From: a virus
Reading direction: 5' to 3' (one strand)
Virus record (IMG/VR): IMGVR_UViG_3300043436_001618
Coordinates: 1-45,224 of that record
DNA: 45,224 nucleotides
Positions 1-45,224 of the stretch are shown piece by piece. The first letter of the stretch is position 1; each line of letters starts with the position of its first letter. The notes beneath the pieces are model-generated. The model saw nothing but the letters and a program-made list of their open reading frames with translations, was not told where the DNA came from and searched no databases. The translations under genes and the position numbers were made by a program.

Positions 1-2
1 TG

Positions 3-677
3 AAGTTCCCCGGTAATGAGCACCTTGGTAATTTTGGATGTGACTCCTATGACATTTCTGCGGTAGTTGGAGGCAGGGGGTCAAATGGTTCCCTTCATGG
101 GATGACCAAGTTTCACATGGATGAGGCTCCCGTAAATGAATTCTTCTTAGAGTACATTGCTCGTCCACAGACTGCTGAGATATTCTTTGAAGAGGTACTT
201 ATGGCATGTTGTTTTTATGGTATGCCAATATTGATAGAGAACAATAAGCCTAGGCTTCTATACCATTTCAAGAACAGGGGTTACAGGAACTTCTGTCTTA
301 ATAGACCCGACAGGCATTATTCAAAACTAACAAAGACAGAAAAGGAGCTTGGTGGCATACCCAATACATCTGAGGATGTTAAGCAGGCGCATGCATCAGC
401 TATCGAGACGTATATTGAGAGGTACTTGGGTATTGATGTTACCGGTGTATATAGGGACAATGACGAGATTGGAAGCATGCCATTTACTAGGACTCTTGAG
501 GATTGGGCAAAGTTCGATATAAACGACAGAACTAAGTTTGATGCCTCCATTAGTTCAGGCTTGGCTATTATGGCTAACCAAAAGCACGTATATTTACCGG
601 AGAAAAAAGAGTCGAAAATAAGTATTAATTTCGCTAGGTATACCAACAACGGCAGTTTAAGTCAAATTATTAAATGA
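3..677 (+). CDS. terL: Terminase large subunit, C-terminal part (5' truncated by window)
   Basis: Only the last 224 codons are in the window; the frame is open from base 3, so the start lies outside. The fragment begins with a stretch containing FGCDSYD (acidic residues at visible positions 14 and 17), followed by many charged and aromatic residues. This matches the C-terminal RNase H-like nuclease half of phage large terminases, which cuts concatemeric DNA during head packaging. The position directly before a portal gene supports this, since terL-portal is a standard order. The ATPase half cannot be seen. The stop codon is followed at once by the ATG of a homing endonuclease. The last 60 bases are more AT-rich than the rest, so the extreme C-terminus may have been altered when that gene inserted. 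Confidence 0.78.
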   Translation, partial: KFPGNEHLGNFGCDSYDISAVVGGRGSNGSLHGMTKFHMDEAPVNEFFLEYIARPQTAEIFFEEVLMACCFYGMPILIENNKPRLLYHFKNRGYRNFCLNRPDRHYSKLTKTEKELGGIPNTSEDVKQAHASAIETYIERYLGIDVTGVYRDNDEIGSMPFTRTLEDWAKFDINDRTKFDASISSGLAIMANQKHVYLPEKKESKISINFARYTNNGSLSQIIK

Positions 678-1331
678 ATGGCGTGTTTATATAGACACAT
701 AAGAAAAGATATTAATGTTCCTTTTTATATAGGGATAGGTAAAAATGTATCAAGAGCATATTCTATTACACATAGGAATAAGCATTGGACTTCTATTGTA
801 AGTAAAACAGAATATGAAGTAGAGATTTTATTTGATGATATTGATTATGGTTTTGCTAAAGAAAAAGAAATAGAATTTATTGATATATATAAAAGAAAGG
901 AAGATGGAGGTACTCTTTGTAATATAACAAAGGGGGGTGATGGGGTTTTAGGTCTTATGCATAATGACGAATCTAGAAAAAAAATGGGAGAGCCAAATAA
1001 AGGTAAAACCATTTCTGAGTGGCATCGTAAAAGAATATCTGAGTTTCACAAAGGGAAAAAAACATCTGAAGAAACTAAAAGGAAAATGTCTGAAAGCCAA
1101 ATAGGAAAATCTATTGGAAGAAAAGCATCTGAAGAGACAAAGCAGAAAATGAAAAATTCTGCTAAAAAAGGTGAAGAAAACTCATCATCAAAACTTACTG
1201 TTTCAGATGTTTTAAAAATAAGAGAATTGAATAAATTAGGAATTAGTCAAAGAAAAATAGCTACTCAATTTAATGTTTCAAGAAGTGCAGTAGCTGCTAT
1301 TGTTAACAGAATAACTTGGAATTATATATGA
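678..1331 (+). CDS. GIY-YIG homing endonuclease with NUMOD3-like repeats
   Basis: A 217-aa protein. The N-terminus carries degenerate GIY (CLYRH) and YIG (FYIGIG, residues 16-21) motifs, and a candidate catalytic Glu lies in KEIEFIDIYKR near residue 64. The middle has repeated SEETKRKM / SEETKQKM modules with GK-rich linkers, as in NUMOD3 DNA-binding motifs. The C-terminus (about 175-217) looks like a helix-turn-helix (GISQRKIATQFNVSRSAVAAIV). Such enzymes nick or cut an intronless allele and spread their own gene. It is much more AT-rich than its neighbours, a sign of recent transfer. It starts at the base after the terL stop, and its own stop overlaps the portal start as ATGA, so it sits in the late operon without breaking either gene. 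Confidence 0.87.
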   Translation: MACLYRHIRKDINVPFYIGIGKNVSRAYSITHRNKHWTSIVSKTEYEVEILFDDIDYGFAKEKEIEFIDIYKRKEDGGTLCNITKGGDGVLGLMHNDESRKKMGEPNKGKTISEWHRKRISEFHKGKKTSEETKRKMSESQIGKSIGRKASEETKQKMKNSAKKGEENSSSKLTVSDVLKIRELNKLGISQRKIATQFNVSRSAVAAIVNRITWNYI

Positions 1332-3763
1332 AAGACGTTGTAATTAATATACCTTCAGTTTCATTTCCAAGTCAATTTGCTACTGATGCGGAAAAAGCGT
1401 CAGAAGGATTCGGTCTTCTTGTGGGGCAAAGTATACAGGCGGAATGGTTCAGGAAGGACGGTAATCAGTGTAGGTATTACAACCAATGGAGAGACTTTCA
1501 TAGGCTGAGGCTTTATGCAAGAGGCGAGCAGTCTGTTCAGAAATATAAGAATGAACTAGCTATTGACGGAGACCTGTCTTATCTAAACTTGGATTGGACT
1601 CCCGTTCCTATTCTTCCAAAGTTTGTGGATGTTGTTGTTAATGGTATGTCTGACAGGTTGTTTAAGGTTAAGGCGTATGCTCAAGATGCAATGTCTCAAT
1701 CAAAAAGAAGCAAGTATCAAGACATGATTGAGGGGCAGATGGTTGCCAAAGATGTACTTGAGAGAATACAGGCATCAACAGGGATTAATCCTTTTTCAAC
1801 AAATCCTGAAGAACTTCCTCAAACAGATGAGGAGTTGTCTTTGTACATGCAGCTTAACTACAAACCTGCGATAGAGATTGCAGAAGAGGAAGCTATCAAT
1901 ACAATATTTGACGAGAATCACTACCAAGATACTAGGAAAAGGATAGACTATGACTTGACCGTTATTGGTATTGGTGTTGCTAAACACGAGTTCCTTCCCG
2001 GTGCAGGAGTTGAGGTTTCTTACGTAGACCCTGCAAACATTGTCTATAGTTATACCGAGGACCCATTTTTCCAAGACTGTTTCTATTGGGGTGAGATAAA
2101 GACAGTGCCAATAACTGAGCTTCTCAAGATAGACCAAAGTCTTACTCCTGAGCAGCTTCAAGAGATTTCAATGTACAGTCAGAGTTGGTACAACTACTAT
2201 AATGTTGCCCAATTCTATGAGAATAGTTTGTTCTATAGGGACACTTGCACATTGCTTTACTTCAACTATAAGTCCACAAAGAAAATAGTTTATAAAAAGA
2301 AGATTCTTGAAGGCGGTGGTGCTAGAGTAATCGAGAAAGACGATACGTTTAACCCTCCTGTCGAGATGATGGAAGAGGGTAAGTTTGAGAAGATTGAGAA
2401 GACCATAGATGTATGGTATAATGGTATCCTAGTAATGGGAACTAATATTCTCTTGAAGTGGGAGTTGGCAGAGAACATGGTAAGACCAAAGTCTGCTAGT
2501 CAACACGCTTTGCCAAACTACGTAGCTGTAGCACCAAGGATGTACAAGGGTGTTATTGAGTCATTGGTCAGAAGGATGGTTCCATTTGCTGACTTGATTC
2601 AGATTACCCACCTAAAGCTTCAGCAAGTTATTGCTCGTACTGTACCTGATGGTGTCTTTATTGATGCTGATGGATTGAACGAGGTTGACTTGGGAACGGG
2701 TAATGCTTATAATCCGGAGGATGCACTTAGGCTTTACTTCCAAACGGGTAGTGTTATTGGTAGAAGCTATACTCAAGATGGTGAGTTCAATAACGCTAGG
2801 GTTCCAATTCAACAACTTACTTCTAACTCAGGAGCTAGCAAGACGCAGATGCTGATTGCAAACTACAACCACTACCTTGATATGATTAGGTCTGTAACCG
2901 GACTTAACGAAGCTAGGGATGGTTCTACACCCGACCCGAACTCTTTGGTTGGTGTACAGAAACTAGCAGCACTCAATTCAAATACCGCCACTAGGCATAT
3001 CCTTGAAGGAGGATTGTTCATTTATCGTTCATTAGCAGAAGCTTTGACGTATAGAGTAGCTGATATTCTTGAGTATGCTGACTTCAAGGATGACTTTGCC
3101 AATAAGATAGGCAAGTACAATGTGTCTATTCTTAATGACATTAGTGACTTGTACATTTATGACTTTGGTATTTTCATAGAGATTTCTCCTGACGAAGAAC
3201 AGAAGGCTCAGCTTGAAGCAAATATCCAAATAGCTTTGTCAAAGGGTGACATAAATCTTGAGGATGCCATTGACATCCGTGAGATTAAGAACCTCAAGTT
3301 GGCAAATCAGTTGCTTAAGATGAAGAGGATTAAGAAGCAGGAAAGGGAGGAAAAGATGGAAATGCAGAAGCAGGCTATGATTTCTCAGCAACAACTTAAG
3401 TCTCAGGAGATGGCAGCTCAGACAAACATGGCTAAGATACAGGCTGAGACTCAATCTAAGATGCAGATTAAGCAATCTGAGGCTGCCTTTGACATTGAGA
3501 AACTAAAGGCTGAGGCTGAACTTAAGAAGATGTTGATGGCAGAGGAGTTTAGCTACAACATGCAACTTGCCGGAATACAGCAAAGTGCATTGGGTGCTAG
3601 GGAAACTCAGAAGGAAAAAGAGAAGAATGCCCGAATTAGCAAGCAGAATACTGAGCAATCAAAACTTATAAACCAAAGAAAAAATAACCTTCCACCAATA
3701 AATTTTGAGTCAAACGAAGATTCATTGGATGGTCTTAGCATGGGAGAATTTGAACCTCGTTAA
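1328..3763 (+). CDS. Portal protein
   Basis: An 811-aa protein following terL, as expected for a portal, the dodecameric ring at the head vertex through which DNA passes. The first half is mixed alpha/beta. Residues about 660-790 form a very Gln/Lys/Glu/Met-rich coiled coil (repeated KMQIKQSEAAF-like stretches), resembling the C-terminal helical barrel or crown of podovirus portals. An upstream TTG at 1316 would give four extra residues. The ATG at 1328 is preferred because it makes a clean ATGA overlap with the endonuclease stop. The call rests on size, position and overall composition; no short motif proves it. Confidence 0.75.
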   Translation: MKDVVINIPSVSFPSQFATDAEKASEGFGLLVGQSIQAEWFRKDGNQCRYYNQWRDFHRLRLYARGEQSVQKYKNELAIDGDLSYLNLDWTPVPILPKFVDVVVNGMSDRLFKVKAYAQDAMSQSKRSKYQDMIEGQMVAKDVLERIQASTGINPFSTNPEELPQTDEELSLYMQLNYKPAIEIAEEEAINTIFDENHYQDTRKRIDYDLTVIGIGVAKHEFLPGAGVEVSYVDPANIVYSYTEDPFFQDCFYWGEIKTVPITELLKIDQSLTPEQLQEISMYSQSWYNYYNVAQFYENSLFYRDTCTLLYFNYKSTKKIVYKKKILEGGGARVIEKDDTFNPPVEMMEEGKFEKIEKTIDVWYNGILVMGTNILLKWELAENMVRPKSASQHALPNYVAVAPRMYKGVIESLVRRMVPFADLIQITHLKLQQVIARTVPDGVFIDADGLNEVDLGTGNAYNPEDALRLYFQTGSVIGRSYTQDGEFNNARVPIQQLTSNSGASKTQMLIANYNHYLDMIRSVTGLNEARDGSTPDPNSLVGVQKLAALNSNTATRHILEGGLFIYRSLAEALTYRVADILEYADFKDDFANKIGKYNVSILNDISDLYIYDFGIFIEISPDEEQKAQLEANIQIALSKGDINLEDAIDIREIKNLKLANQLLKMKRIKKQEREEKMEMQKQAMISQQQLKSQEMAAQTNMAKIQAETQSKMQIKQSEAAFDIEKLKAEAELKKMLMAEEFSYNMQLAGIQQSALGARETQKEKEKNARISKQNTEQSKLINQRKNNLPPINFESNEDSLDGLSMGEFEPR

Positions 3764-3783
3764 AAAGGTATTTATTTTTTGTA

Positions 3784-3791
3784 TAAATTTG
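3784..3791 (+). promoter_or_regulatory. Bacteroidetes-type -7 box (TAAATTTG)
   Basis: The octamer fits the TAnnTTTG -7 consensus of Bacteroidetes sigma-ABfr promoters and lies 17 bases before the scaffold ATG at 3809. No TTTG box is found 19-21 bases upstream, so strength is uncertain. Position relative to the ATG matches the other candidate boxes in the window. Confidence 0.4.
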
Positions 3792-3808
3792 TACCAAAAT
3801 CATATCAA

Positions 3809-4909
3809 ATGGAATTTACTGTAAGAGCAATTGACAATTCTGACGTTAAGAGCGTTCAGGAAGTTGAGAAGGAGTTACTTGAAAAGCATGAGCAAGAGAT
3901 TAGTGGACAGGTAGATAATGCAGTTACTATTGACAATACAAACTTGCATCTATCAGCTGAACCCACAAATGAAACTTCTGAACTAACAGAAGACCAAGTT
4001 CTTTCATATATTGGAAAGCGATACAATAAGCAAATAAATTCATTCGATGAGTTGATGGCAGAACGAAAGGAGAGTGGAGACATGCCTGAAGATGTTGCTG
4101 CTTATATGAAATTTAAGAAGGACACAGGAAGAGGATTCGATGACTTTATCAAATTGAGAAAGGACTACGATTCAATTCCTGCTGACGAGATTCTTAAAGA
4201 ATACCTTTCTGTAACTCAAGATGGTTTAGATGAAGATGACATCGAAACCTTGATGGATGATTACAGATATGATGAGGACATCGATGATGATTCTACAATC
4301 AAAAAAGTAAAAATCGCTAAGAAAAAAGCTTTAGCGGAAGCTAAAAAGTTCTTTAATGAACAGAAAGAGAAATACAAACTCCCCCTTGAGTCAAGTGGTG
4401 CAGGTGTTTCTGAATCTGAAAAAGAAGAATTTGAAGCATACCGTCAGTATATAAAACAGGCAAACACTGTACAGGAGGAAAACGACAGGAAGCGAAAGTG
4501 GTTTGAACAAAAAACAGACGAAGTCTTTAGTAAGGACTTCAGTGGTTTTGAGTTTAATCTAAATGACAAGAAGGTTACTTTTTCTCCCGGTAATCCTGCA
4601 GAATTAAAAAACATGCAATCTAACCCAATGAACTTCATAAGCAAGTACTTGGACGAAAGCGGACTGATTAAGGATGCAGTAGGATACCACAAGGCTTTGT
4701 CTATTGCAATGAATCCCGACAGATTTGCCAAGTTCTTCTATGAGCAAGGTATGTCTGATGCCACTGAGGATGTTATGCGTAAGACAAAAAATATAAATAT
4801 GTCTGAGCGTAGAGCACCTGAAGTTGTCAACAAAGGAGGAATGCAGGTAAAGGCGGTGAGCCAAGATTCCGGAAGGGGTCTAAAAATCCGCAGTATTAAA
4901 AAAGTTTAA
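3809..4909 (+). CDS. Capsid scaffold-like protein
   Basis: A 366-aa, strongly charged, mostly helical protein with an acidic middle (DGLDEDDIETLMDDYRYDED, about 140-165) and a predicted coiled coil. It has a basic C-terminal end (SGRGLKIRSIKKV). It lies between portal and major capsid protein, the usual place of the scaffolding protein that templates procapsid assembly and is then removed. Basic C-termini in scaffolds often bind the coat protein. The start at 3809 is chosen over a TTG at 3779, because the TTG lies upstream of a promoter-like TAAATTTG box and the ATG follows a typical AT-rich leader. Identification is by position and composition. Confidence 0.6.
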   Translation: MEFTVRAIDNSDVKSVQEVEKELLEKHEQEISGQVDNAVTIDNTNLHLSAEPTNETSELTEDQVLSYIGKRYNKQINSFDELMAERKESGDMPEDVAAYMKFKKDTGRGFDDFIKLRKDYDSIPADEILKEYLSVTQDGLDEDDIETLMDDYRYDEDIDDDSTIKKVKIAKKKALAEAKKFFNEQKEKYKLPLESSGAGVSESEKEEFEAYRQYIKQANTVQEENDRKRKWFEQKTDEVFSKDFSGFEFNLNDKKVTFSPGNPAELKNMQSNPMNFISKYLDESGLIKDAVGYHKALSIAMNPDRFAKFFYEQGMSDATEDVMRKTKNINMSERRAPEVVNKGGMQVKAVSQDSGRGLKIRSIKKV

Positions 4910-4929
4910 TAATTTAAAAAACAAACAAA

Positions 4930-6351
4930 ATGGCAGTTTTAGCAACTCCGGGTTTTCAGCTTCAGCCAAGTGCGGAGCAAGTCCCATTGTCCACGAACTA
5001 TATTACCAACTTCAACTTCTTGAATCAGTATCTTCCTGATACTTATGAGAAGGAGTTTGAGCGTTATGGTAATCGTACTATAGCATCTTTCCTCCGTATG
5101 GTAGGTGCTGAAATGCCTTCTAACTCAGACATGGTTAAATGGGCTGAGCAAGGTCGTTTGCATACCAAGTATGTAAACTGTGATTCAAGTGCTGCAGCAG
5201 CTGCTGATTCAGCAACAATTACCGTAGCTGATGCAGGCGTTACCGCTATTGCAATCCGTGCCGGTCAAACTGTTTACATCTCTGACAATGCAACAGGATT
5301 GTCAAACAAGGGTATTGTAACTTCAGTAAACGTAGCTGCAAACACTTTCGTTGTTGCATACTACGAAGCAGGTGGTCAAACATTCTCCGGAACAGCTATC
5401 CTTTCTGTATGGATTTACGGTTCTGAGTTCAAGAAAGGAACTATCGGAATGATTGGTTCTTTGGAATCTCAAGACGAATTCTTCAGTAACTCTCCAATCA
5501 TCATCAAGGACAAATACGCTGTAAGCGGTTCTGACATGGCACAGATTGGATGGGTAGAAGTAACCACTGAGAATGGTGCTACCGGTTATCTTTGGTATTT
5601 GAAGAGTGAGCACGAAACTCGTCTGCGTTTTGAGGACTACCTTGAGACTGCAATGATTGAGGCTGTTCCTGCTGAGTCAGGTTCAGGTGTTGCTAACGCA
5701 GGTCTTAACCCCGACTACGGTAACAAAGGTTCAGAAGGTATCTTCTACGCTGTTAACGACCGTGGTAACGTATGGGGCGGTGGAAACCCAACAACTTTGG
5801 CTGACTTTGATGCAATCATCTCTCGTCTTGACAAGCAAGGTTCTATCGAAGAGAACGTAATCTTCGTTAACCGTGCCTTCAGCTTTGACATTGACGATAT
5901 GTTGGCTGCTCAGAACAGCTACGGTGCAGGTGGTACATCTTATGGTCTGTTCCAAAATGACAAAGAAATGGCTCTTAACCTTGGTTTCACAGGATTCCGC
6001 AGAGGTTATGATTTCTACAAGTCTGATTGGAAGTACCTGAATGACCCAACCATGCGTGGTGGTTTGCCAACCGGAGCTTCTGCTTCAGGCACTGTAACAG
6101 GACTTTTGGTTCCTGCAGGTTCTACTACCGTTTACGACCAAATCCTTGGCAAGAATGCTAAGCGTCCTTTCCTCCATGTACGTTACCGTGCATCTGAGAC
6201 TGAGGACAGAAGGTATAAGTCTTGGATTACAGGTTCTGCCGGTGGTGCTCAAACAAGTGACCTCGATGCAATGGAAGTCAATTTCCTTTCTGAGCGTTGC
6301 GTATGTACCCTTGGTGCTAACAACTTCGTGTTGTTCCGCTATGGTTCATAG
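4930..6351 (+). CDS. Major capsid protein
   Basis: A 473-aa protein, with leader and start (AACAAACAAAATGGCAG) typical of highly expressed Bacteroidetes phage genes. It is soluble, rich in Gly, Ala, Ser and Thr, with no membrane segment. Residues about 70-160 are a beta-rich, Ala/Thr/Val-rich insertion that could be an exposed domain on an HK97-fold coat protein. It follows the scaffold gene and ends at a strong rho-independent terminator, giving the capsid gene its own transcript end. Codon use is clearly biased to fewer synonymous codons than its neighbours (for example CGT, GGT, AAC), as expected for the most abundant virion protein. HK97 fold is inferred, not proven. Confidence 0.77.
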   Translation: MAVLATPGFQLQPSAEQVPLSTNYITNFNFLNQYLPDTYEKEFERYGNRTIASFLRMVGAEMPSNSDMVKWAEQGRLHTKYVNCDSSAAAAADSATITVADAGVTAIAIRAGQTVYISDNATGLSNKGIVTSVNVAANTFVVAYYEAGGQTFSGTAILSVWIYGSEFKKGTIGMIGSLESQDEFFSNSPIIIKDKYAVSGSDMAQIGWVEVTTENGATGYLWYLKSEHETRLRFEDYLETAMIEAVPAESGSGVANAGLNPDYGNKGSEGIFYAVNDRGNVWGGGNPTTLADFDAIISRLDKQGSIEENVIFVNRAFSFDIDDMLAAQNSYGAGGTSYGLFQNDKEMALNLGFTGFRRGYDFYKSDWKYLNDPTMRGGLPTGASASGTVTGLLVPAGSTTVYDQILGKNAKRPFLHVRYRASETEDRRYKSWITGSAGGAQTSDLDAMEVNFLSERCVCTLGANNFVLFRYGS

Positions 6352-6364
6352 TTAAAATAAAAAA

Positions 6365-6398
6365 GGGGAGTGTCTTTAAGGACACTCCTTCTTTTCTT
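6365..6398 (+). terminator. Rho-independent terminator after major capsid gene
   Basis: An inverted repeat GGAGTGTC / GACACTCC (6367-6388) with a TTTAAG centre is followed by a T-rich tail (TTCTTTTCTTT). It lies 14 bases past the capsid stop. The stem contains the same GTGTCTT / GACAC core that recurs elsewhere in this genome. Confidence 0.8.
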
Positions 6399-6419
6399 TA
6401 AAAAATCAAATTATATCAA

Positions 6420-7169
6420 ATGAAAAAGAATGCTGCATTAGTAGATAAGATTTACAAACTTAAAGGAGAAGCGGCTCCGCTTTCCTATACTCTTCCATCA
6501 AGAAACAATAAGAGGTATCCACTTCTTTGGTTTGATGAAGAAAAAAATATTAATAAACCACTCAGGTACGCAATCAACCAAAAGTCTCCTTTTGAGGATG
6601 AGCAAGATGGTAATGCAATTGTGGAACCGGTTATTTTTGAGAATGGTTTTCTTAGGGTTCCTAGAAACAACCCTGCACTTCAGCAGTTTTTGTTCTACCA
6701 TCCTTTGAATGGAAGGACATTTGTGGAAGTTGACAATGAAAAAGATGCAACTCAAGAGGTTGAGATACTCAATGCAGAGGTTGATGCCTTGGTTGAAGCT
6801 CGTCAATTAAGCATAGAGCAGTTGGAGACCATGTCTAGGGTTTTGTTCTCTAAAGACCCATCTAGGTATACCACCGCTGAATTAAAGAGGGATATTCTTG
6901 TTTATGCTAAGAGGGACCCTAGGGGATTCCTTAACGCAGTAAGCGACCCAATGCTTAAGTTGCAGTCAAATATCCATGTATTCTTTGAGGAAAAGCTGTT
7001 GGTATTTAAGAATGGCAAGAAAGAGGTATGGTTTAATACCTCAACCAATAAGAAAAAGATGCTGAATGTTCCTTACGGGGAAGACCCATATACTACCATT
7101 ACTCAGTTCCTTAAGACTGATGATGGGATTGATGTCCTTAAAATGCTAGAAAATAACATACCACAATAA
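6420..7169 (+). CDS. Virion-module protein of unknown function
   Basis: A 249-aa soluble protein that I do not recognise. It has an N-terminal basic region, an aromatic and acidic middle, and helical regions around residues 100-160 (VEALVEARQLSIEQLE-like). It sits between two terminators (after the capsid gene and at 7200-7229), so it can be transcribed as a single gene by readthrough or from a local promoter. Its place after the capsid gene suggests a head completion or head-decoration role. That is inference from position only. Confidence 0.6.
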   Translation: MKKNAALVDKIYKLKGEAAPLSYTLPSRNNKRYPLLWFDEEKNINKPLRYAINQKSPFEDEQDGNAIVEPVIFENGFLRVPRNNPALQQFLFYHPLNGRTFVEVDNEKDATQEVEILNAEVDALVEARQLSIEQLETMSRVLFSKDPSRYTTAELKRDILVYAKRDPRGFLNAVSDPMLKLQSNIHVFFEEKLLVFKNGKKEVWFNTSTNKKKMLNVPYGEDPYTTITQFLKTDDGIDVLKMLENNIPQ

Positions 7170-7199
7170 CTCGGTGTTTGGTTTACAGTTTAAATGACC

Positions 7200-7229
7200 G
7201 GGGGGTACTTCTGTACCCTCCTTTTTTTT
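7200..7229 (+). terminator. Rho-independent terminator
   Basis: A 9-bp stem, GGGGGGTAC with GTACCCTCC (one G-T pair), closes a TTCT loop and is followed directly by eight T residues. It ends the transcript that covers 6420-7169. Confidence 0.88.
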
Positions 7230-7232
7230 AAT

Positions 7233-7240
7233 TATATTTG
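7233..7240 (+). promoter_or_regulatory. Bacteroidetes-type -7 box (TATATTTG)
   Basis: A TAnnTTTG octamer begins four bases after a terminator T-tract and 14 bases before the ATG at 7255. A new promoter right after a terminator is a sensible arrangement. No clear TTTG -33 box is visible. Confidence 0.5.
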
Positions 7241-7254
7241 TAAAAAATAAACAG

Positions 7255-8010
7255 ATGATTAATTCAGTTAGGAATACTGTTTTGTCCGTTTTGAACAAAA
7301 ATAATTACGGTTATATTTCCCCTTCAGACTTTAATTTGTATGCGAAGCAGGCTCAGATGGAAGTGTTTGAAGAATACTTTTCTGCATATAACAAGACGAT
7401 AAACATGGAGAACGCTCGCCTGTCGGGTAGTTCATACGCTGATGCTAAAAAAACAATAGAGGAATGTATTGAGGTTTTTTCACAAACATCATCTCTTACC
7501 CAAGTTACAGCTGCAACAAACAAATACTATTTGCCTTCAATCTCTACAACGGGATTTGATTATTATATGATTAATAAGGTGCTTTGTTTTGATGCATCGG
7601 GGATGAGTAGGGTATATAAGGGAGAAGCTGAGAAAGTAAATCATAGCAAGATAACCATGTTGCTTAACTCAATGCTTACTGCTCCAACGGAAACATATCC
7701 TGCATATACGCAAGAAGGAAGTATAATGACTGTGTATCCGGCAACCATAAATCTACCCGGTGAGGTTGATGCACAATACTTTAGGTATCCAAAAGACCCT
7801 AAGTGGACATACATTACACTAATAAACGGTACTCCTGTATTTGACCAATCACAACTCGACTACCAAGACTTTGAGGTTCCTTTTGAGGACGAGTATAAAT
7901 TAGTTGTTAAAATTTTGCAATACTGTGGTATCTCCATTAGAGAAAATGAGGTTGTTCAGTTTGGAATGGTACAAGAGCAAATGCAAGAACCAAGCTTTAC
8001 TGCTAAATAA
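7255..8010 (+). CDS. Probable head-tail connector/ring protein
   Basis: A 251-aa protein with no membrane segment and alternating helical and beta stretches. It opens the operon of tail-related genes after a terminator and promoter pair. In podoviruses of Bacteroidetes the small proteins between capsid and the long tail protein usually form adaptor and ring layers below the portal. It is followed 13 bases later by another structural gene. No catalytic motif is visible; the specific role is inferred from order. Confidence 0.5.
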   Translation: MINSVRNTVLSVLNKNNYGYISPSDFNLYAKQAQMEVFEEYFSAYNKTINMENARLSGSSYADAKKTIEECIEVFSQTSSLTQVTAATNKYYLPSISTTGFDYYMINKVLCFDASGMSRVYKGEAEKVNHSKITMLLNSMLTAPTETYPAYTQEGSIMTVYPATINLPGEVDAQYFRYPKDPKWTYITLINGTPVFDQSQLDYQDFEVPFEDEYKLVVKILQYCGISIRENEVVQFGMVQEQMQEPSFTAK

Positions 8011-8023
8011 TAAACTATAAAAG

Positions 8024-8947
8024 ATGGCATATATTTCTCAATATCAATACTACGAAAATGGTGGAGTAAACCCTAAAGATGAAAATTGGGGGTCTTACCA
8101 ATATGTTAGTTTGTATGATATAGTAAATAATTTCTTGTTAATGTATTCCGGTAATCACTCTTTGGTGAATAACTCAGAGCGATTTAAGATTCTATTCCAC
8201 GCAAAACGTGCCATTCAAGAATTAAACTACGATGCGTTTAAGGAGATTAAGATGCTACAACTTACCGTTGACGAGGGTCTTAGGTATGTTCTTCCATCTG
8301 ATTATGTAAATTGGGTTAGGGTAAACTTGTATAAGGACGGTTATCTTAGACCGCTTACCGAGAATATTCAGATATTGTCTTCACTAGCATACTTGCAAGA
8401 CCAAACGGGTAAGATATTGTTTGACCAAAATGGCAATGCGTTGTCTCCTGAGTTCTCTGAGATTGAAATACAGAGATTGAGAGGTACAAAGAAAAGTATT
8501 TACCTTAATCCTCAAAGCATGTACAATGGTGAATATGGTTGGGACACAGGTGGTACTTGGTATTTTGAGTATACTCTTGGTGAGAGATATGGGTTGAATA
8601 CTGAGACAGCAAACTTTAATCCAACATTTGCTATTGATAAGAATACGGGTGTAATCAACTTCAACTCAGACATGTATAACCAATCTGTTATACTTGAGTA
8701 TATCTCTGATGGCATGGAGAATGGTAATGATGCAAATGTTAGCGTAAATAAACTATTCGAGAAATATGTTTATGCGTATATTCAATATGAGATACTAAAC
8801 TCTAAGCTTGGTGTTCAAGAGTATGTGGTTGCTAGGGCAAGAAAGGAAAAAAGTTCTTTGTTGAGAAATGCTAAAATAAGAATTAGTAACATACATTCCG
8901 GCAGATTGCTAATGAATTTGCGTGGAATGGATAAGTGGCTCAAATAA
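8024..8947 (+). CDS. Probable connector/tail tube protein
   Basis: A 307-aa protein rich in Tyr and Asn. The stretch VILEYISDGM (about residues 226-235) followed by a helical C-terminal domain with KLFEKYVYAYIQYEIL resembles podovirus adaptor or ring proteins. It overlaps nothing: its stop is one base before the ATG of the long tail protein, which suggests tight co-translation. No enzyme motif is seen. Function comes from composition and neighbourhood. Confidence 0.5.
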   Translation: MAYISQYQYYENGGVNPKDENWGSYQYVSLYDIVNNFLLMYSGNHSLVNNSERFKILFHAKRAIQELNYDAFKEIKMLQLTVDEGLRYVLPSDYVNWVRVNLYKDGYLRPLTENIQILSSLAYLQDQTGKILFDQNGNALSPEFSEIEIQRLRGTKKSIYLNPQSMYNGEYGWDTGGTWYFEYTLGERYGLNTETANFNPTFAIDKNTGVINFNSDMYNQSVILEYISDGMENGNDANVSVNKLFEKYVYAYIQYEILNSKLGVQEYVVARARKEKSSLLRNAKIRISNIHSGRLLMNLRGMDKWLK

Positions 8948-8948
8948 T

Positions 8949-11900
8949 ATGGCAAACATTACAAGGAATTTCATAGCAGGTAGGATGAATAAGGTGGTTG
9001 ATGAACGCCTTGTTCCCAATGGAGAATACATTGATGCACTCAATATTCGCATGGGCTCTACTGAGCAATCAGAAATTGGTGTAGTAGAAAACACTAAAGG
9101 AAACATACAGCTTACTATTCTTAAGTATATTGATGGAACACCACTTAGTTCTTCTGCCAAATGTATAGGAACAATTGACGATAGTGCAAATGAAACCCTG
9201 TATTGGTTTATACATGACTCAGCATTTCCTGTTGGCGACACGGGAAAGCTTGATATGATAGTTTCTTTTAATGTGTATACCGGTATTTTAACGTACCATG
9301 TTGTTAGCATTGACGATGGAGGTGGTTTAAATACTACGCTAAATTTTAATCCTCAGTATTTAATTACGGGTATAGACCTTATTGACAAGCTGATATTTTT
9401 TACCGACAACTATAACCCTCCAAGATTTTTTAATAGGAGTCGCAACTATCCTGACCCAATATTAAACATAGACCAATTTAGTGCAGAGTCAATTCTTGTT
9501 ATCAAGAAGCCTCCTGTTGAATCTCCGAGCGTTCAACCAATAACTACGGGTCAGCAAGATAACTTTATGGAAAGCAGATTTATTTGTTTTGCATATAGGT
9601 ATTTATATGAGGATGGGGAATATTCTGCAATATCTCAATTTTCTGCACCTGCATTTCAACCTAAACCTTTTCAGTTTAGTGTCAATAGTTTCCTTAACGA
9701 GGGAATGGTCAACATAAATAATACTGCTATTGTAACATACAACTCAGGCGGTCCTCTTGTTATTGGTGTTGACCTGCTTTTTAAGGAGGCGCAAAGCAAT
9801 GTAATAAAAGTTATAGAGAAGCTTGACAAGGCTATACTTGGGTTGTCTGACAACACAAACTATACATATACTTTTACCAATAGTAAGATATTTACAATTC
9901 TTCCCGAATCTGAATTGCTAAGGCTTTACGACAACGTACCACTTCTTGCCAAGGCTCAAACAATAATGGGAAATCGTTTGATGTATGGTAACTATGTTGA
10001 AGGTTACAATATGTTGGATAGCAATGGCAATCCTATAAAGTTTGAGTATCAAACAAATTTAATATCTGAGCCTGTTGATTCTACAAGCATTCCTGATTCT
10101 ACGGGTACGGGAACGTATATTTTTGGACAGCCACAAACAGTTTCTGATTCTGTATTATACATAGACCTTAGTGATGCTGAACTTATTGTAGGTTCTTCTA
10201 TAACAGTTGAATTAAGATTGTCTCATTCTACTTTTGCAGGAGATACTCCATTTCCTACAGAGCAATCTCAAAATATTAACCTTACATTTTCATTTACTCT
10301 AGGAGTTGCGTATACATCCGTGTATGCATTGGCTACAAGTATAGAGTTCCAAGAATCTGTAGGAACTATTGCAAATATTCAGTCAGTATTAAATTCTTGT
10401 AATGGAACTACATTTACTGACCTATTTAACTGTACGCTTCCAAATAACTTAGACGCTTTAATAAAATTTCAAAGTGGTATAAGTGCAGCTAATCAACCAA
10501 TTGGTATTATAACATCTCCTTCAAGCAACCTAATAGGATTTCAGTTTCCTACAATGAGGTATGTTAACAATACAACTACTCCTACGTTTAATGTATACGA
10601 ATACTATGAGGTGGTATTTGCTGAAGCATTCTATCAAAAAATAAATTCGCCAAGGAGTCTACACAGCAACAGGGGATATGAAGTTGCCATTGTTTACATG
10701 GATGATTACAACCGTTCATCTACAGCATTGGTTAGTCCAAACAACACTGTACATGTTCCATGCTCAGCATCTGATACAAAAAACTCCATACAGGTAACTA
10801 TACCAACAACACAAGCTGCTCCATTTTGGGCGACACGATACAAGTTTGTTATTAAGCCTGACGAAGAGAATTACGATACCATTTATAGTAGCATCTTTTT
10901 TACTGACCCGTTATCAAACGCTGCATACTTCCTACTTGAAGGAGAGAACGCAAGAAAGATAGAGCAGGGTGATAGGCTTATTGTAAAGGCAGATACCAAT
11001 GGACCGACAAATACTTGCGTGTATGCTACTGTTCTTGAGAAAGAATCAAAAGCTGCAGGGTTCATAGAGATACCAAGTGAACTAGACCCAAGCGTAAATA
11101 TACCGGTTCCATCGGGCGTATACATGAAAATAAATCCTAACAGCTTTGCAGTTGTACAGGATGAACTTTCAATTATTGCTCCGGGAAATGTACAGGTAGA
11201 CCAAAATGAAGCAGGAGAGTATCCTATTCTAAACTACTCAATGAACACTCCTAGACCGGCAGGTTTTGACCCACTTAATCCCACTTGGGAATTTTCTGAC
11301 TATAGTGTTCCTGCCGGTAGTCGCATTAAAATAAATTTTACATTTCAACGTCTTGGTGTAGGTAATGGTAATGGCGCATGTGAAAGGCGCATCTACACAT
11401 TAGAAAAAATCCTAATATCTTCTGCTAGTTACGATAACATGAAGGAGTGGTGGGACGGTGACAATGTTGCTCAAGTTATTGAAGATGGAGTAGCAGATGT
11501 TGGAGGAGATGGATGCGATATAGAAAATACTTATATAGATACTCTAGCATCTACCAATGTAGATATACCAACAAATGGTTGCATAAACTACTACAGGTTC
11601 TATCGTGATGCGGTAACAAATCAGTTGCTTTTAATCCTTAGTGGAACGGTTCGTTGCGGAGGTGTATTGTCAAGAGAAAAGCGTAGGTCTACTATTATTG
11701 CCAATGTTGAAGTATTTAGAACTGAAAAGACATTGATATTTGAGACAGAGCCAAGCGATGCTCTTCCTGATGTTTTCTTTGAGAATGAACTATCTCTTCC
11801 TATCGTTAATGGATTCCACCAAGGAAACGTACAGAATCAAACCATATCTCAATCGGCTATTATTGATACAGAATTCTTCAACTGTTTCTGTTTTGGAAAC

Positions 11901-13670
11901 GGTGCAGAAAGCTATAAGATTTTAGATTCAATTGTAGGTAAGACATTCAACCTTGGTAATAAGGTTACTTCAGTGTCTGCTCAAGATTACAAGAGAGCGC
12001 ACAGGTTTGCTGACATTACCTATAGTGGAGTTTACAACTTTGAGTCAAACGTAAATAAGCTTAATGAGTTCAACCTAGGTTTGCTCAACTATAAATACTT
12101 GGAAGTTTCATTCGGTCCAATATATAAGTTGGATGGTCGTGAGACTGATGTACTTACATTGCAGGAAGATAAAATTTCGTATGTACTTGCCGGCAAGAAC
12201 TTGCTTTCTGATGCAGCAGCAGGTGGTGCTATCACTTCGGTCCCTGAAGTATTGGGTACTCAAATTGCCCGTGTTGAGAAGTATGGTATCAGTTTTAATC
12301 CTGAGAGTTATGTTCAGTGGGGATATGACCGGTACTTCACCGATGTCAAGCGTGGTGTTGTAATCCAATTAAAAGGAAACTCATACAGCAATGACCAACT
12401 TCGTGTGGTATCAGAATTTGGTATGAGGACTTGGTTTAGGGATGACTTCATTGAGTCGTTCAATACCCAAAAGCTTGGTGGATTTGACCCATACATGAAC
12501 GAGTATGTTTTAAATTCGAACAATACAGAACTTCCTCAACCTCAAGAATGTTTGGCTTGCGGATTAGGTCAAACCTTTACAATTGCTGCAGGGGATACAA
12601 TCACATACTGTGTTGACCTTGGCGTAGTTGTAGGAGAAAGCGAAATTGTATACGAAGTAGATGATTTGTCTACAGCTGAGTTTAGTGTTACTGCAGTATA
12701 CAACAATGTAACAGTAACTTCAGGCGTTACAGACGAGTCTGGTTCATTGCTTGTTCAAAAAACAACCAATTCTGTAAACGAAGTGTCAATTACAATCGTT
12801 GCTGTAGATACTGTAACAATATCTGTAAATGCGAATTGTCCTTTTGTAGAGCAGATTACAATAGTAAGTTTTACGCTTACGAGCAATCCTGACGATGGTC
12901 AGTTCATACATAATCAATATAGGTATACAAATGATGATTATGTGTCACCACTTCAATCCAACTTTATAACATTTGGGTCTTCAACTCAAAGTCCTGTGGT
13001 ATCGGGATACTCTCAAGTTACGGGTTCTCCGGGTACGGGTGGCTTCCCTATTGACGGTTCAAATGTTGAAATCATATCTAATAAGATAGGGTTTGATACA
13101 TTTGTTTTTGACCCTGCATCGGATGGGTTTAGATATTTAAGGTCTGACACGGTTTATCCTAATACATCTATAGGGGTAGCGGCATTGCTTGCTGCATCTA
13201 CGGAGGTGTTACCTGTTGTTGGGTCTGCTCCAACATATTCGGGGTCTTTTATAATGCCAACTATCGGACAATACTTATATTTGATATGGGATTACAGGAA
13301 GTCGCTTCCTCTTGAGTTGTGCTATTCGGATGTAGACCAAGGAGATGCATGCTGTGGGTGTCTTCCTCCTTATGTAGCTCTTTGTTATGCAAGCACAAGC
13401 GCATCAGATTCTTGTTGCGACTGTTTATCGACTACAAACTATTACTTGGATGGTGGTAGTACACTTGCTTCTGCTGTTGGAGTATACACTGATTCAACAC
13501 TTGATACACAAGCTCCTAATGGGTATTACTCTCAGGGAGGTCTTGTTCGTCAACAGATTTCAGGAGTATTGCAAGCACAGCAAACATGCCCTAGTTGTGG
13601 AACTGAGGTATCACTTTGTTATTCAGATACAGATGCATTTGACGCTTGTTGCGGATGCCTGTTATTATAA
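8949..13670 (+). CDS. Large tail/nozzle-like protein with Cys-rich C-terminus
   Basis: A 1573-aa beta-rich protein. The N-terminus (NFIAGRMNKVVDERLVPNGE) is the kind of sequence seen at the start of podovirus tail stabilisation or nozzle proteins, which close the tail below the adaptor ring. The C-terminal 170 residues differ: short repeats of the form LCYSDxDxxDACCGCL occur near residues 1465, 1488 and 1560, and between them is a module beginning YYLDGGS and ending CPSC. A very similar module begins the next protein. The ATG at 8949 is chosen over 8922 because 8922 lies inside the preceding gene and 8949 follows its stop by one base. The Cys-rich tip may be disulfide- or metal-stabilised and host-facing. 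Confidence 0.65.
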   Translation: MANITRNFIAGRMNKVVDERLVPNGEYIDALNIRMGSTEQSEIGVVENTKGNIQLTILKYIDGTPLSSSAKCIGTIDDSANETLYWFIHDSAFPVGDTGKLDMIVSFNVYTGILTYHVVSIDDGGGLNTTLNFNPQYLITGIDLIDKLIFFTDNYNPPRFFNRSRNYPDPILNIDQFSAESILVIKKPPVESPSVQPITTGQQDNFMESRFICFAYRYLYEDGEYSAISQFSAPAFQPKPFQFSVNSFLNEGMVNINNTAIVTYNSGGPLVIGVDLLFKEAQSNVIKVIEKLDKAILGLSDNTNYTYTFTNSKIFTILPESELLRLYDNVPLLAKAQTIMGNRLMYGNYVEGYNMLDSNGNPIKFEYQTNLISEPVDSTSIPDSTGTGTYIFGQPQTVSDSVLYIDLSDAELIVGSSITVELRLSHSTFAGDTPFPTEQSQNINLTFSFTLGVAYTSVYALATSIEFQESVGTIANIQSVLNSCNGTTFTDLFNCTLPNNLDALIKFQSGISAANQPIGIITSPSSNLIGFQFPTMRYVNNTTTPTFNVYEYYEVVFAEAFYQKINSPRSLHSNRGYEVAIVYMDDYNRSSTALVSPNNTVHVPCSASDTKNSIQVTIPTTQAAPFWATRYKFVIKPDEENYDTIYSSIFFTDPLSNAAYFLLEGENARKIEQGDRLIVKADTNGPTNTCVYATVLEKESKAAGFIEIPSELDPSVNIPVPSGVYMKINPNSFAVVQDELSIIAPGNVQVDQNEAGEYPILNYSMNTPRPAGFDPLNPTWEFSDYSVPAGSRIKINFTFQRLGVGNGNGACERRIYTLEKILISSASYDNMKEWWDGDNVAQVIEDGVADVGGDGCDIENTYIDTLASTNVDIPTNGCINYYRFYRDAVTNQLLLILSGTVRCGGVLSREKRRSTIIANVEVFRTEKTLIFETEPSDALPDVFFENELSLPIVNGFHQGNVQNQTISQSAIIDTEFFNCFCFGNGAESYKILDSIVGKTFNLGNKVTSVSAQDYKRAHRFADITYSGVYNFESNVNKLNEFNLGLLNYKYLEVSFGPIYKLDGRETDVLTLQEDKISYVLAGKNLLSDAAAGGAITSVPEVLGTQIARVEKYGISFNPESYVQWGYDRYFTDVKRGVVIQLKGNSYSNDQLRVVSEFGMRTWFRDDFIESFNTQKLGGFDPYMNEYVLNSNNTELPQPQECLACGLGQTFTIAAGDTITYCVDLGVVVGESEIVYEVDDLSTAEFSVTAVYNNVTVTSGVTDESGSLLVQKTTNSVNEVSITIVAVDTVTISVNANCPFVEQITIVSFTLTSNPDDGQFIHNQYRYTNDDYVSPLQSNFITFGSSTQSPVVSGYSQVTGSPGTGGFPIDGSNVEIISNKIGFDTFVFDPASDGFRYLRSDTVYPNTSIGVAALLAASTEVLPVVGSAPTYSGSFIMPTIGQYLYLIWDYRKSLPLELCYSDVDQGDACCGCLPPYVALCYASTSASDSCCDCLSTTNYYLDGGSTLASAVGVYTDSTLDTQAPNGYYSQGGLVRQQISGVLQAQQTCPSCGTEVSLCYSDTDAFDACCGCLLL

Positions 13671-13681
13671 AATAAAATAAA

Positions 13682-14341
13682 ATGGCAACACAAGGAACTT
13701 TCTATTTAGACGCACCATCACTGAGCTCAGCCTCTGTTATTTATGATGATGCCAACTTAACTACGGTAGCTGCCGATGGATTCTATTCAGACGGAACAAT
13801 TGTTCGTGAGCAAGCATCGGGTTCACTTCTCCCGCAGGTATCTTGCCCATCTTGTAATAATGAGTTCTTAATAGGATTTGGCGGTGCTTCCGAAGATGCA
13901 TGTAACTTCTTGGCATCAGCTACAGTAACAGGTGACGACCCTATTTTCTGTGATTGCACAACATTTACAGGAGCAATATTTGCAGCAGCTGCAACGGGAA
14001 CCTATTACGTATCATTTGGTGGCTATAGTGTTCAAGTGAGTGTAACTAATTCTAATCCCGTGGCTACTGTAACTGGTATATGTATTACTTGCGTACCATC
14101 TTTTGCAATTGGTGATTGTGGTGTAAGCAATATTAGTGTAGCTGCTTCTTGTAGTGATGCGGTAAGCAATCCTAAGACACTGTACTCAGATTGTCCTTCA
14201 GGTTCATTGGCAGTTGGTTGTGGATTGTATTGGGATATAGCTCTTACATCTCCTGTTCTTGAGCTATTTGTTTTTGCTGAAGCAAATTGGGACATGGATG
14301 GTGCAGGTATTATTTCAGCATTTTCAAGCGTTCAATGTTAA
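13682..14341 (+). CDS. Cys-rich tail-tip-like protein sharing a module with the upstream protein
   Basis: A 219-aa protein low in charge and rich in Ser, Thr, Ala, Gly and Cys (about 14 Cys). Residues 6-58 (FYLDAPSL ... CPSC) repeat the module found at the C-terminus of the preceding protein, with the same spacing of Tyr, Asp, VREQ/VRQQ and CPSC. The rest is beta-rich. It reads like a small host-recognition or tail-tip protein. No known enzyme motif is seen. It lies between two structural genes with spacers of 11 and 3 bases. Confidence 0.5.
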   Translation: MATQGTFYLDAPSLSSASVIYDDANLTTVAADGFYSDGTIVREQASGSLLPQVSCPSCNNEFLIGFGGASEDACNFLASATVTGDDPIFCDCTTFTGAIFAAAATGTYYVSFGGYSVQVSVTNSNPVATVTGICITCVPSFAIGDCGVSNISVAASCSDAVSNPKTLYSDCPSGSLAVGCGLYWDIALTSPVLELFVFAEANWDMDGAGIISAFSSVQC

Positions 14342-14344
14342 AAT

Positions 14345-15151
14345 ATGGCAAATTATACAGTAACATATAGCGAATCGGCACAAGGGTGGCCATCATTTTA
14401 CTCCTTTCTTCCCGATTGGATGATTGGCATGAACAACTATTTCTACTCCTTTAAGGGTGGAAACTTGTACAGGCATAACGTCAACGAAACAAGGAATAAC
14501 TTTTATGGTACTCAATATAATTCTGTCCTACAGAGTGTACTTAATGATTCCCCTCTTGAAAACAAGCTATTTAAAACCATTAATCTAGAAGGGGATTATC
14601 CATGGGATGCCACGATGGATACGGATATTCAAAACACCGGATTTGTACAAGTCGGATGGTTTGAAAAAAAAGAAGCTTCTTGGTATGCGTTTGTCAGAAA
14701 TGAGGGTACGATTCCTGCTCAATCTGGAGAGTACGTATTGAGGTCAGTAAATGGTATAGGTCTTAGTACAACCATAACGGGTACGGGAGCATCGGTTCAA
14801 GTTAACTTTGCAATTGGTTCAAATCCGATAGATATAGGAAGCATTATAAGCATAGGTGATACGTTATACTATAATCTACCACCTTCGTTTTCTTCTCCTG
14901 TTCTTTTTGGTAAAGTAACTAATATACAGGTTAACTACCCGGCTTCTTTAAATAGGATTACAGTGGATACTACAATACCGGGAGCAACCATACCGGGAAT
15001 ACAGAATCCATATATCATGTATATCAAGAATTCGGTGGCAGAATCTCATGGAGTTTTGGGACATTATTGTGTTTTTACTCTTGAAAACACTCAGACTGTT
15101 AAGGTTGAACTATTTGCGGTAGAGTCAGAAGTGATGAAAAGTTATCCTTGA
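14345..15151 (+). CDS. Conserved tail/virion protein (SESAQGWPSFYSF type)
   Basis: A 268-aa protein whose N-terminal half (ESAQGWPSFYSFLPDWMIG, then FYSFKGGNLYRHN and RNNFYG) matches a pattern I recognise from tail-module proteins of Bacteroidetes podoviruses including crAss-like phages. The exact role in those phages is not settled. The middle (about 125-225) is beta-rich with Gly/Thr repeats such as TGTGASVQVNF. It starts 3 bases after the upstream stop. The family resemblance is from memory, not from a search. Confidence 0.55.
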   Translation: MANYTVTYSESAQGWPSFYSFLPDWMIGMNNYFYSFKGGNLYRHNVNETRNNFYGTQYNSVLQSVLNDSPLENKLFKTINLEGDYPWDATMDTDIQNTGFVQVGWFEKKEASWYAFVRNEGTIPAQSGEYVLRSVNGIGLSTTITGTGASVQVNFAIGSNPIDIGSIISIGDTLYYNLPPSFSSPVLFGKVTNIQVNYPASLNRITVDTTIPGATIPGIQNPYIMYIKNSVAESHGVLGHYCVFTLENTQTVKVELFAVESEVMKSYP

Positions 15152-15158
15152 TTTTGAA

Positions 15159-15166
15159 TACCTTTG
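15159..15166 (+). promoter_or_regulatory. Possible -7 box (TACCTTTG)
   Basis: A TAnnTTTG match six bases before the ATG of the acetyltransferase gene. If used, the transcript would be nearly leaderless. It lies in the only spacer larger than 15 bases within this part of the late operon. It could be chance. Confidence 0.25.
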
Positions 15167-15171
15167 TGTAG

Positions 15172-15582
15172 ATGGCACTTAATATACGACCATTGAACAT
15201 AAATGATTATGATACCATCTTAGTGGGGTGGTGGAAGGATTGGGGATGGACTCCTCCTGAAAAGGACTTCCTTCCGGGGGATGGGACAGCAGGTATAATG
15301 GTTTTAGATGAGGAGGTTCCGGTTTGTGCAGGATTTATGTACACCACCAATTCAAAGGTGGCTTGGATTGATTGGATAGTATCCAACAAGGATTATAGGA
15401 AGAAACCACATAGGAAAGAGGCATTATCATTACTCGTAGATACACTGACTAATATTAGTAGAAATACGGGTCATAAATATGGTTACGCATTAATAAAACA
15501 CCCAAGCCTGATAGATACCTATAAAGAAATAGGGTACACAAAAGGCGATGGGTATACAGGAGAAATGATTAAAATATTGTAA
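15172..15582 (+). CDS. GNAT-family N-acetyltransferase
   Basis: A 136-aa protein of typical GNAT length. The N-terminus IRPLNINDYDTI is the common GNAT opening. VPVCAGFMYTTN forms the central strands, and WIDWIVSNKDYRKKPHRKEAL is the strand followed by the loop that binds the acetyl-CoA pyrophosphate. The end, YKEIGYTKGDGYTGEMIK, fits the last GNAT strand-turn. It would transfer an acetyl group from acetyl-CoA to an amine. The substrate is unknown. GNAT genes embedded in tail modules are recurrent in Bacteroidetes podoviruses, so it may modify a virion protein or a host target. Confidence 0.75.
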   Translation: MALNIRPLNINDYDTILVGWWKDWGWTPPEKDFLPGDGTAGIMVLDEEVPVCAGFMYTTNSKVAWIDWIVSNKDYRKKPHRKEALSLLVDTLTNISRNTGHKYGYALIKHPSLIDTYKEIGYTKGDGYTGEMIKIL

Positions 15583-15583
15583 T

Positions 15584-16432
15584 ATGGCAATAGGAACAGC
15601 AGCAGCAATTGGTTTAGGTGTAACAGCAGTTAGCACCGGATTTTCTTTTGCTCAGTCAGCGGCACAAAAAAAAGAGCAAAGGAAAGCTGAGAATGAAGCT
15701 GAAAAGTATTTAGCTGAAGCTCGTAAGAAACTTGATGTAAACTTTTACGAACAGTTGGGTATACAGAAAGAACCTTATGAGTTAGAGCGTGAAGCACTTC
15801 TTTCTGCAGGAGCACAGGCTATTGCTGCAGGACAAGAGAGTGAGAGGGGTGCAGCAGCTACGGCAGGAAGGGTTTACATGGCACAGCAAGCAGGTCAACG
15901 CCAAATAGCAGGTGCTATGGGTCAAGAAATGCTTGGTCTTGAGAAGGCAGTTGCTGAAGAGGATGCGAGGCTTGCAGGTGCTCAAGCAAGTATTGACATT
16001 AGAGAAGCTACAGGCGCACAAAAAGCTGCGGCAATAGCTGAAGCGAGGTCAGCTCAAGGATTGGCCCAAGGAATGCAAGGTGTTGCAAGTTTAGGACAGC
16101 AGGTAGCAGCAGCACTTCCGGATTATAAAACGTCTGCAAGCATCAAAGAACTTAATAAAATGCAGAAAATAGGAATTGGCGAGAATAAACTTAGTCAAGT
16201 TGATTTCCAAAAAAGTATTGCATCTTTAGGTAATGTAGGTGGTGTTGACTTTAGTAAAGTTGGCGCAATGAGTCCAATGGATTTTAATTTTTTCATGCGT
16301 GATGTAAATCCTAGTATATTGAAGCAGGTATCACAGCAACTTCCAAATTCTTTACAATCATTTAATCCTAGTCAAACTCAGTTTAATCCATCTTTTTACG
16401 GGTTTAATGTTCCGTCAATTGGAGGTCAATAA
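15584..16432 (+). CDS. Internal virion protein-like, Ala/Gln-rich
   Basis: A 282-aa protein with an N-terminal hydrophobic, Gly/Ala-rich segment (residues 2-22) followed by a long helical region rich in Ala, Glu and Gln (about 25-170). This is the composition of podovirus ejection proteins such as the smaller T7 internal proteins, which leave the capsid with the DNA and enter the cell envelope. It precedes two larger proteins with ejection-protein traits. The C-terminus is Asn/Phe/Gln-rich. Assigned by composition and order. Confidence 0.5.
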   Translation: MAIGTAAAIGLGVTAVSTGFSFAQSAAQKKEQRKAENEAEKYLAEARKKLDVNFYEQLGIQKEPYELEREALLSAGAQAIAAGQESERGAAATAGRVYMAQQAGQRQIAGAMGQEMLGLEKAVAEEDARLAGAQASIDIREATGAQKAAAIAEARSAQGLAQGMQGVASLGQQVAAALPDYKTSASIKELNKMQKIGIGENKLSQVDFQKSIASLGNVGGVDFSKVGAMSPMDFNFFMRDVNPSILKQVSQQLPNSLQSFNPSQTQFNPSFYGFNVPSIGGQ

Positions 16433-16445
16433 AAAGAATTAAGAA

Positions 16446-18353
16446 ATGGCAAAAACATACTTTGAGTACGCTGATAGGCAACCTGAGAGTCAGATAAATT
16501 GGTTTAAGGTTGGTTCTGATATTACCGAGAAGATAAAAAAAGAGGATGACCTTCGTGAAAAAAGGAGGGCAATCACTGAGGAGCAGTTTCGTAAAGATAC
16601 TCAAGCATTAGCAACTGCCCCACAAGGAAACTCAGACATTGTAAACCAATGGACTTTAAACTATGCAAATGATGCATCAGAGTATTTGCTTCAAATGAAC
16701 AAACTCCTAAAGTCAGGAGGCATTAAACCAAAGGATTATAACATTGTCAATCAAAACTTGAGAGACGGAACTTCAACATTGTTTAATCTATCTAAGGAGT
16801 ATCAAGCTGAGTACGAAGAAAAGATGAAAAGGGCACAACCGGGTGGTGATGGGTCTGCTGCTGAGGCTCAGATAATGGGAATGATTGAAGGTTTTGCAAA
16901 TCTTAAAGATACCAAAGCAGTAATAAACTCATTGAACGGTGTTATAAGCGTAGGCAAAATGGTTAGAGGCAAGGACGGAACTGAGATGCTTGCAGAAGGT
17001 GTTGATAATTATATGACCGTAAACCAACTGCGAAATCGCATCAAACAAAAGATTGACAAATATAAGCTTGATGTAGACTTGGAAGGGGAGTCAAAGCTAT
17101 TGGGCAATGTTGTTACTGAGGTTGTTAGCAAAACAGGAAGCTCTACAGAGACAGGATTCATGACAAAGATTACAGACCAAACAAAGCGTGTTGGTCTTAG
17201 TCAAGAAGGTAAGCAAGCTTTAGACGCTTACATAAAAACAGAGAATGATATTATAAAGTCAAAGGTTACAAACCCATACAATACTTCATCCATTCTATTT
17301 GATTGGTCAGGAGGTATAGACCCCAAAAGCAATCAGCCTTATCAAGTTGTATTTGATGAGAAATTGGCTAATACAAGTTCTCATTATATCCTTTACTCGA
17401 TGAAGGGGGGAATGTTGCAACCCGATTTTGATACCACGGCAAATGGTAGGGAGCAAAAGAAAACAGCAGAAGGCTATATCAGGAATAAGTTCCGTAGCAT
17501 GCTTGAGCAGAAGACTGAGATTCAGCCTTTCCAACAACCTAGAAAAGAATATGCTCCTCAATATGTTTACGATGCAGCTCAAGGTGCTAAAAAGGAAGCT
17601 GATACAGCTAGAAATATTGCTCAAAACATGGTATATTCTCTTACAGGAAACCAAAATGAGTCTGATGCAGGAACTAAATACTTGAGTTCAGTCACCGGTA
17701 ATCTATTTAAAAAAACAAAAGAAGGGTATATTATTACTGACGAAAAAGGTAATGAACAAACATTTAAGTTTAAAGCAGATGGAAAGACTGTTGCTGACCC
17801 ATTAAAATTTGGAAAGTCATTTATCGGTACGGTATCAAAGGCGACAGGTATTAATGAAGATTCTGTTTTAAAAGAATTTAATAAGTTGCTTCCAAAAGGT
17901 GCTCAAATAAATTTAACAACTATAGCAAGTGGATTTGATACGAAGGCATCCGCAACAGACCCTCTTGCTGTGTATGGTAGTTTTGTAGAAAATGTCGCTT
18001 CTGCTGCAGATATAAAAGACATGAAAAAGTCACAAGCTGCTCAATCATTAAATAAAAAACTTTCAGGATTAGGCGTTACAGTAAAACCTTCTCAGAATCC
18101 ATTTAATGATAATATATTTGTTGTAAATAAAGACGGTGAAGAGTCATCTGCTTTTGATGTTGTATCTGACCCTGAAGGCGCTGTTGAAGGTATAAAAGAA
18201 TGGATTAAATCAAACATAAGCGGAAAAACTCCAAGAGGTAAAAAGCAATTTGCAGAGACACTTATAAAAACAGGAATTATTAAAGGACAAGAAGAACAAG
18301 CACCTTCGAATACTCCAATCAATACAACTATGCAGCCCGGAACGGGAAGGTAA
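16446..18353 (+). CDS. Probable internal virion protein
   Basis: A 635-aa, Lys/Asp/Asn-rich, largely helical soluble protein without signal peptide or recognisable catalytic motif. It lies between the Ala-rich ejection-like protein and the 2722-aa polyvalent-like protein, with spacers of 13 and 22 bases. It may be the middle member of an ejection set. I do not recognise a family. Confidence 0.45.
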   Translation: MAKTYFEYADRQPESQINWFKVGSDITEKIKKEDDLREKRRAITEEQFRKDTQALATAPQGNSDIVNQWTLNYANDASEYLLQMNKLLKSGGIKPKDYNIVNQNLRDGTSTLFNLSKEYQAEYEEKMKRAQPGGDGSAAEAQIMGMIEGFANLKDTKAVINSLNGVISVGKMVRGKDGTEMLAEGVDNYMTVNQLRNRIKQKIDKYKLDVDLEGESKLLGNVVTEVVSKTGSSTETGFMTKITDQTKRVGLSQEGKQALDAYIKTENDIIKSKVTNPYNTSSILFDWSGGIDPKSNQPYQVVFDEKLANTSSHYILYSMKGGMLQPDFDTTANGREQKKTAEGYIRNKFRSMLEQKTEIQPFQQPRKEYAPQYVYDAAQGAKKEADTARNIAQNMVYSLTGNQNESDAGTKYLSSVTGNLFKKTKEGYIITDEKGNEQTFKFKADGKTVADPLKFGKSFIGTVSKATGINEDSVLKEFNKLLPKGAQINLTTIASGFDTKASATDPLAVYGSFVENVASAADIKDMKKSQAAQSLNKKLSGLGVTVKPSQNPFNDNIFVVNKDGEESSAFDVVSDPEGAVEGIKEWIKSNISGKTPRGKKQFAETLIKTGIIKGQEEQAPSNTPINTTMQPGTGR

Positions 18354-18375
18354 AAATTAAAATAAAACATTAAGC

Positions 18376-21300
18376 ATGCCGGACTTAAGACAAGCATTGA
18401 GAGATTTTGTTACTACCTCTAATAGTGGAAAGTACAGTGACGAGGCAACACTACTATCTAAATTCCCTGAATTGAAAGGGTATAGCATTGACGTATTGAG
18501 GGATTTTGTAACTACGTCTAACAGTGGTAAATATGCCACAGAAGATGAGCTGCTATCCAAGTTCCCCGAATTTAATTTAGGTGTTGAAGAAGTAAAAAAA
18601 AAAGAAGGGGTCGTCCTACCTCCAAGCCCAAAACCAAATGCTACGGACTTACCATTGGGCATTGGTTCATTGGAGTTTGCAAAACCTTCTAAGCCTGCTC
18701 AAGAAGGTCCAACCGAGAAGCTTGCAGTTGGCCCAATGGGTATAACAGGATTAGAAAGAACTAAAGAATACGTACCTGCTAAGGACCAAGGGAAACAAGG
18801 TGTTATACTAAATACTGTATCGTCTTTAGACAAAGGGTTTTATAAGAATCTTATAGGTAGTCCTGTAAAAGGATTAGGTACTTTGTTGGAAGGTGCTACA
18901 GGAAAAGGGTTTGTTAGTGATGCACTTATCAAATTCGGTAACTATTTCAATAAAACAATTGACGAACTGACCCCTCAAGATGAAGAGTTTAAGAATAGCT
19001 TGACCGACCAATTTGGTCAAGCCTTTGGTCAGGTTGCGTCATTGGTTGCCACCGGTGGTGCTACAGGTGCTTTAAGTAAAGGTGCTACTGCGGCACAAGC
19101 AGCAAAAACAGCGTTGGCAGCACAAACTGCACCAACTGCAGTAGGAGTTGGTACAGCATTAAAAACATTAGGGTCTGAACTAGCTAGTCCAACTGCTGTA
19201 AGCGCAGGACTTTCAATGGGTCAGTCTGAGTTTGAAAGGGCAAAGGAAGCAGGCGCAACAGATGAGCAAGCATTTGAAGCGTTTTATAAGAACGCAGCAG
19301 TGGGTTCTGTTCTTGAGAAGATACCGGTGATGCAATTCTTGAAGAGATTTGAGAAAGCTAGTGCAGGTGGTGTCAGCAATTACATTAAGACAAAAGGTGT
19401 TGCAGGTCTTACGGGTGGTATTGAAGAGATGACAACTGAAGTTCTTCAAGGAATCTACGCAAACCTAACAGCACAAGATATTTATGATGCGAATCAACAG
19501 ATGTTTGAAGGTATTGGTGAAGCAGGTGGTGTTGGTTTTGGTGTTGGTTTCTTGCTTAACGCCATGGGTGCTAATGCAAAAATATTAAGAAAGCAAGGTA
19601 AAGAGGAAGAGGCAAAGGTTGTAGAAAATCAAATGGCACAGTTTGAATCTCAAGCAGCTAAAGGTGGTGTGTCTTCCTATAAGATGGGTGGTATAAAGAT
19701 TGAGTCTCCTGAGATTATCAATAACATGATTGATAACATGGATGCTAATGATTTAGTGAAAGCTAATATCGAGATAAAAAACGACCCGGAGTTAAATAAA
19801 AGACTTCAAGATAAGATTGTAACATCATCTATTAAGGAGCAGGTAAGACAAGGGAATCCCGACCTCAATGAGACCAGTCTTGATGCCATCACTAAATTAG
19901 AGTTAGATTTAAGAAAGCTTGAAGGAAATACAACACAAACCGGTAAGGACAAAGCTGCTGCAATAAGGTCTCAGATAAAAAACATTCAAGAGAATCAACT
20001 GACCGAAGAGGTAGATAATACATCTAGGATTGCTGAGTTAGAGGGAATACTCTCAAGTGCTGATAGTAACCTTGCAGAGACAGGATTTACATCACTATCT
20101 CAAGATGCAAGAGTTGAAATAGAAAAAGAATTACAAGACTTAAAAACAAAACAAAATGCCGTTCAAAAGCAAGCAACAGGTGAAGTACCTGTACAGTCAG
20201 GAACCGAAATTAGCAGAGAAATGGAGGAAGGAAAACCCCAAGCAAGACCTAAAGTCGCTACCAAAGAAGGTGTCGAAGAAGTCGTTACCCCGGAAGAAGA
20301 AATAAAGGTTGGCTCTGTAATTAAATGGGATGTTTTTGGTAACGAAGAAGAAGGTGATTGGAATGTAGTTTCTGCAACTACTACAAGAGGAGGGCAGCCC
20401 GCTGTTGTATTAAATAAACTTTATGTAGAGGATAGTAAGACAGGCAAAACATATACAAAAGAATACGCAGATAAAAATAATATCAAATATATAAACGAAC
20501 CATATACAGAGGAGCATATTGTTCCATTAGCTGACCTTAAAGTCACTACCAAAGAAGGTGTCCAAGCAGAAGTCGTCCAAGAAGAAGTAGTACCTGCAGA
20601 AGGAACAGAAGAGATATCCACTCAATTAAATGATTTAGTTAGCGATTTTAATACAGCTTATTCTCAACCTTCTGCTCCACAAACCACAGCAGAGAAGAGA
20701 ACAGCAACTGCAAAAGCAAATAAGGCAATTAAAAGATTAAATGACTTTTTTGGATTTGCTTTTGGCAGTAGAGCAAATCAAGAGCAAGCTAATAAACAAG
20801 ATGCTTTAACAAATATCAAATCACTATTAGACCAAGATAGCCCTTTAGGGCAATTCGCAAACGTTACAGAGTTAATGAATGCATATAATAGTGATAAGCA
20901 AAATAATGTAGAGTCACAATTAGTTAAAGATGTTGACACTATATTTGGCATAACTCCAACGGTGTCTTTAAAGACACAGGAAGTTGCTCCCGTTGCTGAA
21001 GCAGTACTTGAGGTAGAGGAATACGAACCAATAACAGAAACTCAAGTAAGCCATGAGAAGAAGTTCAATAAGAATACCGCAACCGATTACGAAGAAGACA
21101 CTAGAGAGACTGATAGTGGTCGTGAGGTAACATACCTATCAAGGGTTACAGTTGAGGCGTTAGATGATAACACCGGTGATGCAATTGGTGGTCTAGTTAA
21201 GATTGTAGACGAGGATAAGAATGTTAGTTGGCAGGCTGTAGATGTAGATGGCAATGAGTTGGGCAAACAAGACTTTGACTCAATTGAAGAAGCCAAGACT

Positions 21301-24300
21301 GCTCTTGTAAACAATTGGAATAAGGTTCAGAAGAAAGAGTTTGATAAAGAAGTAAAAAGAAAAGCCAAGGCTGCTGAAAAAGAAGCCGCAAAAAAAGCTA
21401 AGGCTGAATCAAAGAAAAAAACTAAATTAGCAAAAGATGAAACAGTACGACCCCAACCAACAGGAGACAGAACAGGACGGACAGAGAGCAGCCCAATTAC
21501 GCCTCTTGAAGGTGCACCGTCAGTTCCGGGCGTTAACGGACCGGACCCACAACTTGTTGCCGTTGCAGAACAATATGCAAAAGACAACGGAATCCCCTTC
21601 AAAAGACAGGCAGAGTACGTCAAAGTAGACGAGAAAAGAGCAAAGAGAATAGCTGATGCCTATGAGGCAATGGCTAATGACCCACAGAATCCCAAAGTAA
21701 AGGAAGCGTATCAGAACCTTATCAAGCAAACCATTGCCCAATACAAGGCATTGGAAGATGCGGGATATAAGTTTTGGTTTATGGATTTGAATATACCTAG
21801 CAATGCTGAGTATGCATCAACTCCATATAACGCTATCCGTGATTTGCGTGCCAATAAAGAGATGGGTGTATTCCCAACTACAGATGGATATGGGGACGGT
21901 GGTTTAACTGAACTAGATGTAGAGAACAACCCGATGTTGGAAGACACGGGACTAAAGTGGCCCGTTGGTGGATTGGATGGTGAAATGAAAACAGTATTAG
22001 CCAATGACCTTTTCCGTGCAGTACACGATGCATTTGGTCATGGCTTAGAAGGTGCAGGATTTAGAGCAAGGGGAGAAGAGAATGCTTGGCAGGCTCACGT
22101 AAGATTATTTACCGGTTCTGCCATTGCTGCAATTACAAGTGAGACGAGGGGGCAAAACTCTTGGCTTAACTACGGACCAAACGGAGAGCAGAATAAAACT
22201 GCAAAAGTAGAGGACACTGTTTTTGCAGAGCAGAAGGTTGGATTAATGCCGAAGTGGACATGGACAGAAGGCAAGGCAGCAGATATGAAGCCTGCTCCAA
22301 AACAAAAACAAAAAGCAGCACCAATAGTAGAAGAGGAAGGTCCAACTGCAGAAGACTTATCAGCAATAGACGCATTGCTTGACTTAGATGTAGATAACGA
22401 AGACAATATGCAGATTGTCTTGAACGCTCTTGATAATGCAGACAAAGCAATATCTAAAAGACTACGTGGTAGTGCTAATGATGCATTGCTTGCGATACCA
22501 TTATCTACAATTCAATTAGTTGTAAAGTCTCTTAAGGCTTTGGTAAAAGGTGGCATGATACTACGTGATGCCATTAGGAAAGTGTCTGCAGACAACAACG
22601 TATCTCAACAGATAGTTAAAGACATACTCAACGTAACTGACATTCAAGAAGGCTTTGATGCCTTGATGATTAAGGTTGACGAAATGATTGACCGTCAGAC
22701 TAGAAGAGGTACGCCTGAAGCTAGGATGGTTAGCAACATTGACACCTTTGTTAGGAACTCAGAGGTATACCAAAATGCAAATGATGCACAGAAGAAAATT
22801 CTAGAAAGGGAAGCAAGAGCAAGGGCCGGAGTATCTGCTAGAAGAGCACCATCAATCGGTCGTATACTTGGTGTCCTCAAAGACATTACAAATGTATCTA
22901 GGGGGGACAAGCTTAAAATTATAAGTCAGATAAGGCAGTTGTCTAAAGATGCCGCCAAAGACTTGGCAAATGAAATCCGTGACCTGCAAAAGACCGGTAA
23001 GATTACAGTCAACCAAGCAGCGAACATTGTTGCAAGGTTTGGTAAAGTCAATATGCTCAGCGAAATATCAGTGTCAAAGTTTGTTGACTACATGACCAAG
23101 GTATTCAACGATGCTGAGTATAATTCAAAGCTGAGTTCAGCAAAGAGCACCAAGAGAGATATTGCCAAGCTTTCAAAGAACAAAGACAAGGATGCCAACC
23201 TCAGAGACTTAAGTCAGGAGTTTATCAAGATTGACCCATCAATGGTTGAAAACATTGACGAGTACAATGACATAGCATCAAAGATTAAAGAGGCCATCAA
23301 GGGTTCCGCAATCAGAGGTCAGAAGGTATCGTTTGCTCAGACAGTAAACATTGATAATGCAACTGAGTATATCAATAAAACATTAGATGCTCAACTAGAA
23401 GCAATGAAAGCAGAGAAGGCTGCAGAAATTCAAAGCCTTATGGGTATTGACGTGTCTGACTTCAGTTACGATGACATGATGATGCTGTTGGAAAGTGATA
23501 AGCCTATTACCAAGTACAACGAAGGCATTATTCGTGATACCATAAACAAAGCGTTTAGTGTATTCTCTAGCATCATAAAAGAATCAATCAATACTGGTAA
23601 AGACCCGTTCACTGGCGAAGACGTTAAGTTTACAGAGTCTCAGAAGGATGTGGTTAAAAGGTTCATGGCAATGGACTTGAATGTTCTGAAACCTAAAGAA
23701 GCACTTCAAGCTGTTGACGCTCTTGCTAATTTCCTACAGAATCAATCAACTGCAAAGATGGAATCTGTAGTGTCTAGGTATAAAGGAATTGCTAATGCTG
23801 TTGAAGTAAATGAAAAGGGAATAGTTGCTTCTCCATTAAAGAAGTATTGGTCCAAAACTATTGGCCGTGTATTGGGAGAGCAGACTACAAACCTAAATGT
23901 TCTTTTTGAAAGAATGTTCAAAGGATTCAATAATGGTGGTTTCGTAATGGACAAGATGGGATTGACCAAGTTGATTAACAAGAAATCATTTGCACAAAAA
24001 CAAGCCAATAATATCGTAGACAAATACGTAGAAAAATTCTACAAGTTAAAAGCAAATGGTGAGGCATTCAACTCAGCTTATAACAACATTGAAAGGGGCA
24101 TGGCTGCCTTTATGATGAGAAATGTTATAGGCACTGAGCAGGAAATGAAAGCCGAGTTTGATAGGAGAAAGAACTTAATACTTAAGATTGATAGTGACGG
24201 AAAAAGAACAGGCTCTATTGCAGAGCTTGAAAAAGGTAATGAAAAAGAAAGAGCAAAGGCTGAACTGTACCAAAAAGCATACGATAATATCCTTAAGGAT

Positions 24301-26544
24301 TCAAATAACATAGATGACATAAAGAAGAATACAGATAAGGTAAACTTAGATGGTATTAACTTTTGGATGGAAGAGTGGGCAAACAAGTACGAGCAACTGT
24401 CTGATGTGTCAGAGAATGTATACAATAAGGTATTAGATAAGGACATTAACTATACTCCCGATAGGTTTTATAAATTAAGTTCAGATACGGGAACCGTAGA
24501 AATTGGAGATGATGATTCTGCATTTATAGCTAATAGTGGTATTGGCGATTTGTATCAAAGAGAGACAGGAGTTTTGATGACAGCAGTAAGGCCGGAGAGT
24601 CTTCCTGTTAATCCCGAAAGTGGAGACACTAATAGGTATATTGACCTTTCGTTTGATAACAACAATTCAAACTCAATGTATGATGCGCTTGTTGATATAA
24701 ACACAGCTGCTCCAATACGTCAGATTCAAGCGTTCTTAAATTCATCAGAGTTCAAGAAGATAGTTCCAACATCAGAGGATGCAAAGATTTTAAAAGATAG
24801 GATTCAACTTTATGTTAGAAACATTCGTGATAAGAACCCATACTCTAATGACGAGTTGTCTTCTGTAGTTAGAAAGCTTAATAAGATTGCTGCGATTGGT
24901 GTGGGTCAGGCATTGGGTGGTATCACTCAGCCAATTAAACAGGTAATACCCGTAGCGATAAACACACTTATTAATGGGGGTGGCCTTGACTTATCCGCTG
25001 CGTTTAATCAAGTTAAAAATGCTTTCATTAACAATTCAGGATACGCTATTGCTAGCAGAGGACTAGAGTCTCAAGCACAGATAGAATCTTTGAACAAGTT
25101 GATTGATGAAGTATCAGAGACCAAAGGTGAAAAGCTGATGGCCGGAATTGAGAAGCTGAACAAGTGGTGGCTAGATAAGTTCTTGGTCAAGCCCGATGTG
25201 TTTATCGCAAGAGCATCTTGGCTTACATACTACGAGCAATCTTTGCAAAAGCAGGGAATTGATACTAAGGGATTAGACTACTCTACTCATCAACTAAATG
25301 AGGATGCAGCCAACTATGCTCAGCGTATGGTTGACCGTCAGCAAAACGTGTCAGACACTGACCTAGCGGGTAAGTTGTTTGCTAACAGAGAATCAGCTAA
25401 TCAACTTTTGGTAAAGACCCTTATGCCATTTGCTAGCTTTAGGATGAACCAATCTGCTAGGCTAGGTGCTGACTTGGCAACGATTACAAATAAGACATCA
25501 ACAAAAGAAGATAAAAAAGTTGCTTGGAGGTCTGTTGGAGGATTTGCTTCAGAGATGGTTACATTTAGATTGCTGTCAATAGGAATATCAGTTCTATTGG
25601 GTTCATTAGCAAAAGAAATAATGGGCGTAGAAGAAGATGATGAAGAGAAGCAAAAGAGAATAGACAACATTATTAAGGGTGCAAAGACCGGTGCGCTTAC
25701 GGACATATTCTCTCCCGTTCCAATTGCTGACAAACTAGTTCAAGCAGGTGGTGCTCTTATAACTCAAAGCATTGAGGATGCAACCGGATTACCAACAGCT
25801 ATATACTCTCCTAGAAAGGAAGAGTTCTTGCAGAATGCAGGTCTGTTTGGTATAGCTGCAGATAGGGCCGGTCAGTTGTTTGAGATATCAAGCTTGGCTA
25901 CAACCGGTAAATATACTGATGACTTTGGTAAAGAGAAGACAATATCACCTAGTGCTCAAGAGGGATTAGGTTTCTTAATACCTGCTGCAATACTTACTAA
26001 CATAGGTTTAGCTCCATCTGAGGTTAATACCGTTGTTAGATATGCAATTAAGGATTCAAAGAAAAAGGTTACAAGCAAAGAAGAGAAAGAAGAAAAGGCT
26101 GAAAGAAAGGAAACCTCAGAAGAAAACATAGAACAGAAGTTAGATGCTTTAGAAAGTGTGAAACAAAAAACTTCTGACCCCGAAGTCATAGATGCAATAG
26201 ATGAAAAGATGTATGAACTAGAGGCTAGTCCTGAAGAGAAGAAAGAGATTGAAGCAGAAAATAAGGATGAGCGTTTGGAAAAGCAAGACCTTTTGTATGA
26301 CTCTGAAACAGGAACGCAGTATGATACTGAGACTGAGTTAAAGAGGTATAACAAAAAGTTGTGGGAGCAAAACTTTGGAGTGAGGTCTGAGTGGTATAAA
26401 TCACATAAGGCAGAAAAAGAAGCTACCAAGTTATTGAACAAGGAGATAAGAAGAATGGAGGATAAAGAATATGGATATACTCCTGCTTCTAAAAAGAAAA
26501 GGAACTCTGACGGCAGCCTTAAAAGGTCAACCGGAGGACGCTAG
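18376..26544 (+). CDS. Giant polyvalent-like virion protein (2722 aa)
   Basis: A multidomain protein, probably packaged and injected. Residues about 5-60 hold two copies of LRDFVTTSNSGKY...LLSKFPE. Residues about 220-410 are Gly/Ala-rich and partly membrane-like, with an IEEMTTEVLQGIYANLTA helix. Residues about 600-1060 are a low-complexity Lys/Glu linker. Residues about 1075-1310 form a compact domain with HDAFGHG (His1217, His1222), ENAWQAH and SWLNYGPNGE, conserved-looking and possibly catalytic or metal-binding. The rest is helical, including GGITQPIKQVIPVAINTLI and a hydrophobic segment MVTFRLLSIGISVLLGSL near 2395-2412. The C-terminus is highly charged. Such architecture fits the polyvalent protein class of phages. 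The TAG stop overlaps the stop of the opposing gene. Confidence 0.6.
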   Translation: MPDLRQALRDFVTTSNSGKYSDEATLLSKFPELKGYSIDVLRDFVTTSNSGKYATEDELLSKFPEFNLGVEEVKKKEGVVLPPSPKPNATDLPLGIGSLEFAKPSKPAQEGPTEKLAVGPMGITGLERTKEYVPAKDQGKQGVILNTVSSLDKGFYKNLIGSPVKGLGTLLEGATGKGFVSDALIKFGNYFNKTIDELTPQDEEFKNSLTDQFGQAFGQVASLVATGGATGALSKGATAAQAAKTALAAQTAPTAVGVGTALKTLGSELASPTAVSAGLSMGQSEFERAKEAGATDEQAFEAFYKNAAVGSVLEKIPVMQFLKRFEKASAGGVSNYIKTKGVAGLTGGIEEMTTEVLQGIYANLTAQDIYDANQQMFEGIGEAGGVGFGVGFLLNAMGANAKILRKQGKEEEAKVVENQMAQFESQAAKGGVSSYKMGGIKIESPEIINNMIDNMDANDLVKANIEIKNDPELNKRLQDKIVTSSIKEQVRQGNPDLNETSLDAITKLELDLRKLEGNTTQTGKDKAAAIRSQIKNIQENQLTEEVDNTSRIAELEGILSSADSNLAETGFTSLSQDARVEIEKELQDLKTKQNAVQKQATGEVPVQSGTEISREMEEGKPQARPKVATKEGVEEVVTPEEEIKVGSVIKWDVFGNEEEGDWNVVSATTTRGGQPAVVLNKLYVEDSKTGKTYTKEYADKNNIKYINEPYTEEHIVPLADLKVTTKEGVQAEVVQEEVVPAEGTEEISTQLNDLVSDFNTAYSQPSAPQTTAEKRTATAKANKAIKRLNDFFGFAFGSRANQEQANKQDALTNIKSLLDQDSPLGQFANVTELMNAYNSDKQNNVESQLVKDVDTIFGITPTVSLKTQEVAPVAEAVLEVEEYEPITETQVSHEKKFNKNTATDYEEDTRETDSGREVTYLSRVTVEALDDNTGDAIGGLVKIVDEDKNVSWQAVDVDGNELGKQDFDSIEEAKTALVNNWNKVQKKEFDKEVKRKAKAAEKEAAKKAKAESKKKTKLAKDETVRPQPTGDRTGRTESSPITPLEGAPSVPGVNGPDPQLVAVAEQYAKDNGIPFKRQAEYVKVDEKRAKRIADAYEAMANDPQNPKVKEAYQNLIKQTIAQYKALEDAGYKFWFMDLNIPSNAEYASTPYNAIRDLRANKEMGVFPTTDGYGDGGLTELDVENNPMLEDTGLKWPVGGLDGEMKTVLANDLFRAVHDAFGHGLEGAGFRARGEENAWQAHVRLFTGSAIAAITSETRGQNSWLNYGPNGEQNKTAKVEDTVFAEQKVGLMPKWTWTEGKAADMKPAPKQKQKAAPIVEEEGPTAEDLSAIDALLDLDVDNEDNMQIVLNALDNADKAISKRLRGSANDALLAIPLSTIQLVVKSLKALVKGGMILRDAIRKVSADNNVSQQIVKDILNVTDIQEGFDALMIKVDEMIDRQTRRGTPEARMVSNIDTFVRNSEVYQNANDAQKKILEREARARAGVSARRAPSIGRILGVLKDITNVSRGDKLKIISQIRQLSKDAAKDLANEIRDLQKTGKITVNQAANIVARFGKVNMLSEISVSKFVDYMTKVFNDAEYNSKLSSAKSTKRDIAKLSKNKDKDANLRDLSQEFIKIDPSMVENIDEYNDIASKIKEAIKGSAIRGQKVSFAQTVNIDNATEYINKTLDAQLEAMKAEKAAEIQSLMGIDVSDFSYDDMMMLLESDKPITKYNEGIIRDTINKAFSVFSSIIKESINTGKDPFTGEDVKFTESQKDVVKRFMAMDLNVLKPKEALQAVDALANFLQNQSTAKMESVVSRYKGIANAVEVNEKGIVASPLKKYWSKTIGRVLGEQTTNLNVLFERMFKGFNNGGFVMDKMGLTKLINKKSFAQKQANNIVDKYVEKFYKLKANGEAFNSAYNNIERGMAAFMMRNVIGTEQEMKAEFDRRKNLILKIDSDGKRTGSIAELEKGNEKERAKAELYQKAYDNILKDSNNIDDIKKNTDKVNLDGINFWMEEWANKYEQLSDVSENVYNKVLDKDINYTPDRFYKLSSDTGTVEIGDDDSAFIANSGIGDLYQRETGVLMTAVRPESLPVNPESGDTNRYIDLSFDNNNSNSMYDALVDINTAAPIRQIQAFLNSSEFKKIVPTSEDAKILKDRIQLYVRNIRDKNPYSNDELSSVVRKLNKIAAIGVGQALGGITQPIKQVIPVAINTLINGGGLDLSAAFNQVKNAFINNSGYAIASRGLESQAQIESLNKLIDEVSETKGEKLMAGIEKLNKWWLDKFLVKPDVFIARASWLTYYEQSLQKQGIDTKGLDYSTHQLNEDAANYAQRMVDRQQNVSDTDLAGKLFANRESANQLLVKTLMPFASFRMNQSARLGADLATITNKTSTKEDKKVAWRSVGGFASEMVTFRLLSIGISVLLGSLAKEIMGVEEDDEEKQKRIDNIIKGAKTGALTDIFSPVPIADKLVQAGGALITQSIEDATGLPTAIYSPRKEEFLQNAGLFGIAADRAGQLFEISSLATTGKYTDDFGKEKTISPSAQEGLGFLIPAAILTNIGLAPSEVNTVVRYAIKDSKKKVTSKEEKEEKAERKETSEENIEQKLDALESVKQKTSDPEVIDAIDEKMYELEASPEEKKEIEAENKDERLEKQDLLYDSETGTQYDTETELKRYNKKLWEQNFGVRSEWYKSHKAEKEATKLLNKEIRRMEDKEYGYTPASKKKRNSDGSLKRSTGGR
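20962..20977. repeat. GTGTCTT..AAGACAC palindrome, copy in coding sequence
   Basis: A perfect 16-base palindrome GTGTCTTTAAAGACAC lies in the low-complexity linker of the giant protein. It is one of at least eight related copies in the window. Confidence 0.6.
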
Positions 26545-26957
26545 ACAAACCTAACATACCTCAGACTCTTTTGCTTGTCGTAGTATACCATAAGCTCATC
26601 GTCTGAGGTAGCACTTTCACGGGGAGGGCGACCTCCCCACTTTAGCGTTCCTTCAAGTTGATTCGCTTTGCCGTAGATAATACCATCCTCACACGCCCAA
26701 ATTATAACGGGTGTTATCCTCTTGTCAACCAACTTGACAAGCTTCTTAGCTGATATAGGTAGAGGGTATGCATCATGCATAGTTCTGATTCGACCCTTCA
26801 CCTCAACGTATGAGATTAGTTTACCTTCCTTGTCAAAAACTTTGTAGTCTATATCGTGTGGGTCTAGCTTTTTAAATGACCCGTCAAAAATCTTTACGAA
26901 TACTTCAATTGCCTTCTTTTCCCTTATTAGGTCTTGCTCTGTTTCAAAAATCATCAT
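26541..26957 (-). CDS. Small PD-(D/E)XK nuclease-like protein
   Basis: A 138-aa protein. DPHDIDYKVFD followed by YVEVKGR fits the PD-(D/E)XK pattern, with Asp37 and Glu52-x-Lys54, and an N-terminal helix carrying Glu/Lys. These folds hydrolyse DNA with Mg2+; many phage versions are Holliday-junction or repair nucleases. The C-terminal 50 residues contain an aromatic/Arg patch (LKWGGRPPRES) possibly for DNA binding. Its start overlaps the upstream gene by 14 bases. Its TAG stop shares CTAG with the giant virion gene on the other strand. The fold is inferred from the motif alone. Confidence 0.55.
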   Translation of the reverse strand: MMIFETEQDLIREKKAIEVFVKIFDGSFKKLDPHDIDYKVFDKEGKLISYVEVKGRIRTMHDAYPLPISAKKLVKLVDKRITPVIIWACEDGIIYGKANQLEGTLKWGGRPPRESATSDDELMVYYDKQKSLRYVRFV

Positions 26958-27135
26958 CCTCCATTATTTTAATTGCTTCTCTAAGGTCTCGCATTAGCGA
27001 TTTGATGTTAATCCGTGCGTCAATATATTGCTTGTCTACCAAATTATCGTAAATCTTAGTGACAAGGTCGTGGTATCCATCCGTCATAAACGAAATCCTG
27101 CGACCCCTTTCATATTGCTGCTCCTTATTCATCAA
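26944..27135 (-). CDS. Small helical protein, unknown
   Basis: A 63-aa charged protein (YERGRRISFMTDGYHDLVTKIYDNL...), mostly helical, ending EDDDF. It overlaps the DnaA-like gene by 11 bases at its start and the nuclease gene by 14 bases at its end, so it is translationally coupled on both sides. I do not recognise it. It contains two candidate starts, Met1 and Met2. Confidence 0.6.
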   Translation of the reverse strand: MMNKEQQYERGRRISFMTDGYHDLVTKIYDNLVDKQYIDARINIKSLMRDLREAIKIMEDDDF

Positions 27136-27649
27136 ACATATTCCTTATTTTCCTTTCAATTATAAACTCATGACCTACCGGAGTATTTTCGTCTATAAAA
27201 TTAACAATTCTATTTAATCTTTTATCATTACCTGCCAAGTCTTTCTTCATATTTGCCATCTTTTCTTTCAACAAAGTGTTTTCGTTTATCAGGTATGCAA
27301 TTTTAGTGCTTAATCTGAATATCTCGTTCTTTAAATCATACTCTGTTGTCAACTCTTCAGTTGGCTGCTTCTCTAGTATAAACAACTCCCTGCACTTTGT
27401 ATACTTACCTAGTATCTCAATATCTACATCCAATAGTTTATTTATTGTTCTAGTGTAGTGGATTATGGTGGTGTAATCTTTGCCCAAAAATGAACCTATT
27501 CTGTTCAGACTGTACCCATACTCTCTGAGTATCTTTGCAAAAATCATCCTTCCTTCTACCAAGTATCTCATTCTTTTCTTTGCAGTTACGTCTGTTACTA
27601 GAACCATATTTATAATATCACGTAGCACTTCTAAATCATTCCTTTCCAT
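27125..27649 (-). CDS. DnaA domain-IV-like DNA-binding protein
   Basis: A 174-aa protein starting MERNDLEVL. Residues about 28-75 contain MIFAKILREYGYSLNRIGSFLGKDYTTIIHYTRTI. This matches the DnaA C-terminal HTH and signature (the GRDHSTVIHA region, here GKDYTTIIHY), which reads DnaA boxes. No AAA+ domain is present, so it would bind DNA without ATPase activity. The C-terminal half is a coiled-coil-like region. An upstream in-frame extension to 27790 is rejected because it runs through the VRR-NUC gene; the ATG at 27649 overlaps that gene by 14 bases. Possible roles are origin recognition, capture of host replication, or transcription control. Confidence 0.7.
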   Translation of the reverse strand: MERNDLEVLRDIINMVLVTDVTAKKRMRYLVEGRMIFAKILREYGYSLNRIGSFLGKDYTTIIHYTRTINKLLDVDIEILGKYTKCRELFILEKQPTEELTTEYDLKNEIFRLSTKIAYLINENTLLKEKMANMKKDLAGNDKRLNRIVNFIDENTPVGHEFIIERKIRNMFDE

Positions 27650-27878
27650 ACACTTCTGTTTTAATTCCAATTTGATTAAGTTCTTTGATTCTAAATTCCT
27701 GCAACTTTGAAAGCTTCCCTCCTGGTCTTTTGATTTCGCTGAACAGCACGTCTGAGTTTGGTGGTATAGCAATGAGGTCAGGGATACCATTCTTATTAGT
27801 CCTAATAAGTTTAATCACGTAGTATCCCTGAGCCTCTAACTCCTTTATCCTCTTACTCTGTATCTGCTGCTCGGTCAT
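27636..27878 (-). CDS. VRR-NUC domain nuclease
   Basis: An 80-aa stand-alone VRR-NUC protein: an N-terminal helix (SKRIKELEAQGYYVIKL), then GIPDLIAI with Pro33-Asp34, then VLFSEIKRPGG with Glu48-x-Lys50, then the Q60 helix (KLSKLQEFRIKEL). These are the family's active-site residues in the usual order and spacing. Phage VRR-NUC proteins are structure-specific endonucleases, often Holliday-junction resolvases, suiting recombination-dependent replication. It overlaps both neighbours (4 and 14 bases). Confidence 0.88.
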   Translation of the reverse strand: MTEQQIQSKRIKELEAQGYYVIKLIRTNKNGIPDLIAIPPNSDVLFSEIKRPGGKLSKLQEFRIKELNQIGIKTEVYGKE

Positions 27879-28516
27879 AGTTTGACTTCGTTTATATCAT
27901 AGTAAAAAGAATTACCATTTGAACTCACCCATCTGTCGCTTTCTGATTCAACGCACTGAAGTTCTGTATCAACTTTAAATTCTTTTGGGTCTACCGGAAA
28001 GTCATTGGTGATGAAGTTTGAATCCTTCCAAAATATTCTATTGTTTGGTTGGCATAGTAGGTATCCATCATCAGCCAATAGTATGTGACCGCACTTGTAG
28101 TCGGTGGGTTCATCAGAGTATGAGTTGCTAAACCAATCAACAGTCAATAGATATGTTGCCCATACTAATGACTTGTCCTTTAGTATCACCTTACATCTTT
28201 TCTCTGCCAAGTATGAGTACTCAATGATGCTTACGTTCTCGCTGAAGCAATCCCACAACTGCTTGAAGTCGCTTTGAATGTCAGCAGTTGGTTCATGGAA
28301 AAACAATTCTGAGATAGGCACACGGCTTCTGAGCATTCCATAGTCAGTCATGATATGAAACGTAAGTATCTTACCTGCCACACTCTGAATAGCAAAGGCA
28401 TAACAAGAGTCATAACTTGTTCTGTCTTCTTCTTTCTTGGTAAGCCAACTCCTGCGAACCTTTAGTTTCATGTTGGGGATGTTGGCGTTCAAAACATTCT
28501 GTTCGTTAGTTATCAT
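27875..28516 (-). CDS. Conserved-looking early protein, unknown
   Basis: A 213-aa soluble protein, rich in aromatic and acidic residues, with a beta-strand rich middle (CGHILLADDGYLLCQPNNRIFW, about 143-164). I do not recognise a family. It overlaps the VRR-NUC gene by 4 bases and the upstream paralog by an ATGA. Coupling with a nuclease and small paralogs places it in the replication/early set. Confidence 0.55.
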   Translation of the reverse strand: MITNEQNVLNANIPNMKLKVRRSWLTKKEEDRTSYDSCYAFAIQSVAGKILTFHIMTDYGMLRSRVPISELFFHEPTADIQSDFKQLWDCFSENVSIIEYSYLAEKRCKVILKDKSLVWATYLLTVDWFSNSYSDEPTDYKCGHILLADDGYLLCQPNNRIFWKDSNFITNDFPVDPKEFKVDTELQCVESESDRWVSSNGNSFYYDINEVKL

Positions 28517-28851
28517 TTGTTATAGGTTTCGTTGTAAAAATATTCGGCTTCAATCAACGCATCACTTTTTTCCATGTCAACTGTTCCGTTCCAATATGCG
28601 TCTTTTATCTGCTCCCTCTCCATTGCTTTTGCTTGTTTAAATATCTCTACCCATGGAGAACCGAAATAACCGTCAACCATGTTTTCCATTTGTGATTTTA
28701 ACCATTCAACTGCGGTTTGAGTTGTTTCCATTTTGGAAACTGCTGTTTGTTGTGCCATATTTTCTCCTGTTATTTTAAGTTTATATCCGTTATCAACGGG
28801 TCCGCAATAATACGGGTATGGAGTTCCATCTTCCATTACTTTTTGTGCCAT
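28513..28851 (-). CDS. YYNETYNK-family small protein (longest copy)
   Basis: A 112-aa member of a local paralog family. Its second half follows the family pattern: TAVEWLKSQ, then QAKAMEREQIKDAYWNG, then AEYFYNETYNK at the C-terminus. The first 30 residues (MAQKVMEDGTPYPYYCGPV...) are extra, and MAQQTAV occurs internally at residue 32, as if another small gene start was fused in front. The start has the shared context ACTATGGCACA. Function unknown; similar short TAVEWL...MEKQQI...YYNET proteins are common in Bacteroidetes phages. Confidence 0.65.
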   Translation of the reverse strand: MAQKVMEDGTPYPYYCGPVDNGYKLKITGENMAQQTAVSKMETTQTAVEWLKSQMENMVDGYFGSPWVEIFKQAKAMEREQIKDAYWNGTVDMEKSDALIEAEYFYNETYNK

Positions 28852-28854
28852 AGT

Positions 28855-29061
28855 TTATTTGTTATATAAGTAATTATAATAATTTATTGCATCTTTTTCG
28901 CTACCACATGACATAAAACCTCCATCATCAAAAGCATCTATTATCTGCTGCTTCTCCATTTCTTTTGCCTTCTCAATAAGTTCGGGTCTTATAAATGAGG
29001 AGTTAAGACAATCTGAATTTACTTGTTCAGCTAACCAACTTACTGCTGTTTGTTTTCCCAT
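28855..29061 (-). CDS. YYNETYNK-family small protein
   Basis: A 68-aa paralog: QTAVSWLAEQ near the N-terminus, KAKEMEKQQIIDAFDDGG in the middle, YYNYLYNK at the end. It has diverged most at the C-terminus of the set. It overlaps the preceding gene (29040-29282) by 22 bases and ends 3 bases before the next start. Unknown function. Confidence 0.65.
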   Translation of the reverse strand: MGKQTAVSWLAEQVNSDCLNSSFIRPELIEKAKEMEKQQIIDAFDDGGFMSCGSEKDAINYYNYLYNK

Positions 29062-29282
29062 TGTGCATTAATTTCATTATCAAATAACTTAAGTCTATCT
29101 TTCAAATCGTTTATTCTATTATCGTCTAATATGTTAGACATTATACTATATAGCCAACTATTTTCCTGCATATCAACAATGTCAGGGTTTACGGCAATCC
29201 TTTTTTTAATGTCTTCTATTATTTCATTTCCTAGAATAAGCATTCTGTCAAGCTTCTCGTATACGTCTTCTGTTTGTGCCAT
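29040..29282 (-). CDS. Small helical protein in paralog cluster
   Basis: An 80-aa acidic/basic helical protein (MAQTEDVYEKLDRMLILGNEII...). It has the shared ACTATGGCACA start context but not the family's MEKQQI or YYNETYNK motifs. It may have borrowed the start region of a paralog by recombination. Function unknown. Confidence 0.55.
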   Translation of the reverse strand: MAQTEDVYEKLDRMLILGNEIIEDIKKRIAVNPDIVDMQENSWLYSIMSNILDDNRINDLKDRLKLFDNEINAQWENKQQ

Positions 29283-29285
29283 AGT

Positions 29286-29477
29286 TTATAGTTTTTCTAA
29301 CTTATTTTTAATAGTATACATTTGATAATTTAATCTTAATTTTTCTACTTCTTTTTTAACAACGCTATAAGCATATTCATATAATTCTTTATCTTGTTCT
29401 GTAGACCACCCACAATCTTGGACGCACAATGCTTCTAATAAAGAGAGATTGAATTTATTTTCCGTTTGTTGTTCCAT
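29286..29477 (-). CDS. Small helical protein in paralog cluster
   Basis: A 63-aa Leu/Glu/Lys-rich protein that starts MEQQTENKFN. It lies 3 bases from genes on both sides, like the paralogs, but does not carry their C-terminal motif. Helical. Function unknown. Confidence 0.5.
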   Translation of the reverse strand: MEQQTENKFNLSLLEALCVQDCGWSTEQDKELYEYAYSVVKKEVEKLRLNYQMYTIKNKLEKL

Positions 29478-29480
29478 TGT

Positions 29481-29675
29481 TTATTTGTTATAGGTTTCGT
29501 TGTAGTATTCTATTGCCCAGTCTTTATCATGGTTTATTTTACCTTCTAAAAAAGCATTCATAATTTGCTCTTTCTCCTTTGCTTTTGCTTGTCTTATCAA
29601 TCCCATAATTTCCATAAAATTCATATCGGATTGTATGTTATCTTCTATCCATCGGACTGCCGTTTGTTGTGCCAT
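29481..29675 (-). CDS. YYNETYNK-family small protein
   Basis: A 64-aa paralog with the full pattern: MAQQTAVRWIEDNI, RQAKAKEKEQIMNAFLEGK, AIEYYNETYNK. Start context ACTATGGCACA and the DNA block coding for YYNETYNK are nearly identical to those of other copies, showing recent duplication or gene conversion. Confidence 0.7.
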   Translation of the reverse strand: MAQQTAVRWIEDNIQSDMNFMEIMGLIRQAKAKEKEQIMNAFLEGKINHDKDWAIEYYNETYNK

Positions 29676-29678
29676 AGT

Positions 29679-29939
29679 TTATAGTTTTTCGTATGTTGCT
29701 TCAAAGATGTCGGGTTTGCAAGGGTAAAATTCACCTTTAATTCCTTTGATTATGTAGTCTCCTTTAGAGCATTTCATATCTCCTTCTAATGTTGGTATTA
29801 GCAGGTATGGAGAACCGTCTTCTTCTTTCCCAAGCCTAATGTTACCCACTTCTACAATGCTGAAAATGTCTAAGCATCTAAAATTCCCATCATACTGTAC
29901 TGCTGTAATTACCACTGGTTTCTTTCTGTATTGTGCCAT
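29679..29939 (-). CDS. PGDYG-like phage protein
   Basis: An 86-aa protein. The N-terminus MAQYRKKPVVITAVQYDG and the block TLEGDMKCSKGDYIIKGIKGEFYPCKPDIF match a small protein found in very many phages and named after its GDY motif (PGDYG-like). Function in those phages is not established. It sits within the paralog cluster with spacers of 2-3 bases. Confidence 0.75.
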   Translation of the reverse strand: MAQYRKKPVVITAVQYDGNFRCLDIFSIVEVGNIRLGKEEDGSPYLLIPTLEGDMKCSKGDYIIKGIKGEFYPCKPDIFEATYEKL

Positions 29940-29941
29940 GT

Positions 29942-30385
29942 TTATTTGTTATAGGTTTCGTTGAATTTTTCATTATAATACGCTTCAGCATATTCATTCT
30001 TATAATCAATTAATGATTGACCATCTAAATGAGCATCTTTCAAATTGTCCTTTTCAATCTGAAGGAATCTGCTGAAATCCTCGTGACCATGAAATTTGAT
30101 TGAACCATCTTCTTGTCTGCGTTCAACCAAGATAAAATTCAATAATTGCATAACCGCACTCATTGGTTTCTGCCTTACTTCTACTGATGGTTTCCATAAG
30201 ATTGTTGTTGTTCCTGTCTGATTCATGTTATTTGTTTTTAATTCTTGTAATTCCGTAATAATTTCCATGTTATTTAACCTTTCTTCTTTTTTTGCTGCTT
30301 CTGTATAAGTCATCTTTTCTTTTAATGTTTGCTCTAATAGTTTTGTGTAAAACTCTATTTGCTTTAACATTTGCTCTTGTGTCAT
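29942..30385 (-). CDS. YYNETYNK-family protein, extended copy
   Basis: A 147-aa member. Residues 1-60 are a coiled-coil-like Glu/Lys/Gln region not seen in the other copies. The second half retains the tail EYAEAYYNEKFNETYNK and a degenerate IEKDNLKDAHLDGQ in place of MEKQQIMDAFxxG. It looks like a fusion of another small gene to a paralog. Confidence 0.6.
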   Translation of the reverse strand: MTQEQMLKQIEFYTKLLEQTLKEKMTYTEAAKKEERLNNMEIITELQELKTNNMNQTGTTTILWKPSVEVRQKPMSAVMQLLNFILVERRQEDGSIKFHGHEDFSRFLQIEKDNLKDAHLDGQSLIDYKNEYAEAYYNEKFNETYNK

Positions 30386-30445
30386 GTTATTTGTTTTTTG
30401 TAAAGTTGATTAAATAATTGTGTAATTGACTACGCACTTATACGC

Positions 30446-30464
30446 ATTTTTGTTGTGCCATAGT
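30446..30464 (-). pseudogene. Vestigial start of a YYNETYNK-family gene
   Basis: Just after the 30465 gene stop, the minus strand again shows CTATGGCACAACA, the shared start of the family, but the frame ends after seven codons (MAQQKCV then stop). The rest of the 78-base spacer does not code. It looks like a remnant left by deletion of a paralog. Confidence 0.45.
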
Positions 30465-30761
30465 TTATTTGTTATAGGTTTCGTTGTAGTATTGTTCTGC
30501 ATTATTTAACTTTATATCTTCTGGAAATTTACATCCTTCATCAAATCCTCTATCAACTGCTTTCATTATTTGCTGTTTCTCCATTTCTTTTGCTTGTTGA
30601 ACAGTGTAGTCGTATCCTTCAAGTTCAAGTTCTTTAACCAACCAATCAACTGCAGTCAATGATTTGTTGATTTCATTTTCTATCTCAACAGCAGTGGGGG
30701 CGTATTCACGCCCCTTTGTTCTTGTTATTTTATCGTGTGCTTTTTTTATCAACTTTTCCAT
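30465..30761 (-). CDS. YYNETYNK-family small protein
   Basis: A 98-aa member with an N-terminal basic extension (MEKLIKKAHDKITRTKGRE). It then has the family pattern SLTAVDWLVKELE, QQAKEMEKQQIMKAVDRGFDEG and AEQYYNETYNK. It begins the cluster in transcription order and may be nearest the ancestral form, since it is complete and lacks fused extras. Function unknown. Confidence 0.65.
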   Translation of the reverse strand: MEKLIKKAHDKITRTKGREYAPTAVEIENEINKSLTAVDWLVKELELEGYDYTVQQAKEMEKQQIMKAVDRGFDEGCKFPEDIKLNNAEQYYNETYNK

Positions 30762-30771
30762 TTTATTTGTT

Positions 30772-30930
30772 TTAAATTAATCCATAAAGGTCTTTGTATG
30801 CATCTTTCTCTTTAACCCTTCTAACCTTTTCGCAAACTTTACAATAGACAGCCAATCGGTCTAACCTTGTATTGCTTTTGTGAAATTCTGTCTTTGGTTT
30901 TTCTTCTTTACATCTTGGACACTTCTTCAT
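30772..30930 (-). CDS. 52-aa zinc-finger protein
   Basis: Short ORF with MKKCPRCKEEKPKTEFHKS near the start and YCKVCEKVRR further on. The CPRC and CKVC pairs make a four-Cys zinc ribbon of the kind found in small phage proteins and at the N-termini of phage HNH nucleases. It starts inside the last codons of the helicase gene (23-base overlap), which supports coupled translation, and ends 10 bases before the next start. DNA or RNA binding is plausible. Confidence 0.7.
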   Translation of the reverse strand: MKKCPRCKEEKPKTEFHKSNTRLDRLAVYCKVCEKVRRVKEKDAYKDLYGLI

Positions 30931-32368
30931 TTTGAAAATGTTTTAAAGTATAATCTTTCTTTTTAGTAACTGCTTTGTATATATCTTCCTCAATGCCACC
31001 CTTCGAGAAGACCCAATAGACATGGTTAAACTTCCTGTCCTTGGTGGTCATTCTGTCCTTGCTCTGCCAATAACTCGTAGCACTGAAGTCAATGTTGTAG
31101 TACACCAAGTAGTCGGCTTCCTTCAGGCTGATGCCCTCACGCCCTGAGACAATCTGCAAAGCTATGTTTTTATTAGTGTCTTCAAAGACACTTAGCTCAG
31201 TAGTTAGCTCGTCACCGAACACCTGCTTCAATGCTTCCAACTCCTCCTTGAACTTGTAAAAGATTCCAATCTTACAATCAGTAAAATGGTTCTTGATAAA
31301 CTCTGCCTTGGTGGTATCAACAATCATTGACGCACCACTCTCAAACTTAATCGTGCCTGAGCAAAGCTGATGAACCTTCATCATAAGTTTAACGGGAGTG
31401 TCTGCAAGTATCACCTCAGTCTTACCCTCTATCACCAAGTCCTTCTTGAGTCTTTTAATCATGCTGTACGTTGACGGCTTCATGTCTACATACAACACCT
31501 CCTCAATAGTCTTAGCCAAGAACCCTGCCTGAGCCTGCGTGTAGTTGATGGTATACGGCTTCATCAATTCAATGATGGTATCCAACCCGTTTGAGTAGTC
31601 ATTGACAAGCATACCATTTACCTTACGCTGCTTGACCTTAACGTGGGTCTGTGCGAACTTATAGAAGCTTCTAAACTCTTTAAACGGATTTCCCGGTATG
31701 CCATACACTTGATGGTACATCTGTGAGTATGACTCCGGTGTTGGAGTACCCGACAGAAGGATAACCATTGAGTCATTCTTGTCAATCAATTCCTTTACCG
31801 CTTCTGCTCTGTTGCTTGGTTTAGGAAACGCACCCATGCCATGAGCCTCGTCACAGATTATCAAGTCCCAATTTGTATCGGGGTCAATGTTATGAAGACT
31901 CTCATAGTTTATCACACAGATGGAGAACGATGGTTTGAGAAGTTCAAAGTCATTGGCAATAGAACTGATAGCCTTCTTCTTGGTTATAAACAGAACATTG
32001 TCTGCTTTAATCTTGTCAGCAATGCCAAGACTCGTCAATGTTTTTCCCGTTCTAACTTCCATCGCAAGGTATAGGAACCTGTTTTTAAGCAGGATTCCTA
32101 CACCATTCTCTATAATCTGCAACTGATAATCTCTGAATTCAACACGACCCATCTTCTCATGAAGGCTTTTGTAATACTCGCAACTATCTACAATACGTTG
32201 AACCTCTTCATTGCTGTTTGAATACTTCTTAACCTTTACAGTCTCCTTTGTCTTTCCTCGTCCTACGATGGTATCCTTTGTTGTCATCATTATTGTTTTT
32301 AAACTCTCGCAATATTGCCACATATCGTAGTCACTATATCCAAGGTTTCTATCAATCAGCTTCTTCAT
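30908..32368 (-). CDS. SNF2-like superfamily 2 DNA helicase
   Basis: A 486-aa protein with SF2 helicase motifs in order: FRDYQLQII (Q-motif region, about 78), Walker A MEVRTGKT (about 98-105), Walker B DEAHGMG (about 173-179), motif III LSGTPTP (about 206), motif V QIVSGREGISL (about 415), motif VI SATSYWQSKDR (about 435). The short insert-free layout resembles phage SNF2-type helicases, which act in recombination or branch migration. It overlaps the primase-helicase gene by 17 bases and the 52-aa zinc-finger gene by 23. Confidence 0.9.
   Translation of the reverse strand: MKKLIDRNLGYSDYDMWQYCESLKTIMMTTKDTIVGRGKTKETVKVKKYSNSNEEVQRIVDSCEYYKSLHEKMGRVEFRDYQLQIIENGVGILLKNRFLYLAMEVRTGKTLTSLGIADKIKADNVLFITKKKAISSIANDFELLKPSFSICVINYESLHNIDPDTNWDLIICDEAHGMGAFPKPSNRAEAVKELIDKNDSMVILLSGTPTPESYSQMYHQVYGIPGNPFKEFRSFYKFAQTHVKVKQRKVNGMLVNDYSNGLDTIIELMKPYTINYTQAQAGFLAKTIEEVLYVDMKPSTYSMIKRLKKDLVIEGKTEVILADTPVKLMMKVHQLCSGTIKFESGASMIVDTTKAEFIKNHFTDCKIGIFYKFKEELEALKQVFGDELTTELSVFEDTNKNIALQIVSGREGISLKEADYLVYYNIDFSATSYWQSKDRMTTKDRKFNHVYWVFSKGGIEEDIYKAVTKKKDYTLKHFQNEEVSKM
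31176..31191. repeat. GTGTCTT..AAGACAC palindrome, copy in helicase gene
   Basis: The plus strand reads GTGTCTTCAAAGACAC, with 7-base arms. On the minus strand it encodes VFEDT. Same core as the other dispersed copies. Confidence 0.6.
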
Positions 32369-34772
32369 CCTGCTCCTTTTTCTTGTGAATGATTATCCAT
32401 CTGCCCGTCAAATCCCTTCCCTCTTCCGGAACTGAGTTCTCTTTGAAGATGCCATACGATATTAACCACTTGTAGAACCTAGTCCTGCTGATGGTCATCT
32501 TGGCTTTTGGTCCGTAGTCAGGATACTCGTTGATGAACTCGTAATACAAGTCTTGCTTGTACAACCTAACACCAACCTCCAAGCTTGTATTCTTTACTTG
32601 ACCCTCAACCAAACCGCACCACTCGATAAAGTCATGGCAGGTCTCCGCTGACAACTGACGAATCTTTAAGTTGACAAACTTAGACTTAACCAACCCCGTC
32701 CTCAAGTAGTTCTTTAGACTACCTATCATATAGTTATCAAACTCACACCAATCGTCATCGTTCCAATCTCCAAACATCAACTTACCAAACTCATCCAATG
32801 GCGTGAACGCCTTGGTATAATATTGGTGCAACTCCAACTCCCATTTGCGTCTTGCAAATGAATTGCCCGACCCCTTGATGGCGTAGTTCGTGGTTATGGC
32901 AATCTTGGGAGACTTGCTGAATGGTATCTTGATGGCATCCTTGTTCTTCTTCTCAAGAGTCAACCCTTCAGTGACGACACTGAAGAGACGCTCGAAGTCG
33001 AAGTGCTTCTTCACATCATCAAAGCAAAGTATCTGAGTGTCAGCAGAAACCAACTGATAGGCAAAGCTTCTCTCAAACGTGAATGACTTACCATCTATGA
33101 CCACCAACTTCTTCATCTTGCTGAGTGCGTTCATAATCAATCCCTTTCCCGTACCACCTTCAGGGTTATCGCTTATAACCTCGTCATTCAGAATCACTGC
33201 CGGACAGAATGATAGGTTCTTGTACCCGTGAAGTAAGAATCCAATCGTACTCTCCATTGCCTTCACCCTGCTGTCATCACCACCGCAAATGTTCTTTATG
33301 AATCTCTTGAAGTCGCAGTTTCCGGTGACATCGCACATGGAAAAGTTCCTATCAATCACATGGTCTTTCCACACGTAACCGCCAAGGTCAAGATAATCTA
33401 TCGGAACAACCTCGTCCTTGGTTATCTTAACCGCACAATTCTTGTAGTACAAGTAGGCTGAGTCCTTGGTATCCTCAATAAAGTAGATGTCAATCGTACT
33501 CAGCATTGACAAGAACTCCTCCTTAAAGAACCTCGTATTGTCAGCGAAGTAATTGTACACCGCCACATCATCCAACTCAAGCAAGTGCCCAAGCACGTAG
33601 TCCTTAATCTCCTTGTCTGAGGTATGGTCAATGAGGTTGTTCGTCACCTTTACAAACACGTAGTTCTTGCCACCTTCGGGACAATACTTGTAAAATCCGC
33701 TATCCTCCAAGAACTGTTTGAACAAGATATGTACGATTTTTATAACTCCTCTATCGTTCCTGTCCCAAAATGTCTGCTTCGCATTCTCCTCCTCAACCTT
33801 ATTTAGTACAGCGTCAATAGTCTCGCTATCCAAGTTGGAGTCTTGCAATTGGTAGCGAATCTCTTTTTTTGATACACCCCTTCTAAGCTTTGCTTTGATT
33901 TGGTTTACCCTCTCCTCATCCTCATAGTACTTCGTACCGAAGTTTGCAGTATGCTTGTAGGCGGAATCAATCGTTGTCTGAATCTCACGAAGAGGGAAGT
34001 CATCCGTTGCGAATTGGTTCAGCACGTAGGAGGCAAGGCTCTTGTTAATACCAAAGTCATTGAACGCCATAGCCAAGATGTAGGCATTATGGTTACGCTG
34101 ACCCTCAGACATTGGATACTTCTTCTGCCACCACTTGACAAGTATCTCAACTATCTTGTTCTCGTCAGTGATTGGTATGGTTGCTTGGTCTCTGTACTTG
34201 CTCACCTCCGTGTACTCAGCCTCCTCAATCGTATCCCAAATTGACGAATTCTCGTTAAAGTGAATTAGAGGGTCATAGGACTCGTAACACACTCGGCTAA
34301 TGTTCTTACTCGTCTTATCGAAATAAGGCGAATTAAACGCCTTTTCTAGGCTATTAAAGTAGTTTGTATGGTTGTCAACATCAGCAGGTATTTTGACCAA
34401 GACTTTTAGACCATTACCTGAAGGTGAAATAAAGACGGAGAACACATATTTATTTTTTGATAATGTCTCCTTGTCTTGGAGTAGTTCCTTCTGCTTCTGA
34501 TACCCATCGAAGTCAAGGCATATTAAACCACTATGCTCAATGATGGAAGAGTCTGACCGCTTGGAGAATGTACCGCTGAAACAGATGGCAGGTAGTAGCT
34601 TCTTAATCTCGTTACGCTCAGCCTTACCCTTCTCCTGCCTAATCTTCTTCACCAACTCTTTACTTGCCCCACTCTTAACCCTATCAAGGATTACCCGTAC
34701 ATCTCTGTAGAACGGGGTCTCTGTTTCCTTGATATTTTGGAATATAGTTATGTTGTATGTCGATAATGTCAT
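32352..34772 (-). CDS. Primase-helicase (VirE-N / BT4734-like + SF3/D5-type helicase)
   Basis: An 806-aa protein. Residues about 60-150 hold GLICLDFDGYQ and FISPSGNGLKVLVKI, the BT4734/VirE-N primase-like region common in Bacteroidetes elements. Residues about 200-310 are helical with NHNAYILAMAF, resembling a primase C-terminal region. Residues about 525-660 form the helicase with Walker A NPEGGTGKGLIM, Walker B ILCFDDV and IAITTNYAIKGSG (sensor-like with Arg finger following). It would prime and unwind phage DNA. It is the first gene after the 34773-34989 spacer, which holds a promoter candidate. Confidence 0.87.
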   Translation of the reverse strand: MTLSTYNITIFQNIKETETPFYRDVRVILDRVKSGASKELVKKIRQEKGKAERNEIKKLLPAICFSGTFSKRSDSSIIEHSGLICLDFDGYQKQKELLQDKETLSKNKYVFSVFISPSGNGLKVLVKIPADVDNHTNYFNSLEKAFNSPYFDKTSKNISRVCYESYDPLIHFNENSSIWDTIEEAEYTEVSKYRDQATIPITDENKIVEILVKWWQKKYPMSEGQRNHNAYILAMAFNDFGINKSLASYVLNQFATDDFPLREIQTTIDSAYKHTANFGTKYYEDEERVNQIKAKLRRGVSKKEIRYQLQDSNLDSETIDAVLNKVEEENAKQTFWDRNDRGVIKIVHILFKQFLEDSGFYKYCPEGGKNYVFVKVTNNLIDHTSDKEIKDYVLGHLLELDDVAVYNYFADNTRFFKEEFLSMLSTIDIYFIEDTKDSAYLYYKNCAVKITKDEVVPIDYLDLGGYVWKDHVIDRNFSMCDVTGNCDFKRFIKNICGGDDSRVKAMESTIGFLLHGYKNLSFCPAVILNDEVISDNPEGGTGKGLIMNALSKMKKLVVIDGKSFTFERSFAYQLVSADTQILCFDDVKKHFDFERLFSVVTEGLTLEKKNKDAIKIPFSKSPKIAITTNYAIKGSGNSFARRKWELELHQYYTKAFTPLDEFGKLMFGDWNDDDWCEFDNYMIGSLKNYLRTGLVKSKFVNLKIRQLSAETCHDFIEWCGLVEGQVKNTSLEVGVRLYKQDLYYEFINEYPDYGPKAKMTISRTRFYKWLISYGIFKENSVPEEGRDLTGRWIIIHKKKEQDEEAD

Positions 34773-34815
34773 GGCTATGTCGATTTTATGTCGTTTTTTC
34801 TTTTATAACTATTTG

Positions 34816-34844
34816 ATAATGAACCACCTGATAGTTTATGTCAA
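34816..34844 (-). promoter_or_regulatory. Candidate sigma70-like promoter for replication operon
   Basis: On the minus strand TTGACA (34839-34844) is followed after 17 bases by CATTAT (34816-34821), and the ATG comes 43 bases later. The surrounding DNA is very AT-rich. This differs from the TAnnTTTG boxes seen elsewhere, so it may be an early promoter of another type, or chance. Confidence 0.4.
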
Positions 34845-34944
34845 TTATTTTCTTCCTTTCTAATTAATAAAATAATAATAATAATAGAGAATATATATAT
34901 ATATAGGGAAGGAAGAGTTTGTCATGTCTGTCATGGTATAGTGC

Positions 34945-34968
34945 CAAAAAAAGGGGGACAAGTCCCCC
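34945..34968 (-). terminator. Rho-independent terminator after SSB-like gene
   Basis: GGGGGAC and GTCCCCC form a 6-7 bp GC stem with a tiny loop. On the minus strand this is followed by a run of seven T. It lies about 20 bases past the SSB-like stop and separates that upstream operon from the primase-helicase operon. Confidence 0.82.
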
Positions 34969-34989
34969 TGTGTTTTTTGGTATTGGATT

Positions 34990-35259
34990 TTAGAACGGGA
35001 CATCCTCGAATGAATCGTCTGCCTGCTTTGGAGCAGGTGCTTGACCCTTTCCTTTTGGTTCGAAGGTATCCAACTCCATGTAGAAGTTACCGCTGCGTGC
35101 AGTCTTCACATCCATGTTAACCCATCCGCTCTTGTCATGCTTACGCAAGAAGGCAATGGCTTCATCAACCTTTACTGATACCCTGCCAACCACGAAGTCG
35201 GGGGCTTTCTCGTTTCTCTTGAAAATAAATCCGTCTGCGAATACTTTTTCCTTTTCCAT
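34990..35259 (-). CDS. SSB-like single-stranded DNA-binding protein candidate
   Basis: An 89-aa protein: about 65 residues of beta-rich sequence (FADGFIFKRNEKAPDFVVGRVSV...), then a Gly/Pro/Gln linker, then the acidic tail DDSFEDVPF. A tail of this type is the hallmark of SSB proteins and recruits partner proteins. The body is smaller than a full OB-fold SSB, so it may be a short phage version. The neighbours (exonuclease and annealing protein) fit an ssDNA-handling role. Confidence 0.6.
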   Translation of the reverse strand: MEKEKVFADGFIFKRNEKAPDFVVGRVSVKVDEAIAFLRKHDKSGWVNMDVKTARSGNFYMELDTFEPKGKGQAPAPKQADDSFEDVPF

Positions 35260-35283
35260 GTTATCTGTTTTGAATTTTAAAAA

Positions 35284-36018
35284 TTAATCAAGAACCTCGT
35301 CAATGTAGTGATTGTCAATGTCATCGCTTGAGTCGGTTCCAAAGTACCTTTCGTACACTTCAATAGCCTTCTCAACCTTTAGTTCACCACCACGAATAAA
35401 GTTCTCCGATGGTCTGAAGATGCCAAGCTGAGCCGTAGCCTTGTCAATTACGTAGAATACCAAAGGCTTACCGAACAACTGCTGATAGATGTAGCACTGA
35501 GAATCATAATTGTAAGCCTTGGCTGACCACTTGAACTTGTTGATGTCTGATGTGGTCTTCAAGTCAATGATTGAATCATGTGTTACGATGTCAGCCTTGC
35601 CCTTCCATTGCTTCCCCTTGATATCAGCTATCATAGGTTTCTCGTAGATGTTACCCGACCTATAGATTTCATCGAAGAATGTGATATTTTTCTTCATTGT
35701 ACCGACAAGGTTGTTGATTTCCTCAACCTCCTTGGTCAGTAGGCAGAACTCAAGTCCATTGTCCGAACAAAAAGTTTTATACTCCTTCGTGGTTCGGGTG
35801 CTTACATCAACGTGTGGCACGTTTACAGCCTTATCCGGCTCGATTAACAGCTGATGGAATAGTCTACCCTCAGCGAAGGTCTTATTGTCCTCTCTATGGG
35901 CTCTAAAGTTCTTAGGATTTGAAAGCAGAGCACCGATGTCAGAGTTTGATAAGTAGTACTTACCAATTCCTTGGTAGTACTCCTTATCGTCATTAAGCTT
36001 TTCGATTATGTCCTGCAT
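35284..36018 (-). CDS. PD-(D/E)XK exonuclease (RecE/Cas4/YqaJ-like)
   Basis: A 244-aa protein. YYLSNSDIGALLSNPKNFRA is the N-terminal helix pattern of this exonuclease group. EGRLFHQLLIEP contains the conserved His. GKADIVTHDSIIDLKTT carries the Asp and Asp-x-Lys active site, followed by a helix with SQCYIYQQLFG (Gln/Tyr motif). The family resects DNA ends for recombination. It is directly upstream of the likely strand-annealing gene's downstream end, with 2 bases between, forming a two-component recombination pair. Confidence 0.85.
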   Translation of the reverse strand: MQDIIEKLNDDKEYYQGIGKYYLSNSDIGALLSNPKNFRAHREDNKTFAEGRLFHQLLIEPDKAVNVPHVDVSTRTTKEYKTFCSDNGLEFCLLTKEVEEINNLVGTMKKNITFFDEIYRSGNIYEKPMIADIKGKQWKGKADIVTHDSIIDLKTTSDINKFKWSAKAYNYDSQCYIYQQLFGKPLVFYVIDKATAQLGIFRPSENFIRGGELKVEKAIEVYERYFGTDSSDDIDNHYIDEVLD

Positions 36019-36020
36019 GA

Positions 36021-36614
36021 TTATTGGTTTATAATTGCCATGATGTCTTTCTTGATAGCAGGACTCATCTTGTACTTCCTGCTCAACTGCTGACCAATCT
36101 TCTCAATACCAATCTCCTTGTTCGCAGTAACGTAGGCAACAACCTTGTCCCAATTCTCTGTACCCTTCTTTAGCTCAGTCAACTCTTCTGTCTGAGGAGC
36201 AGGCTTCTTGGCTGATTCAGTAACCATCTCAGGCACATCCTCACCCGTCCAAAGGCTCAGTCCCAATCCGTGCATCGCAATAGCCTTGGCTGTGCTACGC
36301 TGAATTGATTTGGTCACATCTGTAGATGTCACCTTTGCAATGGGAATTGAATTGTTCTTGAAGTCCATGACGGGCAGGTAGTCAATGTGCTCAATGCCAC
36401 CGACCACGATACCAACCTTTACATAGGCTGTAACCCCATCGGTAAAGTAATTGAGCCCCGTGTGGTCGCTCTCGTAAACTTTCCTCTGAGCATCGGGATA
36501 GATTCCCTTTAGGGTTGCCCACGCATTTGCCCATGATAGGTAATCCAAGTTACCCTTACGCTCAATCTTGTCTCTTACGCTAATCGCTGATAGCTTTCCG
36601 TAAACTGATTCCAT
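36021..36614 (-). CDS. DUF1071/Sak-type single-strand annealing protein
   Basis: A 197-aa protein. The opening LSAISVRDKIERKGNLDYLSWANAW, then YLPVMDFKNNSIP and KSIQRSTAKAIAMHGLGLSLW, is the pattern of the DUF1071 (PF06378) annealing proteins. Residues about 135-197 form a charged helical tail likely to contact partners. It would anneal ssDNA made by the adjacent exonuclease, allowing replication-coupled recombination. Confidence 0.82.
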   Translation of the reverse strand: MESVYGKLSAISVRDKIERKGNLDYLSWANAWATLKGIYPDAQRKVYESDHTGLNYFTDGVTAYVKVGIVVGGIEHIDYLPVMDFKNNSIPIAKVTSTDVTKSIQRSTAKAIAMHGLGLSLWTGEDVPEMVTESAKKPAPQTEELTELKKGTENWDKVVAYVTANKEIGIEKIGQQLSRKYKMSPAIKKDIMAIINQ

Positions 36615-36631
36615 TGTATTTGATTTTTGGT

Positions 36632-36934
36632 TTAAATGAATACTGCCTTTTCCATGTCCTTAACTACTTGAGCGTAGTCCACATCCTCTTTTACTTTGAC
36701 GGATACTGAACTGACCCCATGGATGATTGATGAATGCTTGATGTCATAGCCGTTTGCCTCCATGAACTTCTGAATGTAACCGAAGGTCATCGGTCTTCTA
36801 TAGCATAGGTAATAAAGCAAATGCCTCGCATCTACTATCTCCCTCTTCTTGGTCTTAGAGAACAACTCCTCCCTCGTAATGCCAAATAGTTCGATAATCC
36901 TATCGACATATTGGTTAAAAATCTCTTGCTTCAT
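36632..36934 (-). CDS. Second DnaA domain-IV-like protein
   Basis: A 100-aa protein whose ITREELFSKTKKREIVDARHLLYYLCYRR ... IKHSSIIHGVSSV matches DnaA domain IV: the arginine/lysine basic loop, the helix beginning ARHLLYYL, and HSSIIHG in place of HSTVIHA. No ATPase domain. It precedes the annealing and exonuclease genes, 17 bases apart. A box TATATTCG at 36954-36961 may be its -7 element. Confidence 0.75.
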   Translation of the reverse strand: MKQEIFNQYVDRIIELFGITREELFSKTKKREIVDARHLLYYLCYRRPMTFGYIQKFMEANGYDIKHSSIIHGVSSVSVKVKEDVDYAQVVKDMEKAVFI

Positions 36935-36953
36935 TCTGATTTAATTTAGTCTA

Positions 36954-36961
36954 CGAATATA
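36954..36961 (-). promoter_or_regulatory. Weak -7 box (TATATTCG)
   Basis: One mismatch to TAnnTTTG, placed 19 bases before the ATG of the DnaA-like gene, the same distance as other boxes here. No -33 TTTG is seen. Confidence 0.35.
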
Positions 36962-36989
36962 GTTAATATGTACAATACTCGTATAATGT

Positions 36990-37247
36990 TTACTTAATTT
37001 TTTTCCACAAATAATCTTCTACCTTATCCACACTCTTGTCTATCATGCCATCCACAAAGAACTCAGCCGTGCTAAGTATCTGAATGTAGTGTGAACCCGC
37101 ATAAACAATGACGTTCTTGGCATCCACGTGCAAATTTTCATTGGAAAAATTGTCTTTGAAGACACTAATCGGAACGATACGTCCCGTCTCTACGAACTCT
37201 TCTTTGGAAACGATTCCCTCCATGGGGATGGTTTGTAATTGGTAATA
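36990..37247 (-). CDS. Small protein, unknown
   Basis: An 85-aa protein starting MYYQLQTIPMEG. It has beta-rich (NVIVYAGSHYIQIL) and charged C-terminal regions. A longer reading to 37289 is rejected because it runs over the TATATTTG promoter box. It contains an inexact copy of the GTGTCTT palindrome at 37151-37164. No family recognised. Confidence 0.6.
   Translation of the reverse strand, partial: YYQLQTIPMEGIVSKEEFVETGRIVPISVFKDNFSNENLHVDAKNVIVYAGSHYIQILSTAEFFVDGMIDKSVDKVEDYLWKKIK
37151..37164. repeat. TGTCTT..AAGACA palindrome, copy in coding sequence
   Basis: TGTCTTTGAAGACA is a 14-base palindrome with the outer G-C pair missing. It is a coding-region copy of the dispersed motif. Confidence 0.5.
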
Positions 37248-37275
37248 CATAATGTTAATTTGATTTAATTTGGTA

Positions 37276-37283
37276 CAAATATA
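37276..37283 (-). promoter_or_regulatory. Bacteroidetes-type -7 box (TATATTTG)
   Basis: A perfect TAnnTTTG match lies between genes 37290-37532 and 36990-37247, giving a leader of about 25 bases. The following bases (TACCAAAT) resemble those after the box at 3784-3791. Confidence 0.5.
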
Positions 37284-37289
37284 CAACAA

Positions 37290-37532
37290 TTATTTCACAT
37301 TGCTACTTCTTTTTATCATGTCATAGCATTTCTGAGCAAGCTTGACCTTGAACTCCATCTCGTGGTTACTAACCTCAAGTGCATACATGACTGCTGACTT
37401 TATCTGAAACTCCTCATCAGCCAACCTACGCTCAAGTTCATCTCGCATTATGGTATTGATGAGGTTCTCATAATCATTCCCGTTCTTGTGAAGGGAGTCG
37501 AAGGTCTTAATTAGCTTCTGTACTGTTGTCAT
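37290..37532 (-). CDS. Small helical protein, unknown
   Basis: An 80-aa charged, helical protein with many Glu, Lys and Met residues. It starts within the ATGA overlap with the 39-aa membrane peptide gene. No family recognised. Confidence 0.6.
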   Translation of the reverse strand: MTTVQKLIKTFDSLHKNGNDYENLINTIMRDELERRLADEEFQIKSAVMYALEVSNHEMEFKVKLAQKCYDMIKRSSNVK

Positions 37533-37648
37533 TTCTTTAGTTTTTTAAGCATCCAAAATAGTTCATTGCAAAAATATAGGCATACCATAACCGGTACGCC
37601 TATAAAAATAAATGATAGAATCTCAACGATAAACTTTAGATTTTTCAT
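37529..37648 (-). CDS. 39-aa single-pass membrane peptide
   Basis: MKNLKFIVEILSFIFIGVPV then MVCLYFCNELFWMLKKLKK: a hydrophobic segment (about 7-33) flanked by Lys at both ends. The gene overlaps the upstream gene by TGA/ATG and the downstream gene by ATGA, so it is coupled on both sides. This coupling makes a real gene likely despite its size. It could act at the host membrane, for example in lysis timing or superinfection exclusion, but nothing shows which. Confidence 0.72.
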   Translation of the reverse strand: MKNLKFIVEILSFIFIGVPVMVCLYFCNELFWMLKKLKK

Positions 37649-37830
37649 CCCCAATTTTCTTTTTTGTGTTGAATAACTTTCTCAATGTAGCCCATGTCCA
37701 TGGTGTCAACCAATAGCATAAGTATGGTCTTCTCTTTCCCTAACGCCTTGATGCATAGGTAAAGTTCATACGAACCAATGTTCATGTCCTCCATTTTCTT
37801 GATTAGTTCTGCTGTTTTTTCTTTGCTCAT
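37645..37830 (-). CDS. Small protein, unknown
   Basis: A 61-aa helical protein (MSKEKTAELIKKMEDMNIGS...), coupled by 4-base overlaps with both neighbours. Unknown. Confidence 0.6.
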   Translation of the reverse strand: MSKEKTAELIKKMEDMNIGSYELYLCIKALGKEKTILMLLVDTMDMGYIEKVIQHKKENWG

Positions 37831-38198
37831 CCGAAAACGATTTCGCCCATTACAAGGTATTGAAAAATAACATCACTCGATTCGCCATCACCATCCTCGT
37901 TCAGTTCTTCTTCCCAAAACCTGCTGAAGTTCTCATCCTCTGAGGATGTCTTAATGGTTTCCATTATTGATGCATGACTGATAGTGCCAAGGCACTCTTC
38001 GGGATTCTCAAGGTCATGGATAGCCACCTCAACACCTTTGTCAAAGATTGCCATGAACATTGCCATCGACAAGGCAGGTTCTTCCGTCCTTGGTACTGCT
38101 TCCCTAATCTTCTTTACCTCCCTGCTTGGTAGATAATACCAATAGTTGCTACCACCTTCCAAGGCAGTTACAAAAATGTTTTCCAAGATGTGTCTCAT
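37827..38198 (-). CDS. Conserved-type phage protein, unknown
   Basis: A 123-aa protein with ALEGGSNYWYYL near residues 12-23, a pattern I have seen in many phage hypotheticals. The middle is charged; the end is FQYLVMGEIVFG, hydrophobic. Overlaps the downstream gene by an ATGA-type overlap and the upstream one by 4 bases. Function unknown. Confidence 0.6.
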   Translation of the reverse strand: MRHILENIFVTALEGGSNYWYYLPSREVKKIREAVPRTEEPALSMAMFMAIFDKGVEVAIHDLENPEECLGTISHASIMETIKTSSEDENFSRFWEEELNEDGDGESSDVIFQYLVMGEIVFG

Positions 38199-38506
38199 AA
38201 ATTAAAAGTTTTTTTAATGTTTAATGATTCCGCTGCGAAGTCAATGGCTAAGAAAATTTGGTCAACTACAGCAGGATTCTTCAAGGCAATGTTCAATATG
38301 CCTTGTGCCTCGTCCTCTGTACAGCTATAATTCTCGGTCACGTCAGCCGTACACCAAAGGTTGTCTGTGTAGTACCCCATCTTTTTTAGATTGCCTTTAA
38401 GCGTCTGTCTGTCTGTTAGTTTGTTTCTTGCGATAAGCAACTGCTCACGCAGGTAGTCAATCTCAAGTTGGGCAGATGCCCTCTCGGTCATTTGTTTGTG
38501 CGTCAT
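38195..38506 (-). CDS. Small protein, unknown
   Basis: A 103-aa protein starting MTHKQMTERASAQLEIDYLREQLL: a coiled-coil-like N-terminus, then GYYTDNLWCTADVTENYSC and a helical C-terminus. An extension to 38584 is rejected because those codons run through the tRNA-like element; ATG 38506 follows an AT-rich leader (AAATCAAAATG). Unknown function. Confidence 0.6.
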   Translation of the reverse strand: MTHKQMTERASAQLEIDYLREQLLIARNKLTDRQTLKGNLKKMGYYTDNLWCTADVTENYSCTEDEAQGILNIALKNPAVVDQIFLAIDFAAESLNIKKTFNL

Positions 38507-38527
38507 TTTGATTTGATTTAAAGTGAG

Positions 38528-38600
38528 ACATCGGGGCAGGACTCGAACCTGCATCTCTATGCAATACTGCACCGCTTTTACCAATTATAGCCACCCGATG
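38528..38600 (-). tRNA. tRNA-like element with aberrant anticodon arm
   Basis: The minus strand has a perfect 7-bp acceptor stem (CATCGGG with CCCGATG) and a perfect T arm (GCAGG, loop TTCGAGT, CCTGC). A D arm with GG in its loop (GCT...AGC) is also present. The central arm does not give the normal 5-bp stem with 7-base loop. The best pairing is GTGCA with TGCAT closing only a GTAT loop. No anticodon with U33 and purine 37 can be placed. CCA is not encoded. It is either a decayed tRNA or a tRNA-like RNA that no longer decodes. Confidence 0.6.
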
Positions 38601-38629
38601 AAAAACCCCCAATGTAGAAACATCGGGGG
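38601..38629 (-). terminator. Strong hairpin with T-tail
   Basis: On the minus strand a 10-bp stem (CCCCCGATGT with ACATTGGGGG, one G-T pair) closes a TTCT loop and is followed by TTTTT. It lies 24 bases past the stop of the amidotransferase fusion gene and ends just before the tRNA-like element. Either it terminates the long operon here or it acts as an RNA end. Confidence 0.78.
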
Positions 38630-38652
38630 GGACTAACCATTAAAACACAACA

Positions 38653-39759
38653 CTATGCATTGTAAGTTATTACTTCACTCTCAGAAAACCAACCTCCACA
38701 ACTACCGCAGTAGTAGTTGCTGAACCCGTCATGCTCAAGGTCATTGAAGCAACTGATACAGATTGGCTTCTCGTTCTTGATGTCGAACTCGTCATCGTCA
38801 TCCATCAACTCGTCAAAGTACAACTGCCTACCCAACTTTCTCTCAGCCTCAATGACCTCCTCCTCGTCTTCCTCCCACCACTTCTTGCTCTCGCTCTGCT
38901 TGACATAGGCGAAGGTCTGAGTATAGGTCTCATGTACCTCCTGCCCTCTGTACTTCTCAGCTATGTTGAAGTATATCCAACAATTCAGAACCTTGCCGTC
39001 CTTCATCTTGATTGGTATCTGCTTACGCCTATACCAATTGGGATGACCCTCCAACGCATCCAACCCCTTCAAAACCGAATCACTCACCTTGAACACATCA
39101 ACCTCGACATTGTAGCCTATGCCCTTCATCTCAATGAGGTAAGGCAAACCCGATATAATCATTGGGTACTTGTTCTCGGTGTTACCCCCACCCAAATGCT
39201 TTGATGATGTCAAGAACCTATTGTAGTTGCTGTACCCCTTCTTGAGCGTACCATATACCGCAACCAAGTTATCCTCAAGCACATTGCCTTTGCTATACCA
39301 AACCCCGTCACGCTGTACCCATAACTCCTTGTTGTACATCTGAAACGTGCGATTGCGTGTGTTGATGGTCACGAACCTGCTGTCATGCTTCTCCAACTCC
39401 TTCTTCCATGTGTGCCTCGGAACCTCGCCAAGTGATTCAGCAAGTACCTTTGAATCACTTCTCTTGGCATCACCCAAACCTCTGATTGTCCCGTTCATCA
39501 TCAACCACTCATGCTTGTTTGTACCGCACCTAAATGGATGCGTATTCGATTGATTTACAGCACCTACTGTAGCGTACCTAAAGTGACAGATGAATGGTCT
39601 GTCGGTGTCAAGCACCTTGTACTGATTGGACTGATGGTAAGTAACCTCGAAGGTGTCCAACCAAATAACTCCCAACCCATGCGGATTGATTCTGCTTGAG
39701 GTCTTCGCAACCTCCTTCGGAAGGGTCATGCCCTTCTGCTTGATGATGATAATACACAT
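38653..39759 (-). CDS. Class II glutamine amidotransferase + gamma-glutamylcyclotransferase (AIG2-like) + zinc ribbon
   Basis: A 368-aa fusion. It begins MCIIII, so Cys2 becomes the N-terminal nucleophile after Met removal, as in Ntn-type glutaminases. HFRYATVGAVNQSNTHPF (about 58-75) is the class II motif. About 165-285 is a cyclotransferase-like domain with VAVYGTLKKG (the Y-G-S/T-L-xx-G motif) and DALEGHPNWYRR. The C-terminus has CISC and CGSC, a zinc ribbon. Together with the amidoligase upstream, this suggests making and trimming of amide bonds. The target (protein, cell wall, or metabolite) cannot be read from the sequence. The palindrome element F lies in its leader. Confidence 0.8.
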   Translation of the reverse strand: MCIIIIKQKGMTLPKEVAKTSSRINPHGLGVIWLDTFEVTYHQSNQYKVLDTDRPFICHFRYATVGAVNQSNTHPFRCGTNKHEWLMMNGTIRGLGDAKRSDSKVLAESLGEVPRHTWKKELEKHDSRFVTINTRNRTFQMYNKELWVQRDGVWYSKGNVLEDNLVAVYGTLKKGYSNYNRFLTSSKHLGGGNTENKYPMIISGLPYLIEMKGIGYNVEVDVFKVSDSVLKGLDALEGHPNWYRRKQIPIKMKDGKVLNCWIYFNIAEKYRGQEVHETYTQTFAYVKQSESKKWWEEDEEEVIEAERKLGRQLYFDELMDDDDEFDIKNEKPICISCFNDLEHDGFSNYYCGSCGGWFSESEVITYNA

Positions 39760-39787
39760 TTGCGTTTGATTTGTGGGCAGAACCTAT

Positions 39788-39822
39788 GGGAATTCGTGTC
39801 TTTGAAGACACTCATACCCGAC
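39788..39822 (-). ncRNA. Structured element F (GUCGGG / GTGTCTT hairpin)
   Basis: On the minus strand GTCGGGT, two variable bases, then GA lead into GTGTCTT CA AAGACAC, followed by GAATTCCC. GGG pairs with CCC, and flanking GA on both sides of the inner stem could make tandem G-A pairs. Element G at 43207-43251 has the same arrangement. It lies in the spacer 39760-39885 before the amidotransferase gene. Confidence 0.55.
39796..39811. repeat. GTGTCTT..AAGACAC palindrome
   Basis: GTGTCTTTGAAGACAC, 7-base arms, forms the inner stem of element F. Confidence 0.7.
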
Positions 39823-39885
39823 TCAGAACCCGGTTAATGTACTAAAGATGAACGAAGTTACGACAATAATTGAACATTGCCAAAT

Positions 39886-40047
39886 TTACTTTTTCAACCT
39901 TGCCTTGAACTTCTCCCTTACAAGCAGGGGACGGGTGGGTGAGAACTTTGTCCAAGCCTTGTCAACCGCCTCCCATTTGCTGTGGGCGATGATGTCTATG
40001 ACGAAGACACCACCATAGTAGACCTTGAATAGCATTTCTGATTCCAT
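39886..40047 (-). CDS. 53-aa small protein
   Basis: MESEMLFKVYYGGVFVIDII followed by AHSKWEAVDKAWTKFSPTRP and a basic C-terminus (REKFKARLKK). A compact beta-hairpin plus helix is plausible. It starts one base after the stop of the 58-aa gene, supporting coupled translation. Coding evidence is the packed spacing and clean codon use; function unknown. Confidence 0.65.
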   Translation of the reverse strand: MESEMLFKVYYGGVFVIDIIAHSKWEAVDKAWTKFSPTRPLLVREKFKARLKK

Positions 40048-40048
40048 T

Positions 40049-40225
40049 TTAATTATTTTTAATGTTTAGCACTTCTTTTGCCTCATCCATGATGTTTGAA
40101 AACATGCCTATGCAAAATTGTGGGAACGTAACCCCCTTCTCTTTCAGCTTTAACTTCTTGTAATCTTTCTTTAGCATTTCATCGAATTCTCCGCAAAAAT
40201 TGTAGAGCATTTCAAAATTGTCCAT
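40049..40225 (-). CDS. 58-aa small protein
   Basis: MDNFEMLYNFCGEFDEMLKK at the start, then a Lys-rich middle and FCIGMFSNIMDEAKEVLNI. Helical and charged. It follows a spacer carrying hairpin H1, with the leader AAATCAAAACACAATG typical of this operon. Function unknown. Confidence 0.65.
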   Translation of the reverse strand: MDNFEMLYNFCGEFDEMLKKDYKKLKLKEKGVTFPQFCIGMFSNIMDEAKEVLNIKNN

Positions 40226-40244
40226 TGTGTTTTGATTTGGTGAG

Positions 40245-40288
40245 GAACTGAGGGCAGTATCGCTCTGCCTTATCCACTCTCTCAGTTC
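40245..40288 (-). ncRNA. Hairpin element H1 with one-sided bulge
   Basis: On the minus strand GAACTGAG pairs with CTCAGTTC. Inside, an 11-base one-sided stretch AGAGTGGATAA is followed by hairpin GGCAG, loop of seven, CTGCC. H2 at 40841-40886 has the same plan. It lies between genes 40296-40586 and 40049-40225. Confidence 0.6.
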
Positions 40289-40295
40289 TGTTGGG

Positions 40296-40586
40296 TTAGT
40301 GAGTCATTGCCCATCTGTAGTTTTCATTCTCCCTCAGTATGGCATAGCACTTGTCCCTCAATGCCTTGTCATTGACATCATAGGTAAGTGAGAACCCCTT
40401 GTACGTTCCGAACCGACCGCCATAGGTCTTAACCGATATGAGTCTGTCGGTCTTGAGGTACTCAAGAACCTCGTCAGTCTTGTCCTTGAATACTGAATAA
40501 GGGTCGGCTACACTTACCTGCCCGTACTTGTCAACAGAACAATCCTTAAAATACTGAACCATTTTTTCTTCGATAAAATTTCTCAT
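40296..40586 (-). CDS. Small protein, unknown
   Basis: A 96-aa protein: KMVQYFKDCSVDKYGQVSVADPY, then VLEYLKTDRLISVKTYGGRFGTYKGFSLTYD-like beta-rich middle, and a helical end. Looks like a small alpha/beta, possibly winged-helix-like protein, but I cannot assign it. Leader TTTAAACCAAACACACATG is operon-typical. Confidence 0.6.
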   Translation of the reverse strand: MRNFIEEKMVQYFKDCSVDKYGQVSVADPYSVFKDKTDEVLEYLKTDRLISVKTYGGRFGTYKGFSLTYDVNDKALRDKCYAILRENENYRWAMTH

Positions 40587-40597
40587 GTGTGTTTGGT

Positions 40598-40822
40598 TTA
40601 AAAAGTTAGCGTTTCAAATTGATAGTAAAAATTTACCTGCTCGTTGGGAAACCTCTTCTGAAGTTCATTCACGTAATCCTCGTTGTCATAAAGAAAGTCA
40701 TTCACCCTCTCTGAGTGAACCATTGGGGCAATAACGCTATTCACTTGCTCCTCTGTTAGTGTGGTCAAGAGATGGAAGTCTTCTTCGTCCCATCCCGATG
40801 TGCTGATTCTGTAAACTTGCAT
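40598..40822 (-). CDS. Small acidic protein, unknown
   Basis: A 74-aa acidic protein starting MQVYRISTSGWDEEDFHLLTTL. Longer reading to 40864 is rejected because it passes through hairpin H2. Function unknown. Confidence 0.6.
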   Translation of the reverse strand: MQVYRISTSGWDEEDFHLLTTLTEEQVNSVIAPMVHSERVNDFLYDNEDYVNELQKRFPNEQVNFYYQFETLTF

Positions 40823-40840
40823 TGTGTGTGTTTTGGTGAG

Positions 40841-40886
40841 GGACTGAGGGTGGTAACGAACCACCTTCGCACTTTGCTCTCAGTCC
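40841..40886 (-). ncRNA. Hairpin element H2 with one-sided bulge
   Basis: GGACTGAG pairs with CTCAGTCC. The stretch AGCAAAGTGCGAA and the inner hairpin GGTGG, seven-base loop, CCACC lie inside. It also contains CTGA-GA, a possible 3-bp stem GCA/TGC and GAA, a hammerhead-like core lacking one base, but the outer pairing would hide it. Confidence 0.6.
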
Positions 40887-40893
40887 TTGGGCG

Positions 40894-41121
40894 TTAGTTT
40901 GTCGGAACCCAACCGACCTCAATGCCAATGTCATTCCCGTTGGCAATGGCATCCTTGATTTGCTGAAGGTTTATCAGCAACCTCTCTGACCCGTCATCGA
41001 ATAACTCATAGTAGTCGAAGATAATGGGAGCGTTCATGAATAACATCTCTGCAAATGGCGTTACAATATGCCACACAAAGATTGAATCCACCTTCTTGTC
41101 TGTCACTTTAAAATTTTTCAT
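40894..41121 (-). CDS. Small protein, unknown
   Basis: A 75-aa protein starting MKNFKVTDKKVDSIFVWHIV, with an acidic C-terminal half (DDGSERLL...GIEVGWVPTN). ATG 41121 follows TTAAACCAAACAGC, the common leader; an ATG at 41142 would overlap the upstream stop and is less likely. Unknown function. Confidence 0.6.
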   Translation of the reverse strand: MKNFKVTDKKVDSIFVWHIVTPFAEMLFMNAPIIFDYYELFDDGSERLLINLQQIKDAIANGNDIGIEVGWVPTN

Positions 41122-41131
41122 GCTGTTTGGT

Positions 41132-41338
41132 TTAATAGTCATCGTCTAAGTACTCACCTGCATCAAGGTAGTCATAGTATCTGTCTCTTCTGTATGGGTA
41201 CTTGTCCCCCTCGTAGCACGTTTCACACCAATAACCCGTACTATATCCGTACGCATCGTAGCGTTGTTCCACCCACTTTTCTTCATTCATCTCATGGGAT
41301 TGGTCGCAACCCCTACAAAGAATCTTCTCTGTTCTCAT
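41132..41338 (-). CDS. 68-aa zinc-ribbon-like protein
   Basis: MRTEKILCRGCDQSHEMNEEKW followed by YWCETCYEGD: CRGC and CETC make a four-Cys zinc ribbon. The C-terminus is Tyr/Asp-rich (RRDRYYDYLDAGEYLDDDY). Frame upstream of 41338 runs through the overlapping gene and is not used. Overlaps the previous gene by 26 bases. Likely a DNA- or RNA-binding accessory protein. Confidence 0.65.
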   Translation of the reverse strand: MRTEKILCRGCDQSHEMNEEKWVEQRYDAYGYSTGYWCETCYEGDKYPYRRDRYYDYLDAGEYLDDDY

Positions 41339-41513
41339 GGTCTTGGTTTTGATTGGTGAATACTTCGACACCCCACTTGGTATGTCTGTCATGCTTGTAC
41401 ATTGAAAACAAAGCGTCAACGTACTTGAGGAACTCTTGTCTGTCTGAATCATTGAGGTAAAGCAGTCGGTCAATGACCCCCTGCACAACTTTGATGCGCT
41501 CTTCTTCTGTCAT
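41313..41513 (-). CDS. 66-aa helical protein
   Basis: Begins MTEEERIKVVQGVIDRLLYL; charged and helical, ending with an Asn/Gln/Asp-rich tail. The ATG at 41513 follows AAACCAATCAC, the leader also used by the gene at 42426-42692. Longer reading (41564) runs through ribozyme E and is rejected. Function unknown. Confidence 0.6.
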   Translation of the reverse strand: MTEEERIKVVQGVIDRLLYLNDSDRQEFLKYVDALFSMYKHDRHTKWGVEVFTNQNQDHENREDSL

Positions 41514-41532
41514 GTGATTGGTTTTGATGGTT

Positions 41533-41585
41533 TGCTGTTTCATCTTGTTAGAATCATCAGTCAAGGCAACTACCTTGATACAGCA
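41533..41585 (-). ncRNA. Hammerhead ribozyme E (type III, weak stem II)
   Basis: On the minus strand TGCTGTA (cleavage after GUA, between 41579 and 41578) precedes stem I (TCAAGG, loop TAGTTG, CCTTGA). After one-strand continuity comes CTGATGA (41554-41560). Stem II is TTCT-AACA-AGAT with a U-U pair at its base. Then GAAA (41538-41541), whose last A begins ACAGCA, pairing TGCTGT over 6 bp. Stems I and III are perfect; stem II is poor, so activity is uncertain. Confidence 0.6.
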
Positions 41586-41622
41586 GGGAGGTGGGGAAAC
41601 CCCACCATCCCTAAATTAACGA
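41586..41622 (-). other. GC hairpin upstream of ribozyme E
   Basis: GGTGGGG and CCCCACC (7 bp) enclose TTT and lie between the membrane gene stop and ribozyme E. No T-tail follows, so it is not a classical terminator. It may protect the 3' end made by ribozyme cleavage. Confidence 0.45.
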
Positions 41623-41856
41623 TTATTGGATTACGTTCTTCACGAACACCACCACCATGATGCCAATGATGTGAATGAGCCATACCAACTTCACCCTCTC
41701 CAATGGTATCTCACTTTCATCAGCAACCCCCGACACTATCATGCCGAGAATAGTACCAATACATAGAACAATTGTCGCACCCGTATTCTCAAGGAAGAGG
41801 GCAAAGTAAGAAGGCAAAGCGGAAATAATGCAAAGCAAGGCAAGTGATTTTGTCAT
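41623..41856 (-). CDS. Small membrane protein (two to three helices)
   Basis: A 77-aa protein: hydrophobic segments near residues 3-20 (LALLCIISALPSYFALFL), 26-43 (ATIVLCIGTILGMIV) and 57-74 (VWLIHIIGIMVVVFV), with acidic DESEIP between. ATG 41856 follows a strong promoter (TAACTTTG, 17 bases upstream). It may act on the host envelope. Unknown family; a TTG-started version would begin inside the promoter and is not used. Confidence 0.65.
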   Translation of the reverse strand: MTKSLALLCIISALPSYFALFLENTGATIVLCIGTILGMIVSGVADESEIPLERVKLVWLIHIIGIMVVVFVKNVIQ

Positions 41857-41873
41857 GTTGTTCAATTTTAGTT

Positions 41874-41905
41874 CAAAGTTAGTACAATAGTATGATATAT
41901 CCAAA
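41874..41905 (-). promoter_or_regulatory. Full Bacteroidetes promoter (TTTG-N20-TAACTTTG)
   Basis: On the minus strand TTTG (41902-41905) and TAACTTTG (41874-41881), separated by 20 bases, match the -33 and -7 consensus. Transcription should begin about 5-7 bases later, just before the ATG of the membrane gene. The -33 box lies next to the stop of the radC-like gene. Confidence 0.75.
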
Positions 41906-42349
41906 TTAAATTAATCCACCCTCATTAAATGAGAAATAGCTTTCATCTGTGATGATGAGATGGTCAAGCAACTTCATGTCAAAGAATGCACACGCATTCT
42001 TAACCTTCTCAGTGATTGACTTGTCACCCTCTGAAGGCTTGAGATTGCCACTTGGATGGTTGTGGGCAAGGATTATTGAAGAAGAGGCGTTGTTCAATGC
42101 AATGGTCATTACCACCCTTGGGTCTAAAACTGTACCGCTAAACCCACCCGAACTGACTTTGTAGTAACCAACCACGTCATTGGCTCTGTTAAGGCACACC
42201 ATGATGACCTCCTCTGTCCATAAAATTGTGTCAGCATCGAAGATTGAACGCATTACTTCAACCATCTTTTCGGGGCTCGTGATAGTCACCTTGTCACCCT
42301 TGGTAACGCTGACCTTGACCTTAATTTTCGGAAACTTGTACTTTTTCAT
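41906..42349 (-). CDS. radC: RadC-like JAMM-domain protein
   Basis: A 147-aa RadC C-terminal-type domain. NASSSIILAHNHPSGNLKPSEGD holds the JAMM residues (His-x-His, Ser and Asp), with the acidic residue in EVIMVCLNRANDVVG upstream. LLDHLIITDESYFSF is the typical closing strand. RadC proteins have an unproven role in DNA repair; JAMM proteins are metal-dependent isopeptidases. In phage and mobile elements they occur in early operons. Directly follows ribozyme A with a leader of 22 bases after the predicted cut. Confidence 0.87.
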   Translation of the reverse strand: MKKYKFPKIKVKVSVTKGDKVTITSPEKMVEVMRSIFDADTILWTEEVIMVCLNRANDVVGYYKVSSGGFSGTVLDPRVVMTIALNNASSSIILAHNHPSGNLKPSEGDKSITEKVKNACAFFDMKLLDHLIITDESYFSFNEGGLI

Positions 42350-42365
42350 GTGCTAAATTTTAATT

Positions 42366-42431
42366 GGTTAAGAAGGGAGGGGAACTCGTTCCTCGCTCCC
42401 GTTTCGCCCATTGAGGGCTCATCAGTTAACC
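42366..42431 (-). ncRNA. Hammerhead ribozyme A (type I)
   Basis: Minus strand: stem I GGTTAA (42426-42431) with TTAACC (42366-42371); CTGATGA (42419-42425); stem II GCCC, TCAAT, GGGC; GAAA (42402-42405); then a hairpin stem III (CGGGAG ... CTCCC) ending UUC. Predicted cut is between 42372 and 42371. One C-U mismatch at the second stem III pair is unusual; every other position fits the consensus. The TAA stop of the upstream gene lies inside stem I. Confidence 0.78.
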
Positions 42432-42692
42432 TAAGATAACTTTGAACCCCTTGTAAACGCCCTTCTTGTAGGCTTCGGAGGTGAACCCCAATTGACTGCT
42501 CATGAGGTTTGAGGTGATTGATACGTACCTAATTTCAATCTGCCTAAGTACCTCTGAGAAGGTCTTCCCATCCCTCAGAAGGCTTAGAACCTCTCCTTTG
42601 GTATTGGCGTTAGGGTTGTCCCATTTGCCCGTTATTTTGGCTTGGATATGGGCATCAGCAATGGCTTTGATTTGAGGCGTGATTCGTTTCAT
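42426..42692 (-). CDS. Small basic protein, unknown
   Basis: An 88-aa basic protein: PQIKAIADAHIQAKITGKWD, then SLLRDGKTFSEVLRQIEI, which looks like two helix-turn-helix-type helices, and GVYKGFKVILG at the end. Could bind nucleic acid. It begins 22 bases after the predicted cut of ribozyme B and its stop TAA lies in ribozyme A. Confidence 0.6.
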   Translation of the reverse strand: MKRITPQIKAIADAHIQAKITGKWDNPNANTKGEVLSLLRDGKTFSEVLRQIEIRYVSITSNLMSSQLGFTSEAYKKGVYKGFKVILG

Positions 42693-42708
42693 GTGATTGG
42701 TTTTAATT

Positions 42709-42781
42709 GGTTAAGAAGGGCATGAGGGTTATTCGCTTTGCTCATGCCCGTTTCGGGTATTCAACCCATCATCAGTTAACC
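42709..42781 (-). ncRNA. Hammerhead ribozyme B (type I)
   Basis: Minus strand: stem I GGTTAA (42776-42781) with TTAACC (42709-42714); CTGATGA (42769-42775), then an extra T; stem II GGGT, TGAAT, ACCC; GAAA (42751-42754); stem III GGGCATGAG with CTCATGCCC (9 bp); then UUC, cut between 42715 and 42714. It has the same stem III C-U mismatch as A. The TAA stop of the gene at 42776-43006 is in stem I. The bulged T at the base of stem II may weaken it. Confidence 0.72.
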
Positions 42782-43006
42782 TTTGTGATACTTCGACCCA
42801 TCAGCATCGGGGTTGATGCTCATGTCATGCTTGGCTTCTTTAAGCCACTCAGCGTACTCAAGGATGAGGTTGACAAAATTTGTGGCATCATATCCATCAA
42901 CTTGGATGCAGGTGACATCAGCATCGCTCGTGTCTGAGGGGATGCCCTTTGAATCTAAGAACATTTGCATTGTAAGGCTCCAATCGAAATAGTAAGTCTG
43001 TGTCAT
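42776..43006 (-). CDS. Small acidic protein, unknown
   Basis: A 76-aa acidic protein (MTQTYYFDWSLTMQMFLDSK...) with an aromatic N-terminus and an Asp-rich middle (DTSDADVTCIQVDGYD). Begins 4 bases after the 27-aa membrane gene and its stop is part of ribozyme B. Unknown function. Confidence 0.6.
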   Translation of the reverse strand: MTQTYYFDWSLTMQMFLDSKGIPSDTSDADVTCIQVDGYDATNFVNLILEYAEWLKEAKHDMSINPDADGSKYHKG

Positions 43007-43010
43007 GTGA

Positions 43011-43094
43011 TTAAAATTTAATGGTTAAACCTAAGAAGAGAAGAAAGGCAATGATGGTCAAGAGCAAGGCTGTGTTCGGTTCTGAGCGTTTCAT
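43011..43094 (-). CDS. 27-aa single-pass membrane peptide
   Basis: MKRSEPN followed by a hydrophobic run TALLLTIIAFLLFLGLT and a short basic end IKF. A charged N-terminus plus one 17-residue segment is the layout of tiny membrane peptides. It lies between ribozyme C and the next gene, with the operon-typical leader ATTAAAC before its ATG. Confidence is limited by size; the packed spacing argues that it is translated. Confidence 0.55.
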   Translation of the reverse strand: MKRSEPNTALLLTIIAFLLFLGLTIKF

Positions 43095-43149
43095 GTTTAA
43101 TGGTTTTGATGGTTTCTGAGGGTGGCAGTCACGCAGAGCGTGGCTGTTT

Positions 43150-43198
43150 CCGTTTCGTCCTTTGGGACTCATCAGTCAGCGTACACACGCTGAGACGG
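43150..43198 (-). ncRNA. Hammerhead ribozyme C (type III)
   Basis: Minus strand: CCGUC with cut after GUC (43194/43193); stem I TCAGCGT, loop GTGT, ACGCTGA; CTGATGA (43169-43175); stem II GTCC, CAAA, GGAC; GAAA (43153-43156) with ACGG closing stem III. All conserved positions match, with no mismatches in stems. It lies between the amidoligase and the 27-aa gene. Confidence 0.9.
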
Positions 43199-43206
43199 GG
43201 GGAGGT

Positions 43207-43251
43207 GGGGGGAACTCGTGTCTTCGAAGACACTCGCACCCGACACCCCCC
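43207..43251 (-). ncRNA. Structured element G (GUCGGG / GTGTCTT hairpin)
   Basis: On the minus strand GTCGGGT, two bases, GA, then GTGTCTTCGAAGACAC, GA and GTTCCC, the same plan as element F. An outer GGGGGG/CCCCCC pairing is possible. It sits directly 5' of ribozyme C and 3' of the amidoligase stop. Confidence 0.6.
43218..43233. repeat. GTGTCTT..AAGACAC palindrome (perfect)
   Basis: GTGTCTTCGAAGACAC, a perfect 16-base palindrome, forms the inner stem of element G. Confidence 0.7.
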
Positions 43252-43259
43252 TTCGCACT

Positions 43260-44141
43260 CTAAAGGTATTGGCGAATCTCAACCTCAGCAGTACCCTCGA
43301 TGATGAACTTTCGGAACTTTCGAGCCAATTCGAGAATCTCATCCGTCTTGGCATCGTCCCCATTGTACATGGATTTGATGATGGGGCGAATGGTTTTGAG
43401 GAAAGCCTCATGTGACCCGTTCGGCTTGTTCACGCTGAAATCAACCAACTCATGCATCAATTCATACCTGCGAATCATTTGCTTAACGCTCTCGAATTTT
43501 GAAGGTAAGCGGAACTCAAGGCAATTGCCCTTCACCAATGCCACTTGGTACTTATGGTGGCTACCACCTACATGGTTGCCCTCATTATATCCCAACATGG
43601 TTTTGTTGTGCCCACAATAGCTGTTGTTCAACCTCTTGCGGAACAAGGCGTAAAGGATGCCACAATTCACCCTAACCATCCTGCGAATGTCATCCCCGCT
43701 GAATCCCTCAACTGCGATGGTGATATGACCCCCGCACCTCTTATCTGAAGGGCTGAATCTGTCATCAATGATGCGCTCCGCTTTATGCATCATGTCGAAT
43801 ACCTTTGTCCTCCATGTGGATGCAGGGACAAGGGGGAGGATATGGGTCACAGCCTCATATCCGCATGAGCCATCCGTTTCGAATCCGCAAAACAATTCAT
43901 ACTCCTTCACCGCACCACGATGAAGGGAATTTTTTTCGACTTCGAAGCCAATTGTGAACTTTGAACGAAAATCGCCCAAAGATTCAATGAAATTGCCCCT
44001 TTGAGCCTTTTTTAACCCTGCAATATCGCAGTTTTTCGCTCCCCTGCTAAGGTTAATGGGGTCTGGCTTACCATGGTAACGGGTCACTGACCCCCTTGCT
44101 GAATTTCCCGTTAACGTGTACTGAATTCCTTGAACTTGCAT
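43260..44141 (-). CDS. Amidoligase-like protein (PF12224 type)
   Basis: A 293-aa protein. FTIGFEVEKNSL (about 61-72), FETDGSCGYEAVTHILPL (about 85-102), CGGHITIAVEG (about 135-145), an Arg/Asn-rich helix (FRKRLNNSYCGHN) and CLEFRLP (about 207-213) follow the order of motifs in the GS-fold COOH-NH2 ligases, with the acidic, Gly-Gly-His and Glu-Arg positions kept. The predicted reaction is ATP-dependent amide bond formation. An upstream extension to 44192 is rejected since it runs through ribozyme D; ATG 44141 follows it by 23 bases. With the glutaminase/cyclotransferase fusion downstream it may make and trim a gamma-glutamyl-like modification, by analogy with described cassettes. Confidence 0.75.
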   Translation of the reverse strand: MQVQGIQYTLTGNSARGSVTRYHGKPDPINLSRGAKNCDIAGLKKAQRGNFIESLGDFRSKFTIGFEVEKNSLHRGAVKEYELFCGFETDGSCGYEAVTHILPLVPASTWRTKVFDMMHKAERIIDDRFSPSDKRCGGHITIAVEGFSGDDIRRMVRVNCGILYALFRKRLNNSYCGHNKTMLGYNEGNHVGGSHHKYQVALVKGNCLEFRLPSKFESVKQMIRRYELMHELVDFSVNKPNGSHEAFLKTIRPIIKSMYNGDDAKTDEILELARKFRKFIIEGTAEVEIRQYL

Positions 44142-44163
44142 AAAAAAATGGTTTAATGGTTTT

Positions 44164-44212
44164 CCGTTTCGCCCTTTTGGGCTCATCAGCATGAGCGAAC
44201 ACTCATGGACGG
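44164..44212 (-). ncRNA. Hammerhead ribozyme D (type III)
   Basis: Minus strand: CCGUC, cut after GUC (44208/44207); stem I CATGAG, loop TGTTCG, CTCATG; CTGATGA (44183-44189); stem II GCCC, AAAA, GGGC; GAAA (44167-44170) with ACGG closing stem III. All core positions are consensus and stems are perfect. It lies between the 44243 gene and the amidoligase. Confidence 0.92.
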
Positions 44213-44216
44213 GAGC

Positions 44217-44232
44217 GTGTCCTTGAAGACAC
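44217..44232. repeat. GTGTC..GACAC palindrome
   Basis: GTGTCCTTGAAGACAC, with one mismatch, makes a GC-strengthened hairpin (GCGTGTC / GACACGC) between the 44243 stop and ribozyme D, likely at the 3' end of the upstream piece after cleavage. Confidence 0.6.
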
Positions 44233-44242
44233 GCCCTTTGCC

Positions 44243-44884
44243 CTATTGGGCTGTATTCATGGCATCAATTAAAAAGTTGATGGCTGATTGAATTTCGTCC
44301 CTGCTGTTGGTGGTCTTAATTTCACCGGCTTCATTAATCCGCACTGAAATATTGCCATCGGGGTGCTTGAAAGCCAAGGTGAAAATTGTGGCTGAGCGTG
44401 TTTCCACCTCCGCACCTTCGCCTTCGCCACCCTCTTCACCTTCTCCACCTTCATTGCCTTGTTCCACCTGCTTTGCAAACTTCAATAAGTTTTCAATCGA
44501 CCTAACTGCCTCTTCGCCCCTTGCCTCAACTTCAACGCACTTCTCATTGAACTTCTCAACGATGGCATCATCCAACTTGCCCACCTTCAAAAGTTTGTAG
44601 CTGAATGACTTTTGCCACCCAAAAACTTTCTGAAAGAACTCTTCATTGCTCCAACTGATACCCTCTTCGTTACATTTAGCCTTGCCCTCTTCGGAACTAA
44701 ACCAATTGAATGACTGCTTGACAGCCTTAGCCAATTGTAGACTGTTCTCGAATTTTTTCTTCTGAGCGTTTGAATCCGCCCTTCTCAAGGTGTTGATGGC
44801 TTGCAAGTTCAAAGCCTGCTTAACTTCGGCAAGGGCTAAGAAAGAACGCTCGATTGAAAGTAAATTTGTGCTCATAATGTTCAT
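44243..44884 (-). CDS. Early protein with acidic Gly/Glu linker, unknown
   Basis: A 213-aa protein. Residues 1-130 are helical and charged (SIERSFLALAEVKQALNLQAIN ... WFSSEEGKAKCNEE). Residues about 140-160 are a Glu/Gly low-complexity linker. The last 50 residues are beta-rich (FTLAFKHPDGNISVRINEAG). It may be a DNA- or protein-binding regulator. A second start at 44875 (MSTNLL) is possible. It is the first gene visible in the operon, after a -33/-7-like promoter at 44915-44946. Confidence 0.6.
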   Translation of the reverse strand: MNIMSTNLLSIERSFLALAEVKQALNLQAINTLRRADSNAQKKKFENSLQLAKAVKQSFNWFSSEEGKAKCNEEGISWSNEEFFQKVFGWQKSFSYKLLKVGKLDDAIVEKFNEKCVEVEARGEEAVRSIENLLKFAKQVEQGNEGGEGEEGGEGEGAEVETRSATIFTLAFKHPDGNISVRINEAGEIKTTNSRDEIQSAINFLIDAMNTAQ

Positions 44885-44914
44885 TTTTCGTTTAGTGAGT
44901 GATTAATTATTTCA

Positions 44915-44946
44915 CAATATTCGTACAATACTTTCACATAAACAAA
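44915..44946 (-). promoter_or_regulatory. Candidate promoter of ribozyme operon (TTTG-N20-GAATATTG)
   Basis: TTTG (44943-44946) is followed after 20 bases by GAATATTG (44915-44922), which keeps four of six informative -7 positions. It lies 30 bases before the ATG. Of the operon's candidate promoters it is the furthest upstream. Confidence 0.4.
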
Positions 44947-45080
44947 TTTTCCACCAACTTTTTTTTATTTCCGGTTCAATTGTGGCTGAAATGGTTGATT
45001 AATGGGGGCGTTGAATGTTGGAATTGAGGTGAATGTTTAAACAGCGGAACAAGGGGCGGGGGGTTGACCCCCTCTTCTTT

Positions 45081-45096
45081 GTGTCTTTGAGGACAC
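45081..45096. repeat. GTGTC..GACAC palindrome
   Basis: GTGTCTTTGAGGACAC, 5-base perfect arms plus partial pairing. The plus strand continues AATTTTATTTC, so it could terminate rightward transcription. Confidence 0.55.
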
Positions 45097-45224
45097 AATT
45101 TTATTTCAAGTGTTACTTTAGGTAAGCCTTGCAACGTGTTGATACTGAGCGAATAACGTGACGCAATACGTTTCGCATGGGTCGGTAGGGGTCGGTGGGC
45201 ATGAGCGGAAAGGGTCAGCCCATT

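Follow-up and report, generated by a model that had tools for sequence, protein, structure and literature searches.

Hammerhead ribozymes and tRNA-like elements as candidate cutting signals between the genes of a phage operon

The window analysed here is a 45,224-nt stretch of viral DNA in which one operon carries five hammerhead ribozyme sequences in its spacers. Among relatives of this phage, type III hammerheads, type I hammerheads and ∼ 40-nt tRNA-like elements are swapped at orthologous spacers. A stable hairpin precedes the type III cut, and stem III takes that role in type I; neither observation formed part of the earlier reading of this DNA. We propose that these elements are interchangeable RNA cutting signals between operon genes, which would give each mRNA defined and protected ends, and we put the probability of this at roughly 70%. 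The proposal draws on sequence, structure, covariation, position rules, hairpins and the replacement of devices at orthologous spacers, and it predicts actual cleavage, use of RNase P and protection of the mRNAs.

Five hammerhead sites in the window

A structural descriptor recovered five minus-strand hammerheads with the types and all five cut positions of the original prediction (Table 1). Core (CUGANGA ... GAAA) and NUH cut site are present in all three type III sites, together with three stems, stem III open, that are backed by compensatory change. Sites A and B likewise have the core, and of their three stems stem I is the open one. Placement between a stop codon and the next start, claimed for all five, holds for the type III sites, but sites A and B each overlap the stop codon of the gene upstream (at site B, through stem I). 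Stem II of site E had been called weak and its first pair is indeed U.U, but 15 of 70 type III sequences likewise have no standard pair at this position; this is a conserved subclass in the relatives and therefore no sign of decay. In sites A and B a C.U mismatch at 15.2/16.2 adjoins the cut; C.U is rare there, with two cases in all among 190 distinct type I hammerheads, nearly all others of which pair. Site B also has one extra U ahead of stem II. The type I hammerheads of the window are thus not perfect, and the mismatch beside the cut may reduce their activity. The conserved type III loops (UGAGUG/UGUGUG and AAAA-like) suggest a tertiary contact between loop I and loop II. Self-cleavage of the five sites is predicted from their sequences.

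Table 1. Features of the operon region, in order of transcription.
Feature	Position	Strand	Remarks
213-aa gene, cluster c2	44243..44884	-	Upstream of site D
Hairpin before site D	44213..44236	-	Between stop and site D; -15.2 kcal/mol, z -4.1
Site D, type III hammerhead	44164..44212	-	Cut 44208/44207; spacer between 213-aa and 293-aa genes
293-aa gene, cluster c1	43260..44141	-	Conserved; between sites D and C
Hairpin before site C	43210..43241	-	Between stop and site C; -15.8 kcal/mol, z -2.1
Site C, type III hammerhead	43150..43198	-	Cut 43194/43193; after 293-aa gene
76-aa gene, cluster c32	42776..43006	-	Between sites C and B
Site B, type I hammerhead	42709..42781	-	Cut 42715/42714; stem III is a 9-bp hairpin
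88-aa gene, cluster c42	42426..42692	-	Between sites B and A
Site A, type I hammerhead	42366..42431	-	Cut 42372/42371
RadC-like JAB domain gene	41906..42349	-	After site A; PF04002, 4.5e-37
77-aa gene	41623..41856	-	Before site E
Hairpin before site E	41586..41611	-	Between stop and site E; spacer -19.6 kcal/mol, z -3.2
Site E, type III hammerhead	41533..41585	-	Cut after GUA, 41579/41578
Terminator-like hairpin and T-run	38606..38629	-	Directly before tRNA-like element
tRNA-like cloverleaf	38528..38600	-	Spacer after 368-aa gene; Rfam tRNA 39.9 bits (cut-off 29)

The Rfam model Hammerhead_3 (RF00008) detects the three type III sites (C, 45.3 bits, E-value 1.6e-7; D, 42.6 bits, 9e-7; E, 31.8 bits, 1e-3); none reaches the gathering cut-off of 48.5 bits, which is a database threshold and no structural feature; the defining structure is nonetheless there. 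A sister type III copy in L004 scores 48.7 bits, above the cut-off. The two type I sites are missed: neither A nor B matches an Rfam type I model, and the sole score, 16.1 bits, is to the type III model. Minimum-energy folding nevertheless gives precisely the hammerhead structure for both (z -3.8 and -2.3). Our own models, each of which includes the sequences scored, gave 69.9, 71.1 and 63.9 bits for D, C and E (type III, R1) and 57.4 and 65.1 bits for B and A (type I, R2). As a control for chance, the descriptor matched 136 hammerheads in ∼ 0.95 Mb (the window and 67 relatives, the latter fetched solely by homology to the 293-aa protein of cluster c1) and one in 1.9 Mb of shuffled sequence. 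Among matches scoring at least 31, 135 lie on the operon strand and none on the opposite one, and in whole-record searches the matches of each relative fall in one region and on one strand.

Portal and virion proteins identify the window as phage DNA, and relatives of its structural proteins point to a host among the Flavobacteriia. A scan of genome contigs for the host returned one fragment only, in an Erythrobacter MAG, which is probably a misbinned contig. The 293-aa protein has no match in Pfam or PHROG. Separate promoters in the hammerhead spacers were rejected, the Bacteroidota-type motif (TTG ... TANNTTTG) occurring on this strand of the region solely before the 77-aa gene; its total count is no higher than chance.

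Covariation and placement among relatives

Compensatory change in the relatives is strong for both hammerhead types. For type III the covariation score was 0.755 (0.248 when shuffled), with both partners altered in 12 of 15 pairs and 96.3% of cells paired, a kind of percentage that is inflated by descriptor selection, whereas the shuffle and strand controls are free of that bias. Type I scored 0.624 (shuffled, 0.169) and is further characterized by a 6-bp stem I with A on both flanks and a pentaloop II that is mostly UNARU. Geometry is fixed as well. In hammerheads from other contigs, type III starts 30 nt past the stop codon and has 67 nt from cut to AUG, and type I overlaps the stop (median -6) with 23 nt from cut to AUG; stop and start distances in these 351 hammerheads agree with those in the relatives. 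The sites cluster behind four long conserved genes (91/201 vs 17/716, p 7e-51).

The same elements could be repeats, active or inactive, that travelled with small cassettes of accessory genes by duplication or recombination and that play no part in the operon. Near-alike copies are found within one genome (L030/L031 and L022 type III), the type I hammerheads of L052/L053 have an identical stem III, the genes adjoining hammerheads vary, and L004, at 86% identity, has other genes between sites C and E. Against such mobility, sites keep to the same conserved genes in diverse relatives, maintain compensatory pairing, hold their stop and start distances fixed and share their positions with unrelated devices, and we regard mere spread as improbable.

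Up to five hammerheads occur per contig in the present clade, and contigs elsewhere hold seven and eight. These contigs, together with clustered phage hammerheads published in 2011 (PMC3088659), refute the idea that five sites per operon are unique and the original remark that no operon was known with so many. After c2 or c3 an element is missing from many relatives, and some relatives have none anywhere, so that cutting would be dispensable in places. Two hammerheads are found in cultured Flavobacterium elemo phages, which makes the system testable; in elemoA both are intact, and in elemoE stem II of the type I copy is broken. MW202828 and Maribacter phage Panino have none. We found no prior account of Flavobacterium-phage hammerheads in the open-access literature.

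Hairpins at the cuts and tRNA-like replacements

Between stop codon and type III cut, the hairpin has a mean z of -3.8 (98 sites), compared with -0.43 in 432 other spacers. At type I sites stem III itself is the hairpin between stop and cut. Intrinsic terminators were ruled out at the hammerhead hairpins, no T-run lying downstream. Many of the hairpins contain the palindrome GTGTCTTCAAAGACAC, a genome-wide repeat that could be a protein-binding DNA site. The hairpins might then be no RNA 3' ends but sites in the DNA, where a phage protein binds a palindrome that is specific to the lineage and lies near transcription-control genes, with the hammerheads adjacent by coincidence or for termination. 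The palindrome occurs in the window seven times exactly and nine times with one mismatch (0.02 expected), lies within genes as well and differs by lineage, all of which would suit such a site. However, an unrelated hairpin persists (mean z -3.2) in the 32 type III sites that lack the common GTGTC palindrome, and the type I hairpin is the ribozyme's own stem. We therefore think this explanation unlikely, and slightly more so than spread with gene cassettes.

The spacer after the 368-aa gene, which in relatives holds hammerheads or minimal tRNA-like elements, contains a tRNA-like cloverleaf in the window and the one true terminator-like site. ARAGORN reports no tRNA at the cloverleaf, which has a 4-nt loop where the anticodon loop belongs. 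The minimal elements of the relatives are ∼ 40 nt long and consist of acceptor and T-arm; the anticodon arm is absent, and they have no Rfam match. An acceptor stem and a T-arm with a TTCRANY loop are common to the window element and the minimal ones. Given the 4-nt loop in the former and the absent arm in the latter, these are not decoding tRNAs. The minimal elements have a stacked acceptor and T-stem of ∼ 12 bp, a length for which the descriptor demanded 11–13 bp. Covariation of the tRNA-like elements was 1.244 (shuffled, 0.217), and an encoded RCCA end is mostly missing. The minimal forms resemble minimal RNase P substrates and are probably cut by host RNase P. Outside this spacer the window has no minimal tRNA-like elements, and we found no prior account of such elements in the open-access literature.

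A census in which exact spacer repeats were counted once, several relatives being near-duplicates, gave 38 type III, one type I and five minimal tRNA-like elements after c1; five type III, two type I and three minimal elements after c2; 21 type III, one type I, two minimal and three larger tRNA-like elements (window included) after c3; and 13 type III and one type I after c12. Unrelated devices thus substitute for each other at given spacers, in nearly all cases with a hairpin by the cut, and this is strong comparative evidence for the making of mRNA ends. It also bears on whether the hammerheads are regulated switches that stop the next gene from being translated in response to a particular condition (a ligand, salt or temperature). 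Every hammerhead does lie in the 5' leader of some gene, and regulated variants have been discussed (Perreault et al., PMC3088659). Their stems are short, however, with no aptamer domain attached; the upstream gene is constant while the downstream gene varies; and the fact that tRNA-like elements can take their place speaks for constitutive cutting. Regulation of this kind is very unlikely.

Proposed mRNA ends and comparison with known systems

A 2017 review (PMC6155905) still counted the function of bacterial and phage hammerheads among the open questions. If the elements are cutting signals, the hammerheads of the window, or the type III, type I and tRNA-like elements of its relatives, would split a long transcript into short mRNAs, the tRNA-like ones by way of host RNase P. 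That the operon transcript is divided at several points, as originally suggested, fits the conserved, covarying and regularly placed elements, with cleavage itself a prediction. Each upstream mRNA would retain a stable hairpin a few bases from its new 3' end, the cap being a separate hairpin before type III and stem III in type I; the hairpin before site D would be the 3'-end hairpin of the upstream mRNA once cleaved. Downstream of a type III cut, the mRNA would begin with a 5' hairpin whose first base is paired; downstream of a type I cut it would begin with a short unstructured leader of ∼ 22 nt. In either case ∼ 16–25 nt would separate the last structured base from the AUG. This would probably serve to give core-gene mRNAs defined, exonuclease-protected ends with no need for a promoter or terminator in every spacer.

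A wider version of this proposal seems to us evenly balanced, namely that the two hammerhead topologies and the ∼ 40-nt element (acceptor, T-arm and D-loop-like linker, with host RNase P making the cut) serve as interchangeable border parts, each with an upstream-capping hairpin, and that the tRNA-like part also punctuates phage operons free of hammerheads. A scan of viral contigs for the tRNA-like pattern yielded loci mostly of tRNA-rich phages; 45 short-linker elements (linker 30 or less) were left, none of which shares a locus with a hammerhead. Should it be an RNase P signal, the tRNA-like element would represent a compact kind of processing element that is new and that annotation programs overlook.

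In mitochondrial transcripts, the cut sites are marked by intergenic elements of tRNA shape. The elements described here differ in being without an anticodon arm and in alternating with self-cleaving ribozymes. RNase P cuts model substrates made of acceptor and T-stem-loop (AT1, pMini; PMC11143913), with which our elements share an acceptor stem stacked on a T-stem with T-loop; ours are natural, lie in phage spacers and have a D-loop-like AUGGU linker, and their cleavage by RNase P is putative. With RF00008 the type III sites share core, three stems and GUC/GUA cut site but score below the cut-off; with type I (RF00163) sites A and B share topology and core but have no Rfam match. Close precedents are the prophage hammerhead clusters of Perreault et al. 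(2011; PMC3088659), which flank single genes or short blocks and for which mRNA splitting was proposed; a triple array from A. tumefaciens cleaves in E. coli (PMC3088659). The window belongs with these clusters in that several hammerheads flank genes on one phage transcript. It differs in that a whole clade of flavobacterial-type phages carries them at orthologous sites, with a hairpin before each type III cut, exchange between types I and III, and replacement by tRNA-like elements.

Five hammerhead sites and their relatives

Five hammerhead folds, three of type III and two of type I, lie on the minus strand at 41533-44212 of the window, and the window sequence and our descriptor reproduced exactly the five positions and cut sites of the original prediction. 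All three type III sites were matched by the corresponding Rfam model (E-values 1.6e-7, 9e-7 and 1e-3); their scores are slightly to clearly under the curated cut-off, which a type III site of the sister genome (L004) exceeds at 48.7 bits. The two window type I sites were not matched in the Rfam search; the minimum-energy structures of both are the hammerhead fold. Judged by sequence, the type III sites are strong candidates and the type I sites weaker ones, because both type I copies carry a C·U mismatch adjoining the cut, which is rare elsewhere, and one also has an additional U ahead of stem II. One type III subclass, which has GUA as its cut-site triplet and U·U at the stem II base, was observed mostly 3′ of the ∼370-aa gene.

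The 293-aa protein encoded between sites D and C served as the homology query that brought in 67 loci; hammerheads were not used in fetching them. A strict descriptor found 136 hammerheads in the window and these loci, compared with 1 in shuffled sequence of twice the size, and all 135 hammerheads that scored at least 31 were on the operon's strand, with 0 on the opposite one. Covariation scores were 0.755 for type III (70 sequences, 96.3% of cells paired) and 0.624 for type I (25 sequences, 99.3%), against 0.248 and 0.169 in shuffles respectively; the pairing and covariation figures are biased upward since the descriptor selects for pairing, and the shuffle and strand controls are unaffected. 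Both the excess over shuffled sequence and the compensatory change in relatives bear out the predicted folds.

Features and their coordinates
Feature	Record	Position	Strand	Remark
Hammerhead D, type III	window	44164-44212	minus	
Hammerhead C, type III	window	43150-43198	minus	
Hammerhead B, type I	window	42709-42781	minus	
Hammerhead A, type I	window	42366-42431	minus	
Hammerhead E, type III	window	41533-41585	minus	U·U/GUA subclass
U·U/GUA subclass, other members	L010; L016; L019; others	5327; 12702; 12813		
16-bp palindrome GTGTCTTCAAAGACAC	window	6370, 20962, 31176, 39796, 43218, 44217, 45081		
27-aa hydrophobic open frame	window	43011-43094	minus	directly 3′ of site C
Bacteroidota-type promoter match, TTG-20-TAACTTTG	window	41874-41904	minus	17 nt 5′ of the ATG of a 77-aa gene
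tRNA-like cloverleaf	window	38528-38600	minus	Rfam tRNA match; ARAGORN none
Arrays of three to four minimal tRNA-like elements	L395; L342; L339	4292-6623; 10740-13298; 1234-1778		between phage genes
Annotated 35-aa ORF, elemo phages	L307; L429	3081-3188; 282-389	opposite	spans type I hammerhead

Position between genes and coupled hairpins

Whole-record searches placed the hammerhead matches of each relative in one region and on one strand. They stand behind the four long conserved genes c1 (the 293-aa gene), c2 (213 aa), c3 and c12 far more often (91/201) than behind other genes (17/716). The gene downstream is variable among relatives, and some relatives have no element at these spacers. Type I hammerheads overlap the upstream stop codon, and their predicted cut leaves ∼22 nt up to the next AUG; type III hammerheads start ∼30 nt past the stop codon, with the AUG ∼20 nt past the ribozyme end. 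These spacings recur in 351 hammerheads found by pattern in other viral contigs. Hammerheads within a genome can resemble each other more than those of other genomes (L030, L031, L022, L052, L053), a likeness that suggests duplication or gene conversion. As to neighbouring features, the 27-aa frame is possibly a small membrane peptide, and the promoter match occupies a spacer that lacks a hammerhead; total matches of the motif are not above chance.

At almost every type III site, the ∼30 nt separating it from the stop codon are occupied by a stable hairpin (mean z −3.8 at 98 sites vs −0.43 in 432 hammerhead-free spacers). Many of these hairpins include the palindrome GTGTCTTCAAAGACAC, which is repeated through these genomes (nine copies in the window with one mismatch allowed, 0.02 expected); most of the 32 type III sites without it have another hairpin (mean z −3.2, 91% at −5 kcal/mol or better). 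Type I sites have too little space for a separate hairpin, and stem III is itself a hairpin that stops one base short of the cut; in L006, L050, L052, L053, L057 and L060 it is formed around the palindrome that recurs in the lineage concerned (versions include AGTCTGTTCCAACAGACT in L052/L053 and GTGTACACATGTACAC in L057). Given a separate hairpin in one topology and stem III in the other, the upstream mRNA would in both end in a hairpin few bases from the cut. The repeated palindrome could be an operator, a centromere-like site or a reused RNA hairpin.

tRNA-like elements and a proposed model of punctuation

Devices are exchanged at equivalent spacers. Among relatives, the spacer after c1 holds type III in 38 cases, type I in 1 and a small tRNA-like element in 5; the corresponding counts are 5, 2 and 3 after c2, and 21, 1 and 2 after c3, where three larger tRNA-like elements also occur (one being the window cloverleaf). 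After c12 there are 13 type III and 1 type I. The small element consists of an acceptor stem and T-arm stacked to ∼12 bp, with T-loop TTCGANT, a short linker usually containing ATGGT and no anticodon arm. It often has the same palindrome hairpin 5′, and an AUG usually follows within about 20-50 nt. A descriptor covering small and longer tRNA-shaped elements gave 41 matches on the operon strand, 2 on the opposite strand and 1 in 5.7 Mb of shuffled strand; the linker is at most 31 nt in 23 distinct matches. Covariation in 27 examples, some from other phages, was 1.244 vs 0.217. Two elements of one relative (L038) tested against Rfam gave no match. RNase P is known to cut model substrates that consist of an acceptor stem plus a T-stem-loop (PMC11143913). 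Hammerheads were not found in the read loci of the three phage contigs with tRNA-like arrays. The window cloverleaf should not decode, because a four-base loop takes the place of the anticodon loop; the sister genome has two larger tRNA-like elements at the matching place.

Punctuation offers the simplest account: cutting of the spacers, whether autocatalytic or through the host's RNase P, would free the mRNA of each core gene with a 3′ hairpin and the next mRNA with a paired 5′ end or short open leader. Hammerhead ends (2′,3′-cyclic phosphate and 5′-OH) and terminal hairpins resist many exonucleases. We infer cleavage, RNase P action and effects on stability alike.

Cultured phages and known clusters

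Portal and virion proteins with PHROG matches mark the window as a phage; among cultured phages, those of Maribacter, Flavobacterium and Cellulophaga carry the closest relatives of one of its structural proteins. Both hammerhead regions of the elemo phages of Flavobacterium sp. BAL314 are present in 68/68 records. Their type III copy stands at the start of one operon and has the full consensus, and of their type I copy elemoA has an intact version and elemoE one with a broken stem II, a difference that provides a natural control. The 35-aa ORF annotated across the type I hammerhead is probably spurious.

The claim that the window operon has no known equal is wrong, because hammerhead clusters in prophages were already described, with mRNA splitting proposed and cleavage demonstrated in E. 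coli (Perreault et al., 2011; PMC3088659), and in two other contigs (G051 and G057) the type I hammerheads number 7 and 8. Within the reach of these tools and of open-access papers, the novel points are conservation of orthologous spacer sites across the clade, the hairpin coupled to them, the exchange of topology and the tRNA-like alternatives.
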